From positions 1 through 46,921 of the forward strand of contig JANWIY010000090.1 in assembly GCA_025449645.1 (NCBI GenBank): a stretch of 46,921 nt of DNA. The letters run 5' to 3'. Position numbers and translations under genes: made by a program. Each line of letters starts with the position of its first letter. The first letter of the stretch is position 1. Positions 1 through 46,921 of the stretch are shown here, in pieces. The notes beneath the pieces are model-generated. The model was not told the DNA's origin. It made no database searches and worked only from the letters and a program-made list of their open reading frames with translations. Source of the DNA: Chitinophagaceae bacterium. GTDB lineage: Bacteria > Bacteroidota > Bacteroidia > Chitinophagales > Chitinophagaceae.

Positions 1-292
1 GTTGCAATTCCTGCATTGCCACCGGATTAACGGCATTATTCAATACGGAAACGTCTGCTATTGTCAGATGGCAGGGAGAAAGCATTTTACCCAAAAATTC
101 AAGCTGGGCATCCGGAAGGAAAACAAAACCGGGATTGTGAACCAGGAAGCTGATCCTCCTGAGGTTATTGCCAAGAAAACGGTAACCGGCAACGGCCTCC
201 GTCTGCTTCATCTGATTCTTTACCATGACCAGAGAATCCGGATAAAGTGCTGCCAACAGCGAAGGGGACAGTTTGATGTTGTTGATTCCCAT
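1..292 (-). CDS. 5' part of an unrecognised conserved-looking protein, cut by the left edge
   Basis: Reading the minus strand from an ATG at 292 gives 97 open codons to the window edge, beginning MGINNIKLSPSLLAALYPDS. The frame has no stops and ordinary composition, with a hydrophobic stretch near residues 50-60. It is divergent from ilvE, with about 77 bases between the two starts. I do not recognise the family, and no catalytic motif is visible in the part present. A TAnnTTTG-like element on the minus strand (362-355) lies at a plausible distance upstream. The C-terminal part lies outside the window. Coding status is inferred from the long open frame and its position opposite ilvE. Confidence 0.6.
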   Translation of the reverse strand, partial: MGINNIKLSPSLLAALYPDSLVMVKNQMKQTEAVAGYRFLGNNLRRISFLVHNPGFVFLPDAQLEFLGKMLSPCHLTIADVSVLNNAVNPVAMQELQ

Positions 293-316
293 AAATCTGT
301 GAAATTTCCGGGACGG

Positions 317-348
317 TTTTGCTTGCTCCTGGAATGTTTGTTTCTTTG
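317..348 (+). promoter_or_regulatory. Probable Bacteroidota sigma-A promoter of ilvE
   Basis: TTTG at 317-320 is followed by exactly 20 bases and then TTTCTTTG at 341-348. This matches the Bacteroidota pattern TTTG-N19-21-TAnnTTTG at all but one position of the -7 element. Transcription would start about 20 bases before the ilvE ATG codons. Confidence 0.5.
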
Positions 349-369
349 TAGGATCAAAAATAGTATTTT

Positions 370-1434
370 ATGATGGAGACGATGGACATACCGGTGATCC
401 GGGTTAAAAGAAGCAGGCTGGCAGAAATGGATTTCGACCATTTACCTTTTGGTAAATATTTCAGTGATCACATGCTCGAGGCAGACTACGATGATGGTGA
501 ATGGAAGCTGGCTTCAATTAAACCTTATCAGGCAATTCTATTTGAGCCCTCCATTATGGCCCTCCATTACGGCCAGGCTATTTTTGAGGGTATCAAGGCT
601 TACCGCAACAAGAACGGTGATGCTTTTATTTTCCGTCCGTTCGATAATCTCAAGCGATTTAATATTTCCGCGGAAAGGATGGAAATGCCTTCTGTTCCAG
701 AGGAAATATTCATAGAAGGCATGCGGAGGCTGGTTGCACTGGACAAGGAATGGATTCCCACAAAAGAGGATTATTCATTGTATATCCGACCGGTGATGTT
801 TGCCACAGATGCATCCCTGGGTGTTAAAGCTTCATCTGCCTACAAATTTCTGATCCTCCTGAGTCCGACCGGTCCATATTATTCCGCACCGATGAAGATA
901 TATGTTGAGGAAAAATATACGCGTGCTTCTCCGGGTGGCGTTGGATTTGCAAAAAATGCCGGTAATTACGGAGCCAGTCTGAAGGCTACGGCTGAGGCCA
1001 AGAACCAGGGTTATGATCAGGTGTTGTGGACGGATGCATTCGAGCATAAATGGCTTCAGGAAGTAGGTACTATGAATGTTTTCTTTGTGTTTGGCAATAC
1101 GGTGGTGACTCCGCCTCTTGACGAAGGAACTATTCTGGCCGGCGTAACTCGGGACAGTGTGATTGCGGTGCTCCGGGACCAGGGGATTACCGTGGAAGAG
1201 CGGAGGATCAATATTGAAGAGGTGGTTAGCGCGCACAGGAGCGGAAAACTGACCGAGATCTTCGGTTCCGGAACGGCAGCGACCATTTCATATATCAGGG
1301 AATTGAAATACCATGATTATATTATGACTTTTGATACCTCTTCCTTCAATTTGGCCCCCGCTGTAAAAAAGATCCTTACGGAGATCCGGGAAGGCAAAAG
1401 GCCCGATACCCGGGGTTGGCTCGTAAAAGTGTAG
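370..1434 (+). CDS. ilvE: Branched-chain amino acid aminotransferase
   Basis: PLP-dependent class IV (fold type IV) aminotransferase that moves the amino group between glutamate and the 2-oxo acids of Leu, Ile and Val, the last step of their synthesis. The 354-residue protein is of the long BCAT type. The PLP lysine is expected at about residue 195 in [11 protein letters not shown]. The hallmark [11 protein letters not shown] follows at about 231-241, and FGSGTAA near 300 binds the cofactor phosphate. ATG codons at 370, 373 and 382 are all in frame; I keep the first because the putative promoter ends at 348. It is followed after about 70 bases by the rpsL promoter and seems to be a single-gene unit. 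Confidence 0.95.
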
Positions 1435-1445
1435 GGTAATATTAA

Positions 1446-1477
1446 TTTGGATAATTACCTGCCTGCCGTTACCTTTG
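1446..1477 (+). promoter_or_regulatory. Promoter of the rpsL-rpsG operon
   Basis: TTTG at 1446-1449, 20 bases, then TACCTTTG at 1470-1477: an exact match to the Bacteroidota housekeeping promoter. It leaves a leader of about 20 bases before the rpsL ATG at 1505 and argues against any upstream in-frame start, because that would fall inside the promoter. Confidence 0.85.
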
Positions 1478-1504
1478 CCGTCCCAAATTTCAAACGCATT
1501 TGTA

Positions 1505-1906
1505 ATGCCGACCATTCAGCAATTAGTCAGAAAAGGAAGAGAAATTATCAGGGCAAAGAGTAAGTCGAGGGCCCTGGATTCCTGCCCCCAGCGGCGCGGC
1601 GTTTGTACAAGGGTTTACACCACCACACCCAAGAAGCCAAATTCTGCATTGCGTAAAGTAGCAAAGGTCAGGCTCACCAACAAGGTGGAAGTGATCGCTT
1701 ATATTCCGGGTGAAGGGCATAACCTGCAGGAGCACTCCATCGTGCTCATCAGGGGTGGCCGTGTCAAGGATCTTCCCGGTGTACGCTACCATATTGTTCG
1801 CGGAAGCCTCGATACTGCCGGGGTAAAGGATCGTAAAAAGAGCCGCTCAAAGTATGGAACGAAGAAAGAAAAAGCAGGAGCCAAGAAGCCCGCGACGAAA
1901 AAATAA
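1505..1906 (+). CDS. rpsL: 30S ribosomal protein S12
   Basis: Decoding-centre protein of the small subunit. The 133 residues begin [13 protein letters not shown]. The signature [12 protein letters not shown] is at about 40-51, and [10 protein letters not shown] and [11 protein letters not shown] at about 69-96. The lysines corresponding to the classic streptomycin-resistance positions 43 and 88 are both intact, so this allele looks wild type. The C-terminus carries a short Lys/Ala-rich tail. The ATG at 1505 is chosen because an in-frame ATG at 1475 lies inside the -7 promoter box. rpsG follows after 23 bases in the same operon. Confidence 0.97.
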
Positions 1907-1929
1907 AATCATACAATTTTAAATAACTC

Positions 1930-2397
1930 ATGAGGAAGTCACAGGCCAAGAAATTACCACTCGCACCGGATGCAAAATTCAACGACATCCTGGTTACGCG
2001 TTTTGTAAATAACCTGATGTGGCAGGGCAAGAAAAATACGGCATTCAGTCTTTTTTATGATGCGATCGAAAGAGTGTCCAAACAAACAAATGATAATGGC
2101 TATGAAGTTTGGAGAAGGGCTTTGAATAACGTGACCCCGGCTGTGGAGGTCAGAAGCCGGAGGATCGGTGGTGCTACATTCCAGATTCCGTCTGAAGTTC
2201 GGGCCGACCGTAAGGTTTCCCTCAGTATCAAATGGCTTATCCGGTATAGCAGGGACAGAAACGGCAAAAGTATGGCCGACAAACTCGCGGGGGAAATTGT
2301 TGCAGCAAGCAAGGGTGAAGGCGGAGCCTTTAAGAAAAAAGAAGATACACACCGGATGGCTGAAGCCAACAAAGCTTTTGCTCATTTCCGGATCTGA
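1930..2397 (+). CDS. rpsG: 30S ribosomal protein S7
   Basis: Primary 16S rRNA-binding protein that nucleates assembly of the 30S head. The 155-residue length is normal for the family. It starts [19 protein letters not shown] and contains the typical [17 protein letters not shown] and [16 protein letters not shown] segments, ending in an [15 protein letters not shown] tail. It is co-transcribed with rpsL, and a hairpin-plus-T-run terminator directly follows. The str operon is therefore closed here, and fusA is expressed from its own signals. Confidence 0.97.
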
Positions 2398-2423
2398 TAC
2401 ATAAGATTTGCTTTTGTGATTAG

Positions 2424-2458
2424 ATCCCTTCACGGTGGTTGCCGGAGAAGGGATTTTT
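2424..2458 (+). terminator. Rho-independent terminator after rpsG
   Basis: ATCCCTTC (2424-2431) pairs perfectly with GAAGGGAT (2447-2454), giving an 8-bp stem with a 15-base loop that runs into a T stretch (2454-2458). It sits 26 bases after the rpsG stop and separates the rpsL-rpsG transcript from fusA. Confidence 0.75.
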
Positions 2459-2506
2459 CATTCGGCGGGTTGGTTCCCAACCTGCTGTTTTCAGCAAAAA
2501 AATGCA

Positions 2507-2514
2507 TACCTTTG
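2507..2514 (+). promoter_or_regulatory. -7 element of the fusA promoter
   Basis: TACCTTTG is identical to the -7 boxes before rpsL and rpsJ. No clean TTTG stands 19-21 bases upstream, so the -33 element is weak. Its place after the rpsG terminator and before fusA supports it. It implies a leader of about 125 bases. Confidence 0.55.
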
Positions 2515-2520
2515 CGCACC

Positions 2521-2574
2521 GTTAAAATGCTAGTGTCCGGATCTATAATCAGAATCCGAAATTTGCGTTTTAAT
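2521..2574 (+). promoter_or_regulatory. Structured 5' leader of fusA mRNA
   Basis: Two nested stems are visible. GTTAAAATGC (2521-2530) pairs with GCGTTTTAAT (2565-2574), counting G-U wobbles, and CGGAT (2538-2542) pairs with ATCCG (2554-2558) inside it. The structure starts just after the putative transcription start. It may control EF-G synthesis, but no known leader family is recognised. Confidence 0.35.
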
Positions 2575-2643
2575 GTTCCGTGGCTTTGGAATGAAATCCG
2601 GAATTGCGGAATTCAGGACTGAAAAATATTATAATTCATAACC

Positions 2644-4791
2644 ATGTCAGACCTTCATTTTCAAAGAAATTTTGGTATAGCGGCTCATATTGATGCCGGT
2701 AAAACAACCACCACAGAGCGGATCCTCTACTATACGGGCGTATCTCATAAAATAGGAGAAGTGCATGATGGTGCAGCTACCATGGACTGGATGGAACAGG
2801 AAAAGGAAAGAGGAATTACGATTACTTCCGCGGCAACAACCTGCTTTTGGAATTTTCCTACTGATCAGGGAAAGAAATTACCTGAAACCAAACAATATAA
2901 GTTCAATATCATTGATACCCCGGGCCACGTGGATTTTACGGTTGAAGTGGAACGCTCCCTGCGTGTACTGGACGGATTGCTGGCTTTGTTCTGTGCTGTA
3001 TCCGGAGTTGAACCCCAGTCAGAAACCGTTTGGCGCCAGGCCAATAAATACAGGGTACCAAGAATCGGCTTTGTGAACAAGATGGACCGCGCCGGTGCAG
3101 ATTTTCTGAATGTTGTAAAACAAATTAAGGAAATGCTGGGTGCCAAAGCTGTTCCCCTGCAACTGCCGATTGGTGCAGAAGACAGTTTCAAGGGCGTAGT
3201 AGACCTCATTACGATGAAAGGAATTATCTGGGATGAAGAAGGAAAGGGAATGACATACCAGGAAGTGCCAATTCCGGAAGATATGGTGGAGGATGTAAAA
3301 GAATGGAGGCAACACCTGGTGGAAGCCGTAGCAGAATACGATGTGAAACTGCTCGAGAAATTTTTTGAAGACCCTAATTCCATCACACAGGATGAAATGC
3401 ATGAAGCCATCCGCAAGGCAACGATTGATCTGTCAATCATTCCCATGATGTGTGGATCCTCTTTTAAAAATAAAGGCGTGCAAAAGGCACTGGACGCGAT
3501 TGTGCGTTATCTTCCTGGCCCCGCCGATGTAGCGGCCGTGATTGGTCATGATCCGAATACGGGCGAAGAAATTTCCCGCAAGCCTGATGCAAAGCAACCC
3601 TTTGCAGCCCTTGCATTTAAGATCGCTACAGATCCTTTCGTTGGCCGTCTCGCCTTTTTCCGGGTCTATAGTGGTCATCTGGATTCGGGATCTTATGTAT
3701 TAAATACCAGGACCGGCAAGAACGAGCGCATTTCCCGGATCATGCAAATGCATGCTAACAAACAGAATCCTATAGATTTTATTGAAGCGGGTGATATCGG
3801 AGCCGCAGTTGGGTTCAAGGACATTAAAACAGGAGATACCTTATGTACGGAGGATCATCCCATCATTCTTGAAAAAATGACTTTCCCCGAACCGGTGATC
3901 TCCGTAGCCATTGAACCGAAGACGCAGGCGGACGTGGACAAAATGGGTATGGCTATTGCCAAACTCGTGGAAGAAGACCCTACCCTTAAGGTTAAGACGG
4001 ATGAAGAAACCGGGCAGACTATTTTAAGCGGGATGGGCGAGCTTCATCTGGAAATTATCGTAGACCGGATGCGTCGTGAATTCAAAGTGGAAATCAACCA
4101 GGGAGCACCCCAGGTAGCCTATAAAGAAGCGTTTCAGAAAACCATAGAACACCGGGAAACCCTGAAAAAGCAAACTGGTGGTAGAGGTAAATATGCTGAT
4201 ATTATTTTTGAAATTGGGCCGGCAGATGAAGAATTCCTGAAAGAAGGGAAGGGCCATTACCAGTTTGTGAATGATATTTTCGGAGGCTCCATACCCCGTG
4301 AGTTCGTTCCTGCCATTGAAAAAGGATTTGAATCGGCCATGACAACGGGCGTATTGGCAAGTTATCCGGTAGACAACATGAAGATCCGGGTATTCGACGG
4401 TGGTTTCCACGCAGTAGACTCCGACTCGATGTCTTTTGAACTTTGTGCCAAACAGGGGTTTCGCGAGGCAGCAAAAAAAGCAAAACCCGTGTTGCTGGAA
4501 CCGATCATGAAAGTGGAAGTGATCACTCCCGATCAATATATGGGCGATGTAACGGGTGACCTTAACCGTCGCCGTGGCATGTTGGAAGGAATGGACAGCA
4601 AGAATAATGCGCAGGTGATCAAAGCAAAAGTTCCACTCTCCGAAATGTTCGGATACGTTACGCAACTCCGGTCCCTGAGTTCGGGCCGGGCCACTTCAAC
4701 AATGGAATTCTCACACTATGCCCCCGCGCCAGGCAATGTAGCAGAAGAAGTGATCGCTAAAGTAAAGGGTAAGGGTAAAGTAACAGCCTGA
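2644..4791 (+). CDS. fusA: Translation elongation factor G
   Basis: GTPase that moves tRNAs and mRNA through the ribosome and, with RRF, splits post-termination complexes. The 715-residue protein has the G1 loop AHIDAGKTT (14-22), switch I RGITI (56-60), G3 DTPGHVD (91-97) and G4 NKMD (145-148), then domains II-V including [15 protein letters not shown] and the C-terminal [13 protein letters not shown] segment. A short insertion in the G domain (about 71-86, [16 protein letters not shown]) lies between switch I and G3. Location beside rpsL-rpsG marks it as the main EF-G. No tuf gene follows. A terminator lies 18 bases after the stop. Confidence 0.97.
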
Positions 4792-4809
4792 TAAATTCTC
4801 ATTAATCTG

Positions 4810-4843
4810 ATCCCTCTTCTCTATTTGCAGAAGAGGGATTTTT
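4810..4843 (+). terminator. Rho-independent terminator after fusA
   Basis: ATCCCTCTTCT (4810-4820) pairs perfectly with AGAAGAGGGAT (4829-4839) around an 8-base loop, followed by TTTT. This 11-bp stem begins 18 bases after the fusA stop and should end the transcript before the peptidase gene. Confidence 0.85.
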
Positions 4844-4904
4844 ATGTTGAGTGGTCTTGGTTCTTCCCCGCTAATTCCTAATTTTCACATTCAAAATCGG
4901 TCAC

Positions 4905-7112
4905 ATGTCTATATTGAGGGCTTATTTTCAGAAAGTCATATTGTTAGTATTTCTGTTCTGCCTTGCCATCTGTGGTCATTCGCAATTCCACAGATCGAAG
5001 GTCTGGGGCAAGGATGGGGCAAGCTATTTTCAGGTTGAGGGCGAAAACATTGTGAAACATGAGTTGCCCACAGATAAAGCAAGCATCCTGCTTAGCGGGA
5101 AGGATCTCACCCCTCCGGAAGATCAGGTTCCGTTGAGGATCTGCTATTTTTTATTCTCCGGCGACTTCAGTAAAGTATTGATATATACAAATACTAAAAA
5201 AGTTTGGCGTTATAATACGAGGGGTGATTACTGGGTCTATGATTTTTCTGATCATAGCCTGAAACAGCTTGGCCGTTCCCTGCCAGAATCTTCTCTTATG
5301 TTTGCGAAATTTTCTCCTGATGGGAAGAAAGCGGCTTACGTCAGCAATCATAATCTTTATGTGGAGGATCTTGCAACCCGGGAGATCAAAGCCCTCACCA
5401 GGGATGGAACGCGCAAGCTGATCAACGGTACATTCGACTGGGTGTACGAGGAAGAATTTGATTGCAGGGATGGATTCCGGTGGAGCCCGGACAGCAGGAA
5501 AATTGCATTCTGGCAAATGAACGACAGCAGTACCCGGGACTACCTGATGCTGAATACCACCGATTCCGTGTATTCCTATGTTATACCGGTAGAGTATCCC
5601 GTAGCCGGTCAGCAGCCTTCCCCTTACAGGATCGGCGTTGTTGGAATTTCGGACGATCATATCCGGTGGATGCGCATACCGTCGGATGGGAAACTCGGCA
5701 GTTATCTGCCAAGAATGGAATGGGCAGATAATAGCGATGAGCTAATCGTCCAGCATCTTAACAGGCGTCAGAATGAAAGCGATATCATGATCTGCAAGGC
5801 GGATGAAGGGTCTGCTGCGAAAATCTTTTCGGAGAAAGACAGCGCTTTTATTGATATTATTTCCGAGTGGGATGAAGCGTACAGAATGGGTGGATGGGAC
5901 TGGATGGCGCATGGCACAGAATTCCTTTGGGCAAGCGAAAAGGATGGCTGGAGGCATTTGTACCGTATCAGCCGCGATGGGGAAAAACAAACCCTGATCA
6001 CGCAGGGGAATTATGATGTTATTGAAATTTCGATGATTGATGAAAAGCAAAACCTCTTGTACTTTATAGCGTCTCCGGATAATGCCACACAGAAATACCT
6101 GTATCGTTGCCGACTGGATGGAAAGGGGAAAGCGGAAAGGGTAACCCCGTTAAATGAACCAGGCACCAATGAATACGAACTATCACCGGGAGGAAAATAT
6201 GCCATCCATGATTTTTCAAACTATTATACGCGGCCGTCCAAAGAATGGGTAAGTCTTCCTGAGCATAAAGTTCTTCCCGGATCCGAGGGAATCAATATAC
6301 CTAGCGCAGCAGACAGCGCGGCTTCTCCAATTTCATTTTTCAAGATAAGATCGGTTGATGGTGTGACCATGGATGGCTGGATGCAAAAACCTGCCTCCTT
6401 CGACCCGACAAAAAAATATCCGGTCCTCTTTTATGTTTATACAGAGCCGGGTTCCCAGACTGTTCAGGATATTTATGGCATCGGAAATGATTTTCTGTAC
6501 GATGGCAATCTGGCGAGGGATGGTTATATCTATATTTCCGTAGATAACAGAGGAACTCCTTCCCCCAGGGGCAGCGCATGGAGAAAATCCATCTACCGTA
6601 AAATCGGCAGGATGAATATTGAGGATCAGGCTATGGCGGCAGAGGAAATCCTCAGGTGGCCTTTTGTGGATGCTTCCCGCATAGCAGTCTGGGGATGGAG
6701 CGGAGGAGGATCGGCCACGCTCAACCTGTTGTTCCAGCATCCGGAAATCTATAAAACGGGTATAGCCATAGCAGGACTGGACAATTTGCTGACCTACGAT
6801 AATGTTTACGAAGAAAGGTACATGGGGATGCCACAGGAAACATATGACGACTATGTAAAAGGATCGCCGATCACTTATGCCCGGAACCTGGAGGGGAACC
6901 TTTTGTATATCCATGGAACCGGGGATGACAACGTCCATTTCAATAATGCGGAAATGCTGGTCAATGAGCTGGTCAAATACAACAAGAACTTTCAGTATAT
7001 GGCCTATCCAAACCGGACCCACGACATCATAGAGGGCGCAGGTACCCGGCAGCACCTGATGACCCTATATACCTCTTATATGAGAACGCATTGCCCGGGT
7101 GGCCCTAAATAA
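4905..7112 (+). CDS. Secreted S9B (dipeptidyl peptidase IV family) serine peptidase
   Basis: Prolyl-type exopeptidase expected to release N-terminal dipeptides in the periplasm. The 735-residue protein has a signal peptide (hydrophobic about 9-23). A beta-propeller DPPIV_N domain carries the substrate-anchoring Glu motif FDWVYEEEF, near residue 175. The C-terminal alpha/beta-hydrolase domain has a complete catalytic triad by position: Ser599 in GWSGGG, Asp674 in GTGDDNVH and His706 in NRTHDI. It is isolated between fusA and rpsJ, with a terminator before it and a promoter after it, so it is probably a single-gene unit. Its own promoter is unclear: TAATTTTC at 4879 is only a loose match. The exact substrate is unknown. 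Confidence 0.93.
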   Translation: MSILRAYFQKVILLVFLFCLAICGHSQFHRSKVWGKDGASYFQVEGENIVKHELPTDKASILLSGKDLTPPEDQVPLRICYFLFSGDFSKVLIYTNTKKVWRYNTRGDYWVYDFSDHSLKQLGRSLPESSLMFAKFSPDGKKAAYVSNHNLYVEDLATREIKALTRDGTRKLINGTFDWVYEEEFDCRDGFRWSPDSRKIAFWQMNDSSTRDYLMLNTTDSVYSYVIPVEYPVAGQQPSPYRIGVVGISDDHIRWMRIPSDGKLGSYLPRMEWADNSDELIVQHLNRRQNESDIMICKADEGSAAKIFSEKDSAFIDIISEWDEAYRMGGWDWMAHGTEFLWASEKDGWRHLYRISRDGEKQTLITQGNYDVIEISMIDEKQNLLYFIASPDNATQKYLYRCRLDGKGKAERVTPLNEPGTNEYELSPGGKYAIHDFSNYYTRPSKEWVSLPEHKVLPGSEGINIPSAADSAASPISFFKIRSVDGVTMDGWMQKPASFDPTKKYPVLFYVYTEPGSQTVQDIYGIGNDFLYDGNLARDGYIYISVDNRGTPSPRGSAWRKSIYRKIGRMNIEDQAMAAEEILRWPFVDASRIAVWGWSGGGSATLNLLFQHPEIYKTGIAIAGLDNLLTYDNVYEERYMGMPQETYDDYVKGSPITYARNLEGNLLYIHGTGDDNVHFNNAEMLVNELVKYNKNFQYMAYPNRTHDIIEGAGTRQHLMTLYTSYMRTHCPGGPK

Positions 7113-7136
7113 TTATCCAAAAAAAGCGCCTGATTC

Positions 7137-7168
7137 TTTGACCGTTTATGTGTTTGTCGCTACCTTTG
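7137..7168 (+). promoter_or_regulatory. Promoter of the S10/spc ribosomal protein cluster
   Basis: TTTG at 7137-7140, 20 bases, then TACCTTTG at 7161-7168: an exact match to the Bacteroidota housekeeping promoter and identical in form to the rpsL promoter. The leader to the rpsJ ATG is about 25 bases. Confidence 0.85.
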
Positions 7169-7197
7169 CCTCCCGTTCAAAAAACGGAGATTGATCT

Positions 7198-7503
7198 ATG
7201 TCCCAGCGAATCAGAATCAAATTGCAATCGTACGATCATAATCTCGTGGATAAATCTGCTGAAAAGATCGTCAAAACTGTGCGTAGTACCGGTGCCGTGG
7301 TAACGGGTCCGATCCCTTTGCCCACCCGGAAAAAAGTGTTTACTGTATTACGCTCGCCACACGTGAATAAGAAGGCGCGTGAACAGTTCCAGTTGCACAC
7401 ACATAAGAGATTGCTGGACATTTATACTTCCACTTCCAGGACGGTAGACGCTTTATCCAAGCTCGACCTGCCATCGGGCGTGGATGTAGAGATTAAGGCC
7501 TGA
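7198..7503 (+). CDS. rpsJ: 30S ribosomal protein S10
   Basis: Small-subunit head protein; in many bacteria it also acts as NusE in antitermination. The 101 residues match the normal size. The start [20 protein letters not shown] and the loop [29 protein letters not shown] are characteristic. It is the first gene of the cluster, behind a strong promoter. It is followed by an unusually wide spacer of 313 bases before rplC. Confidence 0.97.
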
Positions 7504-7816
7504 AAAAAGATATTCCATCTGCCAATCCGAAGAGGAGAAAGCAGCGCTGGATTTTTGAATAAAAAATATGAACAAGCCGTTCGGGGTTTGTTTACTACCG
7601 GTACTTCTATCACCAGCCGCAGCCTTGGCGAAGGCGGGCATCGAAAAGGATAACGAAGAAAAAAGCGGAAGTCGGCCCAGAGGCTACCTACGCTGAAGCT
7701 TCGGCGGCTAACGGAAAAGGTCGGTTGCAAACAGGGGATTGAAATCAGGATCAGCTGACATGGCTGATCAAAAAACCGCTGATTGTCCTTACACTCCAGG
7801 CACAAACCAATAAAAG
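7504..7816. repeat. Spacer between rpsJ and rplC with REP-like palindromes
   Basis: This 313-base gap holds no convincing gene. It contains two GC-rich palindromic motifs: GCCTT-GGCG-AAGGC at 7622-7635 and a near-palindrome CGCTGAAGCTTCGGCG at 7691-7706. Such motifs resemble interspersed REP-type palindromes. The minus-strand reading through them starts MPAFAKAAAGD, which looks like a by-product of the repeat. The gap differs from every other spacer of the cluster in length and GC content, which suggests insertion of a repeat element. Confidence 0.5.
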
Positions 7817-8434
7817 ATGAAAGGGTTAATTGGGAAGAAAATTGGAATGACCAGTGTGTTCACTCCTGACGGCAAGCAGGTGGCGTGTACTATAATTGAG
7901 GCCGGCCCCTGTGTGGTTACGCAGGTTAAGACAAAGGAGTCGGACGGGTACAATTCACTTCAGCTCGCCTTTGGCGACAAAAAGGAAAAGCATATTCTAG
8001 CTTCGGAAAAGAATCACTTCGCCAAATCAAATACTTCCGCCAAAAAATTCATCAAGGAATTTCGCAATTTTTCACTGGAAAAGAACCTGGGGGATTCGCT
8101 CACAGTGGATATTTTCACTGAAGGTGAAAGTGTTAGCGTTGTAGGCACTTCAAAAGGCAAAGGTTTCCAGGGGGTAGTAAAACGCCATGGGTTTCACGGG
8201 GTAGGCGGCCAGTCGCATGGCCAGCATGACCGTAGCCGGGCACCGGGATCCCTGGGTAACTCATCTGATGCTTCGCGTGTAATGAAAGGCGTTCGAATGG
8301 CGGGCCGCATGGGCGGTGACAGGATAAAGCTCAAGGGCTTGCAGGTTGTCAAGGTATTTCCAGATAAGAATTTCCTCCTGATTTCCGGATCCGTTCCGGG
8401 TCATAATGGCTCCATTGTTTACATTCAGAAGTAA
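7817..8434 (+). CDS. rplC: 50S ribosomal protein L3
   Basis: Early-assembly 23S rRNA-binding protein that reaches toward the peptidyl transferase centre. It has 205 residues and starts [20 protein letters not shown]. The extended loop motif [16 protein letters not shown], which contains the glutamine often methylated by PrmB, and [16 protein letters not shown] are present. rplD starts 18 bases downstream. The long region upstream means its translation is not tightly coupled to rpsJ. Confidence 0.97.
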
Positions 8435-8452
8435 TTTATTAATCCACATTGC

Positions 8453-9085
8453 ATGCAAATCGACATATTAAATATTAAAGGAGATAAAACGGGCCGAACC
8501 CTGGAACTGCCTGCTGAGATCTTTGAGGCTGAGCCGAATGATCACGTGATTTACCTGGCTGTGAAGCAGTATCTGGCCGCCCAGCGCCAGGGTACGCATA
8601 AAGTGAAGACAAGAATGGAGGTAAAAGGTTCATCCAAAAAATTACATAAACAAAAAGGAACCGGCGGATCCCGTAAAGGAAATATCCGGAACCCCTTGTA
8701 TAAAGGAGGCGGTACCATATTCGGACCCAAGCCCAGGAGCTACGATTTCAAGCTGAACAGGAAGGTAAAGGATCTCGCAAAAATTTCTGCACTTTCCCAT
8801 AAAGCCAAAGCGAATTCCATCCTGGTTGTCGAAGATATAAAGCTGGATGCTCCAAAAACGAAGGAACTGGTGAATTTGCTGAGTGGCTTGAAACTTGGAA
8901 GGAAAAAGGCCCTTATTGTGATGCCGGAGTACAATGATAACCTGCATCTCAGTTTAAGAAATGTGCCGTATCTGGAAAGCAGCCTGCTGGCGGATGTGAA
9001 CACCTATGATATTGTGAATGCGGAAGTGCTGGTGCTGACCGAGTCGGCAGCGAAGATGTTTGTGGAGGAGGAAGTAGTTGCGTGA
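8453..9085 (+). CDS. rplD: 50S ribosomal protein L4
   Basis: Lines the peptide exit tunnel and in some bacteria represses the S10 operon. The 210-residue protein carries the tunnel loop KLHKQKGTGGSRKGNIRNP near residues 63-81 and the GGGTIFGPKPRSY segment. The Bacteroidota-type N-terminus MQIDILNIKGDKTG is as expected. Its TGA stop directly abuts the left arm of a 28-base inverted repeat that fills most of the space before rplW. Confidence 0.97.
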   Translation: MQIDILNIKGDKTGRTLELPAEIFEAEPNDHVIYLAVKQYLAAQRQGTHKVKTRMEVKGSSKKLHKQKGTGGSRKGNIRNPLYKGGGTIFGPKPRSYDFKLNRKVKDLAKISALSHKAKANSILVVEDIKLDAPKTKELVNLLSGLKLGRKKALIVMPEYNDNLHLSLRNVPYLESSLLADVNTYDIVNAEVLVLTESAAKMFVEEEVVA

Positions 9086-9173
9086 AATGTGAAAATATGT
9101 AAATGTGTAAATGTGAAAATGAGAAGAACGAGGATTTAGTTCAACCATTTACACAATAGCACATTTTCACATT
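9086..9173 (+). repeat. Inverted TGTGAAAA-family repeat between rplD and rplW
   Basis: The left arm 9086-9113 begins at the base after the rplD stop. The right arm 9146-9173 is its reverse complement apart from a central 8-base block. The outer 11 bases (AATGTGAAAAT) and inner 9 bases (GTGTAAATG) match exactly. The loop is 32 bases. In mRNA it would form a long AU-rich hairpin ending about 25 bases before the rplW start. Confidence 0.85.
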
Positions 9174-9198
9174 GATTATAAATTTTCAAATTGTTCTA

Positions 9199-9498
9199 AT
9201 GAAACTAACAGAGGTTCTGATCCGGCCGATTCTTACAGAAAAAGCGAATGCCCAGCAGGAAAAGTTGCGCCGATATGCTTTCAAAGTAAACACCAGGGCC
9301 AATAAACTGGAGATCAGGAAGGCGATCGAAGATTTTTACGGCATTACTGTGGTTGATGTGAACACCGTTGTGGTTCCGAGCAAGGCCCGTTCGAGGTCAA
9401 CAAAAGCCGGATTGATCGTGGGTCGCAAGCCGGGCTATAAAAAAGCCCTGATCACCCTGGCAGAAGGCGAAACAATTGATTTGTATTCGAATATTTAA
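9199..9498 (+). CDS. rplW: 50S ribosomal protein L23
   Basis: Sits at the exit-tunnel rim and docks trigger factor and SRP. The start at 9199 gives 99 residues beginning MKLTEVLIRPILTEKA, the usual family N-terminus. An in-frame upstream ATG at 9172 would fall in the inverted repeat and is rejected. The conserved IRKAIEDFYGITVVDVNTV and GRKPGYKKALITLAEG segments are present. Confidence 0.96.
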   Translation: MKLTEVLIRPILTEKANAQQEKLRRYAFKVNTRANKLEIRKAIEDFYGITVVDVNTVVVPSKARSRSTKAGLIVGRKPGYKKALITLAEGETIDLYSNI

Positions 9499-9569
9499 AT
9501 AAATTAAGAATGGCATTCAACTGCCGCGAAAGTTGGAGTTTACATCATAAATATTCTGTAGAATAAAAT

Positions 9570-10409
9570 ATGGCGCTAAGAAAATTTAAACCGGTAACGG
9601 CCGGGACCAGGTGGAGGATCGGAAATGCCTATGCGGAGGTTACATCATCTGATCCGGAAAAAACTCTGCTTGAAAAAATACCTGTTACTGCGGGCCGGAA
9701 TGCGCAAGGCAGAAGGGCAATGAGATATATGGGCGGCGGGCACAAGAAGATGTATCGCATGGTGGATTTCAAAAGAGACAAGAAGGGCGTGCCGGGAGTC
9801 GTTGCATCCATTGAATATGATCCATACAGAACGGCATTTATCGCCCTGCTCCATTACAGTGATGGAGAAAAGAGATATATTATCGCGCCCCAGGGTCTGC
9901 AGGTTGGATCTACCGTTCTTTCCGGTGACGGCGTTGTGCCCGAAATTGGAAATGCATTGCAGTTGAAAAACATTCCGCTGGGTACCAACGTGCACAATAT
10001 TGAAATGCAGCCCGGCCAGGGCGGTAAGCTGGTTCGGAGCGCCGGCGCCTCTGCCCAGCTGACCAACAAGGAAGATAAACATGCTGTGCTGAAGATGCCT
10101 TCCGGCGAACTAAGAAAGATATTGATTAACTGTTATGCCACAATCGGTGTTGTTTCGAACAGCGACCATAGCCTGCAGAGCATGGGTAAGGCGGGACGTA
10201 ACAGGTGGAGAGGCATTCGGCCACGCACAAGAGGTGTGGCGATGAATCCAGTGGATCACCCGATGGGCGGCGGAGAAGGAAAAGCTTCAGGTGGCCAGCC
10301 ACGTTCCAGAAACGGTCAATACTCCAGGGGACTTAAGACCAGAACCCGGGGGAAAGGAAGCGATAAACTGATTATTCAGACGAAAAAAGGAAAGAAGATC
10401 ACGAAGTAA
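9570..10409 (+). CDS. rplB: 50S ribosomal protein L2
   Basis: One of the most conserved 23S rRNA-binding proteins, required for subunit joining and peptidyl transfer. The 279 residues begin MALRKFKPVTAGTRWR. The signature NPVDHPMGGGEGKASGGQPR near the C-terminus includes the His implicated in peptidyl transferase function. The upstream 71-base spacer is AT-rich without clear structure. The downstream spacer holds a perfect 13-bp hairpin and an 8-mer array. Confidence 0.97.
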   Translation: MALRKFKPVTAGTRWRIGNAYAEVTSSDPEKTLLEKIPVTAGRNAQGRRAMRYMGGGHKKMYRMVDFKRDKKGVPGVVASIEYDPYRTAFIALLHYSDGEKRYIIAPQGLQVGSTVLSGDGVVPEIGNALQLKNIPLGTNVHNIEMQPGQGGKLVRSAGASAQLTNKEDKHAVLKMPSGELRKILINCYATIGVVSNSDHSLQSMGKAGRNRWRGIRPRTRGVAMNPVDHPMGGGEGKASGGQPRSRNGQYSRGLKTRTRGKGSDKLIIQTKKGKKITK

Positions 10410-10415
10410 TTAAAT

Positions 10416-10501
10416 AATGTGTCAATATGAAAATGTGGAAATGGGTTTCATATTGACATTCGGAATAAAAATAAATTTTCACATTTTCACATTTTCACAT
10501 T
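10416..10501 (+). repeat. Hairpin plus TTTTCACA direct repeats between rplB and rpsS
   Basis: TGTCAATATGAAA (10420-10432) pairs perfectly with TTTCATATTGACA (10446-10458), giving a 13-bp stem with a 13-base loop. It is followed at 10475-10501 by three copies of an 8-base unit, TTTTCACA, running up to the rpsS leader. GAAAATGTG (10429-10437) is complementary to those units, so a second, mutually exclusive fold is possible. Confidence 0.85.
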
Positions 10502-10513
10502 AACTCATTAGCT

Positions 10514-10792
10514 ATGGGTCGGTCAATAAAAAAAGGTCCTTACGTAGACGCAAATCTGGAAAACAAAGTGCTTGGGATCAATGATGGCAAGGCAAAGAAA
10601 AGTGTCATTAAGACCTGGAGCCGCCGTTCTACCATCACGCCGGATTTTGTGGGTCATACTTTCGCCGTGCATAATGGCAACAAGTTTATCCCGGTGTATG
10701 TAACAGAGTTCATGGTTGGCCATAAGCTGGGAGAATTCGCACCGACCCGGAATTTTAAAGGTCATTCCAGTAAGAAGATTGTTGAATCATGA
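10514..10792 (+). CDS. rpsS: 30S ribosomal protein S19
   Basis: Small-subunit head protein that binds 16S rRNA with S13. The 92 residues begin [20 protein letters not shown]. It has the typical [24 protein letters not shown] core and [16 protein letters not shown] tail. The start is fixed by the family N-terminus and lies 12 bases after the repeat array. Confidence 0.97.
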
Positions 10793-10850
10793 TGTTTACA
10801 TTTATTGGCATACTTAAGAAAGATCACATCAAGAGAACAAACGAGAAAAA

Positions 10851-11195
10851 ATGGAAGCATTAGCAAAATTGAAAAATTACCCGACCTCTCCCCGCAAGAT
10901 GCGCTTGCTGGCAGATGAGATCAGGGGACTGCAGGTGGAAAAAGCCCTGGCATTGCTTGAGCATCATCCACAACATTCCTCAACGCCGCTGTATAAACTG
11001 TTGTGGTCTGCTGTAAAAAACTGGGAACAAAAAAATGAAGGGAAAAGTGCGGCTGATGCGGGCCTGCTTGTGAAAACAATATTTGTGGACGGCGCACGGG
11101 TGCTGAAAAGAATGCGGCCTGCTCCTCAGGGACGGGGTTACCGGGTTCGAAAACGCAGTAATCATATTACGCTGGTGGTGGATGAGAAAGGCTAA
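10851..11195 (+). CDS. rplV: 50S ribosomal protein L22
   Basis: 23S rRNA-binding protein whose hairpin lines the exit tunnel. The 114 residues contain [20 protein letters not shown] at the N-terminus and [32 protein letters not shown] at the C-terminal hairpin. The region near residues 40-60 ([16 protein letters not shown]) diverges from the proteobacterial form, as in other Bacteroidota. It lies between rpsS and rpsC in standard order. Confidence 0.95.
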
Positions 11196-11263
11196 AAAGT
11201 AAAAATTAAAAATTGAATACATGAGAATTTGGAATTGCTTTCAGATTAAGCAACTGCGTTAAC

Positions 11264-11287
11264 AAATTATCAAATTATCAAATTAAT
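11264..11287 (+). repeat. Short AAATTATC 8-mer repeat before rpsC
   Basis: Two exact copies of AAATTATC followed by AAATTAA lie 8 bases upstream of the rpsC ATG, at the end of a 99-base AT-rich spacer after rplV. This is a short member of the CAAATTTT-like 8-mer family seen before other genes of the cluster. No clear inverted left arm is visible here. Confidence 0.55.
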
Positions 11288-11294
11288 CAGCTAC

Positions 11295-12092
11295 ATGGGT
11301 CAGAAAACAAATCCTATTGGTGCGAGACTGGGAATCATCCGTGGTTGGGAATCCAACTGGTACGGCAGCAAGAAAGATTATTCAGTAAAGCTGATCGAAG
11401 ACAACAAGATCAGGACCTACCTGAATGCCCGCATCAACAAGGGTGGTATTGCGAAGATTGTCATTGAGCGCACACTCAATAAACTGATCGTGACCATTCA
11501 TACTTCCAAACCCGGAATTATCATTGGTAAGGGAGGGGGAGAGGTAGACCGCATCAAGGAAGAATTGAAGAAACTGACCGGCAAGGAAGATGTTCAAATT
11601 AACATACTGGAAATCCGCCGCCCGGAACTGGATGCAAATATTGTTGCTGATACCATTGCGAGACAAATTGAAAACCGGATTAACTATAAGAGGGCAATCA
11701 AGATGGCCATTGCTTCTGCGCTCAGGATGGGTGCTGAAGGAATTAAAGTAAAAGTGGGCGGCCGCCTGGGTGGTTCGGAAATAGCCAGAACTGAAGAGAT
11801 CAAGCAGGGGCGTACGCCTTTGCATACGCTTCGGATGGATATTGACTATGCCAATGTATTTGCGCTTACTGTTTACGGGAAAATCGGTGTTAAGGTATGG
11901 ATCTGCAAAGGAGAAGTGCTTACGAAGAGGGACCTGAATCCGAATTTTGTAGGAGGTAAGAGCGATGTGAGCGACAGAAGGGACAGAAGGGATGATCTCC
12001 GGGATGAGCGCGGCCGCGGTGGCGACAGAGACAGAAGAGGCGGTGGCGGAGAAAGAAGAGGTGGTGGAGGTGGAAGGGACAGGAGGGGTTAA
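11295..12092 (+). CDS. rpsC: 30S ribosomal protein S3 with an Arg/Gly-rich C-terminal tail
   Basis: mRNA-entry-channel protein with helicase-like activity. The type II KH domain has [14 protein letters not shown] (about 74-87), and the C-terminal domain has [17 protein letters not shown] and [10 protein letters not shown]. The protein is 265 residues, longer than the 233 of E. coli, because of a low-complexity tail from about 221. The tail is first Asp/Arg-rich ([16 protein letters not shown]) and then RGG-like ([10 protein letters not shown]), ending RDRRG. The nucleotide run is purine-rich and repetitive. rplP follows after 33 bases. The tail could add RNA contacts at the mRNA entry side; that is inference. 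Confidence 0.96.
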
Positions 12093-12125
12093 TTTTCAAT
12101 TTATCAAATTTTCAAACTCGAAAAC

Positions 12126-12548
12126 ATGTTACAGCCCAAGAGGACGAAACATAGGAAGGCGCAGAAAGGAAGGATCCGTGCAATTGCAAAAAGAGGAAGC
12201 GATATTTCCTTTGGTTCCTATGGTCTTAAAGCCCTTGAGGGGATCTGGTTAACCAACCGTCAGCTGGAGGCAGCCCGTCAGGCGCTGACCCGGTCCATGA
12301 AGCGTGAGGGAAATGTGTGGATCAGGGTTTTTCCGGATAAGCCGATCACAAAAAAGCCGCAGGAAGTGAGGATGGGTAAAGGAAAGGGTAACCCGGAATA
12401 CTGGGCGGCGGTAGTGGAACCGGGCCGTATGCTTTTTGAAGCAGATGGTGTTCCGGAAGCCGTCGCAAAGGAGGCATTGCTTCTGGCCGCACAGAAACTG
12501 CCTATCAAAACAAAGTTTGTAGTTCGTCATGATGTGACACCAATGTAA
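12126..12548 (+). CDS. rplP: 50S ribosomal protein L16
   Basis: Helps position aminoacyl-tRNA in the A site. The 140 residues begin [24 protein letters not shown] and include the functional loop [17 protein letters not shown] and the [19 protein letters not shown] motif. The spacers on both sides carry short ATCAAATTTTCAAA-type runs. Confidence 0.97.
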
Positions 12549-12566
12549 TTATCAAATTTTCAAATT
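12548..12566 (+). repeat. Short CAAATTTT-family run between rplP and rpmC
   Basis: An ATTATCAAATTTTCAAATT run starts at the last base of the rplP stop and ends 7 bases before the rpmC ATG. A sister copy (TCAATTTATCAAATTTTCAAAC, interrupted) lies at 12097-12119 between rpsC and rplP. Both look like right arms without a left arm. Confidence 0.5.
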
Positions 12567-12573
12567 AAACAGG

Positions 12574-12777
12574 ATGGCAAAGCGAAACGACCTGGTAAAT
12601 AGCCTGAAGGACCTGAGTGAAGTCGATCTGAATGCGAGGATCAAAGAAGATGAAATGCGTTTGAAAAAACTGAGGTTTGCGCATGCGATTTCCCCGCTGG
12701 AAAGCCCGGTTACCATTCGTCTGCTCAGAAAAGATATTGCGCGTTTAAAAACCGCGCTGACAAAAAAGAAAATGTGA
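12574..12777 (+). CDS. rpmC: 50S ribosomal protein L29
   Basis: Small two-helix protein at the exit-tunnel rim, next to L23. The 67 residues start MAKRNDLVNSLKDLSEVDLN and end KTALTKKKM; the RLKKLRFAHAISPLESPVTIRLLRKDIARLKT pattern is typical. Its TGA stop (12775-12777) is part of the first repeat unit of the following inverted repeat, so translation ends inside the left arm. Confidence 0.95.
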   Translation: MAKRNDLVNSLKDLSEVDLNARIKEDEMRLKKLRFAHAISPLESPVTIRLLRKDIARLKTALTKKKM

Positions 12778-12851
12778 AAATGTGTTAATGTGAGAATGAA
12801 GAAGATGCATAAATTAATTTACATATTTACACATTAGCACATTTACACATT
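12771..12851 (+). repeat. Inverted TGTGAAAA-family repeat between rpmC and rpsQ, overlapping the rpmC stop
   Basis: The left arm 12771-12798 holds units of AATGTG(A/T)AAATGTG. The right arm 12822-12851 is its reverse complement with only a few mismatches over about 28 positions. The loop is 23 bases. The rpmC stop codon is within the left arm. A terminating ribosome would therefore melt the base of the hairpin. Confidence 0.85.
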
Positions 12852-12877
12852 ATTATGAATGTTTCAAATAAGCAACT

Positions 12878-13135
12878 ATGTCAGATAGAAATTTAAGGAA
12901 AACGAGAACGGGGGTTGTCAGCAGTAACAGAATGGATAAGACCGTGGTTGTTGCCGTTGAAAGAAAAGTTCAGCACCCGATCTACGGTAAGTTCCTGAAA
13001 AAAACAACCAAGTTTCACGCGCATGATGAAAAGAATGAGTGCAGTATCGGAGATGTTGTGCGGATCATGGAAAGCCGTCCCTTAAGCAAAACCAAGCGCT
13101 GGCGCCTGGTGGAAATCGTGGAGAAAGCGAAATAA
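12878..13135 (+). CDS. rpsQ: 30S ribosomal protein S17
   Basis: Primary 16S rRNA-binding protein with an OB fold. The 85 residues start [25 protein letters not shown], with [25 protein letters not shown] and the [23 protein letters not shown]-terminus. This is the expected position between rpmC and rplN. Confidence 0.97.
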
Positions 13136-13160
13136 TTCGGAATTCTAAAATCGTATTGAA

Positions 13161-13529
13161 ATGATTCAGCAGGAAAGCAGACTTAACGTTGCCGATAATA
13201 GCGGGGCCAAAGAAGTATTGTGCATCCGGGTGCTTGGAAACAGCGGACAGGACTATGCCAGGATCGGGGACAAAATTGTTGTGACTGTTAAAGACGCCTT
13301 GCCTGCCGGGGGCATTAAAAAAGGTACGGTGACTAAAGCGGTGATCGTGCGGACTAAAAACAAATTGCGCCGCAAAGATGGTTCTTACATTCGATTCGAT
13401 GATAATGCCGTGGTCCTGTTAACCACAAGTGATGAGCCCAGGGGGACGCGTATTTTTGGACCGGTGGCCAGGGAACTCCGGGATAAAGGATATATGAAAA
13501 TTATTTCACTCGCGCCGGAAGTGCTTTAG
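13161..13529 (+). CDS. rplN: 50S ribosomal protein L14
   Basis: Forms intersubunit bridge B8 with 16S rRNA. The 122 residues begin [26 protein letters not shown] and contain the [17 protein letters not shown] and [26 protein letters not shown] signatures. Its TAG stop is followed 4 bases later by a perfect 11-copy heptamer array. Confidence 0.97.
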
Positions 13530-13533
13530 AATA

Positions 13534-13610
13534 GTTATGGGTTATGGGTTATGGGTTATGGGTTATGGGTTATGGGTTATGGGTTATGGGTTATGGGTTA
13601 TGGGTTATGG
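13534..13610 (+). repeat. Perfect (GTTATGG)x11 heptamer array between rplN and rplX
   Basis: Seventy-seven bases consist of 11 uninterrupted identical copies of GTTATGG, 4 bases after the rplN stop and 87 bases before the rplX start. Unlike most other repeats in the cluster there is no reverse-complement arm downstream. Perfect tandem copies suggest recent expansion and likely copy-number variation by replication slippage. It contains in-frame TAT/GGG/TTA-type codons but no gene. Confidence 0.97.
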
Positions 13611-13697
13611 GGAAACGCAAGTTCATGATATTTTTGAAATAATAATTTTAGGGGCGTTCAACGATTTGCGTTAAGCGTTCCGGGTAAAAGGAGAAAA

Positions 13698-14036
13698 ATG
13701 AGCAACAGATTTAAACCGAAGTTCAATATTAAGAAAGGAGATAAGGTAGTAATTATTTCGGGGGATGATAAAGACCTGAAGAAATCTCGGAAGGTGCTGG
13801 AGGTATATCCGGAAGAATCGCGGGTGCTGGTGGAGGGTGTGAATATAGTTACCAAACACAGCAAACCTTCTGCCCAGAATACCAAGGGCGGTATTTTGAA
13901 AAAAGAATCGCCTGTGCATATTTCCAATGTGTTGCTCTGGGATGCCAGATCAGGCGGCCCTACCAAAGTAAAACTCACCCGGGAGAATGGTAAACTTGTA
14001 CGCATTGCAAAAAAATCAGAGGAGGTAATTAAATAA
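13698..14036 (+). CDS. rplX: 50S ribosomal protein L24
   Basis: Assembly-initiator protein for 23S rRNA, with a KOW motif at [29 protein letters not shown] (about 10-38). The 112 residues end in a KKSEEVIK tail. GGAGAAAA stands just before the start, one of the few Shine-Dalgarno-like stretches here. Its TAA overlaps the rplE ATG by one base (TAATG), so the two are translationally coupled. Confidence 0.96.
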
Positions 14037-14608
14037 TGAGCACAGTTAAATATTCTGCACGCCTGGCAGCTAAGTACAAAAAGGAAGTCGTTCCTGCTTT
14101 AATGAAGCGGTTTGGCTATAAGACGGTTATGCAGGCTCCAAAACTGGAAAAGATTTGTTTGAACCGGGGAATCAACGGAGCGGTGGCAGATAAAAAGCTC
14201 GTGGATATTTCAATAGAAGAACTGACGACTATTACCGGCCAGAAAGCCGTATCGACCGTATCCAAAAAAGATATTTCCAACTTTAAACTCCGTAAGGGAT
14301 TGCCAATCGGAGCCAGGGTGACCCTTCGCGGGGTGAAAATGTATGAATTCCTGGACAGACTGGTGGCAGCTGCCCTCCCAAGGGTGCGCGATTTCAAAGG
14401 CGTGAGTGAGAAATCCTTTGATGGCCGTGGAAATTATACTATGGGAATCACTGAGCAGATCATCTTTCCAGAAGTGGATATCGATAAAGTAAATAAGATT
14501 ACGGGTATGGATATCACTTTTGTGACTACGGCAAAAACGAACGAAGAAGCATTTGAGCTGCTGAAGGAACTGGGTATGCCGTTTAGGAATGCAAAGAAGG
14601 AAGGATAG
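14036..14608 (+). CDS. rplE: 50S ribosomal protein L5
   Basis: Binds 5S rRNA and contacts P-site tRNA. The 190 residues contain [29 protein letters not shown] and the conserved [19 protein letters not shown] segment. The start overlaps the rplX stop by one base. A lone TGTGAAAA-type half repeat (14609-14622) follows its stop. The rest of the 174-base gap to rpsN has no clear feature. Confidence 0.97.
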
Positions 14609-14622
14609 AAAATGTGAAAATG
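14609..14622 (+). repeat. Lone half element of the TGTGAAAA family after rplE
   Basis: AAAATGTGAAAATG starts at the base after the rplE TAG, exactly where the left arm of the inverted repeats starts after rplD. No complementary right arm is found before rpsN (14783). It looks like a decayed or incomplete copy. Confidence 0.45.
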
Positions 14623-14782
14623 CTTCGCCTTACGATAAGAAGGGAAGACAGACCCAAACGGACCTCCTGCTATCGCCAGGGAATAGGAATAGAAGATTGG
14701 GAATTTAATCAGGATTTAAATTCCGGACAAAAGCAGAAGGATATGAAATATAAACCAGGTTCAAATCAATAAATAAAAGTTC

Positions 14783-15052
14783 ATGGCCAAAGAATCAGTC
14801 AAAGCCAGACAAAGAAAGCGCGAGGCATTGGTTGCAAGATATGCTGAAAAGCGCGCTGCACTTAAAGCCGCAGGCGATTACAGGGCACTCGATCTGCTTC
14901 CAAAGAATGCATCACCGGTGCGTTTAAAGAACCGCTGTCAGCTTACGGGCAGGCCGCGTGGATATATCCGTTATTTTGGAGTTTCCAGGGGAGTATTTCG
15001 CGATATGGCGTTGCAGGGAAAGATACCGGGTGTAAGAAAGGCAAGCTGGTAA
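14783..15052 (+). CDS. rpsN: 30S ribosomal protein S14, zinc-independent form
   Basis: Head protein of the small subunit. It has 89 residues beginning [20 protein letters not shown], the long form. The four-cysteine zinc ribbon is absent: only one Cys is present, in [13 protein letters not shown]. This is the C- type that does not need zinc. The usual C-terminus [11 protein letters not shown] is intact. A 27-bp inverted repeat begins 4 bases after its stop. Confidence 0.96.
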
Positions 15053-15056
15053 AAAA

Positions 15057-15123
15057 GTTGATGGTTGATAGTTGATGGTTGATTGCATTTAAGTCCATCA
15101 ACTATCAACTATCAACCATCAAC
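15057..15123 (+). repeat. Inverted GTTGATG heptamer repeat between rpsN and rpsH
   Basis: The left arm 15057-15083 is made of four GTTGAT(G/A) heptamers. The right arm 15097-15123 is its reverse complement with a single difference that would be a G-U pair in RNA. The result is a 27-bp stem with a 13-base loop. The same heptamer family occurs before the SRP RNA gene at 42920-43028. Confidence 0.9.
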
Positions 15124-15155
15124 GAAAAAATTAATAAGCAATTAATAAGTATAAA

Positions 15156-15554
15156 ATGGTTACCGATCCAATAGCAGATTTTCTGACAAGAATCCGTAAT
15201 GCGCAGATGGCGAATCACCGGATCGTGGAAATTCCGGCTTCGAACCTGAAAAGGCGCATGACAGAAATATTGTATGATAAAGGCTATATTCTTAAATATA
15301 AATTTGAGGAAAACAGTAAGCAGGGCGTGATTAAAATTGCCCTGAAGTACGATCCTCAAACAAAGGAGCCGGCAATCCGGAGCCTGGAACGGGTGAGTCG
15401 TCCGGGCCTTCGCCAATACGCGAGTCCCGTCGAATTCAAGCGGGTTAAAAACGGATTGGGCATTGCTATAGTCTCGACGTCAAAAGGAGTAATGACCGAC
15501 AAGGATGCTAAAGCCCAGAATGTGGGCGGTGAAGTGCTTTGTCATGTTTATTAA
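15156..15554 (+). CDS. rpsH: 30S ribosomal protein S8
   Basis: Central-domain 16S rRNA-binding protein; in E. coli it represses the spc operon. The 132 residues begin [22 protein letters not shown] and end [31 protein letters not shown], the full family pattern including the VSTSKG rRNA-contact loop. Confidence 0.97.
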
Positions 15555-15608
15555 TAAACAGATGGAGGGATTTGTTGTCAGGATTGGAATTAGAAAAACA
15601 GAAATCAG

Positions 15609-15630
15609 CACATTTTCAAATTTTCAAATT
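15609..15630 (+). repeat. Short CAAATTTT-family run before rplF
   Basis: CACATTTTCAAATTTTCAAATT-type 8-base periodicity lies 5 bases upstream of the rplF start. It is a right-arm-like copy. No matching left arm follows the rpsH stop. It links the CACATTTT and CAAATTTT families in one run. Confidence 0.6.
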
Positions 15631-15635
15631 AACAT

Positions 15636-16190
15636 ATGTCCAGGATAGGTAAAAAACCGGTTCTTATTCCCAAGGGGATAACTGTGAATGTAAGTAAGGA
15701 CAATGTCGTTACGGTCAAAGGCCCGAAAGGGGAATTGAAACAGACGGTTGACCGCGACATAACTGTTGAGGTGAAGGAAAATCAGGTTGAGTTTTCAAGG
15801 CCTACCGACCAGATCCGTCACCGTGCTTTGCATGGCTTATACCGTTCCCTCATGTCCAACATGGTGAAAGGGGTATCGGACGGGTACAGGAAACAGCTGG
15901 AATTGATCGGGGTTGGTTTTAAAGCTTCGAATCAGGGAAACCTGCTCGACCTTGCACTTGGCTATTCGCATAATATCATTTTCGAAGTACCGAAGGAATT
16001 GAAAGTAGCCACCGCCCAGGAAAAGGGAGAAAATCCTAAGATCCTCCTGGAAGGCAGCGACAAACAGCTGATCGGACAGGTTGCAGCGAAGATCCGGAGT
16101 CTCCGCAAGCCGGAACCTTATAAGGGCAAAGGCGTTCGCTACGCGGGTGAAGTGGTTCGTAAGAAAGCTGGCAAGGCAGCAGGGAAGTAA
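15636..16190 (+). CDS. rplF: 50S ribosomal protein L6
   Basis: Binds near the sarcin-ricin loop and factor-binding site. The 184 residues have two repeated L6 domains, starting MSRIGKKPVLIPKGITVNV and ending with the conserved RKPEPYKGKGVRYAGEVVRKKAGKA. It is followed by a short AT-rich spacer before rplR. Confidence 0.97.
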   Translation: MSRIGKKPVLIPKGITVNVSKDNVVTVKGPKGELKQTVDRDITVEVKENQVEFSRPTDQIRHRALHGLYRSLMSNMVKGVSDGYRKQLELIGVGFKASNQGNLLDLALGYSHNIIFEVPKELKVATAQEKGENPKILLEGSDKQLIGQVAAKIRSLRKPEPYKGKGVRYAGEVVRKKAGKAAGK

Positions 16191-16214
16191 TATTCAAATT
16201 TTTAAATTGAGACA

Positions 16215-16565
16215 ATGGAAACGCTTTTAAAAAGACAAAAAATAAGATACCGGATACGCAAAAAAGTTTCCGGCCGTGCTGATATGCCCCGCTTATCCGT
16301 TTTCAGGAGTAATAATGAAATCTATGTACAATTAATCGATGATATTACTGGCAGAACACTGGCAGCCGCTTCTTCCAGAGAAAAAGATATTGTAGCTCAG
16401 AAAGTGACAAAAACGGAAAAGAGTAAACTGGTTGGAGCCGCTATTGCGCGGAGAGCAAAGGAACTGGGTATTGAGCATGTGGTTTTTGACCGTGGCGGGA
16501 ATTTGTATCATGGCAGGGTAAAAGCTGTGGCAGATTCAGCGCGCGAAGGTGGATTACAGTTTTAA
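16215..16565 (+). CDS. rplR: 50S ribosomal protein L18
   Basis: Binds 5S rRNA in the central protuberance. The 116 residues contain [33 protein letters not shown] and the C-terminal [26 protein letters not shown], which is close to universal. Standard order rplF-rplR-rpsE. Confidence 0.97.
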
Positions 16566-16600
16566 AAAGTACAATAAAAGCTTATACGTAAATATTTATC

Positions 16601-17122
16601 ATGGCAACGACGAATGTAGTTTCGAAGATCAAGGCCGGTGACCTGGAATTAAAAGAAAAGGTAGTTTCCATCAACCGCGTAGTGAAGACGACCAAAGGCG
16701 GCCGGGCTTTTAGTTTTTCAGCGCTGGTGGTTGTTGGCAATCAAGCCGGCATAGTCGGCCATGGTCTGGGTAAGGCCAAGGAAGTCCAGGAGGCCATAAC
16801 AAAAGGAATTGAGGATGCAAAGAAAAATCTTATACGTGTTCCTGTAATGCATGGAACCATTCCTCATGATCAGCTAGCGAAGGAAGGCGCCGCAAAAGTG
16901 CTGATCAAGCCTGCTGCACATGGAACGGGCGTTATCGCCGGAGGCAGCATGCGCGCTGTGTTGGAAAGTGCAGGTATTACTGATGTTCTGGCCAAATCGC
17001 TGGGATCTGCAAACCCGCACAATGTGGTGAAAGCGACTTTTAAGGCCCTCAACCTGCTCAGGGAGCCAATCCAGGTTTCAAGAACAAGGAATTTGTCGCT
17101 GAAGAAAATATTCAATGGATAA
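16601..17122 (+). CDS. rpsE: 30S ribosomal protein S5
   Basis: Fidelity-related protein at the mRNA entry and decoding side. It has 173 residues. The N-terminal double-stranded-RNA-binding-like domain has [29 protein letters not shown], and the C-terminal domain contains [19 protein letters not shown]. The following 168-base gap to rpmD is AT-rich and holds no gene or strong hairpin that I can support. Confidence 0.97.
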
Positions 17123-17290
17123 TCAGGAATAACCGGAAGGAAATGAAACGTCTGTGATAGAATTTTTATTAATGCATAAGTGGAACGGGAACCAAGTGTG
17201 AATGCCATTAGAAAGACAAAAATGCCCGTGAATAATAAAAATTTTATGATGATTAGTTTCATCTGACCGGGAAACAATAAAAATGAGCAG

Positions 17291-17473
17291 ATGAAAAAGA
17301 TCAGAATTACACAAATAAAAAGCGCTATCGACAGGCCGGAGCGTCAGAAGCTGACGCTCAAAGCGCTGGGGTTGAAAAAAATGAATAACCCCAGGGAAGT
17401 GGTAGCGACGCCTCAGATATTGGGGATGGTGCGCACAGTGGGCCATCTGCTGAAAGTGGAGGAGGTCGGATGA
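17291..17473 (+). CDS. rpmD: 50S ribosomal protein L30
   Basis: Small 23S rRNA-binding protein. The 60 residues read [20 protein letters not shown] at the start, then [40 protein letters not shown] three-codon ATG mini-frame (17283) overlaps the start but is out of frame. The TGA stop (17471-17473) runs directly into, and shares its last base with, the left arm of the next repeat. Confidence 0.95.
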
Positions 17474-17561
17474 TTTGAAAATTTGAAAATGTGGTAATTT
17501 GAAAATTAGATTACCATGTTTCAGAAATTTTCAAATTTTCAAATTTTCAAATTTTCAAATT
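17473..17561 (+). repeat. Inverted CAAATTTT-family repeat between rpmD and rplO
   Basis: The left part has ATTTGAAA x2 + AT (17473-17490) and AATTTGAAAATT (17496-17507). The right part 17526-17561 is four exact AATTTTCA units plus AATT. The 18-base left arm can pair perfectly in three registers (17527-17544, 17535-17552, 17543-17560). A small GGTAAT/ATTACC stem (17493-17498/17510-17515) lies inside. The array ends 6 bases before the rplO start. Confidence 0.88.
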
Positions 17562-17567
17562 AACATG

Positions 17568-18017
17568 ATGAACTTACATACGATCAGGCCGGCAAAAGGC
17601 GCTACACACAAGGAAAAAAGACTTGGGCGCGGTGAGGCCTCCGGCAAGGGTGGTACTTCAACAAAAGGAAATAAGGGCGGACAAAGCCGCGCCGGTTATC
17701 AGCGGAAAATGGCCCATGAAGGCGGTCAGATGCCCATCCAGCGCAGATTGCCTAAACGTGGTTTTAAGAATCCTGACCGGGTTGCCTATAAAGTATTTAA
17801 CCTTTCCCAGATTGAACAACTGGCTGAGAAATATGATATTAAGGAAGTTTCCGCCGCTAACCTCTATGCCAACGGCCTCATTTCCAGAACAGCGCTGATA
17901 AAGATCCTTGGAAATGGAGAATTGAAAACAGGTCTTTTGTTCAAGGTGAATGCTGTAAGCGGCAAAGCAAGGCAGGCTATCGAAGGGGCGGGCGGCTCCA
18001 TAGAAATCATAAAATAG
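17568..18017 (+). CDS. rplO: 50S ribosomal protein L15
   Basis: Late-binding large-subunit protein. The start at 17568 gives 149 residues beginning MNLHTIRPAKGATHKEKRLGRG. An adjacent ATG at 17565 is also possible. A farther in-frame ATG at 17499 would read through the repeat array and is rejected. The glycine-rich GEASGKGGTSTKGNKGGQSR and QMPIQRRLPKRGF segments are typical. secY follows after 74 bases. Confidence 0.95.
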   Translation: MNLHTIRPAKGATHKEKRLGRGEASGKGGTSTKGNKGGQSRAGYQRKMAHEGGQMPIQRRLPKRGFKNPDRVAYKVFNLSQIEQLAEKYDIKEVSAANLYANGLISRTALIKILGNGELKTGLLFKVNAVSGKARQAIEGAGGSIEIIK

Positions 18018-18091
18018 TTTTATGTAACTTGCGCTGATGCTTACCGGCTGTCTTTGTAGTTGAAGCAGTTCATAAATAATTCCGAAAGCAC

Positions 18092-19429
18092 GTGAAGAAA
18101 CTTATTGGTACATTAAAAAATATTTGGAGTATTGCTGAACTGAGAAGCAAGATCATACTTACGCTGACGCTCCTGCTCGTTTACCGTTTCGGTACTTTTA
18201 TTGTGTTACCCGGAATAGATCCCAACAAACTAAGCAGCCTCAGCGGAGCAAAATCCGGAGCATTGGGTCTGATTGACGCATTTTCCGGTGGCGCTTTTTC
18301 TCAGGCTTCCATTCTTGCCCTGGGCATCATGCCATATATATCTGCTTCCATTTTTATGCAATTGATGGGCATCCTGGTCCCTCAGATGCAGAAGATCCAG
18401 AAAGACGGAGAAAGCGGAAGAAATAAAATTAATCAGTGGACGCGCTACCTTACAGTAATTGTTACTTTCGCCCAGGCATATGCTTATGTTTCTTATTTAA
18501 GGACCATGGGCAGGGATGCCATAATTGAAAGCTTCAGTGCCTATTTTTGGGTTACTACGCCCATTCTGCTCACGGCAGGTACCTTGTTCGTCATGTGGCT
18601 TGGAGAAAAAATCACTGATAAAGGTTTAGGAAATGGTACATCTATCATTATAATGATCGGTATCCTGGCCCGTTTTCCAAATTCAATGCGGAATGAATTT
18701 CTTGCCAGGTCGGCCATGGGCAGCGGGGGTATCCTGATTTTCGTAATTGAAGTGGCGATACTCATTGCCGTTATATTAGGTTTAATTGTATTGATTCAGG
18801 GCGTTCGAAAAGTTCCCGTTAATTATGCCAAGCAAATTGTAGGCAACCGCCAATTCGGGGGAGCCAGGCAATTCCTACCGCTTAAAGTAAATGCAGCCGG
18901 TGTAATGCCGATCATTTTTGCTCAAGCCATTATGTTCCTTCCCACGCTGATTTCCTACACAAGTTTTGAGAACAAGGAAGGAATTTCGAGGATATTTTCT
19001 GATCCGCGCGATTTTATCCACATGACCTTCTACGGCATTGTTGTTATTGGCTTTACCTTTTTATATACCTCACTCATATTTAATCCAAAACAGGTGGCTG
19101 ATGATCTCAAACGCAATAACGGTTTTGTTCCTGGCGTAAAACCCGGACAGCCGACTGCAGATTTCATCGGTTCCGTTATGGATAAGATCACGTTGCCGGG
19201 AGCCATCCTGCTGGCAGTGGTCGGCATTCTCCCCGGATTTGCACAAAGGGCAGGCGTAACCCAGGGCTTTGCATCTTTCTACGGAGGTACATCTCTGCTG
19301 ATTATGGTAGCTGTTATCCTCGACACCCTGCAGCAAATTGAAACACAGCTGCTGATGCGTCAGTATGACGGGCTTATGAAATCGGGCAGGATACAGGGCC
19401 GCCAGTCGGTAACCAATGCCGTGATCTAG
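18092..19429 (+). CDS. secY: Preprotein translocase subunit SecY
   Basis: Central channel of the inner-membrane Sec translocon, working with SecE, SecG and SecA. The 445-residue protein starts at a GTG codon (MKKLIGTLKNIWSIAELRSK) and has the expected ten hydrophobic segments. Recognisable parts are RFGTFIVLPGIDP before the plug, ALGIMPYISASIFMQL in TM2, and the C5/C6 cytoplasmic loop region GFVPGVKPGQPTADFI. It is transcribed with the spc genes; map begins one base after its stop. Confidence 0.96.
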   Translation: MKKLIGTLKNIWSIAELRSKIILTLTLLLVYRFGTFIVLPGIDPNKLSSLSGAKSGALGLIDAFSGGAFSQASILALGIMPYISASIFMQLMGILVPQMQKIQKDGESGRNKINQWTRYLTVIVTFAQAYAYVSYLRTMGRDAIIESFSAYFWVTTPILLTAGTLFVMWLGEKITDKGLGNGTSIIIMIGILARFPNSMRNEFLARSAMGSGGILIFVIEVAILIAVILGLIVLIQGVRKVPVNYAKQIVGNRQFGGARQFLPLKVNAAGVMPIIFAQAIMFLPTLISYTSFENKEGISRIFSDPRDFIHMTFYGIVVIGFTFLYTSLIFNPKQVADDLKRNNGFVPGVKPGQPTADFIGSVMDKITLPGAILLAVVGILPGFAQRAGVTQGFASFYGGTSLLIMVAVILDTLQQIETQLLMRQYDGLMKSGRIQGRQSVTNAVI

Positions 19430-19430
19430 G

Positions 19431-20231
19431 ATGATTTATTACAAAACAAAAGCGGAAATTGAACTGGCAAGAGAAAGTTGCCTGCTGGTAAGTCAGACAC
19501 TCACTGAAACAGCCAGGGTTTTGAAAGCCGGAATAAACTCCAGCTATCTCGATAAATTCATCGGCGATTATATCCGTGACCATGGAGCTGTTCCGTCTTT
19601 CCTGGAATACAACGGATTTCCCTTTAATTCATGCATCTCTGTGAATGATGTGGTCGTGCACGGATTCTCCAATGGGAATGAATTGAAAGAGGGAGACATC
19701 ATATCTATCGACATAGGTGTTTATAAAAACGGTTTCCATGGGGACCATGCTTATACATTTGCAATAGGTGACCCCGGAGCAGCTGTAGCCCAGCTTATCC
19801 GGGTCACCAAGGAATCACTCTACAAGGGCATAGAAAAGGCCGTAGCAGGCAACCGCATCGGAGACATTTCTTTTGCCATTCAGGAGCACACTGAAAAAAA
19901 ATATGGATATGGCGTGGTGCGTGAACTCGTAGGCCATGGTTTGGGCAGAAAGCTTCATGAAGAGCCCCAGGTACCTAATTACGGCAGACGCGGATCGGGA
20001 ATAAAATTAAAGGAAGGCTTGATCCTGGCCATTGAACCCATGATTAATTTAGGAAGGCGTGAGGTATACACGGAGGATGACGGGTGGACGGTCAGAACCC
20101 AGGACCATAGCGTTTCAGTACATTTTGAACACGATGTGTGCGTACAAAAAAACAAGGCCGATATTCTTTCTGATTACTCCGGAATTGAGGCAGCAGAACG
20201 AAAAAATCCAGCGCTTTTCAGTTCTTCCTGA
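19431..20231 (+). CDS. map: Methionine aminopeptidase, type I
   Basis: Removes the initiator methionine from nascent proteins. All metal ligands are in place: Asp94 (SIDIG), Asp105 (GDHAYTF), His169 (VGHGLG), Glu202 (IEPM) and Glu233 (HFEHD), with His77 in the substrate pocket. The 266-residue length is normal for the type. It starts one base after the secY stop, so the two are coupled. It is the last gene of the ribosomal cluster: the convergent dapD follows, not infA. Confidence 0.96.
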   Translation: MIYYKTKAEIELARESCLLVSQTLTETARVLKAGINSSYLDKFIGDYIRDHGAVPSFLEYNGFPFNSCISVNDVVVHGFSNGNELKEGDIISIDIGVYKNGFHGDHAYTFAIGDPGAAVAQLIRVTKESLYKGIEKAVAGNRIGDISFAIQEHTEKKYGYGVVRELVGHGLGRKLHEEPQVPNYGRRGSGIKLKEGLILAIEPMINLGRREVYTEDDGWTVRTQDHSVSVHFEHDVCVQKNKADILSDYSGIEAAERKNPALFSSS

Positions 20232-20237
20232 TCCCCA

Positions 20238-21050
20238 CTACCCGCTAACGCCGAAATTCCTCAAGGCATCATTAAGACTTGTTTTCAGGTCAGTAGATGA
20301 TTTTCTCTGGCCGATGATCATTGCGCAAACTACCTGGTATTCTCCTGCAGAGAATTTCTTGGGATAGGTTCCTGGAATGACCACACTCCTGGCCGGAATG
20401 CGTCCCTTATATTCAACCGGAGCGGCGCCACTCACGTCAATGATCTTTGTACTCTGCGTCAGGACTACATTCGCCCCCAGTACGGCTTCTTTTTCAATGT
20501 GCACGCCTTCCACAACAATACATCTCGATCCGATAAAGCACCCGTCTTCAATAATTACCGGTGCTGCCTGCAGGGGTTCCAGAACGCCGCCAATGCCTAC
20601 CCCTCCGCTGAGGTGAACATTTTTTCCGATTTGGGCGCAGCTGCCGACTGTCGCCCAGGTATCCACCATCGTTCCTTCATCCACATATGCGCCAATGTTC
20701 ACATAGCTGGGCATCAGTACAACATTTTTTGCAAGGTACGCACCATAACGGGCGACGGCATGAGGAACAGCGCGAACACCCAGCATGGCATAGTCTTTCT
20801 TCAGGGCCATCTTATCATAAAATTCAAATGGATCAACAGACCAGGTTTTCATTTGGCGGATGCCGAAATACATCAGGATCGCTTGTTTTATCCATTCATT
20901 TACTACCCATCCTTTATCTGTAGGCATCGCAACACGTAGTCTTCCTTTGTCGGTTTCCTCTATTACAGCCTCCACAGCACTGCTGTATTTCTCCTCTTTA
21001 AGCAATTCCCGTTTTTCCCAGGCTTCTTCTATAAGTGATTTTAGCTCCAT
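20238..21050 (-). CDS. dapD: Tetrahydrodipicolinate N-succinyltransferase
   Basis: Transfers succinate from succinyl-CoA to tetrahydrodipicolinate in the lysine/meso-diaminopimelate pathway. The 270-residue protein has the left-handed beta-helix hexapeptide repeats of the family and the nearly invariant block VLMPSYVNIGAYVDEGTMVD, followed by TWATVGSCAQIGKNVHLSGG. The start at 21050 (MELKSLIEEAWEKRELL) matches the family N-terminus. An in-frame ATG at 21071 lies inside a TAnnTTTG box and is less likely. It converges on map with 6 bases between stops. Confidence 0.95.
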   Translation of the reverse strand: MELKSLIEEAWEKRELLKEEKYSSAVEAVIEETDKGRLRVAMPTDKGWVVNEWIKQAILMYFGIRQMKTWSVDPFEFYDKMALKKDYAMLGVRAVPHAVARYGAYLAKNVVLMPSYVNIGAYVDEGTMVDTWATVGSCAQIGKNVHLSGGVGIGGVLEPLQAAPVIIEDGCFIGSRCIVVEGVHIEKEAVLGANVVLTQSTKIIDVSGAAPVEYKGRIPARSVVIPGTYPKKFSAGEYQVVCAMIIGQRKSSTDLKTSLNDALRNFGVSG

Positions 21051-21064
21051 TCGGATAATTTTTA

Positions 21065-21072
21065 CAAACATA
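21065..21072 (-). promoter_or_regulatory. -7 element of the dapD promoter
   Basis: On the minus strand TATGTTTG, a TAnnTTTG match, stands about 15 bases before the preferred dapD start. No good -33 TTTG is seen. It supports the shorter dapD start. Confidence 0.4.
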
Positions 21073-21153
21073 CATGTGCGGGCTCAATTAAGAATATGGA
21101 AGTCTCCATTTATTCGATATTTCAGGTTTTTCTGTTATTTTCCATACTTCAGG

Positions 21154-21161
21154 TATTTTTG
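21154..21161 (+). promoter_or_regulatory. -7 element of the tsaC promoter
   Basis: TATTTTTG matches TAnnTTTG and ends 19 bases before the TTG start at 21181. The -33 region (21127-21134) is T-rich but not a clean TTTG. dapD and tsaC thus have back-to-back promoters in a 130-base divergent spacer. Confidence 0.4.
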
Positions 21162-21180
21162 AGACACTTAAATTTATTCT

Positions 21181-21750
21181 TTGGATTTTGAAAATGATAT
21201 TCTGCGATGCCTTGAGGTGCTTCATCAGGGAGGGATTATTTTATATCCAACGGATACCATCTGGGGGATCGGCTGCGATGCAACCAATACTTCAGCGGTA
21301 AAAAAAATTTATGCATTGAAGCGCCGTCCGGAATCCAAATCGATGATTGTTTTGCTGGCGGACCAAAGGGATATCATTAAATACATAAGCCGTCCCGAAC
21401 CTTTCATGTTTGAATTTCTTGAGACTATAACACGACCCACCACTGTGATCTATGAGGGCGCTGTGGGGCTGGCAGAAAACCTCGTTCCGGAGGATGGCAG
21501 CATAGCGATCCGGATCGTAAAAGAAGATTTTTCCCGGAACCTGATCAAGCGATTCAGGAAACCTCTGGTTTCGAGTTCGGCAAATATTTCCGGGAAACCT
21601 GCACCTCCTATTTTCAAGGAAATAGTTTCGGAAATCCGCGATGCGGTCGATTATGTTGTACAATACCGGCAGTCCGACGATCTGCCTGCTCAGGCTTCCG
21701 CCGTGGTCCGCTTCAATAGATCCGGAGAGCTGATTGTATTAAGAAACTGA
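21181..21750 (+). CDS. tsaC: L-threonylcarbamoyladenylate synthase (TsaC/Sua5/YrdC family)
   Basis: Makes threonylcarbamoyl-AMP from Thr, bicarbonate and ATP, the first step of the t6A37 tRNA modification. The 189-residue protein is a lone YrdC domain without the Sua5 C-terminal domain. It shows GGIILYPTDTIWGIGCDA (about 17-34), the KRRPESKSM lysine/arginine patch and SSSANISGKP. The start appears to be TTG at 21181 (MDFENDILRCL); no in-frame ATG is nearby. A weak hairpin-T-run follows. Confidence 0.9.
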   Translation: MDFENDILRCLEVLHQGGIILYPTDTIWGIGCDATNTSAVKKIYALKRRPESKSMIVLLADQRDIIKYISRPEPFMFEFLETITRPTTVIYEGAVGLAENLVPEDGSIAIRIVKEDFSRNLIKRFRKPLVSSSANISGKPAPPIFKEIVSEIRDAVDYVVQYRQSDDLPAQASAVVRFNRSGELIVLRN

Positions 21751-21768
21751 TTGAAAAACAGTTGAACC

Positions 21769-21789
21769 ATCTCCTTCATGGAGATTTTT
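21769..21789 (+). terminator. Possible weak terminator after tsaC
   Basis: ATCTCC (21769-21774) pairs with GGAGAT (21780-21785) around a 5-base loop, followed by TTTT. The 6-bp stem is short. It lies between tsaC and the heptosyltransferase start. Confidence 0.4.
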
Positions 21790-21901
21790 ACCAGTGGGTT
21801 GCCCCCGAGCGCATGCGGAACGAATCCGTTTTTGAGAAAGAAGCAATCCGCCACCCGGAAACCGCAAAAAATTGCGGTTCTTCGCATATCGAAAACAGAT
21901 C

Positions 21902-22927
21902 TTGCAAAAATTCCTGATCATACAAACAGCTTTTATCGGAGACGTGGTCCTGGCCACGCCGCTCGTAGAAAAATTGCATGCATGGTTTCCGGATGCCCAG
22001 ATAGATTTTCTATTAAGGAAAGGCAATGAATCATTACTGCTTAATCATCCCCTTATTCATGAGGTGATGATCTGGAACAAAAAGCAGGATAAACTGAAAC
22101 ATCTTTTCCAGCTGCTCCTTCGCATACGCAGGACTAAATATGATAAGGTGATCAATGTACAAAGGTTTGCTGCTACCGGCCTGCTCACCGCTTTCTCTTC
22201 TGCGCGCGAAACGATCGGATTTGATAAGAATCCATTCAGTTTTTTATTCTCGGGGAAAATACCTCACGATGTGAACGGAGCGGGGAACCTGCATGAAACG
22301 CAACGCAATCTTCAGCTCATCAGGCATTTTACAGACCAGTCATATTTCCGACCCATATTATATCCCGCTCCCGAAGACTTCGCATTTGTTGAAGCTTACT
22401 CAGAAGAAAAATTCATTACCCTGAGCCCTGCTTCTGTTTGGTTTACCAAGCAATATCCATCGCCTCAATGGATTTCTTTCATAAATAAAATTCCTGCAGG
22501 ATACAGCATATTTTTATTGGGCGGAGCTACGGATCTGCCTCTTTGTGAATCCATTCAGAAGGCTGTGAAAAGACCCCTGCTTGAAATCCTTGCCGGCAAA
22601 TTATCTTTCCTTCAATCGGCCGCACTGATGGCAAAGGCGGAGATGAACTATGTGAACGATTCTGCCCCCATGCATTTTGCATCAGCGATGAATGCCCCTG
22701 TAACTGCGGTCTATTGCTCAACGATACCTGAATTTGGTTTTGGACCGCTTTCGGATTCCCGCCATATTGTTCAGATTGAGTCGCCTTTATATTGCCGCCC
22801 CTGCGGCCTCCATGGATATGCATCCTGCCCGGAAGGTCATTTCCGATGTGCTGTCGAAATAAAGGACGAGCAGCTCTTAAAAACGCTTTCTGAAGGGCCG
22901 GATTCCTTGCTGCTCCATGCCGATTGA
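21902..22927 (+). CDS. Glycosyltransferase family 9 (ADP-heptose:LPS heptosyltransferase-like)
   Basis: GT-B enzyme that probably adds a heptose or related sugar to the lipopolysaccharide core at the cytoplasmic face. From a TTG at 21902 the protein has 341 residues and starts with the family-typical FLIIQTAFIGDVVLATPLVEKL; a TTG at 21872 is an alternative. The C-terminal half has the donor-site pattern SIFLLGGATD, then VNDSAPMHFASAMNAPVTAVYCST. A Cys-rich patch (YCRPCGLHGYASCPEGHFRC) near the end is shared with many Bacteroidota members. The acceptor cannot be read from sequence. Confidence 0.85.
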   Translation: MQKFLIIQTAFIGDVVLATPLVEKLHAWFPDAQIDFLLRKGNESLLLNHPLIHEVMIWNKKQDKLKHLFQLLLRIRRTKYDKVINVQRFAATGLLTAFSSARETIGFDKNPFSFLFSGKIPHDVNGAGNLHETQRNLQLIRHFTDQSYFRPILYPAPEDFAFVEAYSEEKFITLSPASVWFTKQYPSPQWISFINKIPAGYSIFLLGGATDLPLCESIQKAVKRPLLEILAGKLSFLQSAALMAKAEMNYVNDSAPMHFASAMNAPVTAVYCSTIPEFGFGPLSDSRHIVQIESPLYCRPCGLHGYASCPEGHFRCAVEIKDEQLLKTLSEGPDSLLLHAD

Positions 22928-22937
22928 TTTACATTTG
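22907..22937 (+). promoter_or_regulatory. Promoter of cca inside the end of the upstream gene
   Basis: TTG at 22907-22909, 20 bases, then TACATTTG at 22930-22937. The element overlaps the last codons of the heptosyltransferase gene and ends only 5 bases before the cca ATG (22943), implying a nearly leaderless transcript. Confidence 0.6.
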
Positions 22938-22942
22938 CCGTC

Positions 22943-24382
22943 ATGCAAATTGCCTGTTCTGAAAATGAATTGCTGCTGTTCGGCAAAATTGCTGAAGCTG
23001 CGGCTGAATTGGAGACCGAAGCCTATGTGATCGGCGGATTTGTGCGCGATAAACTGATTGGCCGTCCATCCGGTGATGCGGATATTGTTTGCGTGGGAAA
23101 TGCAATTGAACTGGCACATAAAGTAGCTGCTTTTTTTTCTCCCAGGCCAACGGTTTCATTCTTCAAAAATTTCGGAACGGCCCATATAAGAATACCGGAT
23201 ACCGGCACTGAAACCGGCATGCTTGATGTGGAGTTCGTCGGTGCCAGGAAAGAAAGCTACCGCGCTTCTTCCCGCAAACCAGAAATAATCGTTGGTACCC
23301 TTGAGGACGACCAGAACCGTCGCGATTTTACAATCAATGCGCTGGCAATCAGTTTAAATAAAGATAACTATGGGCAAATTATCGATCCTTTCAACGGATT
23401 GAATGATATTGCTGAAAAAAGAATTCAAACTCCGCTGGATCCGCTCAGCACATTCAGCGACGATCCGCTCAGAATGCTTCGCGCCATCCGTTTTGCAACC
23501 CAGCTGGCGTTTCGTATAGATCAGGTGACTTTCGACGCCATAAAGGAGGATGCCCCCAGGATACGGATCGTATCACAGGAACGTATAACCGAAGAATTCA
23601 ATAAAACGATCTGCTCGCCAAAACCGTCAATAGGTTTTGATCTGTTGCATAAAGCGGGCCTGCTGAATATTATTTTTCCGAAAATGGCCGAGCTGGAAGG
23701 GGCGGAATACATTGATGGTCAGGGACACAAGGATAATTTCTACCATACCCTCCAGGTGCTGGACAATATATCCTTAAAGACGAATGATCTCTGGCTTCGT
23801 TGGGCGGCGATCCTGCATGATATCGGCAAGCCGGCAACCAAAAAATTTGAAAAGGGCCATGGATGGACCTTTCACGGGCACGAGGTGGTGGGGGGACGTT
23901 TGGTTCCCAAAATTTTTGAACAGTTTAAGAATCCGCTGAATGAAAAAATGCGATTTGTCCGCAAGCTGGTAGAGTTGCATTTGCGGCCCATCAGTCTTAC
24001 GAAAGAGAACATCACGGATTCCGCTATCCGCAGACTTTTATTTGATGCTGGTGAGGATATTGATTCCCTGATGTTGTTATGTGAAGCAGATATCACCTCC
24101 AAGAATAAGCAGAAGGTTAAAAAATATCTTGAAAATTTTGAGCTTGTACGTTCACGTCTTGCCGAAGTGGAGGAGAAGGATCGTATCCGGAACTGGCAAC
24201 CACCGGTGACCGGGGAAATGATCATGGAGATTTTTGGTATAAAACCTTCACGCCAGGTAGGAGATCTTAAAAATATGATCCGGGAGGCCATCCTGGACGG
24301 AGAAATAGAAAACTCCTACGAGGCGGCATATCGTTTTATGATGGAAAAAGCGGCCGGTATGGATCTGAAACCAGTAAAATAG
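22943..24382 (+). CDS. cca: CCA-adding tRNA nucleotidyltransferase with HD domain
   Basis: Adds or repairs the 3' CCA end of tRNAs. The class II polymerase head has [19 protein letters not shown], with the metal-binding Asp45/Asp47 pair, then the [11 protein letters not shown] and [15 protein letters not shown] motifs. A C-terminal HD phosphohydrolase domain has His292-Asp293 in [11 protein letters not shown]. It has 479 residues, a normal length for the Bacteroidota form. A few bases separate it from the heptosyltransferase stop, but it carries its own promoter. Confidence 0.94.
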
Positions 24383-24440
24383 GCATATACTTACCTTTAC
24401 TAAAGAAAATAAAGCTGGTCATTAATTTGATGGTTTAATT

Positions 24441-24448
24441 TATTTTTG
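24441..24448 (+). promoter_or_regulatory. Possible -7 element before the pRiA4b-like gene
   Basis: TATTTTTG matches TAnnTTTG and ends 21 bases before the ATG at 24470. No TTTG stands at the required distance. TACCTTTA at 24392 is a competing candidate. Confidence 0.3.
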
Positions 24449-24469
24449 AATCAATTAACGGGAGCGATT

Positions 24470-25060
24470 ATGGCAGTTTTAAAATTCAGGGTTTATTTTG
24501 AGGAGGACGATAGTGTTTACCGCGATGTAGCTGTGAAGCATAATCAGCATTTCCTTCAACTTCATCAGGGGATCTTAAAAGCCTATGAATTTGACAACAA
24601 GCACCAGGCGACTTTTTTCCGCAGCAATGATCACTGGCAACGTGGCAGGGAGATATCCCTCGAAAAATATGACAAGGAGTATAGGGTGGCACCATTAATC
24701 ATGGGGGAAACACCCATCAGCTCGGAAATAAGGGATCCAAACCAAAAATTTGTTTACCAGTATGATTTTGTAAAGAACTGGACCTTCCTTGTGGAACTCA
24801 TCCATGTATCGAGGGAGGAGAACAGCAAACTCGAATATCCAGCCCTTATCAAGAGTGAAGGAATTGCTCCTTCCCAGTACGGAACCCGCGGTTTAATTGG
24901 CGATAAGCTCGCTGAGGTGGAAGAGAAATATGATCTTGGCCGGGGTGCAGAAGGATTTATTCTGGTCGGAGAAGAAAACGGAGAACTTGGTGAAGTAGAG
25001 GAATCCGGCGATCTGGGCGAAGAAGAAACTGGTCCGGAGGAAGAATCCGGGATAGAATAA
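24470..25060 (+). CDS. Plasmid pRiA4b ORF-3-like / IS1096 TnpR-passenger-like protein with acidic tail
   Basis: The first ~150 of 196 residues fit the pRiA4b ORF-3-like family: LKFRVYFEEDDSVYRDVAVKHNQ, LHQGILKAYEFDNKHQATFF and YDFVKNWTFLVELIHV. The family name comes from a plasmid/IS passenger gene, but here the gene is chromosomal with no transposase nearby. The last ~45 residues are strongly acidic and Gly/Glu-rich. A GGGAG precedes the ATG at 24470. Its TAA overlaps the miaA ATG by one base, so it is translationally coupled to tRNA isopentenylation. Function unknown. Confidence 0.8.
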   Translation: MAVLKFRVYFEEDDSVYRDVAVKHNQHFLQLHQGILKAYEFDNKHQATFFRSNDHWQRGREISLEKYDKEYRVAPLIMGETPISSEIRDPNQKFVYQYDFVKNWTFLVELIHVSREENSKLEYPALIKSEGIAPSQYGTRGLIGDKLAEVEEKYDLGRGAEGFILVGEENGELGEVEESGDLGEEETGPEEESGIE

Positions 25061-25965
25061 TGCTCCCCAAAACAGTAATCATCATTACAGGACCGACTGC
25101 TTCAGGCAAGACGGCATTATCCCTTGTCCTTGCCCGTCATTTTAATACATCTATCATTTCGGCAGACTCTCGCCAGTGTTTTCGCGAATTGAACATCGGC
25201 GTGGCAAAGCCTTCTTTTCACGAACTGCAATCCGTAAGGCATGAATTCATAAATTCCCATTCCATCGGGGAGGAGGTGAATGCTGCAGTTTTTGAATCAC
25301 TGGCTCTGCAATGGGCAGAAGAGATTTTTTCTAACCGGAATGTGGTTGTCATGGTAGGAGGGACGGGGCTATACATAAAAGCGTTTACCGAAGGATTGGA
25401 CAAGATCCCCGAAACCGATGAACAGACAAGAATAGAGATCCAGGAACAATACTCCCGGTATGGACTGCTCTGGTTGCAGGCGCAGGTCAAACTCAGGGAT
25501 CCTGTATACTTTGAATCCGGAGAAATTAAAAATCCGCAACGCATGATGCGCGCTCTGGAAGTTATTGAAAGCACTGGCCATTCCATTTTATATTTTAGGA
25601 ATACTGAAAAAAAAATACGACCCTTTAGCGTTCTTTTTTTTTCCACTCGCATTCCTGTGAGTATCTTAAATCAACGGATCAATGAGCGCGTAGACCATAT
25701 GATGGAAGAAGGCCTCCTGGATGAGGTCAGATCACTGCTTCCTTATCAGCATTTCAATGCCCTGCAAACGCTTGGCTATACCGAATTGTTTGAACACCTG
25801 AATGGGAAGCTTAATCTGGAAAACGCGGTGATCAGGATCAAACAAAATACCCGGCAATATGCAAAACGGCAAATGACCTGGATCAGAAAAAACTCATACG
25901 TACACTGGCTTGAAAAGGATCCTTTGAAAGAAATTCTGGAAGTTAGCGAGCGAATTAAAATTTAA
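25060..25965 (+). CDS. miaA: tRNA dimethylallyltransferase
   Basis: Adds an isopentenyl group to A37 of tRNAs that read UNN codons. The 301-residue protein has the P-loop GPTASGKTAL (11-20), the substrate motif SADSRQCFRELNIGVAKP, the VGGTGLYIKA loop and C-terminal TRQYAKRQMTWIRKN. The start is coupled to the previous gene by TAATG. Its 3' end overlaps the convergent porin gene by 11 bases, so both stops are shared within a short stretch. Confidence 0.95.
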   Translation: MLPKTVIIITGPTASGKTALSLVLARHFNTSIISADSRQCFRELNIGVAKPSFHELQSVRHEFINSHSIGEEVNAAVFESLALQWAEEIFSNRNVVVMVGGTGLYIKAFTEGLDKIPETDEQTRIEIQEQYSRYGLLWLQAQVKLRDPVYFESGEIKNPQRMMRALEVIESTGHSILYFRNTEKKIRPFSVLFFSTRIPVSILNQRINERVDHMMEEGLLDEVRSLLPYQHFNALQTLGYTELFEHLNGKLNLENAVIRIKQNTRQYAKRQMTWIRKNSYVHWLEKDPLKEILEVSERIKI

Positions 25966-27505
25966 TGCCTGCTGTGAGGATTATCGTGCCTGAATGCTGA
26001 TTAACCGTTGCAAAAATATTGTTCTTATCTCCAAGTCTGTAGGGGAAACTGGCATCCTTCACGAAGCTTTCAACATAGGTGAGATCAACAAAAATTCCCC
26101 GGTTACGATAACCGATGCCCGCGGAAGCTGTGGCACGGCTGGCTTTTAAATCGGAAGATGCATACGGACTAAGCGCATAGGATCCCCCCACCCTCACTGC
26201 CAGGATATTGAATTTTAATTCGCCGCCGAGCCGGAAATTAAAATTATTCTTATAGTAATTTTTTACAGTGCTGTTTAGTGCGTCGTAGTATCCGTTATCT
26301 GTGTAATAAGCATCTTCATCAGAAGGAATGCTGAACCTTGAGCTTTTATTCGTTACGTATTCAATATCTCCGGTAATGAAGCCCTGCCGGGATCCGGCTT
26401 CTTCTCCTGTGCCGAAAACATAAGAGCCGCTGGCAATAAAATGCCAGGGAGAAGAAAGATCGTATTTCAGGCTATTGCCGGAATTGCTGATCTGATCAAG
26501 TGTTGAAGAAGTAACCGAATCCAAATGGTGATAATTTTCTGCGTCTGATACAAGTTTGGCATCAAAAGTCTCCGTAAGCGTGTACAGGGTTGGCGTATGC
26601 ACCGAAATTCCGATCCGCCATGCAGCGTCGGGCCGGAAAATTGCGCCCACCCTGAGGTTGACTCCCGCACCCTTTGTCGAAAAAGATTCCGTATAGGTAT
26701 ACGTATTAAAATCATTGTTAAGGTTTCCGCTGAGGTCAGATTCTGTATACTGCTGGTTACGATGATAATTGACGATCGGGATTCCGATCGATCCGCCCAG
26801 GTACCATTTATCGCGTGTGCCTGAGGCAAACCCGAGGGCCAATTCGGTTATGCCGCCGGTTGTTTTGATGTCATTGAGCTGGTAGAGCTGGCCGCCTGCA
26901 GCCAGCACTTTTTGCGGTTGAGCAATCACCTGCGTGACGCCACCGATGGTAACAGTATCAATCAGATAAGTATAAAGCGCCATTCGCGTACCATATGAAA
27001 TGCCTGGGTCTGCCAGGGCATCGTCAATGGAGAGTCCGGAATTCGCATACTCTTCAGCGTAAGCTTCCGCACCAGAAGAATAATTATTATTTCCGCTATA
27101 TCGGATATGGCCGTTAAAATCAGCCGTTCGTGTTATTGCAATACTGAAGGCAGTGTTCTTATCCGGGTCCGTTGCCTTTCCAATCACCAATCCGGAAGTG
27201 CCGAAGATAAAATTTTGCACACCAGGTGCTGTACCCTTATTGGACAAATAAGACGCCTTTGCATTTTCAATTCCAAATGAAGGGCTCAGTAAAAACTCGC
27301 TTGTCTTGTAAAAGCCCAGACCTGCAGGATTTACAAAATTGGAAGAAATATCACCTCCCAGCGAACCCATTGCGCCGCCAATGGCTTGTTCGCGGGCTGT
27401 TCCGTATGGATTTGTATAAGATAACCGCAAAGCATCATCTGGTAACTGTGCCTTAATCGTGATTGAAAAAAAAAGCGGACACAGCAATAATAATCGTCTC
27501 ATCAT
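25955..27505 (-). CDS. OmpP1/FadL-like outer membrane beta-barrel protein
   Basis: Outer membrane channel-type protein of the FadL/TodX group, which takes up hydrophobic compounds. It has 516 residues with a signal peptide (MMRRLLLLCPLFFSITIKAQ). An N-terminal hatch-like segment reads AREQAIGGAMGSLGGDISSNFVNPAGLGFY, followed by alternating amphipathic strands and a C-terminal Phe (GTIILTAGIKF). It is the second gene of a two-gene unit, 9 bases after the lipoprotein stop. The substrate is unknown, and fatty acids are not proven by sequence. Confidence 0.85.
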   Translation of the reverse strand: MMRRLLLLCPLFFSITIKAQLPDDALRLSYTNPYGTAREQAIGGAMGSLGGDISSNFVNPAGLGFYKTSEFLLSPSFGIENAKASYLSNKGTAPGVQNFIFGTSGLVIGKATDPDKNTAFSIAITRTADFNGHIRYSGNNNYSSGAEAYAEEYANSGLSIDDALADPGISYGTRMALYTYLIDTVTIGGVTQVIAQPQKVLAAGGQLYQLNDIKTTGGITELALGFASGTRDKWYLGGSIGIPIVNYHRNQQYTESDLSGNLNNDFNTYTYTESFSTKGAGVNLRVGAIFRPDAAWRIGISVHTPTLYTLTETFDAKLVSDAENYHHLDSVTSSTLDQISNSGNSLKYDLSSPWHFIASGSYVFGTGEEAGSRQGFITGDIEYVTNKSSRFSIPSDEDAYYTDNGYYDALNSTVKNYYKNNFNFRLGGELKFNILAVRVGGSYALSPYASSDLKASRATASAGIGYRNRGIFVDLTYVESFVKDASFPYRLGDKNNIFATVNQHSGTIILTAGIKF

Positions 27506-27514
27506 AGAAAAAGA

Positions 27515-28225
27515 TTATCTGCCCGGACGCGAGCCGCCGCCACCTCCCCTGAAACCACCGCCGCCTCCGCCCCCGAAACCGGATGGAGCAGTACGAACGG
27601 GTTGTGAATTGAAAGTGGGCCTGTTGAAGTTGTAATTTGAATTATTATTGGATTGACGCAGGTTCCGGGAGGCATTATTAACCGGAGCATTATTGTTATA
27701 GTACCTGTTGTTCGAGGCGGTCGGGCGGTCAGTATAATATCTGCCCTGATAAGCGGAAGGATTAAACGTGCTTAACCTGGAATATGCGGGCGCAGTGAAG
27801 TTTTTTCCATTTACGAACACGATGCCGCCGTAATAGGGATTATAGAAATTATTCCATGCATAATAGCTGTTCCAAAAGCTGAACGGACTGTAATAACCGA
27901 AACCTCCGAACCAGGGTCCATAACCAAATCCCATGCCCAGGCCCATCGCGTAAGGGCTGCCATATCCAAAGCCGGAATACCCGCCATAATAATCATAATT
28001 ATAATCGTCAAAATAAGACCAGCGATCAGGATCCTGAACGCGCATCTGCACGTAATTGTCGTTGGGAGAACTATAATAATTGTTGTTATTATCAGATGAA
28101 GCAGCAGTTTGCGAAGGTGCCCCCGGGGAATAATAAACATCATCCGGAGTTGGGCTGTTTTTATAAACTGAACATCCGGTCATGCCGGCAAGGGCGATAA
28201 TAAACAAAGTATATAGAGGTTTCAT
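27515..28225 (-). CDS. Tyr/Asn/Gly-rich surface lipoprotein, unrecognised
   Basis: The start at 28225 gives 236 residues with a lipoprotein signal, MKPLYTLFIIALAGMTGC, so Cys18 is the lipidated residue. The mature part is low-complexity: a Tyr/Gly/Phe-rich core (GYSGFGYGSPYAMGLGMGFG), an Asn-rich region (about 170-205) and a C-terminal Gly/Arg tail ending SRPGR. It has no catalytic motif and resembles Bacteroidota lipoproteins with YXG-rich cores. It precedes the porin in one operon. An in-frame ATG at 28249 would place extra charged residues before the signal and is less likely. Confidence 0.8.
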   Translation of the reverse strand: MKPLYTLFIIALAGMTGCSVYKNSPTPDDVYYSPGAPSQTAASSDNNNNYYSSPNDNYVQMRVQDPDRWSYFDDYNYDYYGGYSGFGYGSPYAMGLGMGFGYGPWFGGFGYYSPFSFWNSYYAWNNFYNPYYGGIVFVNGKNFTAPAYSRLSTFNPSAYQGRYYTDRPTASNNRYYNNNAPVNNASRNLRQSNNNSNYNFNRPTFNSQPVRTAPSGFGGGGGGGFRGGGGGSRPGR

Positions 28226-28235
28226 ACTTAAAGCT

Positions 28236-28268
28236 TTTGGATGTTTCAATCTTAAGTTACTACTTTTG
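28236..28268 (+). promoter_or_regulatory. Promoter of proS
   Basis: TTTG at 28236-28239, 21 bases, then TACTTTTG at 28261-28268, a full TAnnTTTG match. The start codon is at 28382, so the leader is about 105-110 bases long, unusually long for this window. A short ATCCG/CGGAT stem (28350-28354/28365-28369) with a T-run lies just before the start codon. Confidence 0.6.
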
Positions 28269-28278
28269 CGCCACTAAC

Positions 28279-28286
28279 CAAAGTTA
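28279..28286 (-). promoter_or_regulatory. -7 element of the lipoprotein-porin operon
   Basis: On the minus strand TAACTTTG matches TAnnTTTG, about 53 bases before the lipoprotein start. It faces the proS promoter, and the two transcripts would overlap at their 5' ends for about 20 bases. The -33 element is not clear. Confidence 0.4.
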
Positions 28287-28381
28287 CAAAAAATATTGCC
28301 CGGAATTTAATATATTCCTGAACCGGGACCGGTCAAAAATCATCACCGGATCCGCTTTTATCGCCGGATTTTCCTATTTGT

Positions 28382-29857
28382 ATGAGCAAAGAAATCACAA
28401 GCCGCGCAACAGATTATGCGCAATGGTATAACGACCTGGTTTTGAAAGGGGGACTTGCTGATTATTCGGCGGTAAGGGGTTGTATGATCATCAAACCTTA
28501 TGGTTTTGCACTATGGGAGAAAATGAGGGATGCGCTGGACGAAATGTTTAAGGAAACCGGCCATGAAAACGCCTATTTTCCTTTGTTTATTCCAAAAAGT
28601 TTTCTCAGCCGCGAGGCGGCGCATGTGGAAGGATTTGCAAAAGAATGTGCAGTAGTAACACATTACCGACTTAAAAATGATCCGGATGGGAATGGGATAA
28701 TCGTTGACCCGGAAGCAAAACTGGATGAAGAGCTGATTGTCAGGCCCACCAGTGAAACCATCATCTGGAATACCTATAAAACCTGGATCCAGTCTTACCG
28801 CGACCTTCCCCTGCTTATTAACCAATGGGCAAATGTGGTCAGGTGGGAAATGCGGACCCGGCTTTTCCTGCGGACCACGGAGTTTCTCTGGCAGGAAGGC
28901 CACACAGCACATGCAAGTTCCGAAGAGGCCATGGCTGAAACCCTCACCATGCTGAATGTGTATGCTGATTTTGCTGAAAACTACATGGCAGTCCCGGTGA
29001 TCAGAGGTGTAAAATCGCCAAGTGAACGGTTTGCCGGCGCGATAGACACTTATTGTATTGAAGCACTCATGCAGGATGGGAAAGCTTTGCAGGCGGGGAC
29101 CTCTCATTTCCTGGGCCAGAATTTTGCGAAAGCATTTGATGTAAAATTTTCAGACAGGGAAAATAAGCTTGACTATGTATGGGCGACCAGCTGGGGGGTA
29201 AGCACACGTCTGGTTGGCGCACTGGTAATGGCACACAGCGATGACGATGGCCTGATCCTTCCGCCTAAGATTGCTCCTGTTCAGGTGGTTATCATTCCGA
29301 TCTACAAAGGGACGGAACAGAAGGAAATGCTGGATGGCAAAGGAAAAGAACTGGCCCTGCAATTGAAAAATGCCGGGATGAGGGTAAAATTTGATAATAA
29401 TGACAATAACCGGCCGGGCTGGAAATTTGCCCAGTATGAGTTGAAAGGCGTTCCCATACGCATTGCAATGGGCGTCCGTGATCTTGAAAACCAAACGCTG
29501 GAAGTGGCCAGAAGGGATACAAAGGAGAAGATCGCGATACCCCTGGAGGATATCAGCGCCAGGGTGAACGGATTATTGAAGGAAATTCAGGACCAAATGT
29601 TCCAGAAAGCACTGGATTTTCGCGATAACCACATCAGCAGGGCGGATACCTGGGAAGAATTCGAGCGCCTCCTCGACGAAAAAGGAGGTTTCATCTCCGC
29701 GCACTGGGATGGCACAGCAGAATCTGAAGAAGCCATCAAGGAGAAAACAAAAGCCACACTGCGCTGCATCCCGCTGAACAATCCTGCCGAGGTAGGGGTC
29801 TGCATTTTATCCGGAAAACCGAGTACACAAAGAGTGCTCTTTGCCCGGGCCTACTGA
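28382..29857 (+). CDS. proS: Prolyl-tRNA synthetase (archaeal/eukaryotic-like type)
   Basis: Class II synthetase that charges tRNA-Pro. Its 491-residue length and lack of the editing insertion mark the type without the INS domain, common in Bacteroidota. It contains [26 protein letters not shown], motif 2 [24 protein letters not shown], and motif 3-region [27 protein letters not shown]. The anticodon-binding domain reads [11 protein letters not shown], and the C-terminus ends [13 protein letters not shown]. It is a single gene with its own promoter. Confidence 0.95.
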
Positions 29858-29925
29858 TCGCTCCGGGTCAATTCCTTGTTTCTTTGGCGGAATTTCCTTT
29901 AATTGTGTACTTAAAACAACCCGAA

Positions 29926-30381
29926 ATGGATCAACAAACCCCAACCACTCTGTTTGATCTGCAAGTAGATCAGCAGGCCAGCGTTTTCCTGGCCGAATCG
30001 GCGAGGTGGGCAAGATTTCTTGCCATACTCGGATTTGTTATGTGCGGCTTGTTAGTTTTGGTTGGTTTGTTTATGGGATCTTTTTTTGCAGGAAGAATGA
30101 GCAGTATGAATATGGGCGGATCTTCCATGTTTAGCGGAGGTCTTTTTACTTTTATCTATATCCTGATCGCATTATTGTATTTTTTCCCCTGTCTTTATCT
30201 TTTTCATTTCGGTTCCAAAATGCGGACCGCCCTTCGAAACAATGATCAGGAAATACTTTTGGAATCATTCAGGAATCTGAAATCCTGTTTTAAGTTTTAT
30301 GGAATCCTGGCCATCATCGTTCTGGGATTTTACGCGATCGCCCTGATCGCCGCAATTCTGGGCGCTGCAGTCGGCCGGTAA
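29926..30381 (+). CDS. DUF5362-like integral membrane protein
   Basis: A start at 29926 gives 151 residues, MDQQTPTTLFDLQVDQQASV. Three hydrophobic stretches are visible at about 31-52, 73-95 and 124-147; the middle one may be two passes. The soluble loop LYLFHFGSKMRTALRNNDQEILLESFRNLKSCFKFYG fits the DUF5362 pattern. A TTG at 29884 is in frame but has no support. Function unknown. It follows proS by about 70 bases without a visible terminator and converges on the RDD gene. Confidence 0.7.
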   Translation: MDQQTPTTLFDLQVDQQASVFLAESARWARFLAILGFVMCGLLVLVGLFMGSFFAGRMSSMNMGGSSMFSGGLFTFIYILIALLYFFPCLYLFHFGSKMRTALRNNDQEILLESFRNLKSCFKFYGILAIIVLGFYAIALIAAILGAAVGR

Positions 30382-30384
30382 TTT

Positions 30385-31149
30385 TCAATTGGACGTGTAA
30401 TAGTTATAATCTTTAAGCAGGGTCTCCAGGAAATCCAGGGGATCCTGATCTGAATGCATGGATAATTTCCATTTTATCCTTTCGGCAATGCGGAAGGCAA
30501 TTTCATGATTATTCTTTTTCTTAACAGTGCCGATAATACTTTTCAGGGAATTGATATCCTTATCGCTCAGGCGCATGACCTGTGGATAACTGGGCCGGTA
30601 TCCAGGTTCCACCTCGGTGAAAACAGTGTCCTGCCAGGATGTTTTTGAGCGGGTAAAGATCACGATCGTTCCTGCAACGATATCTCCGATCCTTTGAGAT
30701 TTATGGGACATGATTACACAGCCGATGCCGGAAAAGGTCAGGATGCTGCAAAACCAGGGCAACGCATTAGTGAAAATGGCTGCAAAGATCCAGGCGGGAA
30801 AATCTACTGTCCGGAAAACCCATCTCAATATGTATTGGCTTATTGAGGCCTGCCCTCCTTCAAGGGTGATCACCCGGATCCCCAGCAATTTCTTGCCGAC
30901 CGTTTGTCCGTTGGTGAGTATTTCCATCGCCGGATAGTAAAGCAGTACCGGCAACCCAAGCAATACCCAGATCCATTCTTTATTGGAAATTTTATTTCCA
31001 AGGAGGCTAAATATGATTTTTTCACAAAACAGCCAGTAAAGAAACATCAGGAGTATATCCACGCACCAGGCAAACATACGCCGGTGGAACGGGCTGATGG
31101 GGAAAACGACTTCGATATTGAATCCGGTATCTAATTTAACAGACAGCAT
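30385..31149 (-). CDS. RDD-family membrane protein
   Basis: 254 residues. The RDD domain is at the N-terminus: HRRMFAWCVDILLMFLYWL with Arg23/24 and Asp31, then a second hydrophobic stretch and the classic TNGQTVGKKLLGIRVI (about 80-94). A third membrane region is at about 118-148, and the motif QRIGDIVAGT follows. The C-terminal ~90 residues are soluble. The gene is divergent from the SpoIIM-like gene with about 86 bases between them, and belongs by context to the MoxR/DUF58 neighbourhood. Its biochemical role is unknown. Confidence 0.88.
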   Translation of the reverse strand: MLSVKLDTGFNIEVVFPISPFHRRMFAWCVDILLMFLYWLFCEKIIFSLLGNKISNKEWIWVLLGLPVLLYYPAMEILTNGQTVGKKLLGIRVITLEGGQASISQYILRWVFRTVDFPAWIFAAIFTNALPWFCSILTFSGIGCVIMSHKSQRIGDIVAGTIVIFTRSKTSWQDTVFTEVEPGYRPSYPQVMRLSDKDINSLKSIIGTVKKKNNHEIAFRIAERIKWKLSMHSDQDPLDFLETLLKDYNYYTSN

Positions 31150-31235
31150 GCTGAGTGAGTTGGAACGGGGCCATTGTACAATGTTCGGAGACTGACCTTT
31201 TTTATTTTATATTTATCACTAAATGTAATCTTTTT

Positions 31236-32201
31236 GTGCGTGAAGGTCAATTCATACAACAGAATATTGAGAAGTGGAAGATCTATCAATATGAACCGAC
31301 TATGGATCCTGATGAGATGGCGCAAAGATTCACCGAACTCGTAAACGATCTCGGGTATTCCAGAACATTTTACCCGCAAAGTAAGGTCACTGAATACCTG
31401 AATAAATTGGCTTCCGGTATTTACCTGGGCATTTATAAAAATAAAAAGGAAGAATCTTCGAGGATCGTTCGTTTCTGGAAATCGGAACTTCCCCTCCTGG
31501 TTAGAAAATACCACCGTGAATTACTGTACTCCCTGATCATCTTTGTACTTTTTGCACTGATGGCGGCTTTCTCAGCTTCCCATGATCAGCATTTTGTGCG
31601 CGGCGTGCTCGGCGACGGTTACGTGGAAATGACGGAGGAGAATATTGCAAAAGGAGATCCTTTTGGTGTGTATAAGACCCAGGATGCCCTCTCCATGTTT
31701 CTCTGGATTGCCGTACACAATATCCAGGTTTCCTTTTTTATTTTTGTAACCGGTATTTTCGCTTGTCTCGGCACCGTGTGGTTATTATTTACGAATGGTG
31801 TTATGCTCGGATCATTTCAGTATTATTTTTTTGCGAAGGGGCTGGGATGGAAATCTGTATTGGTGATCTGGATTCATGGCACATTCGAAATATCCTCCTT
31901 CATCATAGCGGGCGGAGCAGGAATCGTATTAGGCAGGAGTTTATTGTTCCCTGGAACTTTCAAAAGACTGCCATCGCTGAAGCGCGGTGCAAGAGACGGT
32001 GTAAAACTTATGATCGGGCTGGTGCCCATATTTATTGTTGCGGCCTTCCTGGAAGGATTCGTAACGAGGTATTCCGGCATGCCCATCTGGCTCAGCCTTC
32101 TTATATTGTTTTGTTCACTGACATTTATCAGCTGGTATTTTATTATTTATCCTGTGAGACTGAGCAGGAAATTGGTCATGCCTCAACTCATAAAATCCTG
32201 A
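31236..32201 (+). CDS. Stage II sporulation protein M-like membrane protein
   Basis: The GTG at 31236 gives 321 residues beginning MREGQFIQQNIEKWK, the usual N-terminus of this family in Bacteroidota; an ATG at 31155 reads through AT-rich leader and is rejected. The soluble N-terminus ends with RELLYSLIIFVLF near residue 90, followed by several membrane segments. Conserved SpoIIM-type parts are FLWIAVHNIQVSFFIFVTGIFAC, FTNGVMLGSF and HGTFEISSFIIAGGAGI. The organism is not a sporulator by other evidence; the name is a family label. It forms an operon with the DUF4129-MoxR-DUF58 genes. Confidence 0.85.
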   Translation: MREGQFIQQNIEKWKIYQYEPTMDPDEMAQRFTELVNDLGYSRTFYPQSKVTEYLNKLASGIYLGIYKNKKEESSRIVRFWKSELPLLVRKYHRELLYSLIIFVLFALMAAFSASHDQHFVRGVLGDGYVEMTEENIAKGDPFGVYKTQDALSMFLWIAVHNIQVSFFIFVTGIFACLGTVWLLFTNGVMLGSFQYYFFAKGLGWKSVLVIWIHGTFEISSFIIAGGAGIVLGRSLLFPGTFKRLPSLKRGARDGVKLMIGLVPIFIVAAFLEGFVTRYSGMPIWLSLLILFCSLTFISWYFIIYPVRLSRKLVMPQLIKS

Positions 32202-32218
32202 TCCATCGCAGAGCATCA

Positions 32219-32986
32219 ATGTGTAAATTATCCATCTGCTTCTACATTGGCTTATTCCTTCTCCTGTTATGCGGAGGATCTGCGTATTGTCAAACAGACA
32301 GTTCTGTTACCGACACGGAGCAGGTGGAACCGGGCATCGCAGACAGCAGTTATTTACCCATATCAGGAAACTTAACCATCCCGGTGGATTTGCGCCAGGT
32401 CCCTGACAGTATAATAAAAGCGTACCAGCGCGATCCGAATTTCGCCTACGCAAACGATCCTGCTTACTGGAAAGAACTTCCCCCTCCCGAACCGGATCTC
32501 TTTGACAAGCTGATTGATTTTTTATTTAGCAAGCTGGCACGCACCTGCATTTTTATTATATTTCTGCTGCTCATTGTGTACGCCGTCTACCGGCTCGCCA
32601 GGGAGAATTCTTTCAACTGGTTCAGCAGGGAAATGAGTAGGAATCAGAAGGAAGGGGAGGTTGCTGACCAGGAAGAGCAGGCCCCTATGGATCTGGATGA
32701 GGCGATACGGAGAGCCAGCGAAGAGGAAAATTTTTCGCTTGCCATCCGGTACATGTATTTAAAAGCCATCCGAAAGATTTTCGAAAAAAAAGATATACCC
32801 GTCAGGACCACGTCCACGAATGCCGAAATGGCTGCGGCCTTTCAGGATCCCCAACTGGCAAAGGAATTCAGGTGGCTGGCCACGGCCTATGAATATGTCT
32901 TTTACGGTGGGTTCGTTCCGGGACCAGAGCAGTTCGGGTATCTGCAGGAGAAATTTAACGCCTTCAATCAAACCATGGGGAATTGA
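32219..32986 (+). CDS. DUF4129-type membrane protein of the MoxR cluster
   Basis: The start at 32219 gives 255 residues, MCKLSICFYIGLFLLLLCGG; the start in the upstream gene is rejected. The order is a signal/anchor, an extracytoplasmic segment (about 25-105), a membrane helix (about 108-126) and a cytoplasmic C-terminal DUF4129 domain with the pattern DLDEAIRRASEEENFSLAIRYMYLKAI, then EFRWLATAYEYVFYGGF. The TGA stop overlaps the next gene's TTG start, as is typical of this operon. Confidence 0.82.
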   Translation: MCKLSICFYIGLFLLLLCGGSAYCQTDSSVTDTEQVEPGIADSSYLPISGNLTIPVDLRQVPDSIIKAYQRDPNFAYANDPAYWKELPPPEPDLFDKLIDFLFSKLARTCIFIIFLLLIVYAVYRLARENSFNWFSREMSRNQKEGEVADQEEQAPMDLDEAIRRASEEENFSLAIRYMYLKAIRKIFEKKDIPVRTTSTNAEMAAAFQDPQLAKEFRWLATAYEYVFYGGFVPGPEQFGYLQEKFNAFNQTMGN

Positions 32987-34176
32987 AAATATCTTTCCAC
33001 CATACGATATTTTTCCTCTGCATGATTGGTCTCGCATCCTGCATGCGTCAGAAGAGCCTCAATAAGTATATCAGCCTCTGGCGAAAGGACAAGATTCCAT
33101 ACGGTACTTATTATGCATTTGAGAACCTGCCTTCTATTTTTCCCAAGGCCAGCGTCATTACAAACACCATGTCGCCGCAGAGTTTTTACTATGATTCGGT
33201 TGTTCTGGGCGACAGCAATTCGACCTTGAAAGCATATATTATTATCGGACCCCGCGTTGTTCCACAGGAGGCTGAGGTCGAATCCATGATACGCTTTGCT
33301 GCTTCGGGCCATCAATTGTTTATCTCTTCCCTGGATTTTGGAGATAGCCTGCTGGATGCGCTTCATCTTCAGATTAGTGACAGTCTTTCGAGAGGAATAA
33401 GCGATAGCCTCCAGCTCAACCTTTTTGATCCTGTGCATCATCAGGCCTTGCAATATCTTTATCCCGGATCCCGCCGGGATGCCTATTTTGTTTCAATAGA
33501 CACGGGCCATACGCAGGTGCTGGGTACCAACTATCTCGGCAAACCTGATTTTATACGGATCCCCTTCCGGCACGGCGGCGCAATTTTTGTGCATCTTGCG
33601 CCACTGGCTTTTTCAAATTTCTTTTTGCTTCACCGGCAAAATAAATCCTATTACGATTTTGCCTTGTCATATCTTCCAAGAGAAACGACTGTGGTAATCT
33701 GGGACGACTATTTCAGGTATGAACGAAGGAATGATTTTTCTGCCTTACAGTTTCTTCTCAGCAACCGGTCGCTGAAATGGGCTTTCTGGCTGGTCGTTGG
33801 CCTGTTTTTGTTACTTTATATTTTTGATTCCAAAAGAAAGCAGCGCGCCCTGCTGAGCATCGCCCCTCCGGGAAACGCTTCGGTGGATTTTGTCAGGACC
33901 GTAGGGAGGTTGTACCTCCAGCAAAAAAATAATCACAACCTGGCTTTGAAAATGATTACCGCATTTCTGGAGCAGGTCAGATCGGCCTACCTTATTCCTA
34001 CCTCGGAACTCAACGATGGATTTTCGAAAAAGCTGGCGCTCCGCACAGGCAGGGATCCGGAAATAATCAGGAAATTGGTTGGGTCGATCCACGGGGCGAG
34101 GATGAAAACAGAATTGACTGATCAGGAATTGATGGATCTTCACAAACAAATGGAACTTATAAATAAACCGGTATAA
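32983..34176 (+). CDS. DUF4350-like lipoprotein/membrane protein of the MoxR cluster
   Basis: The TTG start at 32983 overlaps the previous stop (TTGA) and gives 397 residues with a signal ending MIGLASC (Cys20, lipobox LASC). The extracytoplasmic region from about 40 to 250 resembles DUF4350, with IIIGPRVVPQEAEVESMIRFAASGHQLFISS. A single membrane helix follows at about 264-284 (WAFWLVVGLFLLLYIFDS), and the C-terminus is cytoplasmic. The next gene starts with TAATG overlap. Role unknown; the operon context suggests envelope sensing or assembly. Confidence 0.75.
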   Translation: MKISFHHTIFFLCMIGLASCMRQKSLNKYISLWRKDKIPYGTYYAFENLPSIFPKASVITNTMSPQSFYYDSVVLGDSNSTLKAYIIIGPRVVPQEAEVESMIRFAASGHQLFISSLDFGDSLLDALHLQISDSLSRGISDSLQLNLFDPVHHQALQYLYPGSRRDAYFVSIDTGHTQVLGTNYLGKPDFIRIPFRHGGAIFVHLAPLAFSNFFLLHRQNKSYYDFALSYLPRETTVVIWDDYFRYERRNDFSALQFLLSNRSLKWAFWLVVGLFLLLYIFDSKRKQRALLSIAPPGNASVDFVRTVGRLYLQQKNNHNLALKMITAFLEQVRSAYLIPTSELNDGFSKKLALRTGRDPEIIRKLVGSIHGARMKTELTDQELMDLHKQMELINKPV

Positions 34177-35159
34177 TGGTTATGGAAGAAAATTTATTTT
34201 CCGAAAGGACAGATCTGCAGGAATTCAGAAACACGCTCAACAGGCTAAAATCAGAAATCGGAAAAGTGATCGTGGGGCAGAATCAGATGATTGAGCTGCT
34301 GATCGCCGCTATTCTGGCAGACGGGCATGTTTTGATTGAAGGCGTGCCCGGCGTGGCCAAAACCCTTACCGCAAAATTACTCAGCCGCACGATTTCGGTT
34401 GGATTTTCCAGGATCCAGTTTACACCGGATCTCATGCCGGGTGATGTGATCGGCACTTCGGTTTTTAATCCCCGCGAACTTGTTTTCCAGTTCAGGGAGG
34501 GCCCTATTTTCAGTCATATTATCCTGATCGATGAGATTAACCGCGCACCTGCCAAAACACAGGCGGCACTTTTCGAAGTCATGGAGGAGCGCCAGATAAC
34601 GGTAGATGGTCAGACCATGAAAATGCAGCAACCTTTTCTGGTTGTTGCAACGCAGAATCCTATAGAGCAGGAAGGCACCTATCATCTGCCGGAGGCTCAA
34701 CTCGACCGCTTCCTCTTTAAGATCAGGGTAGATTATCCCAATGCGGAGGAAGAATATGAGGTCGTGACCAAACACCATATTACCAATGGCAATCATCTCA
34801 GTGACCAGGTGCAGCCGGTATTGGATTCTGCGATCATTGCTTCGCTCCGGCGTCAGGTCAGCGCTATCCATGTTGAAGAAAAACTAATCCGGTATATAGT
34901 CGAGCTTGTTGGTTCAACGCGTGAACATAAATCCATTTACCTGGGCGCTTCTCCCCGGGCATCCATTGGTATTTTGCAGGCTTCCAAAGCGCTGGCAGCC
35001 ATGAATGGAAGGGATTTTGTAGTACCCGAGGATATATTGTACGTGGCCCCTGCCGTGTTACGGCACCGGCTTGTTTTGGCTCCGGAAAAAGAAATGGAAG
35101 GCGGAACAGCAGATGATGTGATCCGTGATTTAATTCAGTCAGCTGAAATTCCAAGATAA
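34176..35159 (+). CDS. MoxR-family AAA+ ATPase
   Basis: ATPase chaperone-like protein that remodels partner proteins. It has 327 residues. Walker A is GVPGVAKT (56-63), Walker B IILIDE (115-120), sensor 1 ATQNP (158-162), and an Arg in LPEAQLDRF (178) fits the family. The start is ATG at 34176, overlapping the previous stop; MEEN at 34182 is an alternative. It is followed immediately by the DUF58 gene, the usual MoxR partner. There is no VWA-domain gene in this cluster. Confidence 0.93.
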   Translation: MVMEENLFSERTDLQEFRNTLNRLKSEIGKVIVGQNQMIELLIAAILADGHVLIEGVPGVAKTLTAKLLSRTISVGFSRIQFTPDLMPGDVIGTSVFNPRELVFQFREGPIFSHIILIDEINRAPAKTQAALFEVMEERQITVDGQTMKMQQPFLVVATQNPIEQEGTYHLPEAQLDRFLFKIRVDYPNAEEEYEVVTKHHITNGNHLSDQVQPVLDSAIIASLRRQVSAIHVEEKLIRYIVELVGSTREHKSIYLGASPRASIGILQASKALAAMNGRDFVVPEDILYVAPAVLRHRLVLAPEKEMEGGTADDVIRDLIQSAEIPR

Positions 35160-36509
35160 ATGATGAGCCTGGTCAAAAGATTCTACCTCTCCCTTTTCTT
35201 TGGCAAAAGGTTTTACCGTTTGCTTGCTGCCATTGTCTCTTTGTTTGTCATTTCTTATGGATTGCCGGTAGCATTTCAAATTGCGCAGCTTTTATTGGTG
35301 ATTTTTATTGGCGGTTGCATCATGGACTGGCTCCTTCTTTTTTTAAACCCCAAAGCTGTAACAATTAAAAGGGAGACGCCGGAAAGACTGAGCAATGGAG
35401 ACGACAATCAGCTTCAGTTGATTGCAACAAACGATTATCCTTTTCCGGTATTGCTTCTGGTGATTGATGAACTTCCTGAGCAGTTGCAGGTCCGCGATTT
35501 TCAAATTCGCGGACTCCTTCAACCGGGAGAAGAGAAAACATTTCCATATTCGATTCGTCCGAAAGAAAGAGGTGAATATGTTTTCGGAAACATCCAGGCA
35601 TATTTGAAAAGTCCTTTTGGGCTGATAGTGCGGCGAAAAACTTTTTATTCTAAACAGGAGATCAAGGTTTTTCCCAGCTTTTTACGGCTCCGGCAGTTTG
35701 AATTCCTGGCCCATATTACCGACCCGGGAAATCTGGGGTTCAAGCAGGTAAGAAAAACAGGGCATAGTCTGGAATTCGAACAGATCAGGGAGTACGTGGC
35801 CGGCGACGATATTCGCAGCATTAACTGGAAAGCCACGGGAAGAACCGGCGGTCAGCTCATGATCAACAATTATGCGGATGAAAAAAGCCAGCAGGTTTAT
35901 TGCATGATTGACAAGGGAAGGGTAATGAAAATGCCGTTCGAAGGATTGACCTTGCTGGACTACGCAGTGCATGCCACTCTTATCCTGAGCGGAGTGGCGC
36001 TGTCGAGGCAGGACAAGGCCGGACTGATCATTTTCGCGGAAAAAGGCGCAGAATTTATTCCGGCCAATCGCCGCGCCATTCAGATGAATAGCATTTTGAA
36101 TGCCCTTTATAAATTGGAGACCCGATTCCTGGAATCGGATTATGCCTTTCTGCACACGCTTATCAAAACAAGGATATCGCAGAGAAGTTTGCTGATCCTT
36201 TTTACGAACTTTGAATCCCTGAACTCCCTGGGAAGACAGTTGCCTTATTTCAGGAGTATTTCTAAAAAACATTTGCTGCTGGTCGTCTTTTTTGAAAACA
36301 CGTCTCTCAGAGCCCTGGCCGGCGGGGATGCCTCTCATATCGAAGGCCTTTATGAAAAAGTGATCGCTGAAAAATTCATCCTCGAAAAAAAACTCATCGT
36401 AAAGGAATTGCATAGATATGGCATTCATGCGCTGTTGACCGCTCCTGAGAAATTAACCGTGGATGTGGTAAATAAATACCTGCAGATCAAGGCAAGGCGC
36501 GAGATATGA
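35160..36509 (+). CDS. DUF58 domain protein, MoxR partner
   Basis: 449 residues starting at the base after the MoxR stop. The N-terminus has two closely spaced membrane helices (about 19-38 and 41-60), then the family hallmark GDDIRSINWKATGRTGGQLM near residue 213. Beyond it is a VWA-like fold segment, VYCMIDKGRVM and SRQDKAGLIIFAEK. In other bacteria DUF58 and MoxR proteins act together on envelope or cofactor assembly. Partner proteins for this one are unknown. It ends the cluster before truB. Confidence 0.88.
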   Translation: MMSLVKRFYLSLFFGKRFYRLLAAIVSLFVISYGLPVAFQIAQLLLVIFIGGCIMDWLLLFLNPKAVTIKRETPERLSNGDDNQLQLIATNDYPFPVLLLVIDELPEQLQVRDFQIRGLLQPGEEKTFPYSIRPKERGEYVFGNIQAYLKSPFGLIVRRKTFYSKQEIKVFPSFLRLRQFEFLAHITDPGNLGFKQVRKTGHSLEFEQIREYVAGDDIRSINWKATGRTGGQLMINNYADEKSQQVYCMIDKGRVMKMPFEGLTLLDYAVHATLILSGVALSRQDKAGLIIFAEKGAEFIPANRRAIQMNSILNALYKLETRFLESDYAFLHTLIKTRISQRSLLILFTNFESLNSLGRQLPYFRSISKKHLLLVVFFENTSLRALAGGDASHIEGLYEKVIAEKFILEKKLIVKELHRYGIHALLTAPEKLTVDVVNKYLQIKARREI

Positions 36510-36517
36510 TTTCTCCC

Positions 36518-36525
36518 TACATTTG
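36518..36525 (+). promoter_or_regulatory. -7 element of the truB promoter
   Basis: TACATTTG matches TAnnTTTG and ends 5 bases before the truB ATG (36531), implying a nearly leaderless transcript, as at cca. No TTTG is found at -33, so truB may also be read from the upstream operon. Confidence 0.4.
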
Positions 36526-36530
36526 ATGGT

Positions 36531-37202
36531 ATGACAGATTTGTTTGAACAGGGACAGGTTATTCTGATCAACAAGCCGATGCATCGCACTTCTGCCGATG
36601 TGGTAAAGACAATCAGGAACCTGGTGCACGTAAAAGTGGGGCATGCAGGCACACTCGATCCGCTGGCTACAGGTTTGCTGATTCTCTGTACCGGAAAATT
36701 TACAAAGAAGATCAGCGAATATATGAATCAGGAAAAGGAATATACCGGAACAATTACCCTTGGAGCAACAACAGTGTCGTATGACCTGGAAAGCGAACCT
36801 GGAAATTTCAGGGACTATTCACACATAACCGATTTTCAGATCCAGGCCGCCGCCAGGCATTTCACGGGAACAATTCTTCAGATGCCCCCCGTTTATTCTG
36901 CGATCAAAAAAAATGGTCAGCGTGCCTATGCCATGGCGAGACAGGGCAAAGAGGTCATACTGGAGCATAGAAATATTCATATTGAAACTTTCGAAATGCA
37001 ATCAAACCGCTTGCCTTTTATTGAATTTCGTGTCGTATGTTCCACAGGAACCTATATCCGAAGCCTGGCGCATGATGTGGGCGAATTGCTTGGATGCGGC
37101 GCTTATCTGAGCAAACTTTGCCGGACACGGATTGGCGAATGCAGTTTGGAAAATGCGCTCACGATGGAGCAGGCTGCAGAAAAATTCAGAATGGATAGTT
37201 GA
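36531..37202 (+). CDS. truB: tRNA pseudouridine-55 synthase
   Basis: Makes pseudouridine 55 in the T-loop of tRNAs. The 223 residues are short, without the C-terminal PUA domain. The active-site motif is VGHAGTLDPLATGLL with catalytic Asp43. QMPPVYSAIKKNGQRAYAMARQG and CSTGTYIRSLAHDVGE complete the pattern. The 3' end overlaps the convergent tamL by 17 bases. Confidence 0.95.
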   Translation: MTDLFEQGQVILINKPMHRTSADVVKTIRNLVHVKVGHAGTLDPLATGLLILCTGKFTKKISEYMNQEKEYTGTITLGATTVSYDLESEPGNFRDYSHITDFQIQAAARHFTGTILQMPPVYSAIKKNGQRAYAMARQGKEVILEHRNIHIETFEMQSNRLPFIEFRVVCSTGTYIRSLAHDVGELLGCGAYLSKLCRTRIGECSLENALTMEQAAEKFRMDS

Positions 37203-39564
37203 TGCCCAGCTGAAGTTGGCCACTTCCGAGCTGCAATTTATAAAACCACTGGTCGGGGTTTTCAATGCGTTGCGGGTCACGTACTTTATAGGCCCAGTCC
37301 AGGCGGATCAGAAAATAATTAAAATCCACCCGCAGGCCGGTGCCAACGTCTATAGCAAATTCCTTATAAAAGCGGTTCAGTTGGAAATCGCTTCCTTTAG
37401 CGAGAGTACTCGTATCGATCGGTGTCCAGTTCCAGATATTTCCTATATCTGTAAAAAAGGCACTCCGGAATTTATAGCCAAACAGCGTTCCCAGCAAAAA
37501 CCGGTATTCCACATTCCCTTCCAATTTAATATCTCCGAAACGGAGATCAACATTTACATAAGGCGTGTCACTATAAAATTTGGATGAGCCAAGGCCCAGC
37601 TGCCTCACCTGCCATGCACGCATACTGTTAGGGCCTCCGGCGAAATATGCCTTAAAGAAAGGAAGCGTGGTTTCACGAGCGTCAGTGCTGGTTTTCCCAT
37701 ATGAATATCCTGCTCCTCCGTATGCGCGGAAGACCAGCTGGGTCTTACCATAGTCAATATTGTGCCTGAATTCCAATTCGCCCTTGACATAACGGAATAG
37801 CGGTCCTTCATCCAGGGAGCTGATAAACCCCAATAGAGCCCCGCTTTCTTCAAAACCGGCAAGGAAATAATTGGTGATATTTCTTTTGGTATGTACAGAA
37901 TTGTAGGCAAACTGCTCACCGATCACCAAACCCGGACGGAAAGCAAGCTTGAGCGAGGGATTGGCCGCAAGTATTGTATTTAGACTGTCAGTCAGTGTCT
38001 CTGTCGTATATTCAATATTCAGGGGTTTCCAGAGAAAAGTGTGTGTTGAATTGATATTCAGCTCTCCTTCCGAATGCTGACGAACTTTGGACCATTGCCA
38101 TCCGAAAGAACCGTCGATAGAGCGAAGTTTATAAAGCGCTCTGAGGTCGGTATAAGAAGCACTCACGTTGATCAGGCTCTGCGCCGCACGGTATTTTTCA
38201 TCATGCCAGATCGAAAATGGAGCTATGATCCGCGGAATGGTAATGGTATGTGATAAGCTTGCAAGTTCCGTTTGAATGAAGTTTGATCCCAATTCAACGC
38301 CACCCCTCAGATTGGTATTGGTCTGAACCGATTGTTTGAAAACATTTCTGTTTTGAAGCCCGAAATTGAGTCCCGTGCCAAATAAGTTGGTTGTTGTTAC
38401 AATATCATTCACGTTCCTGCTGGCTTCCAGGTCAACAGATAATTTTTGCTTTTTAGCCGGGTACATGCGCAGGGTAAGATCGAGCAGAGAATCCGCCATC
38501 GCCGATTTCTGAAAATCAAAATTATTGTATTGCCAGGCCGGCAACTGGCTCAGCCGGTTGGACGTGCGGTAATAGTTATCCTGCCGATATTCACTTCCGG
38601 GATTCAAATAAATATTATTTGCGAGAAATTTAAGCTTGAATTTATTCGTTCGCGAAATGAATTCTATGTTCCGGATTTTTGTGGTATCCGTCTTAACCAA
38701 TGACGTATCTTCTATCAACGGCTGATCAGGATAAACGGTTACGTTGCCGATATAATATTTCATCAGGTGACTGGAATCCCGGTTATTTCTCTGCTTAATG
38801 GTGACGCTGATGGTGGGGTTTTCTTTCTTCAGTTTGAGTTTTTCCATTAACTCAGCCTGTTCCAGCGGATCAAGGGAGGGATCGATCAGGGCTGCAAAAA
38901 CTGTATCCTGTTCTGCAAACAGATCGTCTTTTGTAAAACGGTAATACCCGTGATTGCGAAAACTGTCTACCAGGCGATTGATTTCTGTGAGCACCATCTG
39001 TCTGGAATAAGGTTTGCCTTTTTTAAGCGCAGACTGGGATCGCGAATCCAGGGTCAATTTCTGCAGCTCCGGGGTTATCAGTTCATAACCAACCGAATCA
39101 AAAATTAATTGTTTGCCAGGCCTTACCAGAAAGTTCACGGTAACGCGTTGCTCTTTATGAAAAGTGTCAATTATTACAGTGTCCTGAATTAAGGGTGAAT
39201 AATAACCGTTGGCGTTCAATAATGCATTCATAAAGGCAATCGATCGGCCGAGGTTCAGGGAATCATACACCGGCGGGTGTGACAGCTTTTTATAAATGAC
39301 ATGGAAATGATGCCAGGGCCAGTCAAATGCGGTAACGGTTTTTGACTGCAGGCTATCATCCAGTTGACTTTCCAGTCGAAGCTGAAGATCCTGCCGCTGA
39401 TCGGTCTTCATGTCTCCCGCCACCTTTATATTTGTTTTGTAAACGAATGGTTTCCCTTTTGGGAAGTCTCGTGGTACGCGGCAGGAAAAAAGCACAAAAA
39501 AGAGGATCGCAGGAACGATTGCAGGGCTGATCAGTGATGCTGTAACTTGCCGGCAATATGACAT
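37186..39564 (-). CDS. tamL: TamL: BamA/TamA-family outer membrane protein with a lipoprotein anchor
   Basis: 792 residues from an ATG at 39564 (MSYCRQVTASLISPAIV); a TTG at 39573 is in frame but weaker. The signal ends FVLFSC, with Cys28 in a lipobox, so the protein is probably lipidated at its N-terminus. This is the feature that defines TamL of Bacteroidota versus BamA/TamA. POTRA-like segments fill about 45-400 and a C-terminal 16-strand-type barrel follows, with FAGGPNSMRAWQVRQLG and a C-terminal Phe. TamL with TamB is thought to help outer-membrane biogenesis; tamB is not in this window. Confidence 0.85.
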   Translation of the reverse strand: MSYCRQVTASLISPAIVPAILFFVLFSCRVPRDFPKGKPFVYKTNIKVAGDMKTDQRQDLQLRLESQLDDSLQSKTVTAFDWPWHHFHVIYKKLSHPPVYDSLNLGRSIAFMNALLNANGYYSPLIQDTVIIDTFHKEQRVTVNFLVRPGKQLIFDSVGYELITPELQKLTLDSRSQSALKKGKPYSRQMVLTEINRLVDSFRNHGYYRFTKDDLFAEQDTVFAALIDPSLDPLEQAELMEKLKLKKENPTISVTIKQRNNRDSSHLMKYYIGNVTVYPDQPLIEDTSLVKTDTTKIRNIEFISRTNKFKLKFLANNIYLNPGSEYRQDNYYRTSNRLSQLPAWQYNNFDFQKSAMADSLLDLTLRMYPAKKQKLSVDLEASRNVNDIVTTTNLFGTGLNFGLQNRNVFKQSVQTNTNLRGGVELGSNFIQTELASLSHTITIPRIIAPFSIWHDEKYRAAQSLINVSASYTDLRALYKLRSIDGSFGWQWSKVRQHSEGELNINSTHTFLWKPLNIEYTTETLTDSLNTILAANPSLKLAFRPGLVIGEQFAYNSVHTKRNITNYFLAGFEESGALLGFISSLDEGPLFRYVKGELEFRHNIDYGKTQLVFRAYGGAGYSYGKTSTDARETTLPFFKAYFAGGPNSMRAWQVRQLGLGSSKFYSDTPYVNVDLRFGDIKLEGNVEYRFLLGTLFGYKFRSAFFTDIGNIWNWTPIDTSTLAKGSDFQLNRFYKEFAIDVGTGLRVDFNYFLIRLDWAYKVRDPQRIENPDQWFYKLQLGSGQLQLGINYPF

Positions 39565-39584
39565 AGAATTCAAACGGGAAACCG

Positions 39585-40325
39585 ATGCTTGTAAAATCGC
39601 AGGTCAAATATATCCAAAGTTTGGGCCACAAAAAATTCCGGGACGCAGACGGGGTCTTTGTTGCAGAAGGTTCCAAGATTGTGGCGGAGTTGCTGCAAGC
39701 CGACCATATTGAGCTCATTCAAATCTATGCTACAAGGGAATGGCTTCTTGAAAATCAATTCCTGTTAGCCGGCATGAAAGCTCCTGTTGAAATTGAATCT
39801 AAAGAATTGGAAAGGATCTCGTTTTTGACTACACCCAACCAGGTGTTGGGTATTTTCCGCAAACCTGTGTTCTCCTTTGCGGAGGAACCGGGAGGCGTTA
39901 CACTGTTGCTCGACAATATTCAGGATCCTGGGAATATGGGAACACTGATACGCACGGCTGATTGGTTTGGGGTGCGCAGAATTGTTTGCAGCACGGAAAC
40001 CGCTGACGTATTTAATCCGAAAGTCGTTCAGTCTTCGATGGGCAGTATCGCCAGAGTGGAAGTATTGTACACGGACCTGAAAGAGTATATAAATGGCCGC
40101 CCCGGCACGCCTTGTTATGCAGCTGCGCTTGATGGAGAAGTCCTGGAACAAAACCGGCGCATGTCGAAGTTCATGTTGCTTGTCGGTAACGAATCCCGGG
40201 GAATCCGTCAGGAGTTGTCCGGTCTTGCCCAACGCCGCATCCGCATTCCACGCAAAGGATCAGCGGAATCACTGAATGTTGCGGTGGCTACGGGCATTAT
40301 CCTGTTCATGATGCAGGAGGTTTAA
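39585..40325 (+). CDS. SpoU/TrmH-family RNA 2'-O-methyltransferase
   Basis: SPOUT methyltransferase of 246 residues. The N-terminal RNA-binding part contains KFRDADGVFVAEGSKIV. Knotted-domain motif 1 is DNIQDPGNMGTLIRTADWFGV, with Asn117 and Arg123; motif 2 is LLVGNESRGI and motif 3 is IPRKGSAESLNVAVATG. The target is probably rRNA or tRNA and cannot be named from sequence. It is divergent from tamL with only 20 bases between starts, and overlaps the convergent permease gene by 4 bases. Confidence 0.9.
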   Translation: MLVKSQVKYIQSLGHKKFRDADGVFVAEGSKIVAELLQADHIELIQIYATREWLLENQFLLAGMKAPVEIESKELERISFLTTPNQVLGIFRKPVFSFAEEPGGVTLLLDNIQDPGNMGTLIRTADWFGVRRIVCSTETADVFNPKVVQSSMGSIARVEVLYTDLKEYINGRPGTPCYAAALDGEVLEQNRRMSKFMLLVGNESRGIRQELSGLAQRRIRIPRKGSAESLNVAVATGIILFMMQEV

Positions 40326-41554
40326 TCGAACCGCATCGCATTGACCGGCGTCAGCCTGCGGATAATAAAAAAGCTGGGGATAAGCAGGATGGCAAAGCAA
40401 ATCACAAAACTGCCCAGATTAATCCATACGATCTGCTGCCAGCTTATTTTTACTGCTGCCGTGGCAATAAAATAGGAATCTTCTGGCAGCGTGATGAATC
40501 CATACCGTTGCTGGAGCCAACAGACCAGCAAGCCGAACCCATTTCCAAGTAACAATCCGCCGAATGTGATCATTGCGCCATGGATAAGAAAAATCTGCTG
40601 AATTGTTTTATCCGGTGATCCAAGCGATTTTAACAGGCCGATCATGTGTGTTCTTTCAAGCAATAGGATGATCAGGCAGGTGACCAGATTTAATATAGCT
40701 ACCAGGATCATGATGGTGATAACGATCGGTATCGTTGTATTCTGAAGATTGAGCCAGTCAAAGATATTTTCATAGATTTCCGCAATGGAACGGCTGTTCC
40801 AGCCTGGCGGAAGTTTATAAAAAATGCGATTGCTGACGGAGTCGGCCATTTTATAATCTTTAATGAATACTTCATAGCCGCCGATTTCATTTGGTTGCCA
40901 GTTGTTCAGGCGCTGGATGAGCCGGATATCGACAAGGGCATTGACCCGGTCATAATCTTCAATCCCTGTTTTAAAGATCCCCGCCACTTTCATCGGACGC
41001 ACTCGACGCGTTCCGTCAGGTTGGATAAAATAGGTGAATAATCTGTCCCCGGTATGAAGATTGAGCTTGTCGGCAGTGTAGGAAGAAAGGTTGATCTCAT
41101 TGCTATAGGCCGTATCAGGAAAACGTATCCAACGACCCGATTTCAGAAATTCCTGAAGGTGCTCAAAATCATAACTGCTGCTGATTCCTTTCAGAAGCAG
41201 GCCCTCAAAACTTTCAGGTCCTTTTACAATAGCATATTTGGTAGCGAATGGTTGTACGATGGCCACTTCGGGATCTGTCCGGATAGCGTTGATCACAGTG
41301 TCATTTTCAGCAATCGGCTGCTCTTCTGCAATATCCACCTTCTCTGGTTCGAAGTGCTGCACCCGGATATGCCCCGAAAAACCGTACATTTTCTGTGCAA
41401 CGGCATTCTGGAATCCCTGGGTAAAGGCCATCGTGAGGATCATGGCCATGACACTGATTGCAGTGGCTGCAACGGCAAGCCGAATGATAAACCGGGAAAA
41501 AGAATGCTGCCTGTTAAAAGCAATTCTGAGGGCTATAAAGGAAGAAAGGTTCAA
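40322..41554 (-). CDS. LolC/LolE-like ABC transporter permease
   Basis: Inner-membrane permease of the lipoprotein-release type. It has 410 residues with the four-helix MacB/LolE layout: helix 1 at about 22-45, a large periplasmic domain (about 50-270), and helices 2-4 in the C-terminal third. The last 35 residues (PSFFIIRRLTPVNAMRFD) end with the conserved RRLxPxxAMRxD. The start seems to be TTG at 41554 (MNLSSFIALRIAF); no in-frame ATG precedes it. The ATPase partner LolD is not in the window. Lipoprotein release is inferred from family membership. Confidence 0.85.
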   Translation of the reverse strand: MNLSSFIALRIAFNRQHSFSRFIIRLAVAATAISVMAMILTMAFTQGFQNAVAQKMYGFSGHIRVQHFEPEKVDIAEEQPIAENDTVINAIRTDPEVAIVQPFATKYAIVKGPESFEGLLLKGISSSYDFEHLQEFLKSGRWIRFPDTAYSNEINLSSYTADKLNLHTGDRLFTYFIQPDGTRRVRPMKVAGIFKTGIEDYDRVNALVDIRLIQRLNNWQPNEIGGYEVFIKDYKMADSVSNRIFYKLPPGWNSRSIAEIYENIFDWLNLQNTTIPIVITIMILVAILNLVTCLIILLLERTHMIGLLKSLGSPDKTIQQIFLIHGAMITFGGLLLGNGFGLLVCWLQQRYGFITLPEDSYFIATAAVKISWQQIVWINLGSFVICFAILLIPSFFIIRRLTPVNAMRFD

Positions 41555-41647
41555 TAAGCATGCATTTTCCGGTCAAAAATAGACTTCCCGCTGGTTACGG
41601 AAAAGTTTTTTAACGAATTGCACTATCATTGCAATAAGAAAACTAAA

Positions 41648-42919
41648 ATGAAATACCTGTTGATTCTATTGACGGTTTGGATTTGCGGCTCGATTGAAGC
41701 GCAGTCGCCGGACTCCATTTATGTGCCCAATATTCATTCTGCCCAATTGTACCAGCGTGGTAATCAGCTTGCCTATCCGGTGATTACCCTGAGCGGCACT
41801 CAAAAACTCGATCTCGAGTTCGACGACCTGGATGCAAACGTGAAGAATTATTTTTATACTTATCAATTATGTAACGCGGATTGGACGCCGGTTCAATTAA
41901 GCAGCTTTGATTATATCCGGGGGTTTGCACAGAATCCCATTACCGAATATCATTATTCTTCTGTTGCATTGACCCGGTACACACATTACCGCGCATTGCT
42001 GCCGGACCAGAATTCTTCGATCATCCATTCGGGGAATTATATATTGAAAATTTTTTTGGATAACGATACTTCCAAATTAGTTTTTACAAAAAGATTCCTG
42101 GTTGAGGAAAATGCAGCTACTATTTCAGCCCAGTTCCTTCAGCCTTTGAATCCGCAGCTGGCACAAATCTGTCAAAAATTACAATTCACGGTAAATGGCG
42201 GATCGCTGGTTCTTATCAATCCTTTCCAGCAGCTGAAAGTGGTGGTGCTGCAGAATCACCGATGGGACAATGCTATATATATTGACAGACCTTCATTTTT
42301 TTCTGGAAACAGCTTTGAATACAACAGTGACGATGTGCCTGTATTTCCTGGCGGGAAGCAGTGGCGATGGATCGATCTCGAGAGTTTCCGGTATCAAAGC
42401 GACCGGGTGGCGAAGGCAGATTACCTGCCGCAAAGCACCAGCATCTTTGTAAAACCGGATGCTGACCGTTCCAGGCAGGCTTATTATTATTATGCGGACT
42501 ACAATGGCGCATATATTATCAAGACGACAGAAAGTATTAATCCTTCCTGGCAGGGTGATTATGCCCAGGTTAAATTCAGTTTTGTACCACCCGATAATGC
42601 GCCGATCCCCGATCAGGATATTTATTTGTTCGGCATGCTGACAGGATATAAACTCAATGATGAGACCCGGCTCACTTTTAATGCAGAAAAAGCTGTTTAC
42701 GAAGGATCAGCCTTTCTCAAAATGGGATATTATAATTACGCTTACGTTACTGTGAATAAAAATGACCCGAATGCCAAAGCTTCATTTGAATTCACGGAAG
42801 GAAATCATTTTGAAACGGAGAATGACTATCTTATTCTCGTCTATTATCGCAGCATGGGGGGCCGCGCCGATCAGCTTGTGGGGATGTATAGTTTGAATAC
42901 ATTGAATTCGGGACAATGA
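41648..42919 (+). CDS. DUF5103 / type IX secretion plug-like protein
   Basis: 423 residues from the ATG at 41648, with signal peptide MKYLLILLTVWICGSIEAQ. The body matches the DUF5103 family, including NVKNYFYTYQLCNADWTP, SSFDYIRGFAQNPITEYHYS and the later PDNAPIPDQDIYLFGMLTGY. This family includes the plug that closes the empty SprA translocon in type IX secretion. By family it is probably periplasmic or outer-membrane associated. Its stop is directly followed by a heptamer inverted repeat. No other T9SS gene is in the window. Confidence 0.8.
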   Translation: MKYLLILLTVWICGSIEAQSPDSIYVPNIHSAQLYQRGNQLAYPVITLSGTQKLDLEFDDLDANVKNYFYTYQLCNADWTPVQLSSFDYIRGFAQNPITEYHYSSVALTRYTHYRALLPDQNSSIIHSGNYILKIFLDNDTSKLVFTKRFLVEENAATISAQFLQPLNPQLAQICQKLQFTVNGGSLVLINPFQQLKVVVLQNHRWDNAIYIDRPSFFSGNSFEYNSDDVPVFPGGKQWRWIDLESFRYQSDRVAKADYLPQSTSIFVKPDADRSRQAYYYYADYNGAYIIKTTESINPSWQGDYAQVKFSFVPPDNAPIPDQDIYLFGMLTGYKLNDETRLTFNAEKAVYEGSAFLKMGYYNYAYVTVNKNDPNAKASFEFTEGNHFETENDYLILVYYRSMGGRADQLVGMYSLNTLNSGQ

Positions 42920-43028
42920 GGTTGATGGTTGATGGTTGATGGTTGATGGGCTGGTGCCTATTTAAGTACACTTTTGGAATTCTGGTTCGGTATTGCACAT
43001 AAAGTCCATCAACCATCAACCATCAACC
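42920..43028 (+). repeat. Inverted GGTTGAT heptamer repeat upstream of the SRP RNA
   Basis: Four exact GGTTGAT units (42920-42947) begin at the base after the DUF5103-gene stop. Three exact reverse-complement units, ATCAACC (43008-43028), follow after a loop of about 60 bases. Arm copy numbers differ, four against three. This is the same family as 15057-15123, but here it lies between a protein gene and an RNA gene. Confidence 0.9.
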
Positions 43029-43033
43029 CCATA

Positions 43034-43065
43034 TTTCCTCTCTTACCTCATTTGTCTTACCTTTG
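43034..43065 (+). promoter_or_regulatory. Promoter of the SRP RNA gene
   Basis: TTTC at 43034-43037 (one mismatch from TTTG), 20 bases, then TACCTTTG at 43058-43065. The start would fall right at the first paired bases of the RNA (43070). Confidence 0.7.
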
Positions 43066-43069
43066 CAGC

Positions 43070-43163
43070 GGCAAGTCTTATACGACCAGCTCCTGCTGAA
43101 TCCCCCAGGGCCGGAAGGCAGCAAGGGTAGGTGGTCGTAGCGGTGCGATGTAAGTAACTTGCC
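43070..43163 (+). ncRNA. ffs: Signal recognition particle RNA (4.5S type)
   Basis: The RNA scaffold of SRP, which binds Ffh and directs nascent membrane proteins to SecYEG. The conserved apical helix 8 loop CCGGAAGGCAGCAAGGG is present at about 43111-43127, and the ends pair through GGCAAG (43070-43075) and CTTGCC (43158-43163). At about 94 bases it has the small bacterial form without an Alu domain. A T-rich stretch follows for termination. It lies between a heptamer hairpin and the transaldolase gene. Confidence 0.9.
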
Positions 43164-43203
43164 ATTTTTATTTTATTCCTTTCAACTTGTATAAAATTAT
43201 CGT

Positions 43204-43857
43204 ATGAAGTTTTTTATTGACACTGCAAACCTTGCCCAGATCAAGGAACTCAACGATCTGGGCATACTGGATGGGGTCACCACCAACCCATCGCTGATGG
43301 CGAAAGAAGGCATCCGGGGAGAAGAAAATATCATCCAGCACTACAAGACCATTTCCGATCTCGTGAAAGGGGACGTAAGTGCGGAAGTCATATCTACTGA
43401 TTTTGACGGCATCATTGCCGAAGGAAAGAAACTGGCAAAAATCAATTCGAATATTATAGTTAAGGTTCCCATGATCAAAGAAGGCGTAAAAGCCATGAAG
43501 TGGTTTACAGACAATAATATAAGAACAAATTGCACACTTGTTTTCTCTGCCGGGCAGGCGATCCTGGCTGCAAAGGCCGGTGCCAAATATGTTTCTCCCT
43601 TTATCGGGAGAATTGACGACAGCAATTGGGATGGCGTACAGCTGATCGAGCAGATTGCCAATATTTATGCCATTCAGGGTTATGAAACCGAGATCCTGGC
43701 AGCATCCATCCGGAGTTCCCTGCATATTGTTCAATGTGCCGAGGCCGGAGCCGATGTCGTGACCTCACCACTGGAACCCATCCTGGGGCTGCTCAAACAT
43801 CCGTTAACAGATATCGGACTCGCTAAATTCCTCTCAGATGCAAAGGGGGCCAAATAA
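43204..43857 (+). CDS. Transaldolase / fructose-6-phosphate aldolase-like protein
   Basis: Class I aldolase of the small transaldolase/FSA subfamily. The 217 residues have the Schiff-base lysine at Lys87 (IIVKVPM). [31 protein letters not shown] at the start and [14 protein letters not shown] are typical, and [24 protein letters not shown] is near the end. The active enzyme could be a transaldolase of the pentose phosphate pathway or an F6P aldolase; the sequence alone does not decide. It starts about 40 bases after the SRP RNA. Confidence 0.9.
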
Positions 43858-43864
43858 GAATAAT

Positions 43865-43895
43865 TTTGGCAAGTGCTTCCGGCCAGTTATTTTTG
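43865..43895 (+). promoter_or_regulatory. Promoter of the his operon
   Basis: TTTG at 43865-43868, 19 bases, then TATTTTTG at 43888-43895, a full match to the Bacteroidota housekeeping promoter. Transcription would start a few bases before the leader-peptide ATG (43909). Confidence 0.75.
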
Positions 43896-43908
43896 CGTCG
43901 TATAAATC

Positions 43909-43959
43909 ATGAAGATTTTCTTAACTATACATCATCATCATACCTTGCCTAACCGGTAG
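43909..43959 (+). CDS. hisL: His operon leader peptide
   Basis: A 16-residue frame, MKIFLTIHHHHTLPNR, ends in TAG. Four consecutive CAT codons for histidine occupy 43930-43941. It lies between the his promoter and a strong terminator, just upstream of hisG. Shortage of charged tRNA-His would stall a ribosome at the CAT run. As in proteobacterial his leaders, that would open the first RNA hairpin and favour readthrough. The frame was found by reading the spacer directly. Coding is inferred from the His run and its surroundings. Confidence 0.88.
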   Translation: MKIFLTIHHHHTLPNR

Positions 43960-43994
43960 GCTGCTGATGTTTTGTGTAAACAATATAATCGCAG
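43930..43994 (+). promoter_or_regulatory. Alternative RNA folds of the his attenuator (1:2 and 2:3 hairpins)
   Basis: Region 1, the His codons plus ACC (43930-43944), pairs with region 2 (43955-43969) at 12 of 15 positions around a 10-base loop. Region 2 bases CTGC (43961-43964) and GAT (43966-43968) can instead pair with ATCGCAG (43988-43994). That competing fold is helped by GTTT/AAAC (43969-43972/43978-43981) and takes the base of the terminator stem. The two folds exclude each other. Confidence 0.7.
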
Positions 43995-44028
43995 GGGCTT
44001 ATCGAAAGGTAAGCCCCTGTTGTTTTTT
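43992..44028 (+). terminator. Attenuator terminator upstream of hisG
   Basis: CAGGGGCTTA (43992-44001) pairs perfectly with TAAGCCCCTG (44010-44019), a 10-bp stem with an 8-base loop, followed by TTGTTTTTT. It stands 20 bases before the hisG start and after the leader peptide. Its first three bases are also part of the antiterminator stem, so readthrough depends on which fold wins. Confidence 0.9.
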
Positions 44029-44048
44029 GCTCATTTGAACCCAATGAT

Positions 44049-44912
44049 ATGCCATCCACCAAACTAAAGATTGCCATCCAGAAATCAGGCCGGCTTTATG
44101 ATGATTCCCTGAAGCTGCTGAAAGACTGCGGAATTGATTTTAAGGACGGCATCAATAAACTAAAAACGGAAGCCGACAATTTTCCGATGGAAGTCTTTTT
44201 CCTGCGTGACGATGATATCCCGCAATATGTGGAAGATGCTGTTGCCGACATCGGTATCGTAGGAGAGAACGTGATCTACGAGAAAAATAAGAAAGTAACG
44301 GTAATGGAAAAATTGGGCTTTGGCAAATGCCGGTTGTCCGTGGCCGTTGGGAGAAATGAGCGATATGACGGCCCTGCCTATCTAAGCAATAAGAGAATAG
44401 CCACCACCTATCCTGTGCTGGTTTCGGGTTTTCTCCAAAAGAAAAATATTATTGCCGAGATCCATGAGATCAGTGGCTCCGTGGAGATTGCGCCCGGCAT
44501 TGGCCTCGCAGATGCCATCGCAGACCTGGTGAGCAGCGGTTCCACGCTTTTTATGAATGGACTGAAGGAGGTGGAAACGATCCTTCACTCAGAAGCCGTC
44601 CTGATCCGGCATCCAAACCTAGATGCCGGCCGGCATGAAATCCTGGAAAAATTATTGTTCCGGATCCGCTCGGTACACAAAGCAAGGCATACCAAATATA
44701 TCCTGCTCAATGCTCCGAATGCAAACCTGAAAGAAATCATTTCTCTCTTGCCGGGAATGAAGAGTCCGACGGTGCTTCCCCTTGCTGAACCCGGATGGAG
44801 CAGTGTTCACAGTGTGGTGAATGAAAATGAATTCTGGGATATCATTGAGAAATTAAAAAGCGCGGGTGCACAGGGCATCCTCGTTGTGCCAATCGAAAAA
44901 ATGATTTTGTAA
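44049..44912 (+). CDS. hisG: ATP phosphoribosyltransferase, long form
   Basis: First enzyme of histidine synthesis: joins ATP and PRPP. The 287 residues are the long, HisZ-independent form. The periplasmic-binding-protein-like catalytic lobes have IQKSGRLYDDSLKLL, IGIVGENVIYE and EISGSVEIAPGIGLADAIADLVSSGSTL. A C-terminal regulatory ACT-like domain (about 215-287, ending GAQGILVVPIEKMIL) senses histidine. It is thus subject to feedback inhibition as well as to the upstream attenuator. hisD follows after 13 bases. Confidence 0.95.
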   Translation: MPSTKLKIAIQKSGRLYDDSLKLLKDCGIDFKDGINKLKTEADNFPMEVFFLRDDDIPQYVEDAVADIGIVGENVIYEKNKKVTVMEKLGFGKCRLSVAVGRNERYDGPAYLSNKRIATTYPVLVSGFLQKKNIIAEIHEISGSVEIAPGIGLADAIADLVSSGSTLFMNGLKEVETILHSEAVLIRHPNLDAGRHEILEKLLFRIRSVHKARHTKYILLNAPNANLKEIISLLPGMKSPTVLPLAEPGWSSVHSVVNENEFWDIIEKLKSAGAQGILVVPIEKMIL

Positions 44913-44925
44913 AAAAAACGTACAG

Positions 44926-46212
44926 ATGCAGATCGTTGAATTTCCGGAGAAAACGGCATGGAGACAATTGCTGGCAAGGCCATTAAAAAGTATGGAATCG
45001 CTGGAACCCGCGGTTAGAAAGATCATGGAGGAAGTAAAGCGCGATGGCGATGCTGCAGTAAACAAATATGCTCTGGAATTCGACAAGATTGTGCCGGGGG
45101 ATCGAATGGTTAATGAGGCGGAATGGCAAGCCGCAGAAATTGAACTCCAGGATTCTTTGAAGGCAGCGATCCGCTTGGCAAAAAAAAATATTGAACACTT
45201 TCATAGTAAACAATTCATCCCGGAACAAGTAGTGGAGACCATGCCTGGTATCCGCTGCTGGAGAAGATCCACGCCCATTGAGAAAGTCGGATTATATATC
45301 CCCGGAGGAACGGCGCCTTTGTTTTCAACCGTCCTGATGCTGGCTGTTCCGGCAATGATTGCCGGCTGCAGGGAAATCATATTGTGTTCACCGCCAGGAA
45401 AGGATGGCAAACTGCATCCGGCTATCCTTTACGCCGCATCAGTAGCCGGGGTCCGGATTATCCACAAGATAGGAGGCGTGCAGGCCATAGCGGCTATGGC
45501 TTATGGAACAGAAACTGTAACGCGCGTAGATAAAATATTCGGACCAGGTAACCAGTATGTTACCTGCGCAAAATTATTATTGCAGCTGGAAGCTGTAGCA
45601 ATAGACATGCCGGCGGGCCCAAGCGAACTCGCTGTTTATGCGGACGAAACTGCTGTGCCGTCTTTTGTTGCCGCCGATCTTTTGTCGCAATGCGAACACG
45701 GGCCGGACAGTCAGGTCATCCTCGTCACCTGCAGCAAAAAAATTGCTGAAAATGTACTCCTGGAATTAGGAGTTCAGGTAATGAAACTCCCAAGAAAAGA
45801 CATCGCCATGAAAGCCCTTCAAAACAGTAAAATCATCCTTCTCCGCAATCCGGAGGAATCCATGGAATTATTGAATGACTATGCGCCTGAACATTTGATA
45901 CTGGCCTGCGGGCATGCCGAACGACTGGCTTCAAAAGTGGAGCATGCGGGTTCTGTTTTTATTGGAAATTTTGCCCCTGAAACCGCCGGAGATTACGCCA
46001 GTGGCACCAATCATACCTTGCCTACCAACGGGTATGCGAAAGTTTATAGCGGTGTTGGCGTGGAAAGTTTTATGAAGAAAATAAGTTTTCAGCAAATCTC
46101 TGAAGCTGGCCTTTCACGAATCGCGCAAACACTGATAGAAATGTCCAACGCAGAAGGCCTCCGTGCGCATGCATCTGCGGTGGAAATCAGACTTCAACAA
46201 ATGAGTAAATGA
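44926..46212 (+). CDS. hisD: Histidinol dehydrogenase
   Basis: NAD- and zinc-dependent enzyme that oxidises L-histidinol to histidine in two steps. The 428 residues contain VGLYIPGGTAPLFSTVLMLAVPA, VDKIFGPGNQYVTCAKLLLQ, DMPAGPSELAVYAD and DLLSQCEHGPDSQVI, with zinc-binding Gln and His in QCEHG. NHTLPTNGYAKVYSGVGVESFMKK lies near the end. It follows hisG closely and is 12 bases before hisC. Confidence 0.96.
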   Translation: MQIVEFPEKTAWRQLLARPLKSMESLEPAVRKIMEEVKRDGDAAVNKYALEFDKIVPGDRMVNEAEWQAAEIELQDSLKAAIRLAKKNIEHFHSKQFIPEQVVETMPGIRCWRRSTPIEKVGLYIPGGTAPLFSTVLMLAVPAMIAGCREIILCSPPGKDGKLHPAILYAASVAGVRIIHKIGGVQAIAAMAYGTETVTRVDKIFGPGNQYVTCAKLLLQLEAVAIDMPAGPSELAVYADETAVPSFVAADLLSQCEHGPDSQVILVTCSKKIAENVLLELGVQVMKLPRKDIAMKALQNSKIILLRNPEESMELLNDYAPEHLILACGHAERLASKVEHAGSVFIGNFAPETAGDYASGTNHTLPTNGYAKVYSGVGVESFMKKISFQQISEAGLSRIAQTLIEMSNAEGLRAHASAVEIRLQQMSK

Positions 46213-46224
46213 ATAATAATTCCC

Positions 46225-46921
46225 ATGCCTGACATCAACCTTCTGCTGAGGGAAAATATTAAGAAACTGGTGCCTTATGCATCGGCCCGGGATGAGTTCA
46301 GCGGAACCGCAAGTATTTTCCTCGATGCGAATGAGAACAGTCTTGGTTCTCCGATACCTGAACAATACAACCGGTATCCCGATCCTCATCAGCTGAGGAT
46401 AAAAGAACTGCTGAGCGGGATCAAGGGTGTTCCTGCAGAAAATATTTTTCTTGGAAATGGAAGCGATGAATGCATTGACCTGTTATACAGGGCATTTTGT
46501 AATCCGGGAAAAGACAACATGATTATCTGCCCGCCAACCTACGGTATGTATGAAGTGAGTGCGCATGTGAATGACGTGGAAGTGCGGAAGGCGTTGCTGA
46601 CAGAAGATTTTCAACTAAACCTGGAAAACATCGAATCCCTGGTGGATGAGCGAACCAAGATCATCTGGATCTGTTCACCCAATAACCCCACAGGAAATGC
46701 ATTTCCTCATCAGCAGATTGAAATGATCATTAATAATTTTGACGGGCTCGTCATCATTGATGAAGCTTATATTAATTTTTCAAGGCAACAGAGCTTTATT
46801 AGGGAACTCACTGAATATCCGAACCTGGTGGTTCTGCAAACCCTGAGTAAGGCCTGGGGACTTGCCGGCCTTAGGGTGGGTATGGCTTTTGCAAGCGGGT
46901 TGATAGTTCATTCATTGAACA
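46225..46921 (+). CDS. hisC: Histidinol-phosphate aminotransferase, 5' part, cut by the right edge
   Basis: PLP enzyme (fold type I) that aminates imidazole acetol phosphate in histidine synthesis. From the ATG at 46225 about 232 codons are present, starting MPDINLLLRENIKKLVPYAS. Motifs seen are LDANENSLGSPIP, FLGNGSDECIDLLYRAF, SPNNPTGN and IIDEAYINF, with the PLP lysine at about Lys209 in LQTLSKAWGLAG. It is the third his gene, in the usual Bacteroidota order hisG-hisD-hisC. The C-terminal third lies beyond the window. Confidence 0.95.
   Translation, partial: MPDINLLLRENIKKLVPYASARDEFSGTASIFLDANENSLGSPIPEQYNRYPDPHQLRIKELLSGIKGVPAENIFLGNGSDECIDLLYRAFCNPGKDNMIICPPTYGMYEVSAHVNDVEVRKALLTEDFQLNLENIESLVDERTKIIWICSPNNPTGNAFPHQQIEMIINNFDGLVIIDEAYINFSRQQSFIRELTEYPNLVVLQTLSKAWGLAGLRVGMAFASGLIVHSLN

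Follow-up and report, generated by a model that had tools for sequence, protein, structure and literature searches.

The hairpins in the ribosomal protein (r-protein) operon of this Chitinophagaceae genome belong to a genome-wide class and are not peculiar to that operon. We call them tandem-armed hairpins (i.e. inverted repeats in which each arm is a short run of tandem 7- or 8-bp units and the reverse complement of its partner arm). Such hairpins occur dispersed and are specific to lineages, their arms mirror one another unit by unit, their presence varies between sister genomes, and they tend to follow stop codons. The reading that we favour, at roughly even chances of being right, is that slippage and template switching maintain the symmetry of these intergenic DNA elements, which are tolerated where they follow stop codons.

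The window is the whole 46,921-nucleotide stretch analysed here. The tandem 7- and 8-base repeats that the initial annotation reported in its r-protein spacers are real and are recovered by TRF. It also named five spacers with inverted arms; these are strong in four (rplD-rplW, rplB-rpsS, rpsN-rpsH and rpmD-rplO) and weaker in rpmC-rpsQ, where the detector score is 12 and no array lies over the detector threshold. The elements are as follows, with arm length and arm match in brackets; G007 is a sister genome.

9086–9173, unstranded: 8-mer hairpin in rplD-rplW, arms 9086–9113 and 9146–9173 (28 nt, 86%)
10407–10510, unstranded: 8-mer hairpin in rplB-rpsS, arms 10407–10442 and 10475–10510 (36 nt, 81%)
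11259–11285, unstranded: 8-mer array (TTATCAAA) in rplV-rpsC, a single arm in the window and a hairpin in G007
12091–12116, unstranded: 8-mer array in rpsC-rplP, single arm (TRF)
12547–12567, unstranded: 8-mer array in rplP-rpmC, single arm
12778–12844, unstranded: weaker 8-mer hairpin in rpmC-rpsQ, arms 12778–12792 and 12830–12844 (15 nt)
13534–13611, unstranded: GTTATGG direct array in rplN-rplX, 11.1 perfect copies (TRF)
15057–15123, unstranded: 7-mer GTTGATGG-family hairpin in rpsN-rpsH, arms 15057–15083 and 15097–15123 (27 nt, 96%)
15612–15630, unstranded: 8-mer array in rpsH-rplF, single arm (TRF)
16191–16214, unstranded: rplF-rplR spacer with a short remnant of a 3' arm, the full arm being present in G007
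17473–17560, unstranded: 8-mer hairpin in rpmD-rplO, arms 17473–17507 and 17526–17560 (35 nt, 91%)
42920–43028, unstranded: 7-mer GTTGATGG-family hairpin directly upstream of the SRP RNA gene

The arms of the four strong r-protein hairpins start 0, 5, 4 and 0 nt after the upstream stop codon, those of rplD-rplW and rpmD-rplO beginning directly at it. Folded as RNA, the five named spacers give z-scores from −2.9 to −11.1 (rplD-rplW −3.67, rplB-rpsS −4.98, rpmC-rpsQ −2.89, rpsN-rpsH −11.10, rpmD-rplO −6.51), and the hairpin at 42920–43028 scores −8.22. A perfect 13-nt pair (10420–10432/10446–10458) is nested inside the rplB-rpsS hairpin, and the rpmC-rpsQ arrays (12768–12798 and 12817–12851) have a repeat unit that contains the rpmC stop codon. 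G007 also has a hairpin at rplB-rpsS and at rpmD-rplO, the latter being shared with L099 as well, and has none at rpsN-rpsH, where its spacer is 36 nt long. No inverted partner was found for the GTTATGG array of rplN-rplX, which is not seen in the corresponding G007 spacer. The rplP-rpmC spacer measures 25 nt in the window versus 100 nt, with hairpin-like arms, in G007, and the rplF-rplR spacer 24 nt versus 99 nt, again hairpin-bearing; by this comparison of sequences the half elements look like remnants of hairpins. Known Rfam elements were considered and rejected: at gathering score, Rfam 15 gave a single match in the window, L110 and L145, the SRP RNA at window positions 43062–43168, and none to the hairpins.

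In r-protein clusters, 66 hairpins were found, carried by 34 of 89 loci; loci with fewer than six of the genes are excluded from these tallies, as are L081, L082 and L087, duplicates of L106, L100 and L110. Although units of 6–10 bp were allowed, all 66 hairpins have units of 7 bp (27) or 8 bp (39). They fall into 18 unit clusters that recur in the same spacers, a number that is approximate because the clusters are rough single-linkage groups. Forty of the 66 start within 6 nt after the upstream stop, where 19.8 are expected, and six end within 6 nt before the next start. The argument of the initial annotation, that unlike sequences in one layout indicate selection on structure, finds partial support, in that unlike units do share a layout. 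The layout is also present in isolate records (e.g. Niastella caeni, L132; Terrimonas sp. NS-102, L107; Longitalea arenae, L141). One GTTGATGG-family pattern gave 134 hits in the own genome, 40 in G007, 3 in G005 and 0 in 16 others, and a GCAAGCT pattern gave 40 in G002 and 0 in 18 other genomes. An exact-hairpin pattern, too strict for mapping the range, matched 5 of 147 genomes across the family, including the own genome.

A 902-kb sample of the own genome contains 58 tandem-armed hairpins of 55–185 bp. Genome-wide, TTTTCAMATTTTCAMA has 76 matches, 7 of them in the window, and GTTGATRGTTGAT has 268 (reversed control, 8). The element at 42920–43028, noted earlier as the only one outside the cluster, is thus solitary inside the window and far from solitary in the genome. 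These counts rule out an r-protein speciality and leave a modest enrichment: in the comparison inside and outside r-protein operons that had been proposed, hairpin density is raised inside, modestly so when counted by spacer (p 0.01–0.05). The 58 hairpins comprise 36 in co-directional, 16 in convergent and 6 in divergent spacers; the share of spacers with a hairpin is highest for the convergent type (16/77 versus 36/351 co-directional). Of the 17 8-mer hairpins of the own genome, 16 sit in co-directional spacers. Spacer types come from a simple gene caller (ORFs of at least 80 aa); it overlooks small genes (rpmD, for instance) beyond the curated cluster, and it miscalls some spacers (e.g. rplV-rpsC of G007, labelled convergent). 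Among the 25 proteins flanking 8-mer hairpins, 20 were scanned.

The order of unit variants in one arm mirrors that in the other. Over 78 elements the mirrored-order sum was 1820 versus 1613.8 for permuted orders (z 9.76, with 0 of 5000 permutations as good), and 22 elements were strictly best where 7.5 were expected. True partners also outscored swapped arms in the 8-mer family (0.823 versus 0.640) and the GTTGATGG family (0.874 versus 0.546), and the AAAAGT family showed no such preference (0.907 versus 0.894 swapped); an ascertainment effect remains, since arms were detected via complementarity. The core between the arms of the GTTGATGG family is poorly self-complementary (0.432 versus 0.941 for the arms), a contrast in which loop and arms are themselves delimited by pairing. 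Covariation of the arms between relatives, a check suggested at the outset, was borne out at three of the eight sites compared with G007, where the arms clearly differ and pairing is kept, one of them having a different 7-mer altogether. At the other five there was no joint change (four were about equal within and between genomes and one had unlike hairpins). No single mutational step was observed against the sister genomes, which lie too far apart.

Two regularities of these hairpins are the unit length of 7 or 8 and arms of G-first polarity. A polarity control of 20 inverted repeats without arrays had 16 G-first and 3 C-first, and is not clean, since the 12 listed include same-family hairpins below the array threshold. 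The own sample also has 260 start triplets in 5' arms versus 0 in 3' arms.

The arms could be selected as RNA hairpins that fold between the cistrons of polycistronic mRNA, pairing being kept while sequence drifts. Such selection would fit the strong folds of the named spacers, the many r-protein hairpins starting close to a stop codon, the raised r-protein density, the co-directional setting of the 8-mer hairpins and the one-sided start triplets; the recurrence of unit clusters at the same spacers fits it too. The arm mismatches, however, show no G-U excess (64 G-T versus 53 A-C, p 0.36), in a test of limited power (co-directional 48/87, interval 0.44–0.66) whose tRNA control, from three tRNAs, gave 58 Watson-Crick, 8 G-T and 0 A-C pairs. 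Divergent and convergent spacers pair equally well (divergent 7/148 mismatches versus 74/937 co-directional), only 34 of the 89 loci have any hairpin in the cluster, and G007 lacks one at rpsN-rpsH and other sites. We consider selection on RNA rather unlikely, with hairpins that would shield or uncover the ends of mRNA, block read-through or keep the translation of neighbouring genes apart; some role of the hairpins in mRNA, such as the effects on half-life or differential expression that the initial annotation put forward, is possible.

An unlikely origin is as mobile palindromes, non-autonomous elements moved by a putative transposase, with tandem units arising later in the arms. The GTTGATGG family, with its common core and hits concentrated in the own genome and G007, would suit it, as would the confinement of the GCAAGCT pattern to G002 among 19 genomes and the rpsN-rpsH hairpin, in the window but not in G007, which amounts to one gain seen. 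In the 8-mer family, on the other hand, no constant ends were seen, and RAYT (PF01797), found in 12 of 19 genomes searched, gave 0 hits in the own genome (G000, 86% complete) and G007 (99% complete); RAYT-driven REPs are unsupported, the two main carriers having no PF01797 hit. One end of a REP or REPIN bears a GTAG or CGTC tag, and MITEs have constant terminal inverted repeats and a target-site duplication. Assembly artefact or chance in AT-rich spacers is highly improbable: the assembly is fragmented (190 contigs) and incomplete, but the isolates show the same architecture, and dinucleotide shuffles of r-protein spacers produce no such element, which rules out a chance origin. Like the present hairpins, REPs and REPINs are extragenic palindromes that occur dispersed and can fold into hairpins; they are linked to RAYT genes, not found here or in G007, and the available parts of the reports describe no tandem-unit arms (PMC3733652, PMC3116915).

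Under the favoured reading, slippage would add or remove units within one arm, and a template switch at the hairpin, as DNA is replicated, would carry changes of one arm over to the other, so that the two could stay paired through the turnover of their sequence. Copying from elsewhere would account for the members of at least the GTTGATGG family, with its common core, the position after a stop codon may be the least harmful place for an insert in a short operon spacer, and any effect on mRNA would be a by-product. Mirrored arms then need no RNA selection, because DNA-level arm-to-arm copying explains the mirroring. Slippage with template switching is favoured by the presence of hairpins in all three spacer types, by the mirrored unit order and the advantage of partner arms (8-mer and GTTGATGG families), by the three sister sites with different yet self-complementary arms, by the missing G-U excess together with divergent pairing as good, and by presence and absence between sister genomes. 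It is weakened by the five sister sites without joint change, by the AAAAGT family, by the poorly paired GTTGATGG core, unexpected if arms are generally copied onto each other, and by the r-protein density rise, also compatible with selection. Template switching is described as homogenising inverted-repeat arms, with several compensatory bases changing at once (PMC8794818), and quasipalindromes are further inverted repeats maintained in this way (PMC8604942, PMC7202029). The likeness would lie in arms equalised by copying one onto the other, which the mirrored unit order and the three sister sites fit; in the available parts of these papers template switching is a process, not an element family, and does not include tandem 7/8-bp arms or dispersal.

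A literature search, mostly outside subscription journals, found no paper that describes tandem-armed hairpins from Bacteroidetes, and the repeat-unit strings themselves gave no match. Cyanobacterial STRRs are tandem repeats of short units. Long simple sequence repeats, for which the introduction of PMC4679880 names heptamers as the commonest class and slippage as a proposed origin, share with STRRs and the present arrays (7 or 8 bp) a tandem short unit but, in the text available, are not defined via inverted arms or mirrored unit order. The TAACTGA heptamers of five Bacteroidetes (MacGregor 2015, PMC4679880) are likewise intergenic 7-bp tandem repeats, also in r-protein operons, with a translational role proposed and, for long arrays, gene rearrangement. 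In the available parts of that paper they are one unit, direct (apart from an indirect set in the main genome) and mostly just before start codons, whereas the present hairpins have many units, all different from TAACTGA, in inverted arms mostly just after stops, and are not direct arrays before a start codon.

An old question is how the two sides of a paired stem can both change when intermediate states would break the pairing. As these hairpins are numerous, fast-changing and tolerated in essential operons, and as some sites have both arms altered jointly between sister genomes, closely related strains could reveal the steps directly. Joint change of two arms is in itself no proof of a functional RNA, since the arms here are mirrored, yet their mismatches have no wobble preference. 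More speculatively, and doubtful at present, Chitinophagaceae may have an active process, perhaps a dedicated enzyme, that writes mirrored arrays of 7/8-bp units after stop codons, the hairpin persisting while its sequence is swapped wholesale. If this were true, the hairpins would be a class of bacterial element that conserves structure, not sequence.

The S10-spc ribosomal protein (r-protein) cluster of a Chitinophagaceae bacterium lies in the window, and several of its spacers contain the inverted arms of tandem 7- and 8-bp units reported in the initial annotation. Hairpins are strong in four spacers (rplD-rplW, rplB-rpsS, rpsN-rpsH and rpmD-rplO) and weaker in rpmC-rpsQ, and further spacers hold single arrays; RNA folding of the hairpin spacers is strong (z -2.9 to -11.1). 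The claim of repeats in the operon spacers therefore stands, but near-confinement to the r-protein cluster does not, given matches across the bacterium's own genome, a 3.59-Mb assembly in 190 contigs that is 86% complete, and 58 tandem-armed hairpins in a 902-kb sample of it. The original observation is good, and its setting is wider than is visible from the window alone.

One 8-mer pattern has 76 matches in the own genome, seven of them inside the window, and one 7-mer pattern has 268, with eight for a reversed control. Of the 58 hairpins, co-directional spacers hold 36 (351 spacers), convergent ones 16 (77 spacers) and divergent ones six (97 spacers). The sample comprised 60 stretches, 40 of which came from sets where many contigs were picked for pattern matches; the 20 blindly picked stretches (about 229 kb) held 11. 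The 8-mer AAAATGTG/AAAATTTG family is nearly confined to co-directional spacers (16/17 in this sample), adjoining genes for r-proteins S4 and S11, NADH dehydrogenase subunits and others. Another is the 7-mer GTTGATGG family (variants GTAGATGG, GTGGATGG, GTATATGG and GTTGACGG), one pattern of which has 134 matches in the own genome, 40 in the sister genome G007, three in G005 and none in 16 other genomes. A GCAAGCT pattern has 40 matches in another genome, G002, and none in the 18 genomes besides it. Further units include AAAAAGT and GTTATGG. Beside one hairpin of the window lies an RNA gene:

43062-43168, small SRP RNA gene (RF04183, 102.9 bits), directly downstream of the 42920-43028 hairpin

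Of the genomes compared as relatives, 17 belong to the same genus. Across the family, 66 tandem-armed hairpins were found in 34 of 89 r-protein loci (1315 spacers), and five shuffles per spacer produced none. With 6-10 bp allowed, 27 of them have a 7-bp unit and the other 39 an 8-bp unit, and the units fall into 18 rough clusters. The rpmD-rplO spacer carries a hairpin in 14 of 93 cases, with clearly dissimilar units: TTTGAAAA in the window, and GTGAAAGG, TTAGCTAA and TGAATTA in loci L157, L137 and L121. Tandem-armed hairpins were not found in rplC-rplD (73), rplW-rplB (77), rplX-rplE (18), rplE-rpsN (83) or rplO-secY (94), nor, at a slightly stricter threshold, in 65 spacers of seven loci (L092-L098) from other families of the order.

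Other elements occur in r-protein spacers. A motif like ACATTAAGCC..CTATA..GGCTGACCGG, which looks like a conserved RNA structure, recurs by eye upstream of rplF in rpsH-rplF of L080, L082, L083, L085, L087, L088 and L089, and was not seen by eye in the window or G007. In these same seven loci and others, a short GCGAGGGG..CCCCG hairpin precedes rplO; rpmD-rplO repeat hairpins, where present, lie between it and the rpmD stop codon. Also by eye, a hairpin like GGTCCTGGC..AATCAGGACC precedes rplR in rplF-rplR of L080, L085, L087 and L089, and a hairpin resembling a terminator, T run included (GACGCAT..ATGCGTCTTTTTTG), precedes secY in rplO-secY of L079, L080, L082 and L089. Between rplW and rplB lies a conserved GAATGGCATTCAACTGCCGC..AAAGTTG stretch (window 9499-9569; L079, L083, L088, L090).

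Density is raised inside r-protein operons, modestly per spacer (p 0.012-0.049) and more strongly by pattern matches. In the own genome, hairpins occupy 4/18 r-protein spacers vs 6/97 blind co-directional spacers (p 0.049), and the 8-mer family 3/18 vs 1/97 (p 0.012); across the 89 loci the figures are 66/1315 inside the clusters vs 4/220 outside (p 0.035). The window's cluster holds 7 of the 76 8-mer pattern matches of its genome and the r-protein stretch of C130 holds 7 of 33 in G007, two enrichments that are not independent, the genomes sharing ancestry. Heavy transcription is our guess at the cause. Placement is also biased towards the upstream gene: 40 of the 66 r-protein hairpins start within 6 nt of its stop codon (19.8 expected under random placement in their own spacers) and 63 within 20 nt, and for six the gap to the following start codon is 6 nt or less. 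In the co-directional samples from the own genome and G007, 14/21 of the 8-mer family (6.9 expected) and 11/27 of the remaining hairpins (2.9 expected) start within 6 nt of the stop. A repeat unit contains the stop codon itself in some cases (rpmC in the window, L191, L067, L052).

Unit variants are arranged along an arm in an order that fits its partner better than permuted orders do (sum 1820 vs 1613.8 permuted, z 9.76, 78 elements; none of 5000 permutations as good), with z of 7.2 in the own genome, 4.8 in G007 and 4.3 in others, some ascertainment remaining because arms were detected via complementarity. True partners exceed family-swapped ones in the 8-mer (0.823 vs 0.640) and GTTGATGG (0.874 vs 0.546) families, and do not in the AAAAGT family (0.907 vs 0.894). 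With the same ascertainment, 23 GTTGATGG elements have arms 94% complementary and loop halves 43%. The arms are also polar: G exceeds C in the 5' arm of 57/58 own elements (one tie), and 5' vs 3' arms contain 260 vs 0 start and 170 vs 30 stop triplets. Polarity splits 38 to 6 among 47 co-directional elements of other relatives, and the r-protein set by unit cluster gives 13 G-first, four C-first and one tie. Since a palindrome reads identically from either strand, arm polarity is independent of gene direction.

Comparison of the own sample with a 285-kb G007 sample (78 orthologous spacers) detected hairpins in both genomes in five, own only in six, G007 only in three and neither in 64, a count that overstates turnover, as in at least three of the nine one-sided spacers (rplD-rplW, L205_17592, L206_1260) arms that pair can still be made out by eye in the other genome. 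Remnants of a 3' arm persist in the window at rplF-rplR and rplP-rpmC, and the G007 spacers (99 and 100 nt) have both arms. Eight pairs of arms were compared, and in three the arms differ clearly between the genomes but remain self-complementary: L205_5983/L183 (complementarity 0.91 and 0.92 within, 0.46 and 0.54 between), L205_4546/L183 (0.88 and 1.0; 0.73 and 0.55) and L206_1260/L184 (0.83 and 0.89; 0.11 and 0.14), the last with units TTATGAA vs ACAATGG. Four show no clear difference and one pairs dissimilar hairpins. By eye, the TTATGAA hairpin is seemingly nested in outer remnants of a hairpin of the G007 unit, ACAATGG (L206:1260-1372, L184:14326-14471), and it appears as if new arms arose inside old ones.

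Selection on sense RNA stems should leave more G-U than A-C among arm mismatches. No such excess was found (G-U:A-C 48:39 co-directional; 64:53 overall, p 0.36), at limited power; a tiny control of three tRNAs gave 8:0. Nor, by own-genome mismatch counts, are operon arms better paired than arms elsewhere (74/937 co-directional, 30/448 convergent, 7/148 divergent). Because of these two results a DNA-level cause is favoured, within that limited power, such as template switching, which has been described for RNA genes (PMC8794818). RNA-level selection is less likely, and could operate alongside DNA-level turnover. The same holds for movement of palindromes by transposition, which we consider slightly less likely again; the GTTGATGG copies are nevertheless related, as they often share a decayed palindromic core between their arms. 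The likeliest mechanism, to which we give about an even chance, is DNA-level turnover, which would act on tolerated intergenic elements.
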